From the NCBI GenBank assembly GCA_024686135.1, contig JAIBDQ010000002.1, positions 17,733 to 81,732 on the forward strand: DNA of 64,000 nt, written 5' to 3'. This DNA is from Halobacteriovorax sp. GTDB lineage: Bacteria; Bdellovibrionota; Bacteriovoracia; Bacteriovoracales; Bacteriovoracaceae. This document shows, piece by piece, positions 1 through 64,000 of this stretch. How positions within the stretch are numbered: position 1 is the first letter of the stretch; every line of letters starts with the position of its first letter. The notes below the pieces were generated by a model that ran no database searches, was not told the origin of the DNA, and saw only the letters and a program-made list of their open reading frames with translations. A program made the position numbers and the translations under genes.

Positions 1-1314
1 TGGGGCAAGCGCTACTGCTCTTTCATATGAATCGAGTGCTTTTTTTAAATCACCAGAACTAGCATAAGAGGTCCCTAAGTTTACGAGTGAGTTTATATCT
101 CGATTATTTCCCTGGCTAATTTCTTCGTAAAGAATACTGGCCTCTTTATGCTTGCCCGACTTTAAAAACTCTTGTGCTAAATATTTAATTTCGTCACCAC
201 TGGCGACACCTTTCTTTAACTTTCTTTCCTGTTTTGTCGTCTTAAGCTTGCCTGCCAATTGCTCTTCCGCCACTTCGATCTGCGCTTTGGTCTTAGTTGG
301 TGAAAAAATTAGAAAAATTATCAAGATAGTTAATGGTTTAGAAAAAGACTTACCCAAACTAAAAAGGCTGGATATGAAATATAGTAAGATAAAAATTCCT
401 ATCAGAATATGCCCATACACAGGTCTGATTCTAATATCTGTTTCTCCCAGTTTTTTCTTATAGATCGACTTAAAGAAACTAAGTATGTCATCTGTTGGAA
501 TTGTATATGAAGTTGATATCCAGTATTTAAAGTTTTTGAAGTCCTTGCCCATACCCTTAATAGCTGATTCATTTAACTTACTGATAACCTTATTTCCTTT
601 ATGTTTCTTATAATCGAGAAAGACACCTCTCTTCGTTCTTAGCGGAATAGGTGCGCCTGCAAGTGTACCGACACCAACTACGGCTAAATTAACATCACTA
701 CCTTCATCTAAAGGAAAAACTCCTCCATGCTCCTCACTATCTGTGAAAAGTAAAATATTACCAACAATATTTTCTGAATCATTATCAATTTTAAAGTACT
801 GAAGGGATTCTTTTACGGCCTGATTAATATTTGAATTCCCGTAGTTTAAGTTAGTATTCTCAAGAGCAGCCACTCTAGCATCTAGCAAGTCAATATCATC
901 AGTAAATGGCACTAGCCTTTTTTGAGTATCAGAAAAGAGTACGACAGCTATCTGGTGACCTGCTGCTCTTTTAATAAAGTGTCTGGCTAAAAACAAAGAT
1001 CTCTGAAAACGATTAGGTCTAACGTCTTCTGCTAACATGGAAGCTGAAGAATCTATAATAATAATTGTTTTTTGATCAGGGATCGTAGCTTTTATTCTCT
1101 CTTCAGGTCCTCTCAAATCTAGAACCGCCAAAAAGATAAACAAAAAAGCACTCAAAAAAGTTGCTAACCTAAGTTTTGATACTTTTGAGTCCTCAAAAAA
1201 CCAAAAAGACTTAACTGTGGAAAAGTAACTATTTCTAACTTTAATAATAAAGAAACTGAAAACACAAAATAAAAAAATAGATAATACTAAATAGGAACCA
1301 TACTCAAAACTCAC
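1..1314 (-). CDS. VWA-domain protein with C-terminal TPR (BatB/BatC-like), truncated at window start
   Basis: Not in ORF track because it runs off the edge. Reverse-strand translation from GTG (1314) is open to base 1: VSFEYGSYLVLSIFLFCV..., VWA MIDAS-like IIIIDSSASMLAEDVRPNRF, ending in TPR-like DLKKALDSYERAVALAP. GTGA overlap with the upstream batA stop. Confidence 0.88.
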   Translation of the reverse strand, partial: MSFEYGSYLVLSIFLFCVFSFFIIKVRNSYFSTVKSFWFFEDSKVSKLRLATFLSAFLFIFLAVLDLRGPEERIKATIPDQKTIIIIDSSASMLAEDVRPNRFQRSLFLARHFIKRAAGHQIAVVLFSDTQKRLVPFTDDIDLLDARVAALENTNLNYGNSNINQAVKESLQYFKIDNDSENIVGNILLFTDSEEHGGVFPLDEGSDVNLAVVGVGTLAGAPIPLRTKRGVFLDYKKHKGNKVISKLNESAIKGMGKDFKNFKYWISTSYTIPTDDILSFFKSIYKKKLGETDIRIRPVYGHILIGIFILLYFISSLFSLGKSFSKPLTILIIFLIFSPTKTKAQIEVAEEQLAGKLKTTKQERKLKKGVASGDEIKYLAQEFLKSGKHKEASILYEEISQGNNRDINSLVNLGTSYASSGDLKKALDSYERAVALAP

Positions 1315-2282
1315 AGCTCCTCCTTTAGAAATCTTATTCTTATTAATTCAGCTAAAAGCAACAATAGTGTGCCTATAATTAAAAATTCCCAATATAGTTC
1401 TTTATATAAAATTCTTGAAGAAGCATCAATTTCAGTTTTTTCGAGTTTATTTATCTCCTGCAAAACATCCTTCAGAGCCTCAGAGTCCTGTGCAATAAAG
1501 TCTTTACCGCCGGTCAAGCTAGCTATAGTCTGCAAAGTTTTGGTATCAATGCTTCCGCCCGGGATTGTTTGATACCTTTTTCTTCCAAATGTTCTCCCAC
1601 CTAAAGGGATTTTGGCATCCTTACTTCCACCAATCCCAATAGTGTAAACTCTTATATCCTTATCAGCTGCTTCTTGGGCAGCCTGTTTAGGAGTCATGCT
1701 ACCAACATTGCTAACGCCGTCGGTTAGTAATACAATTGCTTTATTATCGGCCAAAGATTGAGCACCGCGAGCAACCGCCAAAGCCAATGCGTCACCAATA
1801 TTTGTTCCCATTCCAAGAAAACCTACTTTAATTTCATCTACTATTCTTCTGATTAAGTCTAAATCTGTTGATAATGGTAGCAATGTAAAAGCTCGCTCAG
1901 AAAACATTATAATTCCAATTCGATCAGCCGGCTTTAAGTTAACAAACTCAAGGATTTTTTGTTTTGCTGCTTCTAATCTATTGGGACGAAAGTCTTCTGC
2001 AAGCATTGACCTCGAAACATCTACAACGAAGAAAATATCATTTACCTTAATTTTATTATTTGAAAGACCTATTGGTTTTCTCGGTAATGTTATTGAAATT
2101 GAAATAAAAATCCATCCCGCAAGACCCAACAAAAAGGTTATGCTCCTTAAAAAAGACTTTCTATTTCCTGTATTTTCACCGTAATAGATGACTGCTTTTT
2201 TGAAAGGCCTAAATATAACAAAACACCAGGCAATAATTCCCAATATTCCGATTATAAAAAAATATGGATGCGCAAATTCCAT
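1311..2282 (-). CDS. batA: BatA-like VWA-domain membrane protein
   Basis: VVDVSRSMLAEDFRPNRLEAAKQ MIDAS motif, N- and C-terminal TM segments, adjacent to DUF58 and MoxR genes. Confidence 0.88.
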   Translation of the reverse strand: MEFAHPYFFIIGILGIIAWCFVIFRPFKKAVIYYGENTGNRKSFLRSITFLLGLAGWIFISISITLPRKPIGLSNNKIKVNDIFFVVDVSRSMLAEDFRPNRLEAAKQKILEFVNLKPADRIGIIMFSERAFTLLPLSTDLDLIRRIVDEIKVGFLGMGTNIGDALALAVARGAQSLADNKAIVLLTDGVSNVGSMTPKQAAQEAADKDIRVYTIGIGGSKDAKIPLGGRTFGRKRYQTIPGGSIDTKTLQTIASLTGGKDFIAQDSEALKDVLQEINKLEKTEIDASSRILYKELYWEFLIIGTLLLLLAELIRIRFLKEEL

Positions 2283-2284
2283 TT

Positions 2285-3052
2285 CTACCTTATCTCTTTT
2301 GCTATAGGTTCAATTAGGACCTTCAACTCTTCTATTTCAAAGTCTTCTATCTCTTTTTTGAATAAGTACTGTTTAGCAGTGGTTATAAACTCAAGCGAAG
2401 AGTTCTCGTTATCAGAAAGTTTTGTAGACCAAACATCTTTAGTTGAATATATAAAAGAGAAGTCTTCTTTATTTGATGCTTTAACGAAAACCTCTTTCCA
2501 ATTAATATCTTTTTCCTTAATTGAAACTGTTGTTGTTTTCTTTCTTCGTCTTAAAAAAAATAATAATAATGATAATATAAAAAGAAAAGCTACCGGAATG
2601 ATATATTTCAAATAAGACGGGTCGCTAAGATCAAAATCGCTTTCTAAAACAACAAAGCCCTTTTGAACAGAATTGAAAGGTGTTGTTTCAAATTCTTTAA
2701 CTGTCACCTGGATATTTAAGCCACCTAATTTCCAGTTTTTTATTTTTTTTTCTATTCTTTTTTGCAATACGAACAAACCTTCAACTAAAACGATCTCAGG
2801 ATTTGATTCGGCCCACCTAGGTCGAGACAAGCTAACAACATAGAAATTATCTAAAAAACTAGTCCCAACTAGCGAATTAATCATTTCAGGTGATATATTA
2901 TCAATATTCCATAACTCAATAACACCCTTAAAAGAATCTCCTTCGACCAATTGAACTTTTTGTCGTGCTAATGGTCGAAAAAAAGCTTCTCCAGCAAAAG
3001 CATTCGCCAAAATAACCATTAGTATAGAAATTGTAATCAAAACCAGCTTCAC
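2285..3052 (-). CDS. Secreted/membrane-anchored protein of the Bat operon (signal peptide, C-terminal TM), possible BatD-position analogue
   Basis: ORF with N-terminal signal peptide and TM YIIPVAFLFILSLLLFFLRRRKK, between DUF58 and BatA genes. Confidence 0.6.
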   Translation of the reverse strand: MKLVLITISILMVILANAFAGEAFFRPLARQKVQLVEGDSFKGVIELWNIDNISPEMINSLVGTSFLDNFYVVSLSRPRWAESNPEIVLVEGLFVLQKRIEKKIKNWKLGGLNIQVTVKEFETTPFNSVQKGFVVLESDFDLSDPSYLKYIIPVAFLFILSLLLFFLRRRKKTTTVSIKEKDINWKEVFVKASNKEDFSFIYSTKDVWSTKLSDNENSSLEFITTAKQYLFKKEIEDFEIEELKVLIEPIAKEIR

Positions 3053-3900
3053 TAAATCATTTCCTTGATAAAGGATTCTAAGTATCTATCCGATATATCT
3101 ATCTTTTTTATCTTCCTTCCAAATTCTTTTTCAAGATTTCTTTCCGATTCGATATTTACAGTCTTAAAACTAGGCTTAACTGCTTTTTTACCTAAGGAGA
3201 ATAGAGAGATAGGTGCTTTGGCAAATCGGTCAAGGGGACTTTCCATAAAGAAACAGTGTAGGTTTCTTCTAAAAATTAATCTTTTCATAGAAGAGGTTTC
3301 AATAAAGTCTACAAAATCAGAAAATATAACAACTTCTCTATTTTTTCCAGTATGCTTCAGGATACTGTGAAGCTTTTTTTCTTCGGGTATATCATTTAGT
3401 TCTCCACCTCTATCTATTTCGACTTTACCCATTTCATCTAAAACCCCGTGTTTTTCCAAGATGCTAATTAAATAAGTAATTCCTTTGTCACCTTGTGATT
3501 TCGGAATATCAACAATATCTTCTCCTATCACTACAACATGAACAAAATCATTTGTTTCGCCTGCTAAAAGATATAACAAACAAGTTATCTCTATACTCGC
3601 TTGTAGTTTTGAAACACCATTTATTCCAGAGAGCATTGATCTTGAAGCATCTAGAACAACCGTAATTTCTATATTTCTTTCTTCTTCAAAGGTTTTAATA
3701 AATGTATGATTAGTTTTGGCCAACATATTCCAGTCAATAAAACGTATATCATCACCAAAGCTATAAACCTGATGTTCTTTAAACTGCAAGCCACTACCCT
3801 TGAAATGTGATTTTAACATTCCTATCGAAAATGAGTTTGAGTTTTTAAAGAGGCTAGCCTTGATTTGGCTAACAGTCTTTCTAACATCGTTTAATTTCAT
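3052..3900 (-). CDS. DUF58 domain-containing protein
   Basis: DIRFIDWNMLAKTNHTFIKTFEEERN DUF58 signature; next to moxR. Confidence 0.9.
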   Translation of the reverse strand: MKLNDVRKTVSQIKASLFKNSNSFSIGMLKSHFKGSGLQFKEHQVYSFGDDIRFIDWNMLAKTNHTFIKTFEEERNIEITVVLDASRSMLSGINGVSKLQASIEITCLLYLLAGETNDFVHVVVIGEDIVDIPKSQGDKGITYLISILEKHGVLDEMGKVEIDRGGELNDIPEEKKLHSILKHTGKNREVVIFSDFVDFIETSSMKRLIFRRNLHCFFMESPLDRFAKAPISLFSLGKKAVKPSFKTVNIESERNLEKEFGRKIKKIDISDRYLESFIKEMI

Positions 3901-4862
3901 TATATCACTTTACTCGCAATTTTGATTGCAGCATCTCTCCCAGTTATCCCATCGATTTCTGCTTCGTATGTCATAAGGATTCTATGTCCTAATACATCAG
4001 GGATAATTCTCATTAAGTGATCAGGTGATACATAGTCCTTACCATCCATATAAGCTATAAATTTACCTACTCTCTGAAGCCATATACAGGCCCTTGGGGA
4101 AGCTCCCGCTAAAATTCCACCCTCAAATTCTTTAACAAAATAGTCACTGCCTGGCCTAGTAGCAGAAACAATTCTTACAATAAGATTTTTCAATTTCTCA
4201 TCGACGTAAATTTCATCTACACATTTTTGTATCTGTAATAAGTCGTCTGTTGCCAACAAAGGCGTCAATGTATCTAGAGGTGTTTTAGATAAATCTAAAA
4301 TTTTTGTTTCAGCTTCGAAGTCTGGATAGTCAACATTTACTTTCATCATGAATCTATCCATCTGAGCTTCCGGCAAAGTATAAGTTCCCTCTTGGTCAAT
4401 AGGGTTTTGAGTTGCCAAAACTACAAACGGTGAAGAAAGCTTATGTGTTTTATCACCAATAGTGACTTGCTTTTCGGCCATTGCTTCCAATAAGGCAGAC
4501 TGAACTTTGGCCGGACTTCTATTAATTTCATCTGCTAGTAATAATTGAGTGAAGATAGGTCCAAATTTTGTATTGAACTCTTCCTTTTGTTGGCTATAAA
4601 TCATTGTCCCAATTAAATCACTTGGCAAAAGATCCGGAGTAAACTGAATCCTTTGAAATGAAAGATCACATAATTTACTAATAACTGAAACACTTAAGGT
4701 TTTACCTAGGCCTGGCATTCCCTCTATCAACAGATGCCCTTCGCAAACAAGTGCCGCGATGATTGAGTCGAGTAAAACATCTTGACCATAAATTATACTT
4801 TTAGCTTTTTCCAAGGTCTCAAGAACGTTTTCTCTTTTTACGAAATCCATAATCTTCTCCAA
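3900..4862 (-). CDS. moxR: MoxR family AAA+ ATPase
   Basis: Walker A EGMPGLGKT, LLADEINRSPAKVQSALLEAMAEKQVT, ATQNPIDQEGTYTLPEAQMDRF. Confidence 0.95.
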   Translation of the reverse strand: MEKIMDFVKRENVLETLEKAKSIIYGQDVLLDSIIAALVCEGHLLIEGMPGLGKTLSVSVISKLCDLSFQRIQFTPDLLPSDLIGTMIYSQQKEEFNTKFGPIFTQLLLADEINRSPAKVQSALLEAMAEKQVTIGDKTHKLSSPFVVLATQNPIDQEGTYTLPEAQMDRFMMKVNVDYPDFEAETKILDLSKTPLDTLTPLLATDDLLQIQKCVDEIYVDEKLKNLIVRIVSATRPGSDYFVKEFEGGILAGASPRACIWLQRVGKFIAYMDGKDYVSPDHLMRIIPDVLGHRILMTYEAEIDGITGRDAAIKIASKVI

Positions 4863-4947
4863 ACAAGTTAGAATATATTTATAACCTATAAATCCATTAT
4901 AAGTGTCTAAATTTACACGTAAAGTGAGGGAAAAGTTTAGCTGTCAG

Positions 4948-7900
4948 CTATTTGGTTTTAATCCGAATCAAAGGTAATAAATTATCGATCATTTCAGTGT
5001 AGTCATTGATATTGTCTCTGAACAATGTGTCGAGAAATCTAACAATATTAGTAGAGTTTGATCCATTCTTTGCCGCGAAGTACATAACTAACTGAGCTGG
5101 CTCATCGTGATGTACATTTACTTCACAGCTAAACTCATCCCTAGCTGCACAGTTTTTATAATGTGTAGTTTTTAACATATACTCACGAATGGCCCTTAGA
5201 CCGAAACGACTGTCTCCTACAACTTCAGTCAAGTTTTTAGAAATAACCTGAAAGCCTGTCTTTCCTTTTGAATCCTCTTTTTCTAACTCCTTAATAAGAT
5301 TTGTCATCGCTTTAAGAGTTAGTAATATCTTTTGTGGTTCATCTTTTAGACTTAAATACTCGGACAAATAATAAGAACCAGCTGGTGAATTCTCGGTTTC
5401 CTCATTAAAAAACTTATTCAAGAATAGAAAGGATTCATTCAATAGCTTATAAACTTTATTTTGATTTAGATTTTTCTCGTTAACAAGCTTGTTCGCTATA
5501 AACTTAACAGGCTTTTGAATTCCTCGAACGACATCTATAAAACTGAATTCACTCGGCCAATTACCAGAAAAATTAACAAATTTAGGTAAAATGGCGGACC
5601 CAATACTTATTAGACTTCCTAAATTATTGTTTCTATACCTTCTATAGTTCTTATCGCTAAGTTCATAACCTGCCTTTGTGGGACCTACACCAATAAAAGA
5701 GGATATTACGGCCAAGTCAAATATTAATGCTTCAAATTCTCTTTGATCTTGGTAATTATTCTCAGCAATCCAATCTATAGCTTCATTCAACAAAGTAGTG
5801 CCATTTTTTTCTATATTGAGGGAGTTGAGCAATTCATTCCCTTGTTTTTCTAAAGAAATTGGATCTACCCCAGTCAGCAATGCATTATCGAGCAAATCTA
5901 TCCTGGGGTCATTAATATTCTCTTCAAATTCTTCTTTAGTCCGTCCAATTCTGTCTCTCACGAACCTAGAAAAGTTGCTAATTCCAGACAGCATTGAGAT
6001 TTTCGTTAGGATTTTTCCATTATGCTTTCTTAACTGCTTCTTTGTTTGAACCCACGGAACCTCAATTCTTTTTCCAAATATTTTAATTTTAACTAATGCA
6101 CTTTTTTGAGCTTTATCAGAACTACTTCTAATAAAAGTTCCAAGAAGAGCCTGCATATAATCGCCAAAAGCAAATTCCTCAATTCTATTAGCATCTAATA
6201 GGCCTGGGTAAGCAGCAACGGCATTCCTCCCCATCCTAATCTGCTGTTTGTTAAAAAACTTCCCACAAAACCGGGCTCCTGTGCAAGTTTTAAACATTTT
6301 AAGTTTCTTTTCAACCGTACCATTATAATCATCAGCTTTGGAAACAGCGTTCATATAATGAGCGCCTAAATAACTCATATCAAATCGAACATCTCTTACA
6401 GAGATTTCTACTCTATCTAAAGTGGTTACCTCAGTAAGGTCATCCTTCAAAAAGAGTTCAGTTTCAGGATTAACTCTATCTTCAAGCTCATCTAATTCTG
6501 CTAATTCATTTTTAGACTTATTCCATTTCAGACCTGACCAATTGTCTACGTCATAACCTCTATCGTACTCATCATCTTCATTAAACTTAATCTTTAATCT
6601 ATTGATAGGGATAGACTTATCTGAAAGTTTATAAACCATTTGAGCAGATTCACTTACTGTAATTCTTTTCAGTCTTTGATTTTTAGATTTATACGGAATA
6701 GCTAACCCATAGCCAGGCACCATTGCTTGTAGAAAATATCCTACTGTAGATGTACCATTTTTTTCAAATATTGTTGTTGCATCTCTTACTACAGAAGCGA
6801 GCGTTTTCTTAATTCGACCAGCACTTGGGCAAGGAATAGCTCCAATATTTTGATTCACATAGTTTTCACACGAGTATGCAACATCCTCTAAGTAGCTCTT
6901 CGGATTAAGATCACCAGTGCTCAAACTTTTACTGTATTGTTCAAAAACTTCCGCAAACCAACCTGAAGTAATTTCAATACTTGGTCCCTCATCTATTATG
7001 GATTCAAAAATCTTGGTGTTTCGTAGGTATCTATGGTTTGCTCCTCCTATAGAGAAGTAAACTGAGGCCATATTTATCGCCCTATCAAACTCAGAAATAA
7101 ATCCTTTTTTTCCCTCTACCACGACCTGATAGAGATATTTATGCCCTAAATCAAGCAAGTATTTCAGTCCACCTGTTTTTTCCTGACTGATTCTAAACGC
7201 CAATTTTTCGTCTACCAATCTTAAAACAGCCACTGCATTATTTAGAGAATTTGAAGACATAAGCCCATTTTCATCCAACAGTGTTCCTGCGCTATTTGGA
7301 CTAATATTAAACATCTCTTCGTATCTATTTTGAGATTCAGCCAACCAAGAAAATGTCTGAAGGGTTATTTCCTTATCTTTGAAAAATAAACATTCTTTCG
7401 GAAAGTTATTCAAGATAAAATAAAGGTCCTTATCATCTGTTAATGAATCAATACAAAGCTTAGTTTTACGAGAATATTCTGTTTCACCGCTCGTAAAGTC
7501 TATATCGTAAGGTGTGTATGGAAGCTTTGTTACATAGTCAGTAATCAAGTTTGCACTAAGTCTATTTAACGCTACTCTTCGCAATTCTGGGCCGCGCGTA
7601 ACAACTTTCATAATTGTTATAATATGATCTCTAGAGAAAAACTTATCAAAATCTCTCAGTACATTAGCGCCAGAAAAGTTTTTCACAATATCAAAGAGTG
7701 CCTGATACGAACTTTCTAATTTTTCAGAAGAGCTCGTCCATTGCTGACTAAATTCTGGCGAAACAACCGCATACTCTTCTAGCATTGTGGCATAGAAGTT
7801 AAAAAGTAGTTTAAAATTAGTATCTTCTTGAAGATGCCTATCTATGAAATTAAAAAGAAAGTTTTGTTCTTCCTGATCTAAAAATAGCCATGAAGCTGCC

Positions 7901-9366
7901 AAGGCTTTTATTTTCTCGTCATTTTCAATCAATAAAAATTCATTAACAAGAACACCCGCTGAATTAAAAACTAAAGGCCTAGAGTCTTTCAAAAGCTGAA
8001 ATACGATATCAAAATAATTATCGCTTGATGCATGGATAATTTTAACTATCTCCACCATCCACTCGACCGCTTCCTCTGTTGCAATATCAAGTAAGAACCC
8101 AGGATTAGGAGGTATATCCCCTAAGTTTCGACTGGCTAAAAAAGTAATAAATTTTGAAATATCAAAGATTGGAATTTCAGAAGTTAGATCAACTAGCTTT
8201 TTTTCTAGCTCAACAAAATTAAGACTATGCAAACCTCTATTCACTCGGCCATTTTCAACATAGGCAATTTCACCAGAATAATTCTTTAGCTTAGGGCAAA
8301 ATGATAGTGCTAACTGCAAGCTAGCTACATTTTGAACAATATAATCGTGAAATGGCTCATATTCGTTTTCGTAAACAAAATTCAAGAACTCATCCACATG
8401 GGTCTTAAGATCTATATCAATTCTTGCTGAATCACTATATGGCTTACAATAGAGTGGATAATGATATCCCCTCTTTAGTAATTTAATATCTTTAAGCACC
8501 TCGGGATTTTCAGTAACAGCATAGTTTGTTAATCTTCTAAAAACCGCATTAGTAAAAGTAGGTTTTTGAATCCAAGTATAAAGATATGGCTCATTACTAT
8601 TTTTCCATTTTACAACTGGAACTTTTTTATAAAATTCTCTCTCTAGTGGTGATAACCCATATAAAAATTTTTGAGCCAAACTAGAGACTAATCTCAACCT
8701 CACATTAAAAAAATCATCGCCGTAAAAAAACTTACGAACTTCGGCCCTAAAAGGGTCAGCATTATCTCCCAGAGTCGTCATACTTTCCTTTATAAAAAGG
8801 GATAACGCCTTGATCGCAACTGGCTTAAGATCTACTAATTTTACTAAATTTTTGATCTGTTCTTTTGTTAACTCTCTTCCCTTACGATTAACACAATCCT
8901 TATGTGTACTATCCTCTGCACATAAAAACATATCTCTCATGCCATCGTAAAAATTTGTTTCATTTAATGAAGTCAACACTCTTGATAGGTCATCAAGACC
9001 CTGCTTTTTATCTAAATCTCTAACATGGTCAAATATTCTATCTCGCCTTTCTCGATCATTTAGAAAGGCGTTATCGATTGGCTTAAAAAAGTGATTCCAT
9101 GATGCGGGGTTAATCTTTTGTATGCCTCTATTTAAACTTGGAAAGGTTTTATCCCACCCCGTACACTTAAATAAAAAGAAAGTGTTTTCATGTGAGAGAA
9201 GATCCTGCGTGAAATTAACTTTAGTACAGGCTTCGAGTCTTTCTTGATCTCGTATTTCCCATGATTCTTCGGGCCTTACGTCGGGAGCAGATTGTTTCTG
9301 ACAGGCCCCTAATTGAAAGAGAACAACGGAAAGCAGTAATAAAAGTATTGCCCTATTTTTTTGCAC
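4948..9366 (-). CDS. Very large (1472 aa) predicted lipoprotein of unknown function
   Basis: Single long ORF; N-terminal lipobox-like LLSVVLFQLGACQKQ. Confidence 0.8.
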   Translation of the reverse strand: MQKNRAILLLLLSVVLFQLGACQKQSAPDVRPEESWEIRDQERLEACTKVNFTQDLLSHENTFFLFKCTGWDKTFPSLNRGIQKINPASWNHFFKPIDNAFLNDRERRDRIFDHVRDLDKKQGLDDLSRVLTSLNETNFYDGMRDMFLCAEDSTHKDCVNRKGRELTKEQIKNLVKLVDLKPVAIKALSLFIKESMTTLGDNADPFRAEVRKFFYGDDFFNVRLRLVSSLAQKFLYGLSPLEREFYKKVPVVKWKNSNEPYLYTWIQKPTFTNAVFRRLTNYAVTENPEVLKDIKLLKRGYHYPLYCKPYSDSARIDIDLKTHVDEFLNFVYENEYEPFHDYIVQNVASLQLALSFCPKLKNYSGEIAYVENGRVNRGLHSLNFVELEKKLVDLTSEIPIFDISKFITFLASRNLGDIPPNPGFLLDIATEEAVEWMVEIVKIIHASSDNYFDIVFQLLKDSRPLVFNSAGVLVNEFLLIENDEKIKALAASWLFLDQEEQNFLFNFIDRHLQEDTNFKLLFNFYATMLEEYAVVSPEFSQQWTSSSEKLESSYQALFDIVKNFSGANVLRDFDKFFSRDHIITIMKVVTRGPELRRVALNRLSANLITDYVTKLPYTPYDIDFTSGETEYSRKTKLCIDSLTDDKDLYFILNNFPKECLFFKDKEITLQTFSWLAESQNRYEEMFNISPNSAGTLLDENGLMSSNSLNNAVAVLRLVDEKLAFRISQEKTGGLKYLLDLGHKYLYQVVVEGKKGFISEFDRAINMASVYFSIGGANHRYLRNTKIFESIIDEGPSIEITSGWFAEVFEQYSKSLSTGDLNPKSYLEDVAYSCENYVNQNIGAIPCPSAGRIKKTLASVVRDATTIFEKNGTSTVGYFLQAMVPGYGLAIPYKSKNQRLKRITVSESAQMVYKLSDKSIPINRLKIKFNEDDEYDRGYDVDNWSGLKWNKSKNELAELDELEDRVNPETELFLKDDLTEVTTLDRVEISVRDVRFDMSYLGAHYMNAVSKADDYNGTVEKKLKMFKTCTGARFCGKFFNKQQIRMGRNAVAAYPGLLDANRIEEFAFGDYMQALLGTFIRSSSDKAQKSALVKIKIFGKRIEVPWVQTKKQLRKHNGKILTKISMLSGISNFSRFVRDRIGRTKEEFEENINDPRIDLLDNALLTGVDPISLEKQGNELLNSLNIEKNGTTLLNEAIDWIAENNYQDQREFEALIFDLAVISSFIGVGPTKAGYELSDKNYRRYRNNNLGSLISIGSAILPKFVNFSGNWPSEFSFIDVVRGIQKPVKFIANKLVNEKNLNQNKVYKLLNESFLFLNKFFNEETENSPAGSYYLSEYLSLKDEPQKILLTLKAMTNLIKELEKEDSKGKTGFQVISKNLTEVVGDSRFGLRAIREYMLKTTHYKNCAARDEFSCEVNVHHDEPAQLVMYFAAKNGSNSTNIVRFLDTLFRDNINDYTEMIDNLLPLIRIKTK

Positions 9367-10180
9367 TTTCCTCCAAAATCCTCTGCCTAGCTATTCCCTT
9401 ATTAATCTTATAATTCGAAAATGTAATCTCCGATTTAACTATCCTTTTATTTTCTTTATCTTTCTTTTTACTTGCTACTTTTAATTCTTGGGTGGTAGTT
9501 ACAGTAACTTTTGAAGGAAACCCAAAGCCATCGACTTTTTTATAACTCAGCTTATTCTCCATTTTAGTAACTTGAATACCTTGTACTGAAGTTACAGTAA
9601 TTCTGTCTACAACCCACTTATTATTACTCCATGATTTTTTACTCATAGAAAGATTAGAGGTTTGACTTCCCATAGGACTTCTAGTTTTAAATGATCTAAG
9701 TTTGCCTTCTCGATCAAAATCAATTTCAATTTTATTTATACCTCTTTGGTGAGTACGATCTGTGCCAATGATTTTCTGCATTCCATTTTTTACTGATACA
9801 GTTTCCAATGAATAGCTTCTAACCTTCGGGGCAAGCTTTTGAGGTAGTACATAGTCTAATCTATTTTGTATTAATGCCTTAAGTTCGTTTCGTAATTCAA
9901 CATAGCCCTTAGGGAGTCCTTTTACCTCAACATGATATTTACCTGGAGTAATCCAATAAACTTCATAATAGAGATCGTCGAGTTTACTCAGGGGAATACT
10001 TTTTAATACATTCTCTTTTAAATTAGAGATTCTTATCTCAAAAGATAAGTCTTTAAGGCTCATAACCTGGGGGTGATAGTACCTAAGGTCAAAGTTTTCA
10101 ACCACATCTGCGGGCTTCTGAGACGACCATGCATTTTGGTAAACCAAAAATATAAAAACTATAAATTTTATAAGATTCAT
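9353..10180 (-). CDS. Secreted protein of unknown function, partner gene of the large lipoprotein
   Basis: Track ORF extends to a TTG at 10210; ATG at 10180 (MNLIKFIVFIFLVYQNAWSSQ) has an AGAGG upstream and a signal peptide. Its 3' end overlaps the lipoprotein start by 14 nt. Confidence 0.7.
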   Translation of the reverse strand: MNLIKFIVFIFLVYQNAWSSQKPADVVENFDLRYYHPQVMSLKDLSFEIRISNLKENVLKSIPLSKLDDLYYEVYWITPGKYHVEVKGLPKGYVELRNELKALIQNRLDYVLPQKLAPKVRSYSLETVSVKNGMQKIIGTDRTHQRGINKIEIDFDREGKLRSFKTRSPMGSQTSNLSMSKKSWSNNKWVVDRITVTSVQGIQVTKMENKLSYKKVDGFGFPSKVTVTTTQELKVASKKKDKENKRIVKSEITFSNYKINKGIARQRILEESAKK

Positions 10181-10225
10181 AAACTCACTAACCTCTAAGG
10201 AATTGTACAATTTTAGGAAATCTAA

Positions 10226-11509
10226 TCAATCTAACGAAATAATTTCCTTCCACTTTGGATTATATAACACTTTGAAATAATTAGGGTTAGTAATAGTTAC
10301 AGCTCCCGACTTACCTTTCAAACCTTTGATGTTACTTAATGAAGTGTATATAAGACGCAATTCCGTTGAATTTTTCTTCATTGAGTCTCGAATTAGTGAA
10401 CCAATTAGTTCGGCTATTTCACCATCAATTGAACTCAACTCTATTTTCAAAACAACGTGGCAACTTTTCTCATTCTCCAGATGAAACCAAGTATCACTTT
10501 TGGTACCGAACTGATTCCTCAAGTAGTCATTTCCTTTAATGTTTTTCCCAAGAGCTCCTTTCTTATCATTTAAAGTGAATTCTAGGATTGATTTGTCTTT
10601 TAGTTTTCGGCCACTTTTTTCAAGCCAGTTCGGCAAATTCACCTTTTTCAAATGTGTTACTTCACTTAGATTATCAAATTCATTTTTAAGTTTTTCTTTT
10701 TTGGACTTTAGAAACTCAAATGATTTTTTTAGGTTTTTAATTTTTTGAAAAGCCCTATCTCTAAATTGAAATTCGTTTTCATCATACTTTTTCTTAATTT
10801 TTAAATTTATTTTTTTAAACTCTTTTTCTGTCTGATCAATATTGAAGCCATAAAGAAGTTGCTGTAACTTCTGTGCTTTTTCAATATTTTCAAAACCTCT
10901 TTCAATTTCTAATAGCTTTTTTTCGATAAGCTTTCTTTTACGATTATCCGACTTTTTTGAAACTAAAGAATTATAGTGATCTTGTATATCGCACAGTTTT
11001 ACTTCTCCCGCTTTTTCTTCGGGTCCCTCATAAATACCTTTATAAATCTCCGAAGGGGTATACTTCTTAACCCCTAGATCCTCTTCTTTTTTCCCTATCC
11101 ATGACTTGAATATAAACTCTTCAGACTTGAAAACAAAATTTAAATTTCGACCCTTATAAAAAAGGCTAAAAAGAGTGTTTCCTCTCTTTGAGATTAAGTT
11201 AAAGTTTAAAATTCTATATTTCTTATCTGTTTCTACTTTCGTTATTTTTTGTCCAATCAAATTATTCTTAAGCCAATCATCAAATCTGTCTTTTATCCTA
11301 AAGTCTTTATGCGGAGGGGTCTCATCTAGCCACATCCCTTCTACACCTCTACCTCGGCCCAGGTGAATAACCAAAGTTTCACCCGGTATTCTTACTCTCA
11401 AAGTAAAAGTTGTAGGGGTACTTTGAACCTTTTGTATAAAGGCTCCTTCCTGAATTTTTTTATTTAATTTTTTAGATTGAAATTCTAGTGTGGCTAGGTT
11501 TTGTATCAT
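10226..11509 (-). CDS. NFACT family protein (RqcH/Rqc2/FbpA-like)
   Basis: N-terminal NFACT-N-like region, coiled coil, C-terminal DTWFHLENEKSCHVVLKI similar to the NFACT-R motif. Confidence 0.75.
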   Translation of the reverse strand: MIQNLATLEFQSKKLNKKIQEGAFIQKVQSTPTTFTLRVRIPGETLVIHLGRGRGVEGMWLDETPPHKDFRIKDRFDDWLKNNLIGQKITKVETDKKYRILNFNLISKRGNTLFSLFYKGRNLNFVFKSEEFIFKSWIGKKEEDLGVKKYTPSEIYKGIYEGPEEKAGEVKLCDIQDHYNSLVSKKSDNRKRKLIEKKLLEIERGFENIEKAQKLQQLLYGFNIDQTEKEFKKINLKIKKKYDENEFQFRDRAFQKIKNLKKSFEFLKSKKEKLKNEFDNLSEVTHLKKVNLPNWLEKSGRKLKDKSILEFTLNDKKGALGKNIKGNDYLRNQFGTKSDTWFHLENEKSCHVVLKIELSSIDGEIAELIGSLIRDSMKKNSTELRLIYTSLSNIKGLKGKSGAVTITNPNYFKVLYNPKWKEIISLD

Positions 11510-12294
11510 CAGTCAATGACTGTACCAATTCGCCAAGGTCTAAACTTAAAGGAATCTTCCCCGAAAGGAAAAATCATAGAAAACCAGACAAATAAGGCAC
11601 GTCCCTTCACTTGTTCCCTTTTCACAAATCCCCAAAACCTCGAGTCATAAGAGAAGTCTCTATTGTCACCCATAACAAAGAATTTTCCTTTTGGGATCGT
11701 TTTCTGCTGATAATCAGTTTTATAATAATTATCACTGTCTTGCTGGATGATATGCTCAGCATCGCCTGTTTTAACTTTATAAAATTTTAAATTGTAATTT
11801 TTAAACTTCTCATCCATGTCATCCATAATAGGTTTTCCATCAACTTCATTTGCCTTGATAGCTTTACCATTTATATAAACAACCTTGTTTCTAATTTCAA
11901 TTTTATCCCCAGGAACCCCAACTACCCTTTTAATATAATTAATACTTGGATCTTTGGGGTACTTAAAGACGACTACATCACCACGAACAGGGTCAGACTC
12001 ACCAAAGATATAAATTGGATTGAGGTTTATTCCAAATAAACTAAGGTCTGAAAAAGGTACCTTAAAACCATAAGAGAACTTATTTACTAAAATAAAATCC
12101 CCTATCATCAAGGTTGGAATCATCGATCCCGATGGAATTCGAAAGGGCTCAAAAAAAACTGATCTAAAAACGAGCACTACTGTGAGGATCATTGAGATAG
12201 ATTTAACTTCTTTCAAGAACTTCTTTTTTCGACTATCTCCTTCGACTGGAGTAGGTTCGGTTTCAATATTTTCAGTGATTTCGTTATCTGCCAT
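11509..12294 (-). CDS. lepB: Signal peptidase I
   Basis: PFRIPSGSMIPTLMIGDFILVNK, GDVVVFKYPKDPSINYIKRVVGVPGD, FVMGDNRDFSYDSRFWG. Start placed at internal MADNEITEN rather than the 12369 ORF start, which overlaps the upstream gene. Confidence 0.93.
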   Translation of the reverse strand: MADNEITENIETEPTPVEGDSRKKKFLKEVKSISMILTVVLVFRSVFFEPFRIPSGSMIPTLMIGDFILVNKFSYGFKVPFSDLSLFGINLNPIYIFGESDPVRGDVVVFKYPKDPSINYIKRVVGVPGDKIEIRNKVVYINGKAIKANEVDGKPIMDDMDEKFKNYNLKFYKVKTGDAEHIIQQDSDNYYKTDYQQKTIPKGKFFVMGDNRDFSYDSRFWGFVKREQVKGRALFVWFSMIFPFGEDSFKFRPWRIGTVID

Positions 12295-12295
12295 T

Positions 12296-13519
12296 TTATT
12301 TTTTCGCAAAGACTTGTTTGTCTTCTGCGCCCGCTTTTTCAATCTGCCTATAGTAATACTCAATGACATTCTTTGCCAAATAAGACGACTTGGCGCGCCA
12401 CATTGGACCCTGAATACTCATAACACTTACAGATATTCCATTATTTTTTCCATTTTTAGGCTTCGCATAAGCAGAAAACCAATCTCTTTTACCTTCAGGA
12501 AAGCCGCCTGTAATACTTCCAGTTTTTCCACCAATCTCAAGTCTTCTCTTTAACTTTCGCCGCATTTTACGAAAACTCTTTCTTGCTGTCCCAAACTCAA
12601 CCGTCTTGGACATCAATTGGGCCATCTGATCAGCCGCTTCACTACTCAATACCTTTTCATCTTCAAAGCTAATTTCTTCATCTAATAAGTTTTCATCTCC
12701 ATAATGAAGTGACTTAATTAATTTAGGTCTCTTCAAATTTCCATCATTAGCAACTATCGAAGCAAATACAGCAGCATGTAACGGGCTGATCATGGTTTCT
12801 GTATTAAACCCAGAGGCCAATTCGGCCATGTTAAATTGGTCTTTTGGTAGATGAAAAATTGATTTAGGCAACCTTAAAACAGTAGATAGTCTTTTATTAA
12901 ATCCAAAACTCTGGGCCATTTCATAGAGAGATGCTGCTGTCGAATTATGTATAGAGGCTTTTCCAAATGCAGCATTATTAGAGTAGGCAAATGCTTTTTC
13001 CAAAGAGATTGTACGATTCCAGCGATGGTTTTTCTTTAATTGATATTTGTATAATGTTGTACCCTTTCCCCGTGTAACAATGTCTGTCCATGGATTGTAG
13101 CCTGCATTTTCAATTAAGTCGGCGGCCGTCACAATTTTTGAAAGACTGGCAGAAGGGTGAGAGGCAAGTAGTGCCATTGAGCGACCAAACTTTTTCTTTT
13201 CTCTTTCGTAAGAGATAAGACTTATAACTTTTCCCGAATCATTATCGAGTACTACTATTGCAATGGCCTTAGAGGCATAACGCTTCATTTGTTTTTTTAT
13301 ATATGACTCTAGTTGTTCATTGAAATAGAATTCAGTTTTGATCCTCTTTTTACCGAACTCAAAACTTTCTAATACTTGGTCATTTAAAATGCGGTGAGAG
13401 ACCTCTCCAACCAAGCTTATAAATTCTTTGTTTTTTTTATCTTCTAGTCGACTTTCATTCCAATGAAAAATCGCGAACCCTACTAATAATATTGAGACGG
13501 CTAGAACACTACGCTTCAT
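12296..13519 (-). CDS. Penicillin-binding protein transpeptidase domain protein
   Basis: SxxK in SASLSKIVTAADLIE, SxN in YSNNAAFGK, KTG in GGKTGSITGG; N-terminal TM. Confidence 0.85.
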   Translation of the reverse strand: MKRSVLAVSILLVGFAIFHWNESRLEDKKNKEFISLVGEVSHRILNDQVLESFEFGKKRIKTEFYFNEQLESYIKKQMKRYASKAIAIVVLDNDSGKVISLISYEREKKKFGRSMALLASHPSASLSKIVTAADLIENAGYNPWTDIVTRGKGTTLYKYQLKKNHRWNRTISLEKAFAYSNNAAFGKASIHNSTAASLYEMAQSFGFNKRLSTVLRLPKSIFHLPKDQFNMAELASGFNTETMISPLHAAVFASIVANDGNLKRPKLIKSLHYGDENLLDEEISFEDEKVLSSEAADQMAQLMSKTVEFGTARKSFRKMRRKLKRRLEIGGKTGSITGGFPEGKRDWFSAYAKPKNGKNNGISVSVMSIQGPMWRAKSSYLAKNVIEYYYRQIEKAGAEDKQVFAKK

Positions 13520-14102
13520 AATTTTTTGCCACTACAAATATTTCTTTACTTACACTTCTAGTAGAATCTGGTCTAAAAATCTTAACCTGTTTAAAGATCT
13601 TTCTTAGATTCCTAATTTCATTTTGTGCATCGTTACTGTCAAATATTTTGAAAACTAAAGAGCCATTAGGTTTTAAAAAAACTGGTAACTCATAGATAAT
13701 CTTTTCAACTAAACCTAAGCTTCTTGCCTGATCTACATCCTTAATACCTGTGGTGTTAGGTGCCATATCTGATAATACGACATCAAACTTTCCATCAGGA
13801 ACCAGTGATTTCCAATCAGAAAAATCTAAGTAATCTGATTCTAATAAGTTCACATTTTTAATACCGGTAAGTTTTTTATTCACAGGCTTTATATCAATAC
13901 CTACGACCTTTCCCTTTTCACCAATAACTTCACAGGTATACTGAATCCACGATCCAGGAAAATAACCTAAATCTAAAACATTCATTCCCTTATTTATAAT
14001 CTTAAATTTTTCATTTATTTCTTTTAGTTTATAAATACTACGAGCAAGATAGTTTTCTTGCTTAGCTTTTTTAAAATAGTGGTCTTTAACTTTAAAACTC
14101 AT
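13509..14102 (-). CDS. rlmE: 23S rRNA (uridine2552-2'-O)-methyltransferase RlmE/FtsJ family
   Basis: ARSIYKLKEINEKFKI, NVLDLGYFPGSWIQY, DVVLSDMAPNTTGIKDVDQ. Confidence 0.9.
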   Translation of the reverse strand: MSFKVKDHYFKKAKQENYLARSIYKLKEINEKFKIINKGMNVLDLGYFPGSWIQYTCEVIGEKGKVVGIDIKPVNKKLTGIKNVNLLESDYLDFSDWKSLVPDGKFDVVLSDMAPNTTGIKDVDQARSLGLVEKIIYELPVFLKPNGSLVFKIFDSNDAQNEIRNLRKIFKQVKIFRPDSTRSVSKEIFVVAKNYEA

Positions 14103-14104
14103 AA

Positions 14105-15721
14105 TTAATTAAATAACCTTAGGAAAATTTTAACTCTTCCTTCAAAGTGAGAATCTAACAGGCAAATCAAAATATAAATTAAATAAATCATATTTCGGCT
14201 CGATCTTAATCTACTAATACTTTGGAAAACCAACTCTAAAGGGATCAAGCTAAAAAATACAAACATCCACATTAAAGAGAATGATTTTACCAAGTATGAG
14301 TCTAACACTAATGACGAAAGAAATAAGATGAATATGATGATAAAAATCTCTATGACATTCTCTTTATTTACTTTAAGTTCCCGAATTACCGTTACCTTAG
14401 AATCAAAGGCCTTAAAAAGTAGAATTAAGAACCCAAAATAAGAAAGTGAATAAAATGCTTTCCTATTCAAAATTTTAGTAAACTCAGCGAAATAGTTCTC
14501 ATCAATTGGAATCATATTCTGAAGAATATCTATATTGGAAAACAAAACAACCGCTGTAAGAGAAAGCCCAAAAAGTGAATACTTTAAAATCTGTCTTTTG
14601 TACCAAAGAGTCTTATCCCTTAGAAAAAGAAGATAAAGTAAAATACATTGAGGTATTACTAGTAACGCAAAGCTTTGATTAATAATTGTGCCCAAATAGG
14701 AAACCAACCCTAAAAATAAACCGGCTCTATAAGTCGCACTCTTTACTACCCATAAAAGAGTCCACACCCACAACAGACTATAAGTTGTCGTTATTGCATC
14801 CCCATAATTACTGGCCAATATTTTAGTAAAGGACCAAGAGCTTAATACGGCAAAAACACCCAGCAGAGATAACCTTCTTGAAACAAAAAACCTCAACATG
14901 GCGTAAAACGTCAGACAAAAAAGCCCTAGACCAACGAGGTAAAAATGTATGCACCAGGCTAGTTTAAAAAGAATCGGGTATTTAAAAAATGGATAATAAC
15001 CGACTAATAAAAAGTTCCAATACTGATTTCCTATTTTTTCGAAAGGATCAAAAAATAACTTTAGTGCCTCAATATTAGTGAGTTTAGGAAGTTCTGGAAT
15101 AGAAAAAACAAACATAAGCAGAGACAAGAAAACTAATGTTTTTTCAAAAGAATCTAAATATTTGAATTCGTTAAAGTTTGTTGTAACTGATTCCTTTATA
15201 ATTTTTCCTCTTGTGGGCCAAGAGTAAAACAGCCCTAGGACTGCCCAAATTACCCAATAGGAATTATAAATCCACTTGTGCGGCAAAAAACTAATCGTAT
15301 TAAAAAGCAGGATAAAAAATATCATACCCAAAAAGAGCCTATAAACGACTCGATCAATTGATGAATTCACCCTGAAATAGATTTTCAAACGGTGATCAAC
15401 CTCTTTTCCAAGCATGAACCACTGGGAACACATAAAAAGCGTATAAAAAACCAGCATGATAATCTGAAGAACGGTATTCAAATGCAAAGTCTTAGGGAGC
15501 CATATTGGAATTAAAAGAATTCCAAAGTACGTAAGTGCCCGATATAAGAAGAATTTAGACTTCAGAAACCATATATTTGAGCTTTTCAGTAAAGTATTTT
15601 CTATATTATCCGACAAGAATAGTATCCTATTATGGGCGTTTATCGTCCGAATCTCTTCGAAATCAAAGGACCGGTCCCCAACCGGTCCTTTTAATTTAAT
15701 GCTCTTTACCTCTAAATTCAA
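14105..15721 (-). CDS. Polytopic membrane protein of unknown function
   Basis: 538-aa ORF with many hydrophobic segments; start uncertain (see hairpin finding). Confidence 0.6.
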   Translation of the reverse strand: MNLEVKSIKLKGPVGDRSFDFEEIRTINAHNRILFLSDNIENTLLKSSNIWFLKSKFFLYRALTYFGILLIPIWLPKTLHLNTVLQIIMLVFYTLFMCSQWFMLGKEVDHRLKIYFRVNSSIDRVVYRLFLGMIFFILLFNTISFLPHKWIYNSYWVIWAVLGLFYSWPTRGKIIKESVTTNFNEFKYLDSFEKTLVFLSLLMFVFSIPELPKLTNIEALKLFFDPFEKIGNQYWNFLLVGYYPFFKYPILFKLAWCIHFYLVGLGLFCLTFYAMLRFFVSRRLSLLGVFAVLSSWSFTKILASNYGDAITTTYSLLWVWTLLWVVKSATYRAGLFLGLVSYLGTIINQSFALLVIPQCILLYLLFLRDKTLWYKRQILKYSLFGLSLTAVVLFSNIDILQNMIPIDENYFAEFTKILNRKAFYSLSYFGFLILLFKAFDSKVTVIRELKVNKENVIEIFIIIFILFLSSLVLDSYLVKSFSLMWMFVFFSLIPLELVFQSISRLRSSRNMIYLIYILICLLDSHFEGRVKIFLRLFN

Positions 15722-15883
15722 AAAACCATTTATATTTGTCTGATTTAGGGAGCAATAACTGCCTTTACCTCTAGCTTCATTGCATCAATTCCTCCATATG
15801 ATAAGCTAAAGTGAGGTTTAATGGGCTTTTTTGGCTTATGGACCTTTGCTCAGGATGAGCAAAATTTTTATCAGGAGGATTGA

Positions 15884-17272
15884 TTGGGAATCTCTTTTGG
15901 ATCCATAAATACGGGCCTACCAAAAGATATTGTTAAACAGATTATTGAAGCTGAAAAAATCCCCATAAAAAAAATGGAAGGAAGAAAGGGGAAGGTTAAA
16001 GCAAAACAAGATCTGGTGAGCGATTTAGTTAAACGCATGGAAGATATGCGCGCGCTTCTCAATACCAATGCTGATGCCCGAAACCTAAAAGAAATCCAAG
16101 CAAACTACAACGACAAAATTGTCGGTGTAACCATGGACAAAAACAAAGCTAAGCCCGGTAGTCATCAAATTGAAGTTGTTCAACTGGCTCAAAAAAGCTC
16201 TGCCATGACCTCTGGATTTGAGGACAAAGAAGAAAGCTATATCGGTGTTGGATATATTCAATACCATCTTCCAAATGGGGAAAGTAGAGATATTTATGTC
16301 GATTCTGAAAATGCAACATTATCGGGTGTCGCGAAATTGATTAACAATACGCCAGATGCTGGCATGACAGCGAAAGTTATTGATGACGGATCTGGATCTG
16401 AATCCCCCTATAGATTAATCCTAAGTCTTTCAGACACTGGTGATGCTAGCAAAGCAGAGTTTCCTTATTTTTACTTCGTTGATGGTGAAAATGATTTTTT
16501 TCTAGAAAAGGAGAGGGAAGCTCAAGATGCAATAATTAAAGTTGATGGATTTGAGGTTCAACTCCCAGAAAATAAAGCAAAAGATATTATTGATGGTGTA
16601 ACAGTCGATTTAAAAAAAGCTGTTCCTGGAGAAGAGTTTACCCTTCAGGTTAGTGAAGATATTGGAAAAATTTCTGAAAAGATAAGTGATATGGTTGATA
16701 AAATTAACTCTGTATTATCTTTTATTAAAGAGCAAAACACTCTAGACGAAAACTCAGATACGACTAAGACTCTTGGTGGGGACTTTATTCTACAAACGAT
16801 AGAGGGAAGACTAAGAAGTTCCATGTTCAAAAACATATTAACGGAAGAAGGTTACAAAAGAGCTGGTGACATCGGTATTACTTTTCAAAGAGATGGTTTA
16901 TTAAAACTTGATTCTAAAAAATTCGATAATATGCTTAGTTCAAATTACACGGTTGTCAGTCAAGTCCTAACGGGATTTGTAAGTGAAGAAACCGGAAATA
17001 GTCCAGGTCTAGTTGATAACTTGAAAGATGCTGTATCAGAAACCTTAAAATCTCCCGGTGGAATTTTAAGATCCAGACAAAGAAGTTTACGTAATAATAT
17101 TAGCCAAATTGATAGACGTATTCAGCAAAAACAAAGAGTGATCGAAAGAAAAGAAAAAAACTTAAAAGATAAATTTGCAAGATTAGAAGGAACAATATCA
17201 AAAATTAAAAACCAGGGAGCTGGTATCGCTGCGTTAGGTGCACAAGCTAACCCAGTTACACAGCTAGGATAA
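15884..17272 (+). CDS. fliD: Flagellar hook-associated protein 2 (filament cap) FliD
   Basis: TTG start preceded by AGGAGG; MGISFGSINTGLPKDIVKQIIEAEKIPIKKME N-terminus, C-terminal coiled coil SQIDRRIQQKQRVIERKEKNLKDKFARLEGTISKI; followed by fliS. Confidence 0.92.
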   Translation: MGISFGSINTGLPKDIVKQIIEAEKIPIKKMEGRKGKVKAKQDLVSDLVKRMEDMRALLNTNADARNLKEIQANYNDKIVGVTMDKNKAKPGSHQIEVVQLAQKSSAMTSGFEDKEESYIGVGYIQYHLPNGESRDIYVDSENATLSGVAKLINNTPDAGMTAKVIDDGSGSESPYRLILSLSDTGDASKAEFPYFYFVDGENDFFLEKEREAQDAIIKVDGFEVQLPENKAKDIIDGVTVDLKKAVPGEEFTLQVSEDIGKISEKISDMVDKINSVLSFIKEQNTLDENSDTTKTLGGDFILQTIEGRLRSSMFKNILTEEGYKRAGDIGITFQRDGLLKLDSKKFDNMLSSNYTVVSQVLTGFVSEETGNSPGLVDNLKDAVSETLKSPGGILRSRQRSLRNNISQIDRRIQQKQRVIERKEKNLKDKFARLEGTISKIKNQGAGIAALGAQANPVTQLG

Positions 17273-17286
17273 AATAGGAGGAATCC

Positions 17287-17697
17287 ATGAGTTATGGATT
17301 AGGAGCTTACAAAAAGACATCAATACACACCGCCAGTAAAGAGCAGATTTTATTAATGCTTTATCAAGCTGCAATTAAAAACTGTAAGAAGGCTATCGAA
17401 TCTATTGAAGCAAAAGATATCGCGAAAAAAGGCGAGTACATTGGAAAGCTTCAGGACATTGTAATTGAACTAAATAATAGTTTAGATTTTGAAATCGGTG
17501 GCGACGTGGCTCAAGAGCTCAGTAGTTTATATGACTACATCCTGTTCGCGAGCACTCAGGCAAATATCAAAATTGAGGCCGAGCCACTCAATGGATGTCT
17601 TCAAGTTTTAGGGACATTATACGAAGGGTGGAACGATGCTATCAAAGGTCTTCGAAAAGAAAATGCTACAAAAAAAGAAGCGAGCAGCGGAGCTTAG
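17287..17697 (+). CDS. fliS: Flagellar export chaperone FliS
   Basis: KEQILLMLYQAAIKNCKKAIESIE..., LYDYILFASTQANIK; directly after fliD. Confidence 0.92.
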   Translation: MSYGLGAYKKTSIHTASKEQILLMLYQAAIKNCKKAIESIEAKDIAKKGEYIGKLQDIVIELNNSLDFEIGGDVAQELSSLYDYILFASTQANIKIEAEPLNGCLQVLGTLYEGWNDAIKGLRKENATKKEASSGA

Positions 17698-18096
17698 TTG
17701 ATGGATAATATTGAAAGAAACATATTCTTTCATATAAAGACTTTGAAAAAGGTCAGGGGCTTAACCCTGGGAATTCTCTCTGACTTAAAAGCACAAGAGG
17801 TCGAAAAAGCCTTAATCGGCATTCAAAATAGAGACAATCTATTAAAAGTTATATTCGACCTTAATAATATAATAGAAAAACACATTGAGAGTGCCCAAAA
17901 TCTTGAGCAAAAAGATCACCTATTAATTAAAGCCTGGAGGTTAGACCTTGATGAATGGTCTAAAAACCAGTCCAAAAAAAATAAAGAGATCGAAGAATTG
18001 TTGAGAGCCGAGAGAGATAAGATCACAAACGAGATAGCTGTTATATTTGACAAAAAAAGTCGTCATAAAGGCTATGATTTAACCAATGTAAAATAG
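17698..18096 (+). CDS. Small helical protein in FliT position
   Basis: 132-aa ORF immediately after the fliS stop; helical, no clear motif. Confidence 0.6.
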   Translation: MMDNIERNIFFHIKTLKKVRGLTLGILSDLKAQEVEKALIGIQNRDNLLKVIFDLNNIIEKHIESAQNLEQKDHLLIKAWRLDLDEWSKNQSKKNKEIEELLRAERDKITNEIAVIFDKKSRHKGYDLTNVK

Positions 18097-18138
18097 ACCG
18101 AGTAAACCACTTTGGTCGTTTGACCCATAATCATAAAA

Positions 18139-18864
18139 ATGGTCAAATTTTATAAAAAAATTCGTGCTAAACTTATACTTGGATCTACGATGAATAACGA
18201 AAATCAAAATACTATAGAGGTAAAAGAATCAAAGACAGGACATTCAATTCCTGTGGTTGATGGCGTTCACTTACACTCTAGTTACAACCCCACCAAAGAA
18301 GCTGAAACTTTTATAGAGAAATTTAATGATCAGTTAGCCGAAAACAAAAATGTTTTAGTTCTTGGCCTTGGCTTTGCTTATCATGTGGATCGATTAATTT
18401 ATCAAATGAAACGAATATGGGGTGATGACTATCAAATCATGGTTATCGATCCTCTTCTTAAAACTGAAGAACTTTTAATGGAAAACAGAACCTTAGATTA
18501 TGGCAAAAAGGTTATGATCCACTCTGGTTTAAAAGTTTCTGAGGTTTATGGAAATAGAGACATTGTAGACTTTATGTCACTCAAACCAACTGTTGTACCG
18601 CACACAGCCTCATTTAATCTTTTTCAAAACTATTTCAAATCCCTAATGTCCTTTAACGCCAAAAGTGACCTTGAATCAATTGCTTCACACGTGGAAGATC
18701 CCGAATTTAAGAAGTATCTATTGGGATTCGGAACTAAAAGTTATTTTGAAATGGTTAATACTATTAATAGCAAAAATGAAGATTGGAATAAGTGGGACTT
18801 TTTAATACTAAGTCTTAACTCTATTACAAGTCCTGAAAACACCGTAAGAAGAGAACAGCTATGA
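18139..18864 (+). CDS. Standalone Maf-type flagellar glycosyltransferase N-terminal-domain-like protein
   Basis: GVHLHSSYNPTKEAETFIEKF, VLVLGLGFAYHVDRLI, VVPHTASFNLFQNYFKSL resemble the N-terminal region of Maf/DUF115 proteins; the ORF ends before a DUF115 catalytic domain would start. Confidence 0.65.
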   Translation: MVKFYKKIRAKLILGSTMNNENQNTIEVKESKTGHSIPVVDGVHLHSSYNPTKEAETFIEKFNDQLAENKNVLVLGLGFAYHVDRLIYQMKRIWGDDYQIMVIDPLLKTEELLMENRTLDYGKKVMIHSGLKVSEVYGNRDIVDFMSLKPTVVPHTASFNLFQNYFKSLMSFNAKSDLESIASHVEDPEFKKYLLGFGTKSYFEMVNTINSKNEDWNKWDFLILSLNSITSPENTVRREQL

Positions 18865-20480
18865 GTAACGTTTTATTTGTAAATCTAAAAAGAAATGGCG
18901 ATATTTTTAATACCGCAGCATTGGCGCATTCTTACCTGAAAGAGAATCCACATGCTACGCCATACATCTTAACATATGATGAATTTAAAAAAGCGACAAA
19001 GCCTCTATCCGTATTCAAAGGCGTCTTTACTCTAGATAGAAAAAAACTTACCACTTTTAATAATCACAATCTATATTCAAATGGATTCGCTTTAGATCAA
19101 CTACTTAGTGAGCTCAAGGGTATTGAATCAATTGTTTGGTCTGATATCGTTAACTACAGTAGCGACAGGGCATCTACTTTTCTTTGCAATTATCTTAAGA
19201 GCTCTACTGGAGCAAATATTAAAGGTGTCTCTTTTGGAGGTTTTAACAATCTAGACTATAAGTCTAATTGGGAAATCGTTTTCAATGAAGTTATGACCAA
19301 TTCAAAATTGTCACCCGTGCATTTTTCAACTGCGTACCATGGGATGCTTGGCATTAAAGAGAACAACACTTCTTACTCAATTAAGAGGATCAAAAAGCAT
19401 GATGAAACAGTCATGAATAATTTTGAGAATCTTAGAAAGACAAATCAGCCCAAAGACTCTAGTTGCTCTCTAATAGGTGTTCAACTGAGTACAAGCTTAG
19501 ATTCTAAGAATTGGGATTCTAGCCATCTAGTAAAGTTAGTAGAAAGTATTCTTGATGATTCCACCCTATACCCACTCATCCTGATCGCTCCCTGTGAAAA
19601 AGAAAGGGCACTATCAAAAGAGCTGAACGAGCAATTTGATAACAAGCTAGTTATAGTTGAATCTGACTTTCTTGCACTTTCTTCAGTTTTAAGAGGGTTG
19701 GATGTTTTAGTGACACCAGATACTTCTGTTAAACATCTTGCGGACTTAAACGACGTTAAGATTGTAGAGTATACTCATAGTCTTTCAACTAGTCTAAAGC
19801 AGGGGAGTAGAGGCAAAAGTAATATTATAATTAATGTTCAAGAGAATGCTCTAGACTTAATATTTAATTCTATTAAATTTCTACTTGATCCTACTGATGC
19901 TGCAATTAAGAAAATCTGGGATCAAAATGTTTATTTCACATATAATGACAATTTAGGATGGAACCTTAGACCAATCAATGGAGCGTTTTCAAAAGACCTG
20001 CTAAGAAGACAACTTAAAAGAACTTATATAGCAAGTTGGTGCGATATAGTATTTGAATGGGATATAAAGAAATATTTTTCTGACTATAGCTACTCCGAAG
20101 TACAAAGCATTATCGATGAAGAGAAAAGCTTTATAGGTGAGGTAAGTAGAGATCTTCTAGGTACCTTACGGAGCCTTGTAAAGGCCTCAGAATCACCATC
20201 AGAAGCGAACAATTTTATTGTCGCTTTAGATAAGCTTTTAAATCATTGCGAAAGTGAGTTGACTGGATCTATACCAGTTTCTGAATTTAAAGCACTGCTA
20301 GAAAATCTTGATAGAACATCTAATCAAGAGCAATTAAGATCGGCTGAAGAGCTTTTATATAAACTTAAAAAGAATTTGCAAGTTGCACTTACTTGTTTAA
20401 ACACTGTTGAAAAAGATGCTCGTTCAATGCCGATTAATAAAAGAGGTAAAAGCGAAACTTTTAGTGAAGTAAGAGCTTAA
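18861..20480 (+). CDS. GT9-like glycosyltransferase with helical C-terminal extension
   Basis: NVLFVNLKRNGDIFNTAALAHSYLKENP..., VLVTPDTSVKHLADLNDVKIVEY; flagellar cluster context. Confidence 0.7.
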   Translation: MSNVLFVNLKRNGDIFNTAALAHSYLKENPHATPYILTYDEFKKATKPLSVFKGVFTLDRKKLTTFNNHNLYSNGFALDQLLSELKGIESIVWSDIVNYSSDRASTFLCNYLKSSTGANIKGVSFGGFNNLDYKSNWEIVFNEVMTNSKLSPVHFSTAYHGMLGIKENNTSYSIKRIKKHDETVMNNFENLRKTNQPKDSSCSLIGVQLSTSLDSKNWDSSHLVKLVESILDDSTLYPLILIAPCEKERALSKELNEQFDNKLVIVESDFLALSSVLRGLDVLVTPDTSVKHLADLNDVKIVEYTHSLSTSLKQGSRGKSNIIINVQENALDLIFNSIKFLLDPTDAAIKKIWDQNVYFTYNDNLGWNLRPINGAFSKDLLRRQLKRTYIASWCDIVFEWDIKKYFSDYSYSEVQSIIDEEKSFIGEVSRDLLGTLRSLVKASESPSEANNFIVALDKLLNHCESELTGSIPVSEFKALLENLDRTSNQEQLRSAEELLYKLKKNLQVALTCLNTVEKDARSMPINKRGKSETFSEVRA

Positions 20481-20512
20481 ATAAATTTATATTTTTTAAA
20501 CTAGGATGGTTT

Positions 20513-20650
20513 ATGGAAGATTTCAGGATGAAACTTCAAATAGAGACCAAAAAAATCTCTGAAAAAATAAAAAATGGTGATGCCCTCACTGAAGAAGATA
20601 TGAAAATCCTTTTTCTAACTTCTTATTTAGCTGAGGATACCAATGAGTAA
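20513..20650 (+). CDS. Small 45-aa protein (not in supplied ORF track)
   Basis: ATG..TAA: MEDFRMKLQIETKKISEKIKNGDALTEEDMKILFLTSYLAEDTNE; fills the gap between the two GT genes and overlaps the next start by 8 nt. Confidence 0.55.
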   Translation: MEDFRMKLQIETKKISEKIKNGDALTEEDMKILFLTSYLAEDTNE

Positions 20651-22286
20651 CAAACCAGGATCTATTACACTTGTTCAACTTACGCGTTTCGGAGATATCC
20701 TCCAAACAATTTGGGCCGTAAAAGACATAAAAACCTCCAACCCTGACTTAGCAGTTAATTTAGTTGTCCGCAAAAGCTTTGGTAAGCCACTCGCCTTCTT
20801 GCTAGATAAGTATTTCAATAATATCTATTACCTCGATTCTAAAAGTTTTATTGGAGACGATCTTACGAGTGGACTAGATTCGACTATAAAAGAAATCAAC
20901 TCTTGGGAAACTAATGTTCTCGTCAATTTATCGTTCTCAAAGTCTTCCTCATATTTCTCCAGTTTGATCAATGCAAACTTCAGGTTAGGAATGTCAGCTA
21001 GTCAGTTTGCAAGTGACAACGTAAACGGATCGTGGTCTGAATATTTATACAGCACAGTAATGAGAGGACCCCTAAATTCTTTTTCTCTAGTAGATATATT
21101 CAAGTTTATCTTGGGAGCAAAAAATAGACCTTCGATGCCTGAAAAAAATCATACCGGCAATACTCTTGTAATTCATCCCTTTACCTCATCTGAAAAAAAG
21201 ATGTGGTCTCCAAACAAATGGGGTGAAATTATCTTCAAAGTCTTGAAAAATAATCCTGAAATTAATTTATCCATCGTGGGATCTAAAGAAGATTCCACCA
21301 GGGCCCAGGAGATCATCAAAAACCCTTTGTTATCTGATTACAATGAGAGAATTGACATAAATTGTGGAAACCTAGAAATAGAAGAGCTATATGAATTACT
21401 TCAAAACTCATTCTTATTCTGTGGGCATGATTCAATGGTGGGGCATCTTGCTTCTCTTGCTGGATTGCAGACATTAACACTATCACTTGGAACAGTTAGG
21501 GCAATAGAGTCAACACCCTACGGAATAAACAACTATGTTTTAGCACCAAGAACGCCATGCTTCCCATGTTTTCCCAGTGACCATTGTGCTGACTTTAAAT
21601 GCCATAAGGACCTTAGCTATCAAGCCGTTACTGAATGCTTACAACAACTCATAGACACTAACGAGATCAGTGCCTCCGAGCTTCAAAAGAATGTTTCACC
21701 TCTACACTTAAGTACTGCAGATGTTCTTCAGTCAAACTTTTCAAAAGAAGGTCTTTTTTACTTAGAAAACATCTCCTCGAATGAACTTTCCATGAATGAG
21801 TTATACCGAAAGTTTTATCGTATCGTTTGGCTTTACATGTTGGAAGAAACTGAAGAAAACAGCAGTTACCCAAAACTTAACAAGGCAAGCTATGCTGGAT
21901 TAGAAGGTTTTATACCTAATTTAAAACAGCTATTTGAATTAGCTGAATTTGGTAAAAAATATTCTCGATTCATTTTAGAGGAAATATCAAAAGATCAACC
22001 TGACGTTGAGTATATAAAAAATTGTGGACAGAAAATAGAAGAGATTGATGAGATGCAAGTATTACTAGGAAAAGCATCACCTGCGTTGAATCCTATTATT
22101 GATTTTTTTAATCTTAAGAAATCTAAAATGGCTGGCAATAACCTGGTCGAGCTTTGTACTTCGTCACACGAAATTTACCAAAGTATTGGAAGTTTCTGCA
22201 ATATAATGTACGAGCTTATTGAAAAAACAATGAACGAATATAGTATTAAAAATAAAAAAAATTCCATGAAGGAAGCAAAGGAGTAG
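20643..22286 (+). CDS. Glycosyltransferase family 9 (heptosyltransferase-like) with helical C-terminal extension
   Basis: ITLVQLTRFGDILQTIWAVKDIK, VIHPFTSSEKKMWSPNKWGEII, FLFCGHDSMVGHLASLAGLQTLTL, TPCFPCFPSDHCADFKCHKDLSY. Confidence 0.85.
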   Translation: MSNKPGSITLVQLTRFGDILQTIWAVKDIKTSNPDLAVNLVVRKSFGKPLAFLLDKYFNNIYYLDSKSFIGDDLTSGLDSTIKEINSWETNVLVNLSFSKSSSYFSSLINANFRLGMSASQFASDNVNGSWSEYLYSTVMRGPLNSFSLVDIFKFILGAKNRPSMPEKNHTGNTLVIHPFTSSEKKMWSPNKWGEIIFKVLKNNPEINLSIVGSKEDSTRAQEIIKNPLLSDYNERIDINCGNLEIEELYELLQNSFLFCGHDSMVGHLASLAGLQTLTLSLGTVRAIESTPYGINNYVLAPRTPCFPCFPSDHCADFKCHKDLSYQAVTECLQQLIDTNEISASELQKNVSPLHLSTADVLQSNFSKEGLFYLENISSNELSMNELYRKFYRIVWLYMLEETEENSSYPKLNKASYAGLEGFIPNLKQLFELAEFGKKYSRFILEEISKDQPDVEYIKNCGQKIEEIDEMQVLLGKASPALNPIIDFFNLKKSKMAGNNLVELCTSSHEIYQSIGSFCNIMYELIEKTMNEYSIKNKKNSMKEAKE

Positions 22287-22290
22287 GACA

Positions 22291-22914
22291 ATGGCCCTAA
22301 TTACCGTTAATCAGGAAGAAGTAAATTTAAAAACCCAGTCCAATCAAACTGTTAATGAGTTAATAGATAAACTACTGAATGGAGTAATAAAGGATTCAGA
22401 AGTGATTACTTCGATTCAAATAAATGGCAAGCAACTTAATGAAGTTGAAGAAGGGGAGTGCTTACCTTCACAAATATCAGAGTTTTCTGAAATAGACTTC
22501 ACAGTAAAATCAAGTATCGAATTAGCTTTTGAAGCTTTAGAAAGCTGCAGCTCATATATAGATGTTGTAATTAGTAAGATTCAAGAATTGAACAAGCTTT
22601 ATGCCTCTGGCGAGTTGCAAAGTGCGAACTCTCTTTTTGCAGAAGTTATCGAAATTATGGATTTATTTGTACAATTGATGTCAAAGATACACAGCACATT
22701 AAGAGCTAATCTAGGTGATAAGTTCGAAAAAACTCAGACTTTGCAGAACCTTGAAATACACTTATTATCTATACTGAAAGGTTTAGTCCCTGCAAAAGAG
22801 AAAAATGATATTATCATGCTCTGTGACCTACTCGAGTACGAACTTATCGATAATTTGACACAATGGAAGATAAAAGCAATCCCAGAATTAAAAAATCTCA
22901 AAAAGATTTCATAG
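22291..22914 (+). CDS. Hypothetical protein of flagellar/glycosyltransferase cluster
   Basis: 207-aa ORF 4 nt after the preceding gene stop. Confidence 0.65.
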   Translation: MALITVNQEEVNLKTQSNQTVNELIDKLLNGVIKDSEVITSIQINGKQLNEVEEGECLPSQISEFSEIDFTVKSSIELAFEALESCSSYIDVVISKIQELNKLYASGELQSANSLFAEVIEIMDLFVQLMSKIHSTLRANLGDKFEKTQTLQNLEIHLLSILKGLVPAKEKNDIIMLCDLLEYELIDNLTQWKIKAIPELKNLKKIS

Positions 22915-24554
22915 AAGAAGACTCTTCGGATGGGCCTCTCTTCTCGGAGGCCCTTTCAATTTCAGACAAATCAAATTATTTAGAGCTGCAACTGAAAGAA
23001 GGAATGATTCACCTCACCCTTCCCAAAAAAACCTGCAACCAAAGGTCAATTCAGAAACTAAATCTTAATAATGAAAAAATTACTGGTACTCCAGAACTAG
23101 AAAAGAAATGCCAAAAAATTCAACAACAGTTTTGGAAGGGTTTTAATAAGTTCTCATCATCATCAAAGTTTCACGAAAAAAGCTTAAATGAAGAAATTAC
23201 GAGGAAACAAACCGTTGACCTACTTCACTCTGAACTCTATTCCTGGCACACACTCCTTAGGCATTTAGTTTCACTACCCTCCCTAACAAATTTTAATGTT
23301 TGCCAAATTCTCGCCCACGAGAAAGGAACAACAAATGTTGTAAGTTATTCTTTTGGGTCTGATAATCAATTAAAAGAATCTAAAACCAGCATTGATTCAT
23401 TTAATAAAGTTTTCACCCAGATTAAAAAGTCTAAAGGTAAACAATTTTCACAAACACAATTAACAATACCGGAGTTCAATTTTGCCGGAAGTTTTTTAGC
23501 AAATATTTTTCAATCAAAAACACATAATATGTTATTCCTTCTTTCAGAGAATAGTTTTTTTCCGATTCCGGAAGAAATCATATTAGAGATGGACCTTATT
23601 TACCCACAAATTGGTGTCGTCCTCGAAAATATTATCCACAAAGACCTTTCCGATAGTAAGATTTCAAATCTTTTTAGAGTTTTCGAACTTCTCCCAAATC
23701 CCATTTCTATACACAATCATTTGGGAGTTCCAATCTTTCAAAATGATGGTTATAAAAACAGTAACCTAAATGAAATAGAACCTAGTAACATATTCGAGGC
23801 TGATCTAAATAACGGATACAAACTTGTAATGATCAGAAACTCTGGTCTTAGTAAATCAGATATACAACATTTTCAGCGTGTAGGACTATTGGGTGAACTG
23901 TTAAATACTCTTCAGCATGAGCTCTCTAACCCGTTATTTGGTATACAGCTGGCAACAGACTTTTTAAATCTGCAACCCAACGATGACTCAGTGTCCGAAT
24001 CATTAATGGAAATCTCTGAAAACTGTAAACGCTGCCAAGACATAATTAAAGACTTTAAGTTCATATATCAGGGTGGAGATAAGATTTTAGAAGTTAATTT
24101 GGAAAAACTTATTAAAGAAACTCTCACGTTAACAAAGTCTGCGAGTCGGGGTGTTCAAAAGAAACTTTTTAATAATTTAACCAATGATTTAATTACAACC
24201 AACCCTACTTGGCTCAGCCAAATTATATTTAATTTGATTATCAACTCTTCACAGGCGCTGCAGGCGCAGGGCTGTGACCAGGACGGAAGCGGCCTTATTG
24301 AGATTTCTTTAAAAAACATGGAAGATGGTAAGATGCTTATTACTGTAGACGACAATGGACCAGGTATACCGGAAGATTTAAGCGCAACTGTTTTTGACCC
24401 ATTTTATACGACAAAAGAAAAGGGCACCGGCTTAGGACTAGCGATCTGTCAGAATCTTGTACAGAAACTAGGAGGCAAAATAAGCTATACTCAAAACGCT
24501 AGAGGCGGAGCATCATTTTCGCTTTTATTGCCAAGAAATGAGATACATAGTTAA
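22863..24554 (+). CDS. Sensor histidine kinase
   Basis: H-box LQHELSNPLFGIQLATDFLN, N-box IIFNLIINSSQAL, G-boxes VDDNGPGIPEDLSATVFDPFYTTKEKGTGLGLAICQNLVQ; N-terminal start uncertain. Confidence 0.9.
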   Translation: MEDKSNPRIKKSQKDFIEEDSSDGPLFSEALSISDKSNYLELQLKEGMIHLTLPKKTCNQRSIQKLNLNNEKITGTPELEKKCQKIQQQFWKGFNKFSSSSKFHEKSLNEEITRKQTVDLLHSELYSWHTLLRHLVSLPSLTNFNVCQILAHEKGTTNVVSYSFGSDNQLKESKTSIDSFNKVFTQIKKSKGKQFSQTQLTIPEFNFAGSFLANIFQSKTHNMLFLLSENSFFPIPEEIILEMDLIYPQIGVVLENIIHKDLSDSKISNLFRVFELLPNPISIHNHLGVPIFQNDGYKNSNLNEIEPSNIFEADLNNGYKLVMIRNSGLSKSDIQHFQRVGLLGELLNTLQHELSNPLFGIQLATDFLNLQPNDDSVSESLMEISENCKRCQDIIKDFKFIYQGGDKILEVNLEKLIKETLTLTKSASRGVQKKLFNNLTNDLITTNPTWLSQIIFNLIINSSQALQAQGCDQDGSGLIEISLKNMEDGKMLITVDDNGPGIPEDLSATVFDPFYTTKEKGTGLGLAICQNLVQKLGGKISYTQNARGGASFSLLLPRNEIHS

Positions 24555-24913
24555 TGAAAAAAATACTTCTAATCGAAGATGAAATTCTTATCCAAAAAAG
24601 TCTAAAAAAACTCTTAGAGGCCAAGGGCGCTGTTGTCTCTGTAGAGTCTTCAGGTAAAGAGGCCATTGAAACAATATTTCAAAATGATTTTGATAAAATA
24701 ATCTGTGATTTAATGCTCAAAGATATCACAGGATTTGATGTTATCGAAGAATCTAAGAAAAGATATACCATTGAAGAAATTGGGAAGTTATTTGTGATTA
24801 TTACGGCGTATAGCTCACAACAAGTTCTCGACAAAGCAAATGGTTATGGTTGTACTGTGTTAAGTAAACCCTTTGAAGATATGAAAGAAGCACTACAAAC
24901 TTTTATGGAGTAA
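24554..24913 (+). CDS. Single-domain CheY-like response regulator
   Basis: ILLIEDEILIQKSLKKLL, IICDLMLKDITGFDVI, TAYSS, SKPF; overlaps HK stop. Confidence 0.93.
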   Translation: MKKILLIEDEILIQKSLKKLLEAKGAVVSVESSGKEAIETIFQNDFDKIICDLMLKDITGFDVIEESKKRYTIEEIGKLFVIITAYSSQQVLDKANGYGCTVLSKPFEDMKEALQTFME

Positions 24914-24915
24914 AT

Positions 24916-25818
24916 GTGGGTAAGAAGGCAAAACTTAAAAATGTTTGTATCGTTTTGAAGCCAAAGCTTAATAGCGAGTTTTCCAGTATTTTGCCAACAC
25001 TAGTTTCTTGGTTAAGAAGAAGATCAGTAAAAGTTTACTTTCAAGAGGATCAGATAAAATTAATTGATAAAATTATAAGTTGTTCTTCATATGAAATTAT
25101 TGGAAATGATTCGAACTTTAAGGACGTTGATCTAATCGTTACTCTTGGTGGAGATGGAACTCTTATAGGTCTTTCTAGGAAGGGCTCTCGCACAACCCCA
25201 CCCATTTTCGGTGTAAATATGGGGCACCTGGGGTTTATAACTGAATTTTCCAAATCTGAACTTTATGATGAACTAGAAGTTGCCCTTACAGGGAAGTCGC
25301 CATTAGTTAAAGTTCATCTCTTCAAAGTGGAAGTTACTAACAAGAAAGGTAAGAAAGATAGATTTTACTTTATAAATGATATTGTTTTTAATCAGAGTAA
25401 TATATCTAGATTAGTTACAGTTCGGGTTAAAGCAAATGAAGAGCCTGTTTACACTCTATCGGGCGATGGCCTAATAATTAGCTCTCCTATTGGTTCCACT
25501 GCTTACAGCTTGGCTGCAGGTGGTCCCATTATTCACTCAGATGTAAAGTCCCTTGTAATGACTCCCATCTGTCCCCATAGTCTAAATTATAGACCAATTG
25601 TATTACCTTCCTCAACCGACCTTGAAGTTCGACCCGGAGGAAAAAATGAACAAATTAATATTACGCTAGATGGACAGCAAGCAATATCACTTGAACCAAC
25701 TGATATTGTTAATATAAAAATAAGTCCATCTCGATATGTTCAATTTATTAAAAATCCAAATAAGACATATTTTCATACCTTAAAAACGAAATTCACACAT
25801 GGACGTAGGGAGTTATAA
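24916..25818 (+). CDS. nadK: NAD kinase
   Basis: VTLGGDGTLIGLSRK, GVNMGHLGFITEF, SSPIGSTAYSLAAGGPIIHSDVKSLVMTPICPHSL. Confidence 0.95.
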   Translation: MGKKAKLKNVCIVLKPKLNSEFSSILPTLVSWLRRRSVKVYFQEDQIKLIDKIISCSSYEIIGNDSNFKDVDLIVTLGGDGTLIGLSRKGSRTTPPIFGVNMGHLGFITEFSKSELYDELEVALTGKSPLVKVHLFKVEVTNKKGKKDRFYFINDIVFNQSNISRLVTVRVKANEEPVYTLSGDGLIISSPIGSTAYSLAAGGPIIHSDVKSLVMTPICPHSLNYRPIVLPSSTDLEVRPGGKNEQINITLDGQQAISLEPTDIVNIKISPSRYVQFIKNPNKTYFHTLKTKFTHGRREL

Positions 25819-27444
25819 ATGAACTCAGTACTTAAAATAGACAATTTACTTATTAATAATTTTGCCACGATCAAAAACCAATCAATCGACTTTAGCAATG
25901 GCTTTAATGTTATCGTAGGAGAAACTGGTAGTGGGAAGAGTCTCATCCTAGATGCACTACAACTAACATTTGGTGCAAGAGCGGAAAAAAAGCTTGTAAG
26001 AAAAGATTGTGAATTTTCTACAGTCGAAGTTTCTTTCTCAATAGAAAATAGTGGATATAAAAAGATAAAGAAGTTTTGTGATGAATTAGGCTTTCCCTTT
26101 GAAGACTCTATACATATTAAAAGAGTTATTTACAAAGAAGGTAACTCAAAAGCATTTTTAAATCATCAGTCATGCCCTTTAAATATTTTAACAAAGTTTA
26201 CAAGAAAGTTTATCGACCTAGTAGGCCAGTTCGAAAATCAAAAATTGCTTTCTCCTGAGTATCAATTAAAACTTCTAGATTCATTTGCCAGAATAGATAG
26301 TAACTTTAAAAAGTTTTCAGAACTCTATACCTCTCTTAAGTCGCTTAACCAAGAGTTAGACGATCTTGAGGGGCGGATAGAAAACCGAGAGAGGGAGATA
26401 GATTATTTAGAGTTTCAACTAAGCGAATTCGAAAGCTTAAATCCCTCACTAGAAGAAGAAGAGAAATTAATTCAAGAAAAAAATTCAATACTGAATATAG
26501 AAAAGATTGATTCTCTAGCGGAAGAATTTAAGTATTTAACATTTGAAGAAAATGACGGAGGGTTTCTCTCCAGGTTTAAAAGTGTTTCCTCAAAAATATT
26601 AAATATGTCTTTTGAGGATAGTGATTTAATACAGAACAAAGTAGAATCTATCGAAAATACTCTCTTTGAAATTGATGAATTGCTCAGGGGAAAATCTGGT
26701 GCAGTTCAAGACTCTGATGAAAAAATAGAAGAGGTTTTAGATTTATTAGATCGATATCAAAAACTAAAAAGAAAGTTTAATTTATCTACTGAAGAACTGA
26801 GTGATAAGCGTGACATTCTCCAAAATGACCTTGAAAAGCTCAAAAGTATCGAGAATTGTATTGAAAGCTTAAAGACGAAAATTACTGAAGTTAAAGAACA
26901 GTGTTTAAACCTAGCTTTAGAATTACATAGAAATAGAACAGCTGCAGCATCTAACCTATCAAAAGAACTAACTAGAGTTATCCAAAAACTCAACATGGAA
27001 GGTGCTAGCATTAAGTTCAACTGTGAAGAAACTAGTGATTTGTCCTCTAATGGTCTCACGAAGCTAGAGTTACTAGCAGAAACTAACCCTGGAGAAGGAT
27101 TCCACAACCTAAGCAAGATTGCTTCAGGAGGAGAACTTTCTAGAATTTTACTTTCCCTAAGACATCTAATGACCACCCAAGACTCCATCTCTGTATTTTT
27201 ATTCGATGAAATTGATACTGGTATTGGTGGCAAAACAGCATTAAAAATTGGTGAAATGTTAAAAGAAATTAGTACTAGCTCTCAAGTCATAGCTATAACC
27301 CATCTTCCTCAGATAGCTAGCTTTTCTAACAATCTCGTTGCTGTAGAGAAGAAAACTATAGATTCCAGAACAGAGTCTAAAGTAAGTGTCTTAAGTGATA
27401 AGGCAATAAAAGGGTATATAAACCAAATGGCTAGTTTAAGTTAA
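25819..27444 (+). CDS. recN: DNA repair protein RecN
   Basis: Walker A VGETGSGKSLILDALQLTFGARAEKKLVRK; LSKIASGGELSRILLSLR; FLFDEIDTGIGGKTA. Confidence 0.95.
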   Translation: MNSVLKIDNLLINNFATIKNQSIDFSNGFNVIVGETGSGKSLILDALQLTFGARAEKKLVRKDCEFSTVEVSFSIENSGYKKIKKFCDELGFPFEDSIHIKRVIYKEGNSKAFLNHQSCPLNILTKFTRKFIDLVGQFENQKLLSPEYQLKLLDSFARIDSNFKKFSELYTSLKSLNQELDDLEGRIENREREIDYLEFQLSEFESLNPSLEEEEKLIQEKNSILNIEKIDSLAEEFKYLTFEENDGGFLSRFKSVSSKILNMSFEDSDLIQNKVESIENTLFEIDELLRGKSGAVQDSDEKIEEVLDLLDRYQKLKRKFNLSTEELSDKRDILQNDLEKLKSIENCIESLKTKITEVKEQCLNLALELHRNRTAAASNLSKELTRVIQKLNMEGASIKFNCEETSDLSSNGLTKLELLAETNPGEGFHNLSKIASGGELSRILLSLRHLMTTQDSISVFLFDEIDTGIGGKTALKIGEMLKEISTSSQVIAITHLPQIASFSNNLVAVEKKTIDSRTESKVSVLSDKAIKGYINQMASLS

Positions 27445-28165
27445 TAAACTGATGTTGATCATTTATAAATATAAATGTTCTCTCCGACAGGGCATATCCG
27501 TTATTTAAATATATATATCCATTAGGGGAACTATACATATCCTTTACGTGGGAATGTCCGGTCACAATCAAATCAAAATCTTCTTGCACCCTTAAAACTT
27601 CTGTGGATCTTCTGAACTTATCTTTAATTAATTCTATTTTCTCATTATATTTTTCGATGTTCTTTTTACGTGAACGTGAAGACGCCCAATCCCCAACAGA
27701 TTTAGTAATAGAGAAGGGGACAATACTCTCGGCCAATACTTTGATCGGAAAGGATCTAATTAGTTTGCTATATATTTTATAACTAGGGTTTTCTATTTCT
27801 ATATCGTCCCCATGTGAAAATAGAATTTTTTGATCTAGGTGCTCAATTTTTATAAAACCTGTGGAGAAAAAGAAGTTCTTATGCCCCAAGAATCTTTTAA
27901 GAAATTTACCAATATGAAAGTCATGATTACCCTCAAGATAGTGCACTTCTGCGCCTGAGTCCATAAGTTCAGTTAAGCGATCAAAAATTAATTTATATTC
28001 CAGGTAAAAACTTTCACTACCTCCAACGAGGAGATCAAATATATCACCAAGAAGAATGATTTTTTGAGAGGTAATTACTTTTTCATGATTTAAAAAGCTT
28101 AGAAAGAGATGGTATGCATCATCTCCACTTTTTTTAATATGAACATCAGAAATTATTGAGATCAT
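27431..28165 (-). CDS. lpxH: Metallophosphoesterase, UDP-2,3-diacylglucosamine diphosphatase (LpxH)-like
   Basis: IISDVHIK, LLGDIFDLLVG, LEGNHDFHIGKFLK, SHGDDIE, VTGHSHV. Confidence 0.78.
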   Translation of the reverse strand: MISIISDVHIKKSGDDAYHLFLSFLNHEKVITSQKIILLGDIFDLLVGGSESFYLEYKLIFDRLTELMDSGAEVHYLEGNHDFHIGKFLKRFLGHKNFFFSTGFIKIEHLDQKILFSHGDDIEIENPSYKIYSKLIRSFPIKVLAESIVPFSITKSVGDWASSRSRKKNIEKYNEKIELIKDKFRRSTEVLRVQEDFDLIVTGHSHVKDMYSSPNGYIYLNNGYALSERTFIFINDQHQFINLN

Positions 28166-28214
28166 ATCTAATTTTAGGGGATTTAAAGGTTATTGTATAT
28201 CTAAGCCTTAAGAG

Positions 28215-28238
28215 ACCCCCTCAGAAGACTGAGGGGGT
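28215..28238 (-). terminator. Terminator-like hairpin downstream of flagellin
   Basis: ACCCCCTCAG-AAGA-CTGAGGGGGT perfect stem 60 nt after the flagellin stop (minus strand). Confidence 0.7.
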
Positions 28239-28297
28239 TGGGCTTAAAGGGAGAATACAAATCATTGCTCAATATTTTGTAGAATCCCTATTCGATA

Positions 28298-29128
28298 TTA
28301 AATTAACTTTAAACTTGAGTTTCCAATATTATTTGCTTGTGCAAGTGTACTAATACCTGCCGCTTTAGTAATTTGCTTCGAAGCTAGTGTTGCCGCTTCT
28401 TGAGCTACATCAACATCCTGGATCACAGACCTAGCCTGTTCAGTGTTAACTGTTTGACCCTCTAAGTTTGTCATAGTTGCTTGCAACCTATTCTGAAGCG
28501 CTCCTAGGTTAGCTCTTTGGCCAGACACTTGGTTAATAGCTTCGTCTAATGAACCAATAGATTCTAGAGCATCACTTTTTTCAAGGACTCCGGAGCCACT
28601 AATTCCTATATTTGAAGACGTTGCAACTGTTGCATCTGAATCAAATTGTATCGTATTTTCTTCTCCAGCAAAGGTTCCTACATGAAAATCTAAGACCCCT
28701 GCACCTTCACCACTCAGAAGGTTCATGCCATTGAATTTTGTTGATGAGGCAATTCTATCAACCTCGGTTGTTAATTGTTGGTATTCAAGATCAAGAAATG
28801 CTCTTTCATCTTCTCCAATAGTATCTGATGCAGACTGAACACTAAGCTCTCTCAATCTAATTAGAATGTTAGAAACCTCGTTAAGCCCACCTTCTGCTGT
28901 TTGCACAACACTGATACCATCATTCGCATTTCGTGCAGCTTGCCTTAACCCACTCGCTTGAGCTTTTAAGTTCGTAGCGATGGCCAAACCAGCAGCATCA
29001 TCTGCAGCACTGCTAATTCTTGACCCTGAGGAAAGTTTTGCTAATGATTTTGTTTCATCTCGAGATGCTTCTTTTAAATTCTTTTGCACCATCTCTGAAG
29101 CAATGTTTGTTGAAATTCTTAAGCCCAT
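28298..29128 (-). CDS. fliC: Flagellin
   Basis: GLRISTNIASEMVQKNL..., LSSGSRISSAADDAAGLAIA, ARNANDGISVVQTAEGGLNEV, C-terminal ISTLAQANNIGNSSLKLI. Confidence 0.96.
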   Translation of the reverse strand: MGLRISTNIASEMVQKNLKEASRDETKSLAKLSSGSRISSAADDAAGLAIATNLKAQASGLRQAARNANDGISVVQTAEGGLNEVSNILIRLRELSVQSASDTIGEDERAFLDLEYQQLTTEVDRIASSTKFNGMNLLSGEGAGVLDFHVGTFAGEENTIQFDSDATVATSSNIGISGSGVLEKSDALESIGSLDEAINQVSGQRANLGALQNRLQATMTNLEGQTVNTEQARSVIQDVDVAQEAATLASKQITKAAGISTLAQANNIGNSSLKLI

Positions 29129-29184
29129 TTTAATTCTCCTGTAGTTTTAATGTTTTGACCGAGCAATTAGGTCAGTTAATAAAC

Positions 29185-29211
29185 TCTTCGGAGGTAAAAA
29201 TAAAAACTTTA
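29185..29211 (-). promoter_or_regulatory. Candidate sigma28 (FliA)-type promoter for flagellin 28298..29128
   Basis: Minus strand TAAAGTTT (29211-29204), N11, TCCGAAGA (29192-29185); compare TAAAGTTT-N11-GCCGATAA; about 57 nt upstream of start. Confidence 0.55.
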
Positions 29212-29261
29212 GTCTTTTTATCAAGTATTATTGTTTTTTTTTAGTTTTATGCTTTAAAACT

Positions 29262-29285
29262 GAAAAAGGGAGCCATTTGGCTCCC
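29262..29285 (-). terminator. Rho-independent terminator of the second flagellin
   Basis: Minus strand GGGAGCC-AAAT-GGCTCCC-TTTTTC, 35 nt downstream of the flagellin stop. Confidence 0.82.
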
Positions 29286-29319
29286 TAATTCGAGTAATTA
29301 ACATGTTGTATAGATTTTC

Positions 29320-30150
29320 TTAGATCAACTTAAGCGCACTATTCATTGAACTATTAGTCTGAGCAAGTACTGATGTATTAGCTTCAGAGAGTATTCTTTG
29401 CTTAGCGAGGCTTGCTGACTCTACGGCAATATCAGCATCTCTAATTCTTGAGTTAGCAGCTGACAGGTTTTCCGTTTGAACTTCTAAGTTGCTCATAGTT
29501 ACTTGTAATCGGTTCTGGATTGCACCTAACTGGGCACGGTTTCCGTTTACAATATTAAGAGCGTTATCAATTCTTTCTAAATTTCCTCTTGCGTCGTCTT
29601 TAGTCGCAACATTAATTCCAGAAACACCCAAAGCGTCCAGACTTACATTTCCCTCTTCAGGTCTATACGTAATCCTATCTGCAACTTCGTCATTTCCGAT
29701 ACCAACTTGAAGATCAACCTGACCACCCTCACCAGATAGTAATTTTCTTCCATTAAATTCTGTTGATTTTGCGATTCTATCAATCTCTGTTGCCAGTTCT
29801 TGAGCTTCTAAATCGCTAAACTTTCTTTCGTCTGCCCCAACTGTATCTGAAGCCGACTGGATTGAAAGTTCTCTTAGTCTAATAAGTAGGTTTGAAACCT
29901 CGTTCATTCCACCTTCGGCAGTTTGAACTAATGATATACCGTCGTTAGCATTTCTCGTGGCCTGATTACCAGATCTAATCTGAGATCGTAATTTCTCAGA
30001 AATTGCTAAGCCGGCTGCATCGTCAGAAGCTGAATTAATTCTGCTGCCTGAAGATAATCTTTGTAATGTTTTAAATTCATCTCTTTTAATTTTTTGTAAA
30101 CTGTTTGTAGCTTGAATTGAAGGTACATTCGTTCTAATTCGTAATCCCAT
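29320..30150 (-). CDS. fliC: Flagellin (tandem paralogue)
   Basis: GLRIRTNVPSIQATNSLQKIKRDEFKTLQRLSSGSRINSASDDAAGLAISEKLRSQIRS..., C-terminal TSVLAQTNSSMNSALKLI. Confidence 0.96.
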   Translation of the reverse strand: MGLRIRTNVPSIQATNSLQKIKRDEFKTLQRLSSGSRINSASDDAAGLAISEKLRSQIRSGNQATRNANDGISLVQTAEGGMNEVSNLLIRLRELSIQSASDTVGADERKFSDLEAQELATEIDRIAKSTEFNGRKLLSGEGGQVDLQVGIGNDEVADRITYRPEEGNVSLDALGVSGINVATKDDARGNLERIDNALNIVNGNRAQLGAIQNRLQVTMSNLEVQTENLSAANSRIRDADIAVESASLAKQRILSEANTSVLAQTNSSMNSALKLI

Positions 30151-30257
30151 GTTTAATCTCCTCGAAACATATACTTCCTCCTTAAAATGAAAAGTTTAGA
30201 CAACCTTGTCAGAACCCATAATTAACAAGCACTCCCACAGTGCTGCTTACATAACCT

Positions 30258-30284
30258 GTATCGGGGTCGGGTATTAATACTTGA
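30258..30284 (-). promoter_or_regulatory. Candidate sigma28-type promoter for flagellin 29320..30150
   Basis: Minus strand TCAAGTAT (30284-30277), N11, CCCGATAC (30265-30258); 6/8 matches to each of TAAAGTTT and GCCGATAA. Confidence 0.5.
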
Positions 30285-30336
30285 GTAAATTTTCAATAAA
30301 TTCAGGTATTTATACCCGAGTTAATTTGTCGGGTAC
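30267..30336. repeat. Imperfect direct repeats (about 24 bp, 35 bp period) with nested palindromes upstream of flagellin
   Basis: 30269-30292 GGGTATTAATACTTGAGTAAATTT versus 30304-30327 AGGTATTTATACCCGAGTTAATTT; third partial copy TGTCGGGTAC after it. Confidence 0.75.
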
Positions 30337-30353
30337 TATATAGATGTTTGAAA

Positions 30354-30815
30354 TTATACGAGAGATTTAATTTTTTCGATTATATTTGTAGTAGAAAAAC
30401 CGTCCTTAAAAGGTAGGCTTTTTACAATTCCACCGTTTTTTTGAACAAATTCATGGCCAATAATTTGCTCAACGGCCCAGTCTCCACCTTTAACAAGGTA
30501 ACTAGGATCAACTTTTTTAATTAATTCAATTGGAGTTTCATCTGTAAAAAGCTCAACAAAATCTACGGCCTTCAGGTTCTCAAGAATAAACTTTCTCTCT
30601 TGCTCATCATTAATAGGTCTTTCTTCGCCTTTTAATCTCTTAACGCTTGAGTCAGAGTTTAATCCAATAAAAAGAAGATCCCCCAAAGCTTTTGCATCAT
30701 TCAAATAAGCAATATGACCAGAGTGAAGTATATCGAAGCAACCATTTGTGAAAACAATCTTCTTATCTTTATTATTCCGTAAGAATAATTCTGCCTTTTT
30801 ACTAAGGTGAAACAT
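30354..30815 (-). CDS. rfaE2: D-glycero-beta-D-manno-heptose 1-phosphate adenylyltransferase (RfaE2/HldE C-terminal type)
   Basis: KIVFTNGCFDILHSGHIAYLNDAKALGDLLFIGLNSDSSVKRLKGEERPI; SYLVKGGDW; KDGFSTTNIIEKI. Confidence 0.93.
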   Translation of the reverse strand: MFHLSKKAELFLRNNKDKKIVFTNGCFDILHSGHIAYLNDAKALGDLLFIGLNSDSSVKRLKGEERPINDEQERKFILENLKAVDFVELFTDETPIELIKKVDPSYLVKGGDWAVEQIIGHEFVQKNGGIVKSLPFKDGFSTTNIIEKIKSLV

Positions 30816-31494
30816 CTTCTACTACTTTGGTATCACTTAACTTACCTTGGAAATCAAAAACCAGGGGCATAAAGATAGTTATAAATGAAAGCAGAGTTAC
30901 AACAGACCTAATAAGAGTTTGATCTATAGTAACCTTTGAAGAGGTCGTTGACTTAAGTCTCAACGAAAAGATCCTCTTTCCTGGACTGGCCACTAAATCA
31001 AAAATCGTAAAATAAAATAAAAATATAAACGAGAAAAAGATAGCTTGCTCAATCCAAGTAAACTCTAGAAACTGAACAATATTGCTTAATCCCGATAATT
31101 TTAAAAAAGCTGCATTTATCAATAACTGTGAACCTAATATTATAAACAGATCAAAAACAAAGCTCGTTCCTTGTAGTCCTAGTCTTGCTGGGATTTCCTT
31201 TGGTGCAGATTTTTTAGTCTGTATCCTCTCCTCAGTCTTAACCCTTACTTGATCTTGATTAGGAGAAGGTAAATCAATTGTGGGGATATCACGCATTTTC
31301 TCGATTCTTTGTTTTCTTTCGAGACGTTCTCTTGATTGAGGACGAGGAATGCTTTTAGATTTAGATTCTATTTTATTTTCTTGATGAAAACCAAGACCCT
31401 TAGTAACAGGCTTAAAGTCTAAGCTATCAATATCAAAATCCATCGCTGGATGATTGATTGCCTTAGGTCTTCTTTGTGGTGTGATTTCTTGCAT
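30802..31494 (-). CDS. RDD family membrane protein
   Basis: LGLQGTSFVFDLFIILGSQ, FDLVASPGKRIFSLRLKS; start placed at ATG 31494 (MQEITPQRRP) after GGGGG. Confidence 0.75.
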   Translation of the reverse strand: MQEITPQRRPKAINHPAMDFDIDSLDFKPVTKGLGFHQENKIESKSKSIPRPQSRERLERKQRIEKMRDIPTIDLPSPNQDQVRVKTEERIQTKKSAPKEIPARLGLQGTSFVFDLFIILGSQLLINAAFLKLSGLSNIVQFLEFTWIEQAIFFSFIFLFYFTIFDLVASPGKRIFSLRLKSTTSSKVTIDQTLIRSVVTLLSFITIFMPLVFDFQGKLSDTKVVEDVSP

Positions 31495-31536
31495 ATATCC
31501 CCCGAGACAATAGAATCTCACAATTGAATCAAGGCA

Positions 31537-32223
31537 TCAAATTTTTGAAAGGACCCATCCGGACGCCACGCACAATGCCGTAGGGGCACGCAAAATTGAA
31601 GTACTTAATTGTACAATCTCTATCCCTTTGAATTTCGACTTTAACATCTCTAAATCTTTTTCGGAAAACCCCCCTTCTGGTCCAATCACAATCAGATATT
31701 CAGAGTCTTTTTCTAATTTCTCATTTACGTCGATAAAGGATGAGTTTAAATGAAACAAAAATGTCTTTTGATAATCAACGCCTATTTCAATATTTTTCTC
31801 AAGTTTCTTTATATTAGGTAAATATGGATTATTCGATTGAACCAACGAAGCTCTTAAGATTTTCAAACACCTTTGCTCATCAATTTTTTTATTCTGACAA
31901 TATTCAGATTCAAATAGATAAATATTCCTAATACCGATTTCTCCGCAAAACCTAAGGCAATCGTTAAAAGCATCTCTCTTTGGGGGAGATATTAATAAAT
32001 CAATTTTGAATCTTCTTTTTTCTGACTCAACTTTACCTGTACTAAGAAAGAGTTTTCTTTTTTCGACAGATTGAACAATTGTTATACGCCTATCACCTTT
32101 TCCATTTAAAAGTAGTACTTGATCATTAGGCTTAACTCTCAAAGAAGAATTAAGGTGGACAAAAGCTTCACCACTTATCTCAATAACTTCTCCTTCTATA
32201 TCTTCTAAAAAACAGGCTATCAT
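31537..32223 (-). CDS. rsmE: 16S rRNA (uracil1498-N3)-methyltransferase
   Basis: YLIVIGPEGGFSEKDLEMLKS, LSTSILRAPTALCVASGWV. Confidence 0.92.
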   Translation of the reverse strand: MIACFLEDIEGEVIEISGEAFVHLNSSLRVKPNDQVLLLNGKGDRRITIVQSVEKRKLFLSTGKVESEKRRFKIDLLISPPKRDAFNDCLRFCGEIGIRNIYLFESEYCQNKKIDEQRCLKILRASLVQSNNPYLPNIKKLEKNIEIGVDYQKTFLFHLNSSFIDVNEKLEKDSEYLIVIGPEGGFSEKDLEMLKSKFKGIEIVQLSTSILRAPTALCVASGWVLSKI

Positions 32224-33170
32224 ATTTTCTTAAATGTTAGCGCCATCCATTCACCTTCCGATTTCTCAGAAACTAATTTAAAGGCTGGTTCATACTTATT
32301 CATTATTGTATTTTTTTGCTCATTCAAAATCCCTGAAATAATTAAATACCTCCCTTGCTTAACAGATTCTGAAATTGTTTCATACTCTTCTAGAAGCACT
32401 GGTTCTAGAATGTTTGCAAAAACCAAGTCATATTCATTTTTTAAAGTGAAATCTTTCCTTACAAAGTAATTTGATTGATCATCTTTATTTGGGAAATTTA
32501 ATTCAGAGTTATTCTTATTATTTTCAATTGCTCTTTCATCTATATCTACAAAGTCCACGGGACCTAAAAAGGTTTTCTGATAAGAGATTCCAAGGATTCC
32601 AGACCCTGATCCAAAATCTAAGCAGTTTAAAAGGTTTTCATTCCCACCTTTAAGTTCCAAAAGGGATAACATACATTGCCTAGTTGTCTCATGAGTTCCT
32701 GTTCCAAAACCCATTCCTGGATTGATGATTATTTTCTCTCGATCTCCACCAATCTCACTATCTTTATCCCAAACAGGTAATACTACAAAACTATCTAGCA
32801 AAATTGGTTCATAATGCTGCTTCCAAGACTCATTCCAGTCCTCTTCTTCATGTTCACTGAGTTCTGCTGAATAATGACTCTTAATCAAATACTCACGAAA
32901 TGCTTGGGCATGTGGTTTAGATTCAGAGCTAGAAAAATAAAACTTAAGCTTCTTACTTGCTTTTGTTTCAAGTCTTTCCATAAGCTCTTCAGTTAGATCG
33001 CCACCACAAAAAGCATCTTCACCTAGGATTTCATCGACTTGCTCTTCATTTAGTGAAAACTCTTCGTAGCCATCACTTTTGAATTCCTCTTGAGAGACAT
33101 TAATGATCTTTTGTATATCTAATGATTCATTTTGATCTAAGGTAACTATATAATATTTTTTACTAGTCAT
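32220..33170 (-). CDS. prmA: Ribosomal protein L11 methyltransferase
   Basis: IINPGMGFGTGTHETTRQCMLSLLE, CLDFGSGSGILGISYQK, VFANILEPVL. Confidence 0.92.
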   Translation of the reverse strand: MTSKKYYIVTLDQNESLDIQKIINVSQEEFKSDGYEEFSLNEEQVDEILGEDAFCGGDLTEELMERLETKASKKLKFYFSSSESKPHAQAFREYLIKSHYSAELSEHEEEDWNESWKQHYEPILLDSFVVLPVWDKDSEIGGDREKIIINPGMGFGTGTHETTRQCMLSLLELKGGNENLLNCLDFGSGSGILGISYQKTFLGPVDFVDIDERAIENNKNNSELNFPNKDDQSNYFVRKDFTLKNEYDLVFANILEPVLLEEYETISESVKQGRYLIISGILNEQKNTIMNKYEPAFKLVSEKSEGEWMALTFKKI

Positions 33171-34671
33171 TTCCTTTACATACCAGCTTTAAGTCCCGTA
33201 ATCCAAGGAAACCTCCGTTAGGGAATATTTTTACTCCTTTTACACAGTCTCTTTTTATCCAAGTTATATTTGGATGCCACATACCTAAGTAGGCGAAATC
33301 ATTCTCTGCCATAATTTGGGCCTTCTTATAAAGAGTATTTCGTTCCTCTTCATCTAGTTTTGAGGCAGCAAAGTTTAAAATCTTATCGAACTCATTATTA
33401 ATATAGTGGCCTCTATTTGCACCTTTGGGGGGCACGCTATCGCTATGCCAAATAAACTTCATCATGTCGGGCCCTGTAAATCCTATCCATTGACCCATTA
33501 TCAAATCGAAATTACCCTTCTTAACATTCTTCATAAATGTTCCCCATTCCTGGACTGACACCTTAATGTCAAAACCAAATTCAGTTAAAGAGTCTTTGAT
33601 AAGGTTCACAATTTCGATAGTTGCTTTATTATTGGAAACACGCCAATTAAGAGACACCTGCTTTTTTTCAAAAAACCATTTTCCCTTTATCTTTTCATAA
33701 CCAGCTTCCTTCAATAGTGAGGTAGCCTCCGTTTCGTTAAATCTCATTTTTTGAGATTCTATGAAAAACTTTCCAAAGGAAGGTGAAAAAAGACCACTGG
33801 AAAGAACAGCTGTATTGTGAAGTTTATATTTTAACAACTCTCTCCTTGGAATAAGTTTGGAGATGGCCTTTCGAATATTATACTTAGATAGATGTTCGTT
33901 TTTATGATTAAAACTTATGTATTTATAATTAGTACCTGGAATCTCTAGGAATTCATAATCCTTAGTGTTTTCTTTTAGCCATTTATATTTCCTAGGAGAA
34001 ATGCCTCCTAGTGACAAATGTAATTCCTTATTAACAATTTTAAGCGCAAGTGTTGTCTCATCTTTAACAACCTTAAAACTTAACAGTGGCTTTTTTTTAT
34101 TAAACACAGGCTTCAAAACTACCTTCAAAGCGGTTTTTTCTTGAATGCGATAGTCTCCGCAGCCTATTACCCGCCCATCATTAGATTTTTTTAAAATCTT
34201 TAGCAGGGTCAGGTTATTTAAATTCTCTATACTAAATTTTTTAAACTTTATATTGAGTATAAAATCACTCAAAAGTTCAATTCTTTCAATATTCTGAAAT
34301 GCTCTTGCATGATTAGATTTGTTATTTTCAGAAACAAAGTACTCATAAGAAAACTTAATATCTTGAGCGGTAACCTTACTCCCGTCCCAAAACTTCAAAC
34401 TATCCTTAAGTTCGAATTGAACTTGATGTTCACCTGTCGATTTGATCTGCTCTACAAACACTTTGCACGCATCACAAATGGCTGTCATTTTCTCATCGAA
34501 ATCTATTAATGAAAGATGGGTTATCCTATTTATATTCTGAGAATTAGCATCAGTAGCATAAAGAGGGTTAAGATTTAGAGGTACTGATGTAATACCAACT
34601 CGAACTTCGGCAGCTAATAGGCACCCGCAGGTAAGTAATAAAATAACCCCATAAAAAAAACGATAACTCAT
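33163..34671 (-). CDS. ABC transporter substrate-binding protein, family 5 (peptide/nickel type)
   Basis: LKFWDGSKVTAQDIKFSYEYF, FNHKNEHLSKYNIRKAISKLIPR, signal peptide; start at MSYRFFYGV preferred over the 34701 ORF start. Confidence 0.85.
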   Translation of the reverse strand: MSYRFFYGVILLLTCGCLLAAEVRVGITSVPLNLNPLYATDANSQNINRITHLSLIDFDEKMTAICDACKVFVEQIKSTGEHQVQFELKDSLKFWDGSKVTAQDIKFSYEYFVSENNKSNHARAFQNIERIELLSDFILNIKFKKFSIENLNNLTLLKILKKSNDGRVIGCGDYRIQEKTALKVVLKPVFNKKKPLLSFKVVKDETTLALKIVNKELHLSLGGISPRKYKWLKENTKDYEFLEIPGTNYKYISFNHKNEHLSKYNIRKAISKLIPRRELLKYKLHNTAVLSSGLFSPSFGKFFIESQKMRFNETEATSLLKEAGYEKIKGKWFFEKKQVSLNWRVSNNKATIEIVNLIKDSLTEFGFDIKVSVQEWGTFMKNVKKGNFDLIMGQWIGFTGPDMMKFIWHSDSVPPKGANRGHYINNEFDKILNFAASKLDEEERNTLYKKAQIMAENDFAYLGMWHPNITWIKRDCVKGVKIFPNGGFLGLRDLKLVCKGND

Positions 34672-34721
34672 AGCAAAATCTACTCCATATACTATGAACA
34701 TTATCTCTATCTTTCTATAAT

Positions 34722-36290
34722 GTGAAAATGTTTAAGTTTTTCCCAATGGGTGGGGTTGGCTACATCGGCGGTAATATATCATACCTAGAGCTAGATGGAG
34801 CCTCTTACATTATAGATACAGGTATACTTTTTCCAAGGGAAGAGTCTCTAGGAATTAACTATCTTTATCCTAGTTTAGATATTCTCGATGAAAGGGAGTT
34901 TATCAAGCCAGATTTTCTACTTCTTACTCACGCACATGAAGATCATATAGGTGGAATAAAGCACCTCCTTAAGAAATTCCCCCAGATAAAAGTCATATGT
35001 AGTCCCTATACTCGATTGTTTATAGAAAAAAAATTTCCTGATTTTTCAAATGAACTTATAGATTTCAAAGATCACAACAAAGAAGGACTAAGTTTTTTCA
35101 ATTTGCGCCACTCAATCCCTGGTGTTTATGGCTTTCACTACTATTCGAAAAAGAAGGATTATGGGGTTTTCTTTTGCACTGATTTTAGGTTTGACCCAGA
35201 CGAAAAAGATTCTAACTATTTGAACTTTAATCTTCTGGAAAAATATTCAAAACTTGGAAAAAAGAAATTCTCCTTTGTCGACAGTACCAACATTTGCTCT
35301 AGGGGCAACAAAGGTCTTTATGAAAAAGATCTCTTTGAGAATTTAAAAAACGAATTTAAAAACGCCAAAAAGAATATATACCTAACCACCTTTCCTTCGA
35401 ACACAATGAGACTATCAAGTATAATTAAGGCAGCAAACGAGCTAAATAAATCAATTAAGCTTTGTGGTTATTCCGTAGAGTTTGGTTATGAACTAGGAAG
35501 AAAAGCGGGACTTATAGATAAGATCAAGAACGAAGGTGAGGGGAAAAGTAGCTCTATAACAATACTCTCTGGCAGCCAAGGAGATTTAAGGGGTGCCTTT
35601 AGAAGAGTGTTCTCGGGTAACGATAAAAAAGTTAAACCAAAGCCTGGTGATTATTTAATGTATTCCAGCAAGATCATCCCTGGGAATGAAAAATCAGTAG
35701 GAGAAATGTTCAATAAAGCTTCATTACTTGGCTTAAAGATTAACAAAGGCCATGATCCAATAATCCATGCCTCTGGCCATGCATATCCATTTGAGATATC
35801 GTCCATAGTAAATACGTTAAACCCAACAGACATTATTCCTATTCATCTTGAGAGTTGTTTTTTTCAAGATTTTTTGTCTTTGGCCGAAAATCAGAAATTC
35901 CCTGGTGAAGTCCACTGCTTAGATAACTTCAAAGGTATAATTTATACATCATCTGAAAAAATTAAGTACATCGAACACGATACGCCAGATTTGAGACTCT
36001 TTGTTCATGGAAATGAGGAAGTTTCAAAAGGTGTTATTAACGACAGAAGAAGACTTGGAAACTCTGGTGTTCTATTCGTCTCCTTAAAAAGAGAGGACCT
36101 AAGTTCCTTAAAGATAAAATGCTATGGCCTACCTGACTTCGATCAAACCAAATTTGAGAAGGAGTTGTTAAAGCTGTTAAAAGCTGAGTGGAATAATCCA
36201 GAGTGCGAAGAGGCCTTAAGAGTGGGTCTTCGACACTACCTAAGTAAAACTATCGGTTATAAGCCCCTTGCATTCATCCACTTGCTTTAA
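34722..36290 (+). CDS. RNase J-like metallo-beta-lactamase fold hydrolase
   Basis: GGVGYIGGNISYLELDGASYIIDTGILFP, LLTHAHEDHIGGI, SGSQGDLRGAFRR, HASGHAYPFEI. Confidence 0.82.
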   Translation: MKMFKFFPMGGVGYIGGNISYLELDGASYIIDTGILFPREESLGINYLYPSLDILDEREFIKPDFLLLTHAHEDHIGGIKHLLKKFPQIKVICSPYTRLFIEKKFPDFSNELIDFKDHNKEGLSFFNLRHSIPGVYGFHYYSKKKDYGVFFCTDFRFDPDEKDSNYLNFNLLEKYSKLGKKKFSFVDSTNICSRGNKGLYEKDLFENLKNEFKNAKKNIYLTTFPSNTMRLSSIIKAANELNKSIKLCGYSVEFGYELGRKAGLIDKIKNEGEGKSSSITILSGSQGDLRGAFRRVFSGNDKKVKPKPGDYLMYSSKIIPGNEKSVGEMFNKASLLGLKINKGHDPIIHASGHAYPFEISSIVNTLNPTDIIPIHLESCFFQDFLSLAENQKFPGEVHCLDNFKGIIYTSSEKIKYIEHDTPDLRLFVHGNEEVSKGVINDRRRLGNSGVLFVSLKREDLSSLKIKCYGLPDFDQTKFEKELLKLLKAEWNNPECEEALRVGLRHYLSKTIGYKPLAFIHLL

Positions 36291-36319
36291 AAAATTAAAA
36301 ATTAATCCGAAAAGAATTT

Positions 36320-36862
36320 ATGCACAATACTGAACAGATATATTTTTTAGCACTACTAGGCATCGCATTCTTACTCATTGGTATACTCAGTGGCATTGTG
36401 GTTTATTTATTACTTAAATCCAGAGATAAAACAAGCTCTAGTGATAAAGAGAGTATTAGCGAAGAAAATCTATCAAAGCTAGAGTTTGAAGGCCTTCAAA
36501 ACTGCCATTTTCATGAGAAAGAACCTGGAAAAGGTAGCTGCTGCATGTGTGAAAAGAGTTGCTGCGAGACCTGCCTCAAGGAATATGATGGACTTACATT
36601 TTGCCCCGAACACTTAAGAACATTTAGTGAAAATAAGTGGACAGATATCACGAACGTAAAAACAACTCCTAATAACCCTGAAGCTGCTATTTATATCTAT
36701 GAATTTAAAAAAGAATTATGGAAAAGTGATAATATTCCAACTTACATTATGACTCACTATAAAATTAACATCGACGGTGATCATATTGAATCCTATGTAA
36801 TGTTATATGTTAGGTCACAAGATGAAGAAATGTTGAGGGATAAAATTAATCAGATAAATTAA
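36320..36862 (+). CDS. Membrane-anchored B-box-type zinc finger protein
   Basis: N-terminal TM; CHFHEKEPGKGSCCMCEKSCCETCLKEYDGLTFCPEH. Confidence 0.65.
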   Translation: MHNTEQIYFLALLGIAFLLIGILSGIVVYLLLKSRDKTSSSDKESISEENLSKLEFEGLQNCHFHEKEPGKGSCCMCEKSCCETCLKEYDGLTFCPEHLRTFSENKWTDITNVKTTPNNPEAAIYIYEFKKELWKSDNIPTYIMTHYKINIDGDHIESYVMLYVRSQDEEMLRDKINQIN

Positions 36863-36896
36863 GGAGCGACCACCTACGGTCGCTCCTGTATTTTTT
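36863..36896. terminator. Bidirectional terminator between B-box protein gene and ftsZ
   Basis: GGAGCGACC-ACCTAC-GGTCGCTCC followed by TGTATTTTTT, between convergent genes. Confidence 0.85.
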
Positions 36897-38277
36897 ATAC
36901 TCTTGGTGTTGGTTCTGGCTTTGGACGACTGTTACTCTCTTCGTCTCTTCTTAAGTAAGAAGGAGTATCTAGTTCTTCTTCATCAAAGTTAATAAAGCCA
37001 AGTTTCTCAGCAATAGATCTTGCTCTTCCACTTCCTTTATTAGCATCAAAAGATTCTCTACCATTATTTTGATTATTATTTTCATTTTTACTGGCTTCGT
37101 ATCTAGTCGCTGCTTCTTTAATAGAACGAACTAATGTCGAATCTTCTTCTGTCGAAGTCGCTTCCATTTTAGTGGCTGAGACTTCTTCAGTTTCCATCGT
37201 CACTTGAGGCTCTACGGTCTCTTTTGTCTTCGTTTCAATAACTGGACCCGTTGATTGTTCCCTTTCAACCGGCATATCCATTGCTCTATGTTTTGTAAGA
37301 ACTCTCTCTTGTCCGCCTAACCCAGTTGCGATAACGGTTACTTTAATATCATCTTCCATTGTGTCATCGATAACAGTTCCAAAGATAATTTCAGCGTCAT
37401 CATCAGCCGCTTCCATGATTAGCGTTACTGCCTCATTTGTTTCATGCATGGTGAGAGAATCACTACCTGTAATATTGATAATAATACCCGTTGCACCATC
37501 AATCGAAATGTCTTCCAGAAGAGGAGAGCTAATAGCTTCTGTTGCTGCCTTGATTGCTCTATCAGGACCTGAACATAATCCAGTTCCCATAAGAGAAAGA
37601 CCTTTATTACCCATCACGGTACTTACATCTGCAAAGTCAGCATTAATATGACCTGTATTATTAATAAGATCAGAAATACCTCTAACCGCATTTAATAAAA
37701 CCTCATCAGCTTTTTTAAACGTATCCACAAGTGAAAGACTGTCACCGGCGATATAAAGTAACCTTTGATTTGGTATGGTAATCAATGAATCAACACTTTC
37801 CTCTAGAACTTGTATTCCAGACTCAGCTTGTCTAAATCTTTTCTTACCTTCGAACAAGAAAGGCTTAGTTACAACACCAACAGTAAGAGCGCCAAGCTCT
37901 TTAGCCAATTTTGCTATTACAGGTGCGGCACCTGTACCTGTTCCACCGCCCATTCCGGCAGTAATGAAAACCATATCGGCTCCTTCAAGAACCTCTGATA
38001 GTTTTTCATACTCATCTAACGCAGCCTTTCTGCCAACTTCTGGATTAGCACCTGCTCCCAAACCTTTGGTCACATCGGCTCCAAGTTGAACTTTTGTTGG
38101 CGCTAAACTTGCGTTTAATGATTGAGAGTCAGTATTAGCAACGATGTACTCCACCCCGCTTAACCCTGCTTTAATCATCGTATTTACAGCGTTACTTCCG
38201 CCGCCGCCGACACCAACGACTCTAATTTTAGCACCTTGCTGCATTTCTACTCCTTCATTACTAGTTATTTCAAACAT
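36895..38277 (-). CDS. ftsZ: Cell division protein FtsZ
   Basis: [35 protein letters not shown]-terminal [13 protein letters not shown]. Confidence 0.98.
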
Positions 38278-38289
38278 AAGGACCCCTTA

Positions 38290-39522
38290 TTAAAAAATTT
38301 CTTTAAATACTGTTTTTAACGAATCACTAAATTTACCTATTAAATCGACACTCTCTTGCTGAATGGGAGTATCAACACCTTCATTACTTCTACTTGCTTC
38401 GATTAATAATCCAAGCACTGTAGAAAACTTAGGATTTTGCATTATATTTGTCATTCCACCAAAGGGCTTAGGATAACCAATCTTAGTTGGATGCTCTAGA
38501 GTGTATTCACCTAACTCTGGTAGACCTTTTATAAGTGCCCCACCGCCAGTTAATACAACACCGCCTGTAATCTCATTCTTAAGATCCTTATCGGCGATAA
38601 TATTTTTAATAAAATTAAACAGCTCTTCTCCACGTGCCCCCAAAACATCGGCTACGTGACCTAAGGGAACCTCTCTACTTGGTGTTCCTGATATTCCATT
38701 AACTGTAATATGTGCTGATTGATTTAATTGTTCTGCTAAAACACAACCGTGATTTATCTTAATTCTTTCAGCTTCAACATGAGGAACCTTTAAGGCCACC
38801 GCCAAATCATTTGTAAAATGATTCCCACCAACAGGAATGATTTGGGAATGTATCAGACTTCCATTTTTCCAGATTGCAATATCGGTAGTACCACCACCTA
38901 TATCAACTAGGACAACACCCAAGTCTTTTTCTTCAGAGCTTAATACAGACTCAGAAGATGCTATCGGCTGAAGGATTACATTTTCTGCAATCACTCCTGT
39001 CTGCTCTACGCATTTTACTAAGTTTTGAATTAAAGAAACTGTGCCGGTAACAATATGAACATGAGCCTCAAGTCTTACTCCGCACATCCCAAGAGGATTT
39101 TTAATCCCACCCGTATTATCCACTCTAAACTCTTGCGGAATAACATGAAGAATTTCACGATCTGATGGGATAACAACTGCCTTCGCCGCTTCTAAAACTC
39201 TATCAATATCTTCTTCTGTTATTTCTTGCCCTTTGATTGCAACGACACCAGAGCTATTAAAACTATAAACATGGCTTCCGGCGATTCCGATCGCTGCTGA
39301 AGTTATATCTACCCCTGCCATTAATCTTGCTTCTTCAAGTGAGCACTGAATTGATTTTACAGTTTTATCAATATTAACCACTGAACCTTTCTTAAGGCCG
39401 TGAGAGGGGTGTGTTCCGATACCAATAATTTCTAGTTCACCACTTGCTGTTTTAGATCCAACAATTGTACAAACTTTTGTGGTACCAACATCTAGACCAA
39501 CTATGATACTTTTTTCGTTCAT
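38290..39522 (-). CDS. ftsA: Cell division protein FtsA
   Basis: IIVGLDVGTTKVCTIVG, VLVDIGGGTTDIAIWKNGSL, GVVLTGGGALIKGLPEL. Confidence 0.97.
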   Translation of the reverse strand: MNEKSIIVGLDVGTTKVCTIVGSKTASGELEIIGIGTHPSHGLKKGSVVNIDKTVKSIQCSLEEARLMAGVDITSAAIGIAGSHVYSFNSSGVVAIKGQEITEEDIDRVLEAAKAVVIPSDREILHVIPQEFRVDNTGGIKNPLGMCGVRLEAHVHIVTGTVSLIQNLVKCVEQTGVIAENVILQPIASSESVLSSEEKDLGVVLVDIGGGTTDIAIWKNGSLIHSQIIPVGGNHFTNDLAVALKVPHVEAERIKINHGCVLAEQLNQSAHITVNGISGTPSREVPLGHVADVLGARGEELFNFIKNIIADKDLKNEITGGVVLTGGGALIKGLPELGEYTLEHPTKIGYPKPFGGMTNIMQNPKFSTVLGLLIEASRSNEGVDTPIQQESVDLIGKFSDSLKTVFKEIF

Positions 39523-39601
39523 GAGAATCCTTTCTCAGTTCAAACAGAATCCATTCTGTATATACAGTACCCTATTAAAATTATAAGGCACCACAAAAAT
39601 T

Positions 39602-40360
39602 TTAGAATTTGTCGCTAAACTTGACAACCACTTTTTTAGAATTGGTTAGATTGATTATTGCGGGAATCTTGCGTTTTTTATCCAGGTATTTAACTACTCT
39701 TTCCATTTTTCTGATCTTTTCACTCCAGTTTTCTGGACCAAGAAAGACGCTTGAAGGTGTACCTCTTAAAGAGAGAATTATAGTTAAATCCCTCTTTTCC
39801 CCCAGTATAACTTCACTAATCGACCTCGAAACAATTGGGTCCATATTCTTAATTAAATTAGTCAACTTTTTCTGAACACCTTTATCCATTTTCTGAACGG
39901 GGAGGGCGAGGAAGGGTAATGCTTTTTTTAACTTTTTCTCACTTCTGAGTAAAACCTCATAAGTTGGATCAATAAGCTCTCCATTATCAACCAATATAGC
40001 TTCATATGACTCTAGGCCATTCTCTTTATATAACTGGACTTTCATTAATGGTTTTGGACAATCAAAGCTCATAAACAAGGAATTCTTCAAAGGATTATAA
40101 TTAATTTTATAACTAGAAATATAATGTTTCTTATCCAATTTTTCTTTCGAGATTTTTTCTTTTAGTTTTTTAAGAGATTTAACATCATCAAAAATCTTCA
40201 TCAACTGAAGAGCAAAGCTACCTGCTGTTCTCGACGGACACATACCAAAACTCGTCCTATACTTATATTTCCCTTTTCTTTCTGTGCTCAAGCTGTCGTT
40301 CAATGCTGCCTTAGATAGGAGCGGTGTTAATATCAATATAATGAGTACGAACTTTGCCAT
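39602..40360 (-). CDS. ftsQ: Divergent FtsQ-like protein
   Basis: Position between murB and ftsA; YEAILVDNGELIDPTYEVLL..LP and C-terminal TPSSVFLGPENWSEKIRKMERVVKYLDKKRKIPAIINLTNSKKVVVKF resemble the FtsQ beta domain; POTRA not obvious. Confidence 0.62.
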   Translation of the reverse strand: MAKFVLIILILTPLLSKAALNDSLSTERKGKYKYRTSFGMCPSRTAGSFALQLMKIFDDVKSLKKLKEKISKEKLDKKHYISSYKINYNPLKNSLFMSFDCPKPLMKVQLYKENGLESYEAILVDNGELIDPTYEVLLRSEKKLKKALPFLALPVQKMDKGVQKKLTNLIKNMDPIVSRSISEVILGEKRDLTIILSLRGTPSSVFLGPENWSEKIRKMERVVKYLDKKRKIPAIINLTNSKKVVVKFSDKF

Positions 40361-41283
40361 TATTTAAGTTTTACCTCTGTTTCAAATTCAACTCCGTACT
40401 GGAGTTTTAATTCTTTTTGTACAATAGAAATAGTTTCACATATATCTTCAAAATTAGCACCACCTGTATTCACCATAAAATTAGCGTGCTTTGGGCTTAT
40501 TTGAATTTTTTTATTAATAAAACCCTTCATCTCTATTATATCGATAAACATTCCCGCAGGGCAAACCTTGTTAGTTTTTTTATCATTCTTGAAAATACAG
40601 CCACAAGTTGATTCCTTTAAGGGCTGTGTTCTATTTCTTAAAGCTAAATAATCTTTAATTTGAGTTGTAATTTCAGGGGATTGACCATGGTGTATTAGCT
40701 TAGCTCCTGTTATTACGTCGCCTTTTTCTAGAAAGTGATTTTTTCTGTAACTAAAAGATGATTCTTTAACTATTACCTTTCTTTCAATTCCCAACTTATT
40801 AACCACAAATACTTCTTTAACAATATTACAAATTTCACCTAAATTTGTACCAGCATTCATAAAAAGCGCCCCACCTAGAGAGGCAGGAATCCCAGTAAAC
40901 ACCTCCCATCCTTTCAAGCCATTTTTTACAGCATGAGAAGATAGTACTGATAATGAAACTGAAGCTGGTAAAATATATTCTTCATGCACTTCATCTAAGT
41001 AAGATTTTTCAAATGGAAAACTCAGCATCAAATAGGGCAGGTCCGATGTTTTCGGAAGAAGCTGATTTGCGCCCCAACCAATTACTCTAAACTCAATATT
41101 GGTTTTTGTAAGTACAGGTAACAGTTTTTTTAAGGCCAGCAAGCTCTTAACAGTGATTAAATCCCCAACGGCCACTAATCTCATAGTTGAGTATTTTGTA
41201 AGATCCTTAGATTCTTCTAACTCTACTTCTTTTATCTCAGAAACTAATTTAGAAAGACTACTAATTCCCATCGGCCCACTCAC
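40360..41283 (-). CDS. murB: UDP-N-acetylenolpyruvoylglucosamine reductase
   Basis: FRVIGWGANQLL, GWEVFTGIPASLGGALFMNAGTNLGEI, FSYRKNHFL, CGCIFKND. Confidence 0.95.
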   Translation of the reverse strand: MSGPMGISSLSKLVSEIKEVELEESKDLTKYSTMRLVAVGDLITVKSLLALKKLLPVLTKTNIEFRVIGWGANQLLPKTSDLPYLMLSFPFEKSYLDEVHEEYILPASVSLSVLSSHAVKNGLKGWEVFTGIPASLGGALFMNAGTNLGEICNIVKEVFVVNKLGIERKVIVKESSFSYRKNHFLEKGDVITGAKLIHHGQSPEITTQIKDYLALRNRTQPLKESTCGCIFKNDKKTNKVCPAGMFIDIIEMKGFINKKIQISPKHANFMVNTGGANFEDICETISIVQKELKLQYGVEFETEVKLK

Positions 41284-42643
41284 GAGCTTTTCTACCTATA
41301 GCTCCAGCTCCTAAACATAAAAAAGCTATCTCTTTATCTAAAAAAGGTTTTATCAATTCACCGATGTCATCAATTGAACCAACTTGCTCGCACAGACCTG
41401 GATGTAAATGGTTTATATCTTTTACCAATCTCTCCGTTGTTATTCCCTCAATCGGTTTTTCACTCGCAGGGTATATTGGCGCAATAAAAACTCTATCGGC
41501 ATTATTAAAGCTATGAAGAAACTCATCCCAACAATCTCTAGTTCTAGAAAATCTATGGGGCTCAAAAAAGACTACAACTTCTTTTTCTTTCCTTGTATCT
41601 TTCATAGTTTTAATTGTTGTTTTAATTTCTGTTGGATGATGACCATAATCATCTATTAACTCAAAACCATCCTTCTTATAAAGGTTTTGCAATCTTCTTC
41701 CAACGCCTTTAAATTTTTGAATAGAGGATAGGATCAAATCTTCCTTTACACCCATAGAGTAGGCCATAGAGATTGCGCCAAGGGCATTTAGAACATTATG
41801 ACGCCCAGGAAGTTGTATTTTAATTTTTCCTAAATCTCGCCCGTCAACGACCAAGCTAAACTCTGCTAAATCAGGACTCATTTTAATATCTTTGGCTCCA
41901 ATATTGGCTTCAACCCCTTCATCTAAAATACCATAAGTGATATGAGGTTTTTTCATTTTAGGGATAAGAGAATTTATTATATCGTCATGTGCATTAAGGG
42001 CACAGCATCCATAAAATGGAACCTTATTGGTAAAGTCTTCAAAAGCTTTTATTAAGTTTTCTTTTGTTTTGTAATGATCAAGATGATCAAAATCAATGTT
42101 TGTTATTACCGACATAATAGGGTTTAAGAGGAGGAAAGATCCGTCAGACTCATCAGCTTCAGCAACTAAAAATTCCCCTGTACCGACTTTTGCATGTCCT
42201 TCTAAGTTTTCAACAATTCCACCTATGATATACGTTGGCTCAAACCGACTTTCTTCTAAGATTGTTGCCAAAATTGAAGTTGTCGTGGTTTTTCCATGAG
42301 TGCCTGCCACAGCGACTCCTTTCTTTAGTCGCATTAACTCTGCAAGCATTTCTGCACGTCTCATTATTGGAATATTTTCCTCATTAGCTCTTTTGATTTC
42401 TGGGTTCGTCTCATCTATAGCAGAACTGTATACAACAACAGTAACATCTTTAAGATTTTCCCAAGCATGACCTTTGTAAACTTCAGCACCAAGCTTTTGA
42501 AGCTTCTCTGTATTTGCTGATGACGCCATATCGGAGCCTGAAACCTTATAACCTAAACTAAGTAGGATTTCTGCAATCCCACTCATACCAATTCCACCAA
42601 TTCCTATAAAGTGAACCTTTACAGACTTATTTAGATTAAACAA
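41261..42643 (-). CDS. murC: UDP-N-acetylmuramate-L-alanine ligase
   Basis: VHFIGIGGIGMSGIAEILL, VAVAGTHGKTTTTSI, DDYGHHPTEIKTTI, FEPHRFSRT; start reassigned to TTG 42643 with AAGGAG 6 nt upstream. Confidence 0.95.
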   Translation of the reverse strand: MFNLNKSVKVHFIGIGGIGMSGIAEILLSLGYKVSGSDMASSANTEKLQKLGAEVYKGHAWENLKDVTVVVYSSAIDETNPEIKRANEENIPIMRRAEMLAELMRLKKGVAVAGTHGKTTTTSILATILEESRFEPTYIIGGIVENLEGHAKVGTGEFLVAEADESDGSFLLLNPIMSVITNIDFDHLDHYKTKENLIKAFEDFTNKVPFYGCCALNAHDDIINSLIPKMKKPHITYGILDEGVEANIGAKDIKMSPDLAEFSLVVDGRDLGKIKIQLPGRHNVLNALGAISMAYSMGVKEDLILSSIQKFKGVGRRLQNLYKKDGFELIDDYGHHPTEIKTTIKTMKDTRKEKEVVVFFEPHRFSRTRDCWDEFLHSFNNADRVFIAPIYPASEKPIEGITTERLVKDINHLHPGLCEQVGSIDDIGELIKPFLDKEIAFLCLGAGAIGRKAREWADGN

Positions 42644-42653
42644 TTTATTCTCC

Positions 42654-43877
42654 TTACCTTGGTAACCTGCTCGCAGGGAACCTTTTTTCTGATAACGACG
42701 GACTTGTTGAAGAGATCGGGGAAGGTGTTTCAGAAAAAACATCTTCCCTGGAAAAAGGATTATCTTGAACAAAGAGGGTTTTTCTATATGAATTAATCGC
42801 ACTTAAAACTAGCCCGATTCCAAAAGCATTAGCAAGCAGACTTGAGCCACCAGAACTAATAAAAGGAAGGTTTAGTCCTTTGGTCGGAAGCAAACCTAAT
42901 ACTACCCCCATATTCAAAGTTGCCTGTAATGAAATTAAAAAGACTACACACGATACAATAATTGCATGACTTCTATTTTTAATTAGTAATGCTAACTTTT
43001 GTCCATATAAATTAAAAAGAAAGAACAAGACTACTATAGTGAACACGCCAATAAACCCAAGCTCTTCTCCGATTACACTAAAAATAAAATCGTTATGAGC
43101 TTCTGGTAAATAAAACAGTTTTTCATTACTATTTCCAAGACCTGTTCCCAGTATGGAGCCATTCGCAAAGCCTAAGTAAGATTGGATTATTTGAAATCCA
43201 GATGTTTGAGGGTTCTTCCATGGGTCTAAAAAAGAAAAAAGCCTTTTAACTCTATAGGGTTGAGATATAAGGATTGGAATTAACGCTGTAATAGCTACTC
43301 CAAAACCCCAGTAAAAGATTTTTCTAGGAAACGAACTTAAAAAACAAGCATAAAGAACTATAATTAAACATATCGTAAATGATCCAAAGTCCGGCTGCAT
43401 AAGCAAGAGGAGTAATGGAAGAAGCATTCCCACACTTCTGTTAATCTTTGTATTTTTATCTAGAGAATTAAAGTTTTCAAAAAAGTTAACAGCGCTTAGG
43501 AGGACTGTATATTTCACTAGCTCACCTGGCTGGAAACCAAAGAGCCCTAAATCTAACCACCTCTTCGCTCCCTTTACAACTTTTCCAAATCCAGGAAGAA
43601 AGGTGGCAAGCAACATTGCTGTCAAAACCCAATTTACAATATGTCCGTATTTCATCCAAAACGAAACTTTAGTTTTTGAAATGACAAAAGCTATAACTGT
43701 TCCTATAGAAAGAAAAATCACTTGTTTGAAAAAAAAGTAATTACTATTTCCATATTGCTCTTGAGCAAAAATATAACTTGATGAGTAGACCATGATCACG
43801 CCAATCGTAGATAGGATTAACGTGAAAATAACGACTAATTTTGTGGTACTCTGTAGATCTTCTAACTTATCTTCCAT
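42654..43877 (-). CDS. ftsW: Cell division protein FtsW (SEDS glycosyltransferase)
   Basis: LGLFGFQPGELVKYTVLL, PDFGSFTI, GSILGTGLGNSNEKLFYLPEAHNDFIFSVIGEELGFIG, LPFISSGGSSLLANA. Confidence 0.96.
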   Translation of the reverse strand: MEDKLEDLQSTTKLVVIFTLILSTIGVIMVYSSSYIFAQEQYGNSNYFFFKQVIFLSIGTVIAFVISKTKVSFWMKYGHIVNWVLTAMLLATFLPGFGKVVKGAKRWLDLGLFGFQPGELVKYTVLLSAVNFFENFNSLDKNTKINRSVGMLLPLLLLLMQPDFGSFTICLIIVLYACFLSSFPRKIFYWGFGVAITALIPILISQPYRVKRLFSFLDPWKNPQTSGFQIIQSYLGFANGSILGTGLGNSNEKLFYLPEAHNDFIFSVIGEELGFIGVFTIVVLFFLFNLYGQKLALLIKNRSHAIIVSCVVFLISLQATLNMGVVLGLLPTKGLNLPFISSGGSSLLANAFGIGLVLSAINSYRKTLFVQDNPFSREDVFSETPSPISSTSPSLSEKRFPASRLPR

Positions 43878-43924
43878 AAGGTTATTTTAACAAACCCTAT
43901 AAAATCTGCTAGTTGTATTTTCAA

Positions 43925-45307
43925 TTACAATTGGTAGACCAATTTCTTAAAGTAATTACCACGTTCTTCAAAATCCCTAAAAAAGTCTGAACTTCCATTA
44001 CCCGGGGAAAGTAGTATGGTATCGCCCGTTCTACTTTTTTGGTAAGCAAATAAAACTGATTCTTCGAAACTTCCAACAATATAAGTTTGTGAATGCTCTC
44101 CAAGGGCTCTATTTAGCCTTTCCTTACACTCGCCGACTAAAACAAGGACTCTAGCGTGCTTGATAATTTCACCTGCATAAGGCTCAAACTCTATTTCTTC
44201 ATTATCTTTACCGCCTGCGATCAGGATCACAGGGTTTTTGTAGGAAGCGATACTTTTGAGCATATCTTCCATTTTTTCGGCTTTTGAATCGTTATAGAAG
44301 GAAACTCCATTTTTCTCCATCAAGAATTCGATTCTATGTGGGATTCCAGGGAATTTTTCAATACAGTTTTGGATAGCTTTATCAGAAGCATCTAGGGCCT
44401 TACAGGCCGTTATTGCGGCAAGAAGATTTTCTCGATTATCCTGTCCAACAATTCGCATCTTATTAACTTTAAATTCTGAATGATAATTAATATTGCTATG
44501 AATTCTTCTTTCGTGAAAATGTGTCCCCTGAATTTCATTCATCACACCCATTTTCAAAAAGCTTCTTCTAGAATACCAGTAAGTTTGGCAATTCGCGTTT
44601 CTGAAAAAGGTATTATTAGCAAGGGTATCAAAGTTTACTACCAAAGTGTCATCTGGCGATAATGACTTAATGATTGAAAGCTTCGTTTCAATATATTCAC
44701 CAACAGACCTAAAATGAGACTCTGGGTATTTTTCACTAATATTTGTAAAGACAACAAGCTTCGGATGAAAGTTTTGCAAGCTTTTCATTTGAATTGCTGA
44801 GACTTCAACAATTACATAATCAATTTCTTCTTTATTCGGAAGCATACAGTATTCAATAAATGGACTCTCACTCGTTCCACCTACGAAAACATTCTTACCA
44901 TCAAGCTTCATCGTAAAGCCGATCATATGAGCAACAGTTGTTCTTCCCTGGCTACCGCAAACTGCAATTATTGGTTTTCTACAAAGTTTATTGGCCAAAC
45001 CAAATTCACTATAAACTTCTTTTCCGTTCTGTCTTGCTAACTCTAACTGTGGAAGCATAGGATCCACCGAAGAAGTATAAACAACAACATCAGCATCTAT
45101 AAAGTCTTCATCTCTATGCTCACCAAAAGTCATTTCAGGAGCTGGAGATATTTTCTTTAGTTTTTTAACAGCTTTATTTAAGTCAAAGATGGGCTTTATA
45201 TCAGTAACTCTAATCAAGCATTCTAATCTATTGAAGAAGTTGATAAGGGTAAAACCTGTTCTGCCTATACCAACAATAAGAACTTTCTTATTTTTAAAAC
45301 GTTCCAT
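43925..45307 (-). CDS. murD: UDP-N-acetylmuramoylalanine-D-glutamate ligase
   Basis: AVCGSQGRTTVAHMIG, PHRIEFLMEKNGVSFYNDSKAEKMEDMLKSIASYKNPVILIAGGKD, LLSPGNGSSDFFRDFEERGNYFKKLV. Confidence 0.93.
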   Translation of the reverse strand: MERFKNKKVLIVGIGRTGFTLINFFNRLECLIRVTDIKPIFDLNKAVKKLKKISPAPEMTFGEHRDEDFIDADVVVYTSSVDPMLPQLELARQNGKEVYSEFGLANKLCRKPIIAVCGSQGRTTVAHMIGFTMKLDGKNVFVGGTSESPFIEYCMLPNKEEIDYVIVEVSAIQMKSLQNFHPKLVVFTNISEKYPESHFRSVGEYIETKLSIIKSLSPDDTLVVNFDTLANNTFFRNANCQTYWYSRRSFLKMGVMNEIQGTHFHERRIHSNINYHSEFKVNKMRIVGQDNRENLLAAITACKALDASDKAIQNCIEKFPGIPHRIEFLMEKNGVSFYNDSKAEKMEDMLKSIASYKNPVILIAGGKDNEEIEFEPYAGEIIKHARVLVLVGECKERLNRALGEHSQTYIVGSFEESVLFAYQKSRTGDTILLSPGNGSSDFFRDFEERGNYFKKLVYQL

Positions 45308-45312
45308 TCAAA

Positions 45313-46392
45313 TTACCTCATCTTAAGGGTCGCAATCGCAACCAACGCCAGAAAAATACTAATGATCCAAAATCGGACAATAACTTTTGGCTCTGGCCAG
45401 CCTAACAACTCAAAATGGTGATGAATGGGTGCCATCTTAAAAATTCTTTTACCTCTTAATTTAAAAGACGCCACTTGAAGTATTACCGATAAGGCTTCAA
45501 CAACAAAAACACCGCCAATTAAGACAAATAAAATTTCATTCTTCGTAATGACTGCAATTGTTCCCAATGTGCCGCCAAGAGACAAAGACCCTACATCACC
45601 CATAAATATTTGAGCTGGATAAGAGTTGTACCATAAAAAGCCTACGCCAGCACCTATAATGGCCGTAGCTAAAACGCTCAACTCGCCCACACCATCGATG
45701 TATGGAATAAATAAATAGCTACTAATTTCGCGATGCCCCGACACATAAGCGAGCAATGCCAAAGTCACTGAACTTGTAATAATTGGACCAATGGCGAGGC
45801 CATCCAACCCATCAGTTAGATTAACCGCATTACTAGAGCCAACAATGACTAAAGTAGAAAACAGGACGTAACCAACTCCGCCCATATCAAACAGAGGTCC
45901 CTTCACAAATGGAACATAGAATTGAGTATCAATAACACCTTGATAATAGAGATACCATGAGGCAGCCAGGGCAGTTAATATCTGCCAAACAAGCTTTCCT
46001 TTAGCAGAAACACCATCCGTATTCCCCCTAAGGACTATTAGGTAATCATCCAAAAAACCCAATACAAAATAAGAACTCAATACAAACATCGTGACCAAGA
46101 AAGGCGCCGACATGAAGTTCCCGCAAAAGATTAATGCGAACAAAATGCTGCCTAGAATAAAAACTCCACCCATTGTTGGAGTTCCAGCTTTCTTTAAATG
46201 ACTCTCTGGGCCGCTCTCCCTAATCACCTGTCCGAATTGCTTTAATTTCATAAAGTTTATAAAAGCCTTCCCCCAGATAATTGAAATCGCTGCCGCAATT
46301 AAAAATGCAACAATTGCGCGAAACGTTATATATCTAAAAATATTAAATGCGGAAACGGACTGACTTAAAGGATAAAGAAAGTGATAGAGCAT
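45313..46392 (-). CDS. mraY: Phospho-N-acetylmuramoyl-pentapeptide-transferase
   Basis: KKAGTPTMGGVFIL, LDDYLIVLRGNTDGVSAKGKL, NLTDGLDGLAIGP, MAPIHHHFELLGWPEPKVIVRFWI. Confidence 0.97.
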   Translation of the reverse strand: MLYHFLYPLSQSVSAFNIFRYITFRAIVAFLIAAAISIIWGKAFINFMKLKQFGQVIRESGPESHLKKAGTPTMGGVFILGSILFALIFCGNFMSAPFLVTMFVLSSYFVLGFLDDYLIVLRGNTDGVSAKGKLVWQILTALAASWYLYYQGVIDTQFYVPFVKGPLFDMGGVGYVLFSTLVIVGSSNAVNLTDGLDGLAIGPIITSSVTLALLAYVSGHREISSYLFIPYIDGVGELSVLATAIIGAGVGFLWYNSYPAQIFMGDVGSLSLGGTLGTIAVITKNEILFVLIGGVFVVEALSVILQVASFKLRGKRIFKMAPIHHHFELLGWPEPKVIVRFWIISIFLALVAIATLKMR

Positions 46393-46422
46393 AGGGACCC
46401 ATAAATTTTAAATACTTAGGTA

Positions 46423-47802
46423 TTAATTAAGTGCCACGAGAGTCTCCAATTGTAAAGTTCTACTCCCCTTTAGAAAAAAGTTAGAGTATCTCTCGTAACA
46501 ATCGGCCCAATCGTGCTTTAGTTCATCCACATTAGCGTAACACTTTCCTGCTTCAGAGTATCCCTTATTATAGAATTTGCTAAACCTTCCTACGAAAATA
46601 ACTTCACTAATATTTAGTGATTTTAAATATCTTCCAATTTCCTCATGATACTCTGGGCTCCTATTTCCAAGCTCATTCATATCGCCAAGAACAAAAAGGC
46701 TCTTGGATAAATCTTTCGATCTATCTTTTAAAAAAGTCGTAAATGTTTCTAGAGAAGCAATCATAGAGGAAGGATTTGCATTGTAAGCATCTAGGAAAAT
46801 AGACTTACCATCTCTATCAATCAGCTCTGATCTGTTGTTACTGGGTAGTGAAATATTTAAACAACAACTTTCTATTTCTTTAATTTTTTCAGGGAACATC
46901 TGCACCATTAAGCTTGCAGATAATGCCAAATTTTTAAAGTTATGAACTCCAAAAAGAGATGGTGCCTCCAAAGTTAAATCGACCTTCCCCTTGAGCTCCA
47001 TCTTAGTTCCCGTTAGCACAGCTTTTGTATTTCCATCCCTTAAACCAACCGAGACTGTTAAATCATCAAGAATTAATTTTTTTAAATGTCTATTATCTCC
47101 GTCGATAGAGAAGAATCCTTTTTTATTATTTACATAATCATATAAAGATCTTTTTTCTTTAAATACATTTTCTTCTGTTTCAAAGAACTCTAAATGTGAC
47201 TGACCAACGGTTGTAATAATACCAGCATCCGGATCTCCAAGATTACATAAAAATGGAATCTCTCCAGGATGATTAGTTCCCATTTCTAAAATGCAAATAC
47301 GATGTTTATTTTTGAGCCTTAGCATCGTCATAGGTACACCAAGATGATTATTCAGATTGCCGGAAGTATATAATACTTCTCCTGGGAACAAAGATTCACA
47401 AATATATGCGAGTAACTCTTTAGTTGTAGTTTTGCCATTGCTTCCAGTTATGCCGATTGTTTTGCTATTATTAGATCTCGAACGCCAATTATTTTGATGA
47501 AACTTGGCTAAGTCTTGTAAATATTTTTCGGTATTATCAACACCAATAAGAAAAACTTCCGGAAACTTTGTGAATAAATCTGAAGCATTAAAGTTTTCAT
47601 CGATTCTATATATGCAACCTGATGCCCCCTTAGTAATAGCGGATTCAATGAACTTATTTCCATCAAAATTCTCCCCTGATAAGGCTAAAAATAAATCTCC
47701 TTCTTGTATTGTTCTAGTATCTGTTGAGACGCGCTCTACCTGACGAATTTTTCCAAAGAATTGATCTTTATTTTTATTTACGAAGTCATCTATCTTTATC
47801 AT
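46423..47802 (-). CDS. murF: UDP-N-acetylmuramoyl-tripeptide-D-alanyl-D-alanine ligase
   Basis: STDTRTIQEGDLFLALSGENFDGNKFI, IGITGSNGKTTTKELLAYI, LDAYNANPSSMIASLETF, LGDMNELG. Confidence 0.96.
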   Translation of the reverse strand: MIKIDDFVNKNKDQFFGKIRQVERVSTDTRTIQEGDLFLALSGENFDGNKFIESAITKGASGCIYRIDENFNASDLFTKFPEVFLIGVDNTEKYLQDLAKFHQNNWRSRSNNSKTIGITGSNGKTTTKELLAYICESLFPGEVLYTSGNLNNHLGVPMTMLRLKNKHRICILEMGTNHPGEIPFLCNLGDPDAGIITTVGQSHLEFFETEENVFKEKRSLYDYVNNKKGFFSIDGDNRHLKKLILDDLTVSVGLRDGNTKAVLTGTKMELKGKVDLTLEAPSLFGVHNFKNLALSASLMVQMFPEKIKEIESCCLNISLPSNNRSELIDRDGKSIFLDAYNANPSSMIASLETFTTFLKDRSKDLSKSLFVLGDMNELGNRSPEYHEEIGRYLKSLNISEVIFVGRFSKFYNKGYSEAGKCYANVDELKHDWADCYERYSNFFLKGSRTLQLETLVALN

Positions 47803-47803
47803 T

Positions 47804-48493
47804 TTATTCTCGAATTGATTCCACTACCGAGAAGTCACTAAAAAAATGCTTCTCACCTTTAATCTCTTGGTACTCTTCATGACCTTTACCAGCTATCAAT
47901 AGAACATCACCTTCCTTTAGGTTCTTAACACCTGCCTTTATGGCCTTTTCCCTATCGGCTTCTACCAGCAAGGGTTCCTTTTTTAAACCTACCAAAATAT
48001 CTTTTATAATTTCGTCAGGCTCTTCTGATCTTGGATTGTCACTTGTGACAATGACTCCATGACTAGACTTTTCAGCTGCCTCGGCCATAAGCGGCCTCTT
48101 TGTTTTATCTCTATCACCGCCGCACCCAAACAATGTAATTACTTTAGACTTTGGAAAGGCCTTAACTGTTGCTTCTACTAGGTTCTCTATTGCATCAGGC
48201 GTATGAGCGTAATCGACGATAGCGAACGCATTATTAACCGGTAGAACTGAAAATCTTCCTTTCGGTGTCGCAATATTATTTAAATCAACTTTTTTAATAT
48301 CTATAAGACTAGCCACAACTCCTATAGAGAGCGCCAAATTGTCCTTATTATAATGTACTTTAAAAAATGGTGGTAAGTTAACAATCCCCAACTCTTCAAG
48401 GTTTTTAACTTTTGTAACTTTTGAATCCAGAGTCTCATTACTCATATATTTTTTTAAATCTTCAAAAAGTTTCACTTCTGATGGCGGAACCAT
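47804..48493 (-). pseudogene. murE: MurE C-terminal part, downstream of in-frame TAA (split murE)
   Basis: GRFSVLPVNNAFAIVDYAHTPDAIENLVEA, VTLFGCGGDRDKTKRPLMA, VTSDNPRSEEPDEII, IAGKGHEEYQ; same frame as the upstream ORF. Confidence 0.85.
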
Positions 48494-48496
48494 TAA

Positions 48497-49210
48497 TTAG
48501 GTTTCCGAGTCTTCGAACAATTCAACGATTCTGGCTTTTGCTGAAAAATATTCTTCCATCGTTCCATGGTAATCAAGATGGTCCTGACTAAACGAAGTCC
48601 AACCTGCCCCTGTCAGCTTTATACTGCCAAGTCGATTCTGATCAATTGCATGACTACTTACCTCCATAAAGAGATATTTAATATCTGAGCTCAAAGCACT
48701 TAAAACTCTTCTCAAATCAATATAAGAAGGTGTCGTGCCTGTGATTCCTAGATCTTTAATTTTCCCATTCACAGTAACACCAACAGTACCCAAACTTCCT
48801 GCTGGAATATTTTGTTGAAGGAGTAATTGCTCGCACAAACAAACACAGGTTGATTTACCATTAGTCCCAGTAATACCAATTACTTTTGGAGTACTGGTAC
48901 CTATTGGATAAAGATCATTTAAGATCTCTTCCAGTAAATCAGCCTCATTATTTAAATCAACAATAACGGTTGGATAACTTATATCAAACGCAGGTTTTTT
49001 ATTTAGAAAAAGAATTTCAGGTTCAACGGAGCTTAGTCTTTCTTTAAATAAGGATTCTGAATTAGAATCAGAAATTCTATAAACAGCCGCTATCCCTGCA
49101 CCTGAGTTTTGTAGGTTTGTTGTTAAATGTTGGAAACTAATATCATTATCGAAATTTAATAATTCAAACTTTAAATTTTTTAGATAGCTTAAAAGTTGAT
49201 CTTTATTCAT
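48497..49210 (-). pseudogene. murE: MurE N-terminal part, ends at in-frame TAA (split murE)
   Basis: VIGITGTNGKSTCVCLCEQLL, GITGTTPSYIDLRRVL, FMEVSSHAIDQNRL, SFSQDHLDYHGTMEEYFSAKARI. Confidence 0.85.
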
Positions 49211-51119
49211 AAACTGGCGGGGAGTAATTTAAAGATATCTCTGTATCTTTAGTTAATACTGATCCTGGAGCGGGCGTTTGTGATTTTACCACTCCAATTC
49301 CTGCAGATTTTATCTTGGCTTTTATTTTCTTTCCTAGTTTCATACTAGATTTTTTATCAAGACCTATAAAATCTGGAACAACTTCTGCGCTTGTAAATCT
49401 TCTTGCTGCTGATTGTTTAAACCTAACCTTATCAATATCACTTCCAATTTTCGGTTTCTTAATCGCCATCTGGTCAAACTCTTTTGTTTTATAAAGCATA
49501 TACTCAGCTACTTTCTTAAAGATAGGAGCCGCAATCTGGTTCCCATAATACTTTTTACTTCCAGGCTCATCTACATAGGCAAAGATAACAAATGGCTTTT
49601 TAATATTTACCGGGTATCCAATAAAACCCGGTATATAACCTTCATAGCCCCCATTCTTACCGGCCTTTTGAGCTGTACTCGTTTTTCCAGCTATTTTGAA
49701 ATAAGGAATTTTGGCATTTCCACCAGTTCCATCTTCAACCGCTTTAACAAGGATACTTGTAAGCTGGTCAGCCGTTGATTTATCTATAATCCTAGTTCTT
49801 TTCCTTTCTTTGCTTTCATCTTTTATTATTGTTGGAGGAATATAGTAACCACCGTTAGCAATCGCTGCATAAGCGGCGAGCATTTGAACACCTGTTACGG
49901 CCACTCCTTGTCCGAAAGAAATATTACTAAGGGTTAGTGGAGACACATTTTCATTATCATTATAAATTCCTCTAGATTCACCCGAAACTTCAATACCAGT
50001 TTTTTTTCCAAAACCAAATTCTCTTAAGGTTTCATTTAACCTAGGGTAGGTAAGATCAAAGGCCATCTTTGTCGTTCCAATATTTGAACTATACATTATA
50101 ATTTCTTCAACTGATAACCATTCATAATTTTTATGTGACTCGGCTTCAGTAATTACATGATCCTCTACTTTTAAATATCCACGCTCACAATAATAATTCG
50201 TATCAATCCTCGCAATTTTATTTTCTAAAGCTGAGGCAACGGTAAATACTTTAAAGGTACTCCCTGGCTCAAAGGGATCTGATACAAATGAAAGCTTCCT
50301 AAAGTCTCTTTCACTTTTTTTCAACACATTTGGGTCATAGGTAGGGTAATTTGCCATGGCTAAGATTTCACCAGTTGTTGCATCAATAACCCCGATACCA
50401 CCCTTTTTTGCTTGGAATTTTTCTACAGAATCTTTAAGTGCTTTTTCAGCAATAGCCTGAAGTTCTTTATCAATAGTTAAATTTAGCTCAAGTGGTTTAC
50501 CTTTTAAGCTCGAGCTCTGCATTTTAATGGCCCTACCTTTAGCGTCCTTAACATAGCGAATTGTTCTAGGCTCACCTTTGAGTTCCTTATCGAAGCTATA
50601 CTCAATTCCTGCTAAACCAATATTATCAATACCTACAAATCCTAGAGCCTGTGAAAATAGCTCATGATTTGGATAGATTCTTTTTGGAACAGCTTCTATA
50701 TAAATACCTGGAATTTCCTTGATTGTTTTTACTTGCTCTTTAGAAAGTGAAATTTTTCTTGCCAGCCATGTATAGCGCTCTCTTCCTTTAATCTTCTTTA
50801 TAATTTTTCCGTAAGTTAGAGCTGGTACTGTTTTCGCCAGTTTCTTATAACTAGTTTTGTCAGCTTTTAAATTTTTTGGAATAGTGAAAATACTATAAGT
50901 TTGAATATTTAAAGCGAGTGGATTTTTATTTCTATCATAAATATTTCCTCGCTTGGGATATACCTTTCGTTCTCTAATAAACTGAGATTTACTTCTACTT
51001 ATGAGTTCTTTTTTATCAACAACCTGTAACTTTAGCGCTTTTGCTAGGATTAACGTAAATGCTAATAGGAACATCCCTAAAGTAAAATAAATTCTATGCT
51101 TTAAATCTTTATTTTCCAT
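49203..51119 (-). CDS. ftsI: Peptidoglycan transpeptidase FtsI/SpoVD-like (PBP) with C-terminal PASTA domain
   Basis: YPKRGNIYDRNKNPLALN, FEPGSTFKVFTVASAL, YSSNIGTTK, AGKTSTAQK, C-terminal VPDFIGLDKKSSMKLGKKI... Confidence 0.95.
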   Translation of the reverse strand: MENKDLKHRIYFTLGMFLLAFTLILAKALKLQVVDKKELISRSKSQFIRERKVYPKRGNIYDRNKNPLALNIQTYSIFTIPKNLKADKTSYKKLAKTVPALTYGKIIKKIKGRERYTWLARKISLSKEQVKTIKEIPGIYIEAVPKRIYPNHELFSQALGFVGIDNIGLAGIEYSFDKELKGEPRTIRYVKDAKGRAIKMQSSSLKGKPLELNLTIDKELQAIAEKALKDSVEKFQAKKGGIGVIDATTGEILAMANYPTYDPNVLKKSERDFRKLSFVSDPFEPGSTFKVFTVASALENKIARIDTNYYCERGYLKVEDHVITEAESHKNYEWLSVEEIIMYSSNIGTTKMAFDLTYPRLNETLREFGFGKKTGIEVSGESRGIYNDNENVSPLTLSNISFGQGVAVTGVQMLAAYAAIANGGYYIPPTIIKDESKERKRTRIIDKSTADQLTSILVKAVEDGTGGNAKIPYFKIAGKTSTAQKAGKNGGYEGYIPGFIGYPVNIKKPFVIFAYVDEPGSKKYYGNQIAAPIFKKVAEYMLYKTKEFDQMAIKKPKIGSDIDKVRFKQSAARRFTSAEVVPDFIGLDKKSSMKLGKKIKAKIKSAGIGVVKSQTPAPGSVLTKDTEISLNYSPPVYE

Positions 51120-51124
51120 AAAAA

Positions 51125-51436
51125 CTAAGGAACCACTATTATTTGTTTTTGAGTTGGTTGCTTTAAATTATGATTTGTGGCCATTGACCTTAAGTTTTTT
51201 GTCGAAAGAAGCTTAGCCTTCTTAGCCTTAAGTTCTTTATTTTCTAAAAGACTTTTTTCAATTTTAGAGTTCACTTCATTAACTTTGTAATCTAGTTCAA
51301 CACCTTTCATGCGAAATAAGACAAAGAGTATAGAAATTGTAATAAAGGTCAATGAGAGGGGAAAGCCGTGGCTACTAAAAAAAGTATCTTTAAGTTTATC
51401 ACTTATTTTAATTTTTCTTTTTACTCGAGTAGACAT
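51125..51436 (-). CDS. ftsL: FtsL-like small bitopic division protein
   Basis: 103 aa, single TM followed by coiled coil, between rsmH and ftsI. Confidence 0.7.
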   Translation of the reverse strand: MSTRVKRKIKISDKLKDTFFSSHGFPLSLTFITISILFVLFRMKGVELDYKVNEVNSKIEKSLLENKELKAKKAKLLSTKNLRSMATNHNLKQPTQKQIIVVP

Positions 51437-51446
51437 AAGAGCCCTG

Positions 51447-52385
51447 CTATTTAATCTTTTGTATTACTCTTAGTTTAGCACTTCTCGCCCTCGGATTGTT
51501 TAAAATTTCGTCTTGGGTTGGTAAAACAGGTTTTTTAGTCAAAATTTTTAATGTCTCATCTTCTTTGGCAGCATTTTTAAACGACCATTTTACTATTCTA
51601 TCTTCTAGCGAGTGAAAGCTAATGATTTGAATAATTCCACCAGGGTTTAGTAAAGAAAAAAGCTCAGGTATAAGATCTTCTATTACTGTAAGTTCTTGAT
51701 TTACCTCAATTCGTAATGCTTGAAATGTTCTCGTAGCAGGATGAGGTTTCTTATGACGTTGTCCTGGTGGATATGAAAGGAAAACAACTTCCTCTAATTC
51801 CTTCGTGGTTCTAAATGGATTTTCTTTTCTTTTTTCTACTATATTTCGGGCAATTCTTCTGCTTAATCTTTCCTCTCCATACTTATAAATCACATTCGCT
51901 AAATCTTCTTCATCATATGTATTAACAATATCAGCGGCCGTAATAGCTTCTTCATCACCATAATTCATTCGCATATCAAGAGGGCCATCTTCTCGATAGG
52001 AAAAACCTCTTTCGGCTTTATCAAACTGATGGCTTGAAACTCCTAGATCTATGGTTACAAAATCAATTCCACCAACGTCGTGGGACTCTTTGTATTTTTT
52101 AAACTCATCTGGGAAGTTGATAAAATTAGAATATATCAACTCTATATTTTCTGAAAAAGGTGAAGCCTCAATCTTTTTCTTTCCTGTAGCAATTGCATCT
52201 GGGTCCTGATCAAACCCTATAATTTTCGTATTCTCTCTTTCTTCTAATATTGAGAAAACGTGACCACCGCCGCCAAAAGTCAGATCTGCACCAAGAATAT
52301 TTTCCTTAGTTGTTAACAATTCTTTAATGTTTTCCACAATTTCTGTTTTTAAAACAGACTCATGTTTACCGAATTCATACGTCAT
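51447..52385 (-). CDS. rsmH: 16S rRNA (cytosine1402-N4)-methyltransferase
   Basis: ADLTFGGGGHVFSIL, DLGVSSHQFDKAERGFSYREDGPLDMRM, PATRTFQALRIEVNQEL, ISFHSLEDRIVK. Confidence 0.97.
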   Translation of the reverse strand: MTYEFGKHESVLKTEIVENIKELLTTKENILGADLTFGGGGHVFSILEERENTKIIGFDQDPDAIATGKKKIEASPFSENIELIYSNFINFPDEFKKYKESHDVGGIDFVTIDLGVSSHQFDKAERGFSYREDGPLDMRMNYGDEEAITAADIVNTYDEEDLANVIYKYGEERLSRRIARNIVEKRKENPFRTTKELEEVVFLSYPPGQRHKKPHPATRTFQALRIEVNQELTVIEDLIPELFSLLNPGGIIQIISFHSLEDRIVKWSFKNAAKEDETLKILTKKPVLPTQDEILNNPRARSAKLRVIQKIK

Positions 52386-53224
52386 TATCTGGTTAAAACC
52401 TCTACGATCTCTTTTTGTTCTTCACTAAGGCTTTCTAGGGGAGTCATGATCCCAACTCTATTTTCTTTAGGAAATTCAAACTGATTCTCATTCAATTTTT
52501 TTAATACAAGTTTAACAACCTTATTAGCATTTACATTATTATCTTTCATTACTTTTAAAATTTCATCAATTGCACAATGCTCTTCTTTCCAGCAATCATA
52601 ATCTGTAACCATTGCTATAGTTGCATAGGCCATTCCCGCTTCTTTTGCTAAATAGGACTCCGGTACATTAGTCATTCCAATTACGCTTGCGCCAAAGCTA
52701 CGATAAATCTCCGACTCAGCTCTCGAAGAGAACTGCGGACCCTCAATACAAATATATGATCCTCCGTCAGAGTTTTTCACATCGCATTCCGAACAGGCTT
52801 CGTGCAAAATTTTTCTCAAACTTTTATCAACGGGGTAAGCCGCTGAAACATGTGCAACAATTCCATTCCCAAAAAAAGTTCTCTCTCGCTTGCCTTTTGT
52901 CCAATCAATAAAGTTATCTGGTGTAACAAAGGTCCTAGGTGGTAACTCTTCTTTTAAACTACCTACAGCTGAAACCGAGACTAAGTACTCAACCCCGAGT
53001 TTCTTTAAAGCATAGATGTTAGCCCTGTAATTAACCTCAGTCGGTAATAACTTATGTCCTCTCCCATGACGAGGAAGAAAAAATGCCTTCACCCCGTCAA
53101 CCTCTGCTTCTATAATTGAGTCACTAGGGCTTCCAAAAGGCGTTTCTACCTTATGTTCTTTAATAGTTTTGATACCATCAAGCTCGTAAATACCACTTCC
53201 ACCTATAATTCCGATTTTTGACAT
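52385..53224 (-). CDS. mtnP: S-methyl-5'-thioadenosine phosphorylase family
   Basis: IGIIGGSGIYELDGI, FLPRHGRGHKLLPTEVNYRANIYALK, VSAVGSLKEE, CIEGPQFSSRAES, GMTNVPESYLAKEAGMAYATIAMVTDYDCW. Confidence 0.93.
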   Translation of the reverse strand: MSKIGIIGGSGIYELDGIKTIKEHKVETPFGSPSDSIIEAEVDGVKAFFLPRHGRGHKLLPTEVNYRANIYALKKLGVEYLVSVSAVGSLKEELPPRTFVTPDNFIDWTKGKRERTFFGNGIVAHVSAAYPVDKSLRKILHEACSECDVKNSDGGSYICIEGPQFSSRAESEIYRSFGASVIGMTNVPESYLAKEAGMAYATIAMVTDYDCWKEEHCAIDEILKVMKDNNVNANKVVKLVLKKLNENQFEFPKENRVGIMTPLESLSEEQKEIVEVLTR

Positions 53225-53252
53225 AAATATACTCCTTAAAATTTAAACAAAT

Positions 53253-54491
53253 TTGACTCGAATCACTCAGAGTGTCAAAATACAAATCCCTCACATAATA
53301 ACAGATATGGAATTAAGAACATACATTGAAAGTTATATTCAAAAAAGCTTCAAAAAAAGAGGCTTATTTAAGAAGGCTGCCAAGGTAAGTCTCAATGAAA
53401 TATTGGCACGTGTTGAAGACTTTAGTTCTAATCCATCTCCTCAAAGTTTAATAATTCTTCTTAGGGGCCTCACTACTTCTGGTGTCTATATTTCAAGAAC
53501 TTTCCTTAAGTATTTGGTATCTCACGTACAGTTTAACAATGAACAGAAGCCTGAATTATCAACTCTCGATAAACAACTTCTTAAATCTGTTTATTCTATG
53601 GAAGATATAGATCCACACGTCGCGGGATCAAAAGAGATCTTTGGAGCGATCTTTAAAGATCAGATATTAAAACATGAAGACCCAAACTATTTAATTACCA
53701 ATGATATTAAAAGGTTTGATTCTACTGTCGTACTAATTTCAGGTGTTTTAAACGAGATCTTTTCAAATGCAGCATTTGAAAGGGGTGCTCAGCATTTATC
53801 CGAGAAATTAGGAGTACATTATATTTGTCCCAAGGTACATGGTACAAAAAGCGTTAAACACAATGCTGATCTGTTAAAGGACCAACTTTTAGATTATTCA
53901 AATGATAACCCCGATGAAAAACTTTGGCTCCTTGCTTTTTCAAAAGGTGGATTAGATTGCCTTCATTTTTTAATTGAAAATCAAGAATTTAGTGAAAAGC
54001 ATATTTGCGGTCTATCAACTATAGCAAGTCCAATACTGGGGGCAGATCACTTAAATCATAAAATTTTAAAACTTGTAAACTCTCTTCACGACTACTCTGA
54101 TAATCAAGTCTATAAATTCTTTGAGAAGCAGTATGACTTTCTATTTAATGAGTTTCAGAAATCTCTTTCTCAAGAAAGACAAAAAACTTGGTTCTCCTGT
54201 AATCACGAAAGGCTACCAAATCTAGATTTTTACTCTTCACTTGCCATGGAGTCAAACTGGAATGAAAGTCACTTTTGGATGATGTTAACCAAAGCTTTTT
54301 TTCAAAATCAAAAGCTTAATGATGGAATAGTAATAGCTGAAAATGCTCTTTTTCCAAGCTATTTTGAGTCACATAATTTTGGTATAGTTAAAGGACACCA
54401 CTTAGTAGGAACGAGATCTAGTACATATAATCAAGAGGCTTTACTAGAAGCTCATATAATATATTTGCAGTATAAAAAATTACTTTCTTAA
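53253..54491 (+). CDS. Alpha/beta-hydrolase-like protein of unknown function
   Basis: [24 protein letters not shown] and nucleophile-elbow-like [18 protein letters not shown] start at 53253 in the track, ATG at 53307 ([10 protein letters not shown]) is an alternative. Confidence 0.55.
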
Positions 54492-55075
54492 AGGCCTGAT
54501 TTCAAGTTCATCAAGACTAATTTACTTATTGTTTTTAATGTCTCAAAGACACCCACACCGTCTGTAGCAATTGACTCAAAAGACGGAAGATTTCTTTTGT
54601 TTAACTTACGTTCAAGCTCTTCAATTGAAACAACATTTGGTAAATCTCTCTTATTCCACTGCATAACAATAGGGAGTTGATCTATATCATAGCCTTGCTC
54701 TTTTAAGTTTTTCTCCATTCCTTGAAGGCTTTCTAAGTTTGCTTCCATTCGTTCGACTTGAGAATCAGCAACAAAAACAATCCCATCCACGCCTCTTAAA
54801 ATTAGCTTTCTGCTGGCCTCGTAAAACACTTGTCCAGGGACAGTATATAAATGAAATCTTGTTTTAAATCCTCGAATCTCTCCTAAATCCAGAGGCAAGA
54901 AATCGAAAAAAAGTGTTCTTTCATTCTCAGTACTAAGGCTAATCATGTCACCGCGTGAATCTCCAGCTGTTTTTTTATAAACATACTGGATATTTGTAGT
55001 TTTACCGCCCATTCCTGGCCCGTAAAAAACGATCTTACAATTAACTTCCTTCGTCTGATAATTCACAAAGGACAT
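54488..55075 (-). CDS. mglA: MglA-like Ras-family GTPase
   Basis: [78 protein letters not shown]; start set at 55075 just after the roadblock stop. Confidence 0.95.
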
Positions 55076-55076
55076 T

Positions 55077-55559
55077 TTAAACTCCTGCAAACGAGAATAT
55101 TTTCTCGATTTCATCATCAGTTATATTTTCAAACAGTGGCTCTTCCATGCTTTCCCTTGCATCAAAATATATACTTAATTCTTCTACTATTTGTTGAGAA
55201 ACATTCCTTAACTTATTTTTAAGAATCGCTGGATTAATCTCATTTTTGAAGAATAATCCTAAGTAAAACTTTTCACTAGATGCATTTATTGGAAGAATAT
55301 AGATTCCAGAATCAGAGGTATCAAACCCAAGTCTAAAAAAGTTTTTTTCTTCAACCGGAAAAAAGTTAGCCATCGCTTCTGCCGCTTGCCAAGCCCCTGC
55401 CATCAAAGCGCCTAACGTTTGCTTATCTTTTTCGCTTATTTCTTGATCCTGCTCAAAGACCACTACACCATCTTGTCTCGCCAAGATAAGAGTGCTTTCA
55501 ATGGAGTTTTTTTCTAAAACCCTAGCTATCGAACCTCTTAATGTATCTTTATCTACCAT
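55077..55559 (-). CDS. Roadblock/LC7 (MglB-like) domain protein
   Basis: [47 protein letters not shown]; cotranscribed with mglA. Confidence 0.8.
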
Positions 55560-55565
55560 AGCAGC

Positions 55566-56159
55566 CTATAACGATTTTCTGTTTTTTAGAGCTTGAGAAA
55601 TCGTTAACGAATCTAAATACTCTAAACTTCCCCCGATGGGAACACCAAATCCAATCCTATCAACTTTAATTGCCTCTGGAAGGACCTCATTAATATAAGA
55701 ACAAGTTGCATCACCCTCAATAGATGGGTTTATTGCAAGTACGACAGTTTCGGTATTTCCATCAACTACTTTTTTACACAGTTTACTAACGCCAAGTTGG
55801 TCTGGCCCAATTCCTTTAAGAGGGTTCAAAACTCCTCCTAAAACAAAATAACTACCAGAAAACTCCCCACTATTCTCAATGGCCAAAAGATCGCTCATAG
55901 ATTCTACAACGCACATCATTTGACTTTCATTTCTACGAGGATCTTTACAAAGCTCGCATAGAACATCATCCGCTAGAGAGTTACAGCTTTCGCACTTTTT
56001 AATATTTAATAAGTTTTCAATACCAGAACTTAAGTTTCGAATATTCTCATCATCCCAATTTAAAATAGAAAGGGACAACCTAAGCGCTGATCTTTCACCT
56101 ACGCCCGGTAATCGTTTTAACTGAGAAACTGCATTTTCTAAAGTTTTTGGTAAATCCAT
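55566..56159 (-). CDS. recR: Recombination protein RecR
   Basis: LKRLPGVGERSALRLSLSIL, CESCNSLADDVLCELCKDPRR, Toprim region, GVPIGGSLEYLDSLTISQALKNR. Confidence 0.96.
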   Translation of the reverse strand: MDLPKTLENAVSQLKRLPGVGERSALRLSLSILNWDDENIRNLSSGIENLLNIKKCESCNSLADDVLCELCKDPRRNESQMMCVVESMSDLLAIENSGEFSGSYFVLGGVLNPLKGIGPDQLGVSKLCKKVVDGNTETVVLAINPSIEGDATCSYINEVLPEAIKVDRIGFGVPIGGSLEYLDSLTISQALKNRKSL

Positions 56160-56162
56160 TTT

Positions 56163-56477
56163 TCAGAACATTCCTGGAATAGATAATCCGCCTGTTACTT
56201 TAGACATAGCTTTAGAAACCATATCCTGCGATTCCTTGACCGCCTGATTGACTGCCGTTTTGACCATTTCTTCGAGCATTTCAACATCGTTAGGATCGAC
56301 GCATTCTTTATCAAGTGAGAAATCAAGAATTTCCTGTTTTCCGTTTATTTTGATTTTAATCATGCCTCCACCAGAAGAGAATTCCATCTCTCTAGTTTCG
56401 AGTTCCTTTTGAAGTGTCGCCATTTTTTGCTGCATCTGCTGCGCTTGCTTCATTAAGTTATTAAGATTCTTCGCCAT
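56163..56477 (-). CDS. ybaB: YbaB/EbfC family nucleoid-associated protein
   Basis: NLNNLMKQAQQMQQKMATLQKELE..., between dnaX and recR. Confidence 0.95.
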   Translation of the reverse strand: MAKNLNNLMKQAQQMQQKMATLQKELETREMEFSSGGGMIKIKINGKQEILDFSLDKECVDPNDVEMLEEMVKTAVNQAVKESQDMVSKAMSKVTGGLSIPGMF

Positions 56478-56485
56478 AAAATCCT

Positions 56486-58156
56486 CTACTGTTTTTTATT
56501 TACAATAACCTTATCAACTTTTGTGTTGAATAGACTTTCGGCCATTTTAAGCTGAGGGTTATCTAACATATTTTTTTCTTTCTCTTTAATTGCTTCTTCT
56601 AACTTCATATCTTTTAAATTGGCCACTGAATGAAACTCTTCTTCTTGCCCTTTAAGATCAAACTCAAGTTCAAGCTTATCCATAGAAACTTGGTAATAAT
56701 TGGACAATTCTGTAAGTATTTTAGATCTAACTTCTGGCTGGGAAAGATACTCATAAAAGACCTTTGCCGACTTGGGAAACCCAAGCTTTACACCTAAAGA
56801 TTCTCCAATCTTTTTTGGCTCTGAAATTATATTTCCTTGCTCTAGATTATGACCCGTAGCAGGTGAAATATTATGAACATGATTTAAAAAGCCACTCCAA
56901 GTCCTCGGACCTTCAATTTTTGGTATTTCTTTTTGAACAACCTCAGGCTTAATTTCTTGCACCTCTTCCTTTTTTTCTACTGGAATATCTAATGGAATCT
57001 TAATCCTTTTAGGTTCTTCTATAGTTGCTTCAAGATCTTCTTCTTGAACTTTTTTTACTTCAACCTTTTTTTTTTGAACTTTCTCTCCAAGCTCTTCTCT
57101 TCTTACGCATATCTTTTGTAAGATAATCTCTAGAGTTTTTCCTAAATCATAGGTTTTTGTAGCCCACTCAAGATCCTTAGAAAGAGTTTCATAAATCCAC
57201 ATTAACTCTTGAGGTCCATAAGCATCTAAGGACTTGGAATAGTTCGTCTTCCCATCCATCAAGGAGTTAATCAGCTCATAAAATGTATCAATCAAGCCAT
57301 GATAAATTTTTTCAGAAGAGACATTCTCAGTTTGAAGGCCACGGTAAACTTCACTCATAGCCCTAACATTTCCAGATAGGATATGTTCTGCTAACTCGTA
57401 AAGACTGGTTTGCTTAGCTAAACCTAAGCCAAGAAATAAGGTGTTCTCATCAATATTGTTATTTTCAGAAAAAGTTAAAAGTTGATCTAAGATACTTAAA
57501 GAGTCTCTAACTGATCCGTTTCCAAAAAAACTAATTTTTTCAATTATATTTTTATTTTCAAAAGTGATGCCTTCTTTTTCCGCAATTAAGGAAATTAAAG
57601 CATTAAGTTTTTCAAGGCTAGGACTTCTAAAATCAAATCTCTGACATCTCGATAAAACAGTATCTAAGATTTTCTCTGGTTCCGTTGTCGCAAAAATAAA
57701 AATTACGTGCTCCGGTGGCTCTTCAAGTGTTTTTAATAGGGCATTAAAAGCGCTCGATGAAAGCATATGAACTTCATCTATAATATAAACGCGATACGTT
57801 CCAGTTGATGGAAGAAATTGAACATTATTAATAAGTTCTCGAATATTATCTACAGAGTTATTTGAAGCACCGTCGATTTCTATGACATCAAGAGATTGAG
57901 TGTCTGCAAAGTTTTCACAACTTGGACATACTTCACAGGCCTGTCCATCATCACCCAATTTTTCACATCGAATACTTTTAGCAAAGATTCTAGCTACAGA
58001 TGTTTTTCCTACACCTCGTGTTCCTGTGAATAAATAAGCGTGACCCGTCCTTCCTCTTTTTAAGGCGTTCATGAGTGAAGTTGTAATATGCTCTTGGCCT
58101 ATAACTTCTTCAAATTTTCTAGGTCTCCATTTACGAGAGAGTACTTGATAGCTCAT
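56486..58156 (-). CDS. dnaX: DNA polymerase III subunit tau (gamma/tau), DnaX
   Basis: VLSRKWRPRKFEEVIGQEHI, TGTRGVGKTSVARIFAKS, zinc-binding cysteines CEVCPSC, EVHMLSSSAFNALLKTLEEPPEHVIFIFATTEPEKI. Confidence 0.97.
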   Translation of the reverse strand: MSYQVLSRKWRPRKFEEVIGQEHITTSLMNALKRGRTGHAYLFTGTRGVGKTSVARIFAKSIRCEKLGDDGQACEVCPSCENFADTQSLDVIEIDGASNNSVDNIRELINNVQFLPSTGTYRVYIIDEVHMLSSSAFNALLKTLEEPPEHVIFIFATTEPEKILDTVLSRCQRFDFRSPSLEKLNALISLIAEKEGITFENKNIIEKISFFGNGSVRDSLSILDQLLTFSENNNIDENTLFLGLGLAKQTSLYELAEHILSGNVRAMSEVYRGLQTENVSSEKIYHGLIDTFYELINSLMDGKTNYSKSLDAYGPQELMWIYETLSKDLEWATKTYDLGKTLEIILQKICVRREELGEKVQKKKVEVKKVQEEDLEATIEEPKRIKIPLDIPVEKKEEVQEIKPEVVQKEIPKIEGPRTWSGFLNHVHNISPATGHNLEQGNIISEPKKIGESLGVKLGFPKSAKVFYEYLSQPEVRSKILTELSNYYQVSMDKLELEFDLKGQEEEFHSVANLKDMKLEEAIKEKEKNMLDNPQLKMAESLFNTKVDKVIVNKKQ

Positions 58157-58243
58157 TAAAAACTAGGTCCTGATTCGGCCGAATTGCCAATGAGAGAGTT
58201 TACCGAGGAAAAAAAAGGGTGGCAAAAAAAGATAAGTGGCAAC

Positions 58244-58329
58244 AGGGCTAAATGCACAGCAGCGCTTTGGCTACCGTTGCTTCCTTCCGGACCTGGCGGA
58301 GTTCACCCAGCAACTGCTTGCATCGCCCT
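58244..58329 (-). ncRNA. ffs: Bacterial small signal recognition particle RNA (4.5S)
   Basis: Minus strand contains the canonical domain IV CCAGGTCCGGAAGGAAGCA; flanks AGGGC-TGCA-GCAG / CTGC-TGCA-GCCCT pair; adjacent to dnaX. Confidence 0.92.
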
Positions 58330-58391
58330 ATTACCGCGGCTATTTAATGTCTATTTCAGGGAGTTGTCAATTTCGCTACGCAGAATAAAGA

Positions 58392-58479
58392 TGGCGGAGA
58401 ACATGGGATTCGAACCCACGATACGTTGCCGTATACCCGCTTTCCAAGCGAGCGCCTTCGACCACTCGGCCAATTCTCC
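58392..58479 (-). tRNA. tRNA-Ser (anticodon GGA)
   Basis: GGAGAATTGGCCGAGTGGTCGAAGGCGCTCGCTTGGAAAGCGGGT...GGGTTCGAATCCCATGTTCTCCGCCA; long variable arm; encoded CCA. Confidence 0.95.
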
Positions 58480-58536
58480 GCAACTGAAGCTGTAAAATTA
58501 CACAAATTCAATGAGGGTGTCTATAAAAGGCTCTTA

Positions 58537-59010
58537 TCAGCCGTGAAACTTTCTTTTTTCCCTAAAAAAGTTAGATAAAATATTCGAACATTTGTAATGG
58601 AGTATTCCACCATATAATTGGCAATTGTGATTAATTCTTTGATCCTTAAAAAGTTCATAACCAAGGCTTATAGCCCCGCCCTTTTTATCATAAGCACCGA
58701 AAATTATTCGATCCACTCTGGCGTGCAACGCAGCTGAGAGACACATAGCACAAGGCTCAAGCGTCACATACAAAGTACAGCCTTTTAAACGCCAATTTTT
58801 CACTTTCTTCGCCGCTTCTTGGAGAGCTAATATTTCTGCATGTCCGCAAGGATCATGAGTTGATTCTTTTATATTATGGGATCTCGAAATAATAGCACCG
58901 CCCTGATCAACAACAACTGCCCCTATGGGGACCTCATCAATCCTATAAGCGGCTTCCGCTTCAAGTAGAGCGGTTTCCATATGCCATTCAATATCTCTAA
59001 AATTTTTCAT
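58537..59010 (-). CDS. tadA: tRNA-specific adenosine deaminase TadA
   Basis: HAEILALQEAAKKVKNWRLKGCTLYVTLEPCAMCLSAALHARVDRIIFGAYDKKGG. Confidence 0.93.
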   Translation of the reverse strand: MKNFRDIEWHMETALLEAEAAYRIDEVPIGAVVVDQGGAIISRSHNIKESTHDPCGHAEILALQEAAKKVKNWRLKGCTLYVTLEPCAMCLSAALHARVDRIIFGAYDKKGGAISLGYELFKDQRINHNCQLYGGILHYKCSNILSNFFREKRKFHG

Positions 59011-59735
59011 GCCTTATTCTGTTTAGTGAACTTTCTCTCTCTTCTTCGAAGAGTTTCATTTCTCCAGAGATTTAGCAAGTCTGAATATGCTGAAGTCTCT
59101 TCTTCATTTTTTAGAACAAATTTCACACCATAACTATAGGGCCTTCCTAGAGAGTAAATTCTTTTAGACACAATCTCTAATTTAAGACTTCCACTAAAGT
59201 AGCTATCTGACTTTATCTCAATTTCTTGTCCAACCTTAAACTCTTCAAACGAAGCAATACAAGCAGCACTTCTCCTAAGGTCTGTAACTCTTGCATCTGT
59301 TTTATTATTTTCATTGATTATTGATACTCTTAAGTCAGTTCTATAGCGAAAGTCATATTCCCACCAACTTACTCTTGGATAATAAATTGGAGAGGACAAA
59401 ATATAAACTTCAATACCTAGCAAACATAATCCTAAAAAATATAGAAGTCTTATTTCCATAGTGGGTAAGGGTGAAAATAAAATTTTGTTAAGTAAGAATA
59501 AAAATAACAGTGCGCTAAAAGTCCAAAATGAATAAAACAACTCTTTCTTCGTTATAAAAAAGAGTCGATAGAAAATAAATAGACATCCAACCTGAATAAT
59601 CCAACTTAATAACCCAAGCCCATAAAAAAGCTCTAAGGTGATTCCTAAAAATACAAAAGCGAAATGTCCCCAGTGTAGAATCTCTAGACGATTGGTGTCT
59701 TCTTTTAATTTCAGATAATTAAGTACAATTCTCAT
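59007..59735 (-). CDS. Membrane protein with C-terminal PilZ-like region
   Basis: Several TM segments followed by RYRTDLRVSIINENNKTDARVTDLRRSAACIASFEEFKVGQEIEI, reminiscent of PilZ (RxxxR start). Confidence 0.55.
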   Translation of the reverse strand: MRIVLNYLKLKEDTNRLEILHWGHFAFVFLGITLELFYGLGLLSWIIQVGCLFIFYRLFFITKKELFYSFWTFSALLFLFLLNKILFSPLPTMEIRLLYFLGLCLLGIEVYILSSPIYYPRVSWWEYDFRYRTDLRVSIINENNKTDARVTDLRRSAACIASFEEFKVGQEIEIKSDSYFSGSLKLEIVSKRIYSLGRPYSYGVKFVLKNEEETSAYSDLLNLWRNETLRRRERKFTKQNKA

Positions 59736-59782
59736 ACTTATATTTTCTTAACTTTTGGGGGTATCAGATAGGGGGAAATAAA

Positions 59783-59859
59783 TGGCGCAGCTGGCAGGAG
59801 TCGAACCTGCGACCACTTGATTCGTAGTCAAGTACTCTATCCAGCTGAGCTACAGCTGC
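59783..59859 (-). tRNA. tRNA-Arg (anticodon ACG)
   Basis: GCAGCTGTAGCTCAGCTGGATAGAGTACTTGACTACGAATCAAGTGGTCGCAGGTTCGACTCCTGCCAGCTGCGCCA; 77 nt. Confidence 0.96.
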
Positions 59860-60163
59860 GCATTCAGTAAGGCTTTATATTAGCCACTGAGTCTAATGTC
59901 AATGTAAGTGGTTAATTTTATAGACAAAATAGCTATAAAACATCATTAAATTCAATTACTTATAATCTTTGTTTTTTTCCAGCATTATATAAAGATGAAT
60001 GGTGAGAGCCCTCAAAAGCTCTATCCTCTAGATAGTCACGAATAGGTATTTCTTAATTCTGAATATTCGGTGATTTTGTTAAGAGATTCACTAGGTCCAT
60101 CGTGAGTAATTTCCTGATCTAAATAGACTCTAAAGTATTCAATAGGAACTAGAAGAAATGGAA

Positions 60164-60253
60164 TGGCGGAGACGGTGAGATTCGAACTCACGGAACCGCA
60201 AGCGGTTCGACACCTTAGCAAGGTGCTCCCTTCGGCCACTCGGGCACGTCTCC
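60164..60253 (-). tRNA. tRNA-Ser (anticodon GCT)
   Basis: GGAGACGTGCCCGAGTGGCCGAAGGGAGCACCTTGCTAAGGTGT...GAGTTCGAATCTCACCGTCTCCGCCA. Confidence 0.95.
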
Positions 60254-60264
60254 AAGTAAAGAAA

Positions 60265-60352
60265 TGGCGGAGGACACAGGATTCGAACCTGCGGAACCGT
60301 GAGGCTCAACGGTTTTCAAAACCGCCGCTTTCGACCACTCAGCCAATCCTCC
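60265..60352 (-). tRNA. tRNA-Ser (anticodon TGA)
   Basis: GGAGGATTGGCTGAGTGGTCGAAAGCGGCGGTTTTGAAAACCGTT...CAGGTTCGAATCCTGTGTCCTCCGCCA. Confidence 0.95.
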
Positions 60353-60412
60353 GCGTAGTGGCGAAATAATACGGAATAGTGTGCTTAATGACAATATCTG
60401 AAACCAAAAAAA

Positions 60413-63400
60413 CTAGCGTAGAGCCCTGATATACTTTTCAATTTCGGCTTTATCAACGGCACCCGGGTCCAACCTCAGGTAAGTCTCAAAGCTTTCAGCG
60501 GCTAATGAGCTCTGCCCTGACGCGTTAAAGATATACCCTAACTGCTTATGGATTTCGGGATTATTTGGAGCTTCTTTTAATGCCTTTAGATAAAACTGTC
60601 TTGCCTGCTCATAAAGATTATTTCTGTATTTTATAAAACCAATACCCATCAAAGCAGGCACTAACCTTGAGTTCTTAGAAATGGCCTTTTCAAAATATGG
60701 TGTTGCCTTAGCAAAGTCACCTGTTAACCGATAAATCTCGCCAGCAATATAATGACCATAAGGTAGACTTGGATTCTGTTTAATTTCTTCAAGGGCACTT
60801 TTTATGGCCTTGTCATATTGCTTTAGGCTTATGTACACCTTTGCCAGATTGTAGTGTATCTTTGGGTAAGTATTTAATCTTTTAGCCACTTCTAAGAATT
60901 CATTTAGAGCCTCTTTATTTCTATTACTAAGTAAAAGATATTCACCCAAAATCATTCTAGTCTTTAAATTCCCTGGGTCAGTTTCAATTAGTTTTTTACT
61001 ATAAAAAATAACGTCTTCATTGTTATCTTCAACTTTACTTGAACGAATCATAAACTGGTAAAAATCTCCATCTTTCTTAGGAAGATTCTCAATCTTCTTT
61101 TTATATTCTTTAAACTCTACCGTTTTACCGCTTCTATAATAATAAACAGCTATATCCCCGAGTAACTTGGGGTGATCTGGGTAGAGCTTAAGAACATCCC
61201 TTAAGTACCCAATGGCCGTATCAGCGTTATCTAATTCATATAAAATATTACCCTGCAAGGAGAGATAAAAAATATTATCAGGATCAAGATCTAAACATCT
61301 AGAAAGATATTTTTTAGCATCCTTAAATCTTTTTCTTTTAAAAAACTCTTGAGCTAGAACAAAATAATACTCATCATTTAATGGGTCTTTCTTTAGTGCC
61401 ATTTGAAAATATTGATTAGCAAAGTTGAAGTTCTTTTTCTTTAGCCAATAGTATCCAATCAAAGCCTGAAAATTCGATAATTGAAAAAACTTCGTTGTAT
61501 TTGATAGAATACTAATTTGTTCATTAGCTTCATCCATTTTCTCAACTTGCATTAAAGCTGTAATTAAAGCAAATGCTACATCAGGGTTTGCAGGATATTC
61601 TTTTTTAAGAAATCTTGTAGTTTTAAGGGCCTCTTGATAATAACCACGTTTGGTTTGTATCTTAGCCAGTAATAACTGTGATGGAATATATGTTTCATTC
61701 AGATCAACAGCTTCGATTGCATAGCGAAAAGCTCTTTCCCAGGATTTTTTCCTTAGGGCCTCTTTTGCCTTTCTCATTGCATCTTTGATTTTACTCTCTT
61801 GTATTAGCGTTTGAACCGCTTCACTTCCCTGTTGATCAAGAGCTGCCAGTTTTGAACGTAATGAATTACTTTCCTTGTATCGCAACGCTTTCTTTAAAAG
61901 CTTAACGGCCATATCAAGGTTTCCATTTAAAGCTTTTATCATCCCCATGTACTCAAGATACTGAGAGTAATAGTGAGGAGAATGTTCCATACTTAACATT
62001 TTTATCTTTTTAAGTGCCTTAGTTAACAATGCGTACTCACCATCTACGAATAAATTTTCACAGAGAGCCAGCCACAACTTTACAGAGTCTGGTCTGATTT
62101 CTACAGCCTTTTTAAGTAGACCTCTTTGTTTCTCAAATTCTTCATTGGCACGTAGAAAATGAGCCATATAGAAATACGTTTCTGAGTTTTTATTTTTAAA
62201 ATTTTCAAGTCTCTTGAAAACTCTTTTAGCCTCAACGTATTCACCTGTTTCAATCAAAACGTATAAATAATAAGTAAATATCTCTAAACTTGGTTTATTA
62301 ACCCTTAAATAGTTTTCTATTACTCTTTCAGCACTACTAAACTTTTCAAGATAAGCATAAAATTTTGCTACACCTAAGGTTAAGTTACTGTCTTTCAGGA
62401 TCTTATTTTGAGAAATTTGAATTAATCTAAAAATCGTCTTCTTCGCTTTCTTTTGGTCTTTTGCCTCTGGTAAAAGCTCCGCATATGACCTAACCAAAAG
62501 ACCTAAAGCTGGATTTTCATCATAACTGCTTTTTAGTGACTTTAAAAAATATCCGCTAGCCTTAACTCTCGCTAGATAGGATCCGTCTTTATATAATGAG
62601 ACCCCTTTAACAAGTAACTCTTTTGCTTTTGTTTTATTCTCTTTTTTATTAACTACTGGGAATTCAAAGTTTATATATCTGGGCTTAAAGGGTGCAGGAC
62701 CAGACTTATCATCCATCATAAATAAACCAAGTAGCCCAACAACCACTACTACAAGAATTACTGGGTTAATTTTTTTCTTTTCGGGCTTCTTTTCTTCTTC
62801 CTCTTCTTCTACCTCTTCAGGTACTTCTTTTGGCTTTGCCTTCCTTTCAATTTCCTCTTCGGCTTGCCTTGCTATAGATTTAATATCGGGCATAATTTCT
62901 TTAAGATCCACAAAGCCTGTTTTCTCATCCACATCAATCGTTTCTTCGACAACTTCGACTTCCTTAATTTCTTCAATTTCCTCTTCAGGCTCCTCTTCTA
63001 TTTCCTTAATCACTTCTTTAGGTCTGATTACTCTAGTTTTATCTATATCTTCAGCCTTAGGAGGTACACGTATAAGTCTAGTTTTTTCTACTGCAGATTC
63101 ATCTTCTTCTGCAACTTCCTCCGCTTCTACTTCTTCCTGCTTGTACTTTTCTTCTAGTTCTTGATAGTTGATTTTAGTCGATGTTTTTTTCTCAAACTGA
63201 AACTCACTAAACCCATCCTCATTTGCAATAGGTGTTGACTCATCTGCCATGTCATCAACTTCTGGTTTCTCTTCCTTCTTAGGTTTCTTAGGAATATTTA
63301 TTCGGGCAATAGTGCTATCGCCAACTTCATTTTTTACAGAAGCTGTTTTTTTGTTAGTGATAATTTCCTTTATAACCTTTTTAAGATCAGGAAAATCTTT

Positions 63401-63544
63401 TAGCCCTAACCAATCACCAGCGGGATAGCTTTGGATGGCCTCTTTTCCAGAGATATGCCCCTTGGAGAAAAGTTCTCCAATCTGCTCTTTTTTAAACGGT
63501 CCGACTATTCGACCATTTTTTAATTTGACGCGGTACTTTGCCAT
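60413..63544 (-). CDS. GYF_2-like N-terminal domain, acidic linker, TM, and multi-TPR protein (1043 aa)
   Basis: N-terminus MAKYRVKLKNGRIVGPFKKEQIGELFSKGHISGKEAIQSYPAGDWLGLKDFPDLKKVI; TM NPVILVVVVVGLLGLFM; many TPRs (NFANQYFQMALKKDPLNDEYYFVLAQEFFKRK etc.). Confidence 0.85.
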   Translation of the reverse strand: MAKYRVKLKNGRIVGPFKKEQIGELFSKGHISGKEAIQSYPAGDWLGLKDFPDLKKVIKEIITNKKTASVKNEVGDSTIARINIPKKPKKEEKPEVDDMADESTPIANEDGFSEFQFEKKTSTKINYQELEEKYKQEEVEAEEVAEEDESAVEKTRLIRVPPKAEDIDKTRVIRPKEVIKEIEEEPEEEIEEIKEVEVVEETIDVDEKTGFVDLKEIMPDIKSIARQAEEEIERKAKPKEVPEEVEEEEEEKKPEKKKINPVILVVVVVGLLGLFMMDDKSGPAPFKPRYINFEFPVVNKKENKTKAKELLVKGVSLYKDGSYLARVKASGYFLKSLKSSYDENPALGLLVRSYAELLPEAKDQKKAKKTIFRLIQISQNKILKDSNLTLGVAKFYAYLEKFSSAERVIENYLRVNKPSLEIFTYYLYVLIETGEYVEAKRVFKRLENFKNKNSETYFYMAHFLRANEEFEKQRGLLKKAVEIRPDSVKLWLALCENLFVDGEYALLTKALKKIKMLSMEHSPHYYSQYLEYMGMIKALNGNLDMAVKLLKKALRYKESNSLRSKLAALDQQGSEAVQTLIQESKIKDAMRKAKEALRKKSWERAFRYAIEAVDLNETYIPSQLLLAKIQTKRGYYQEALKTTRFLKKEYPANPDVAFALITALMQVEKMDEANEQISILSNTTKFFQLSNFQALIGYYWLKKKNFNFANQYFQMALKKDPLNDEYYFVLAQEFFKRKRFKDAKKYLSRCLDLDPDNIFYLSLQGNILYELDNADTAIGYLRDVLKLYPDHPKLLGDIAVYYYRSGKTVEFKEYKKKIENLPKKDGDFYQFMIRSSKVEDNNEDVIFYSKKLIETDPGNLKTRMILGEYLLLSNRNKEALNEFLEVAKRLNTYPKIHYNLAKVYISLKQYDKAIKSALEEIKQNPSLPYGHYIAGEIYRLTGDFAKATPYFEKAISKNSRLVPALMGIGFIKYRNNLYEQARQFYLKALKEAPNNPEIHKQLGYIFNASGQSSLAAESFETYLRLDPGAVDKAEIEKYIRALR

Positions 63545-63581
63545 CCTAACTATTCTAGCGGATTTCAGTAATTTTAAAACG

Positions 63582-64000
63582 TTAGGAAGGTTTTGGCTTT
63601 CTTGAGTAAATTAATCTAGCAAGACCTGGTAGCCGCAAAAGACCCTGTCTGAAATTTAAACCTAACAACAATAACATGATCGTGAGTTTAGTAAGGTCTT
63701 TATCAACCACGTAATAGGCCACAGCCTCGTATTTAAAGTTAAACCAAGGGCTAAACGGGAATGTAATTAAGAAGAAAATCAAAATGATTGAAGAAAACAT
63801 AACTGGAATAGACTTTTCTTTGCTGTAATTATTAATTGATATAAACGCTATGATAACAACATTATTTGCCCAAAATAATGTTACTGGTGTTGAAAAATTT
63901 ATAAACGAATTTAGTGAGCATATTGTTAAATTAAATATAATTAGGTACCAAATTTTTGGCAACTCGTCCGTTTCATTTTCTAACTTGAATGCACAGATAA
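63582..64000 (-). CDS. Membrane protein, 5' end truncated at window edge
   Basis: The track start at 63962 is a TTG; the frame stays open to 64000 (ICAFKLENETDELPKIWYLIIFNLTICS...), so the real start probably lies outside. Confidence 0.5.
   Translation of the reverse strand, partial: ICAFKLENETDELPKIWYLIIFNLTICSLNSFINFSTPVTLFWANNVVIIAFISINNYSKEKSIPVMFSSIILIFFLITFPFSPWFNFKYEAVAYYVVDKDLTKLTIMLLLLGLNFRQGLLRLPGLARLIYSRKPKPS

Follow-up and report, generated by a model that had tools for sequence, protein, structure and literature searches.

The run of ten consecutive A's in the dnaX gene of Halobacteriovorax sp. lies just past domain III and has close stops in both other reading frames, and it is very probably a programmed site of transcriptional slippage yielding both tau and a gamma-like form of DnaX. 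Besides, the comparison with relatives makes it reasonably likely that the mechanism of gamma production has changed more than once in one bacterial family, even within a single genus (g12): in genera g24 and g12, -1 ribosomal frameshifting on the heptamer G_GGA_AAG with a Shine-Dalgarno stimulator would have taken the place, at least twice in all, of register-free polymerase slippage on runs of 9-12 A's (A9-A12). The product would have been kept through these changes, and a nearly neutral genomic frame would let A9, A10 and A11 alleles coexist in close relatives, whether it is gamma or tau that stands in frame. The stretch of DNA analyzed, of 64,000 nucleotides, is referred to as the window, and all coordinates are positions in it.

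The dnaX gene of the window and its A10 run

The gene (56486-58156, minus strand) encodes in its genomic frame a tau protein of 556 aa, identified as DnaX by the NCBIfam model dnaX_nterm (TIGR02397; 392.6 bits vs. a cut-off of 250, E 1.8e-117), and is flanked by an SRP RNA gene upstream and by ybaB and then recR downstream. The part common to gamma and tau, i.e., domains I-III, is encoded at 57076-58156 (minus strand), and the tau-only region, made up of a linker and the C-terminal domain, at 56489-57065 (minus strand). The last 150 residues of this region are conserved across the family, as judged from an alignment of 35 genera with a single representative per genus. The similarity of the C-terminal domain to domain V of tau is suggestive only, with weak matches to the Pfam model of that domain in 4 of the 35 family members (best E 0.009) and a marginal profile match of the C-terminal part to a tau chain (5fku, E 0.66).

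Between both parts, the in-frame codons read CTT GGA GAG AAA GTT CAA AAA AAA AAG GTT GAA. The A10 run (57066-57075, minus strand) occupies codons 361-364 in the register CAA AAA AAA AAG and includes the heptamer A_AAA_AAG in register, just as a preliminary description of this DNA had reported. The close out-of-frame stops mentioned there are equally present: with an extra A (-1 frame) the sequence continues as GGT TGA, the TGA (57060-57062, minus strand) standing one codon past the run, and with one A fewer (+1 frame) as AGG TTG AAG TAA, the TAA (57055-57057, minus strand) standing three codons past it. The TGA would be reached by transcripts with a net gain of one nucleotide (or loss of two) or by a -1 ribosomal shift, with a predicted product of 365 aa ending in ...VQKKKG; the TAA would be reached by transcripts with a net loss of one nucleotide (or gain of two), with a predicted product of 366 aa ending in ...VQKKRLK. 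Transcripts simulated in silico with 7, 10 or 13 A's encode tau (555-557 aa), and those with every other A count from 8 to 15 encode a short product of 364-368 aa, which agrees with the length of about 365 aa and the location near codon 361 anticipated in the preliminary description. The Shine-Dalgarno-like GGAG that it had pointed out was found at 57085-57088 (minus strand), 9 nt 5' of the run, and is unconserved in the genus and the family; on the 3' side, a weak 7-bp hairpin occupies 57029-57048 (minus strand; z -0.92 for a 63-nt stretch). Background rates for homopolymers were taken as pattern counts on the genome's own assembly. Across its whole 3.29 Mb, A10 occurs in just five places, and the four outside dnaX comprise one in a stop-to-stop frame of 332 aa, the rest being intergenic or in a short frame.

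In the proposed mechanism, RNA polymerase would slip on the A10 run, adding or dropping A's, and the dnaX mRNA would be a mixture of A-run lengths. Messengers with 10 (or 7, or 13) A's would be translated into the 555-557-aa tau, and those with other counts would meet a stop no more than three codons past the run, giving a clamp-loader subunit similar to gamma, about 365 aa long and devoid of the C-terminal domain. Furthermore, -1 ribosomal frameshifting on A_AAA_AAG may add some gamma in the window genome. Both the slipping of the polymerase and the production of gamma are deduced from sequence comparison.

Some further observations concern the surroundings of the gene and other parts of the window. 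The SRP RNA gene and four tRNA genes (Ser GGA, Arg ACG, Ser GCT and Ser TGA) are situated upstream of dnaX, at 58238-58479 and 59783-60352 (minus strand), with a tadA-like gene between them. Past recR, at 54488-55559 (minus strand), two genes resemble by eye those for a roadblock/MglB-type protein and an MglA-type small GTPase, and dnaX-ybaB-recR-mglB-mglA may form one unit. Elsewhere, two adjoining paralogous genes of 276 aa each (28301-29146 and 29323-30195, minus strand) are kept in two relatives, G001 and G082.

The A run in related dnaX genes

The family (f1, apparently Bacteriovoracaceae) was represented by 130 genomes, and dnaX was read in 112 of them. Runs of A9-A12 are present in about half of these genes, in 30 of 44 genera, tightly placed at codons 352-390; about half of the genes have no run. 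Grouped by codon, runs of nine or more A's (A9+) number 5 at codons 341-360, 41 at 361-380, 4 at 381-400 and 4 beyond codon 400, and none was found in codons 1-340 of the 112 genes; T9+ runs are absent from all 112 over their entire length. Loss of the run in close relatives, which had been put forward in the preliminary description as grounds for refutation, was not observed, as the run is retained in them. The tree requires at least 14 changes of run state, and the 49 run-bearing cases amount to far fewer independent events because the genomes are related.

As to the mechanism, the preliminary description had allowed for transcriptional slippage, ribosomal frameshifting or both; the comparison favors the former, and the elements of the latter turned out to be unconserved. 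It is rather unlikely that gamma comes mainly from -1 ribosomal frameshifting of the E. coli type on A_AAA_AAG, the long A run being incidental, even though the window offers the heptamer in register with a TGA one codon later, the GGAG 9 nt upstream of the run and the weak downstream hairpin. Runs in the 49 genes start at all three codon positions (18, 17 and 14 cases), and A_AAA_AAG forms the end of just 9 of the 49. Both other frames are closed within five codons in 38 of the 49, vs. 7.4 ± 2.4 at control positions (none of 5000 resamplings was as extreme), and the mean distance to the stop is 2.8 codons in the -1 frame and 3.6 in the +1 frame, vs. 8.0 and 12.5 at controls in the same linkers. 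The +1-frame stop is thus about as near as the -1 stop, and this counts for slippage, since a +1-frame stop is useless in -1 ribosomal frameshifting. No excess of anti-Shine-Dalgarno pairing (16% vs. 12% in the control) or of downstream structure (z -0.23 ± 0.15) was detected in the run-bearing genes, and the GGAG of the window is missing in two genomes of the same genus, G001 and G002. The relatives with G_GGA_AAG show both Shine-Dalgarno pairing and structure, which makes them a positive control of the approach. Register spread, stops in both frames and the lack of enrichment of stimulators, taken together, thus argue for transcriptional slippage rather than E. coli-type frameshifting; of the mechanisms considered, slippage has the strongest support in the family, and it probably predominates in the window genome, where ribosomal -1 frameshifting on A_AAA_AAG may contribute to gamma.

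The lysine tRNAs bear on that contribution. The presence of tRNA-Lys(CUU) is considered to counteract the slipping of ribosomes on AAG, and among the tRNAs inspected in the near-complete relatives G004 and G137 the only tRNA-Lys is UUU, which favors the ribosomal reading; some ribosomal frameshifting on A_AAA_AAG is therefore possible in the window genome. A loose pattern returned two plausible tRNA-Lys(CUU) genes in the 130 family genomes (L346 in G024 and L349 in G103), both in genera whose dnaX has neither slip site, and this tRNA seems to be rare in the family.

It is very improbable that the run arises as a by-product of a linker rich in lysine and in A+T, with no functional gamma being made. 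The linker is certainly rich in Lys and Glu, and synonymous shuffles preserving each protein and the codon usage of each gene leave A9+ at codons 345-395 in a mean of 20.0 of 108 genes (sd 3.2; maximum 29 in 400 shuffles); however, 47 of the 108 carry it, in a test that is conservative because lysine strings are kept. From codon 396 to the end, i.e., in the rest of the tau-only region, A9+ is below expectation (4 observed vs. 8.8 expected). The exact placement at codons 361-380, the stops in both frames and the presence of G_GGA_AAG instead in relatives without the run also disagree with a by-product. In this sense, the conservation of the site supports the view that DnaX is made in two forms in a programmed way, and the gamma/tau production proposed in the preliminary description is well supported by the family-wide placement of the run and the near stops in both other frames.

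Several genera (g5, g23, g25, g32, nearly all of g14 and more) have neither an A run nor G_GGA_AAG, and they may lack gamma or make it otherwise, e.g., by proteolysis, as in Caulobacter (PMC5009743). Runs of T6-T8 at codon ~343 in genus g14 were set aside, as they represent the SFF codons of a protein motif and show no conserved stop pattern. Beyond the family, runs of A9-A10 in the dnaX linker were observed in three other families of the phylum, at codon 380 of L222 (G270, f23), codon 416 of L225 (G300, f18) and codon 400 of L212 (G178, f11); most other families sampled in the phylum have no A run in this linker.

Frame flips and the G_GGA_AAG clades

The nearest relative, G001, is 94% identical over the first 370 DnaX residues and has an A11 run: its genomic frame stops after 365 aa, and one A fewer or two more lead to tau (565-566 aa). 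G082 has an A9 run with a TAA one codon past it, and one extra A leads to tau (635 aa). The genomic frame thus encodes gamma in both genomes, tau needing a net change of -1 or +1 nt, respectively. Over 120 kb around dnaX in G001, 57 of the 58 window proteins with matches are unbroken, the one exception being dnaX, which is interrupted at the run; therefore, the assembly is generally sound. The A11, which is the only run longer than 9 in that stretch, could be a homopolymer assembly error. A third flip was found in another family (f2), between L115 (G052) and L116 (G045) of one genus, both with A9 at codons 388-390: one of the two genomic frames stops early (405 aa), and an extra A restores 514 aa. 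Such flips are to be expected if slippage makes the genomic frame nearly neutral. A phase-variable site, where replication slippage would toggle cells between gamma-only and tau-encoding dnaX, would likewise produce run lengths of A9, A10 and A11 within one genus and the flipped frames of G001 and G082, but it is hardly credible, given that the long frame is kept in all but two of the run-bearing family dnaX genes, that full tau is expected to be necessary for replication and that transcriptional slippage predicts the same length tolerance without switching.

Besides transcriptional slippage on A runs, a second mechanism is predicted in two genera mostly devoid of them. An in-frame G_GGA_AAG is present at dnaX codons 368-380 in 18 of the 22 genomes of g24 and in 4 of the 6 scorable genomes of g12 (loci include L021, L012, L132, L184, L204 and L149), and in none of the remaining 80 genomes; synonymous shuffles led to an expectation of 0.40 such genes in g24 (maximum 3) and 0.04 in g12 (maximum 1). 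The -1 stop lies one codon past the heptamer in 18 of 18 g24 cases, and one to three codons past it in g12. Anti-Shine-Dalgarno pairing in these genes is strongest 9-10 nt upstream, at -6.2 kcal/mol, and reaches -4 or stronger in 95% of them, and the 60 nt downstream are more stably folded than their shuffled versions (z -1.06 ± 0.18, vs. -0.18 for a control stretch); a consensus stem-loop 3' of the heptamer was sought in g24 and not found. The combination of G_GGA_AAG, Shine-Dalgarno pairing and a near -1 stop has the anatomy predicted for -1 ribosomal frameshifting. In a tree of domains I-III, lineages with the run stand between g24 and g12, and A9 takes the place of G_GGA_AAG in two genomes of g12 (G098 and G099). 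At least two replacements of the A run by G_GGA_AAG are the simplest reading of this distribution, their count and direction not being firm on a quick tree with weak deep branches. Within a single family, a turnover between slippage of the polymerase and slippage of the ribosome was not encountered in the open-access literature, the sole literature covered.

Comparison with known systems

The dnaX gene of E. coli undergoes a -1 programmed ribosomal frameshift on A_AAA_AAG, with an upstream Shine-Dalgarno sequence and a downstream stem-loop. The window shares with it the heptamer in register, the GGAG and the -1 stop one codon later, and the G_GGA_AAG relatives share the Shine-Dalgarno sequence and the -1 stop. 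In contrast with E. coli, heptamer, Shine-Dalgarno sequence and structure are unconserved in the run-bearing relatives, and the g24 and g12 clades carry a different heptamer, G_GGA_AAG, with no consensus stem-loop found in g24.

Thermus thermophilus dnaX, on the other hand, relies on transcriptional slippage on an A9 run (Larsen et al., 2000, as cited in PMC1088944 and PMC5009743), and the same logic of slippage vs. frameshifting was set out for Thermus by Baranov et al. (PMC1088944). The window gene resembles it in having at least nine sense-strand A's between the gamma and tau parts, tau in the genomic frame and near stops in both other frames, and gamma would likewise arise by slippage; the Thermus-type independence of register and of ribosomal stimulators is seen across the relatives. 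It differs in belonging to another phylum, and whereas Thermus possesses two lysine tRNAs, used there as an argument (PMC5009743), the methods used detected no tRNA-Lys(CUU) in run-bearing genomes.

Antonov et al. (2013, PMC3711429; Bacteriovorax is not named in its main text) described dnaX genes made up of two ORFs and bearing A7-A10 runs, such as those of Chlorobium and Chloroherpeton. G001 and G082 resemble them, as their genomic frame is that of gamma and tau needs recoding; the tau frame of the window is intact, unlike in two-ORF genes, and both arrangements are found side by side in the family. Gene callers may mis-annotate dnaX as broken in genomes like these two. Poly-A frameshifts in dnaX, possibly corrected by slippage, have been reported in Blochmannia, whose genomes contain more than 100 long A tracts in genes (PMC3017870). 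The poly-A tract is common to both cases, although in Blochmannia it is the tau-only part that contains the frameshift, which is located 3' of the ribosomal slip site (PMC3017870).

Slippage in dnaX is of a kind already known from Thermus and the two-ORF genes, and the apparent turnover of mechanisms within one family is of greater interest than the window site itself. The importance of gamma outside E. coli has long been debated, and a gamma-making site kept through changing sequences, frames and, apparently, mechanisms is evidence of selection for the short form. The G_GGA_AAG clades beside the A-run clades constitute a natural experiment, in which the Thermus-like and the E. coli-like mechanisms can be compared in related hosts.
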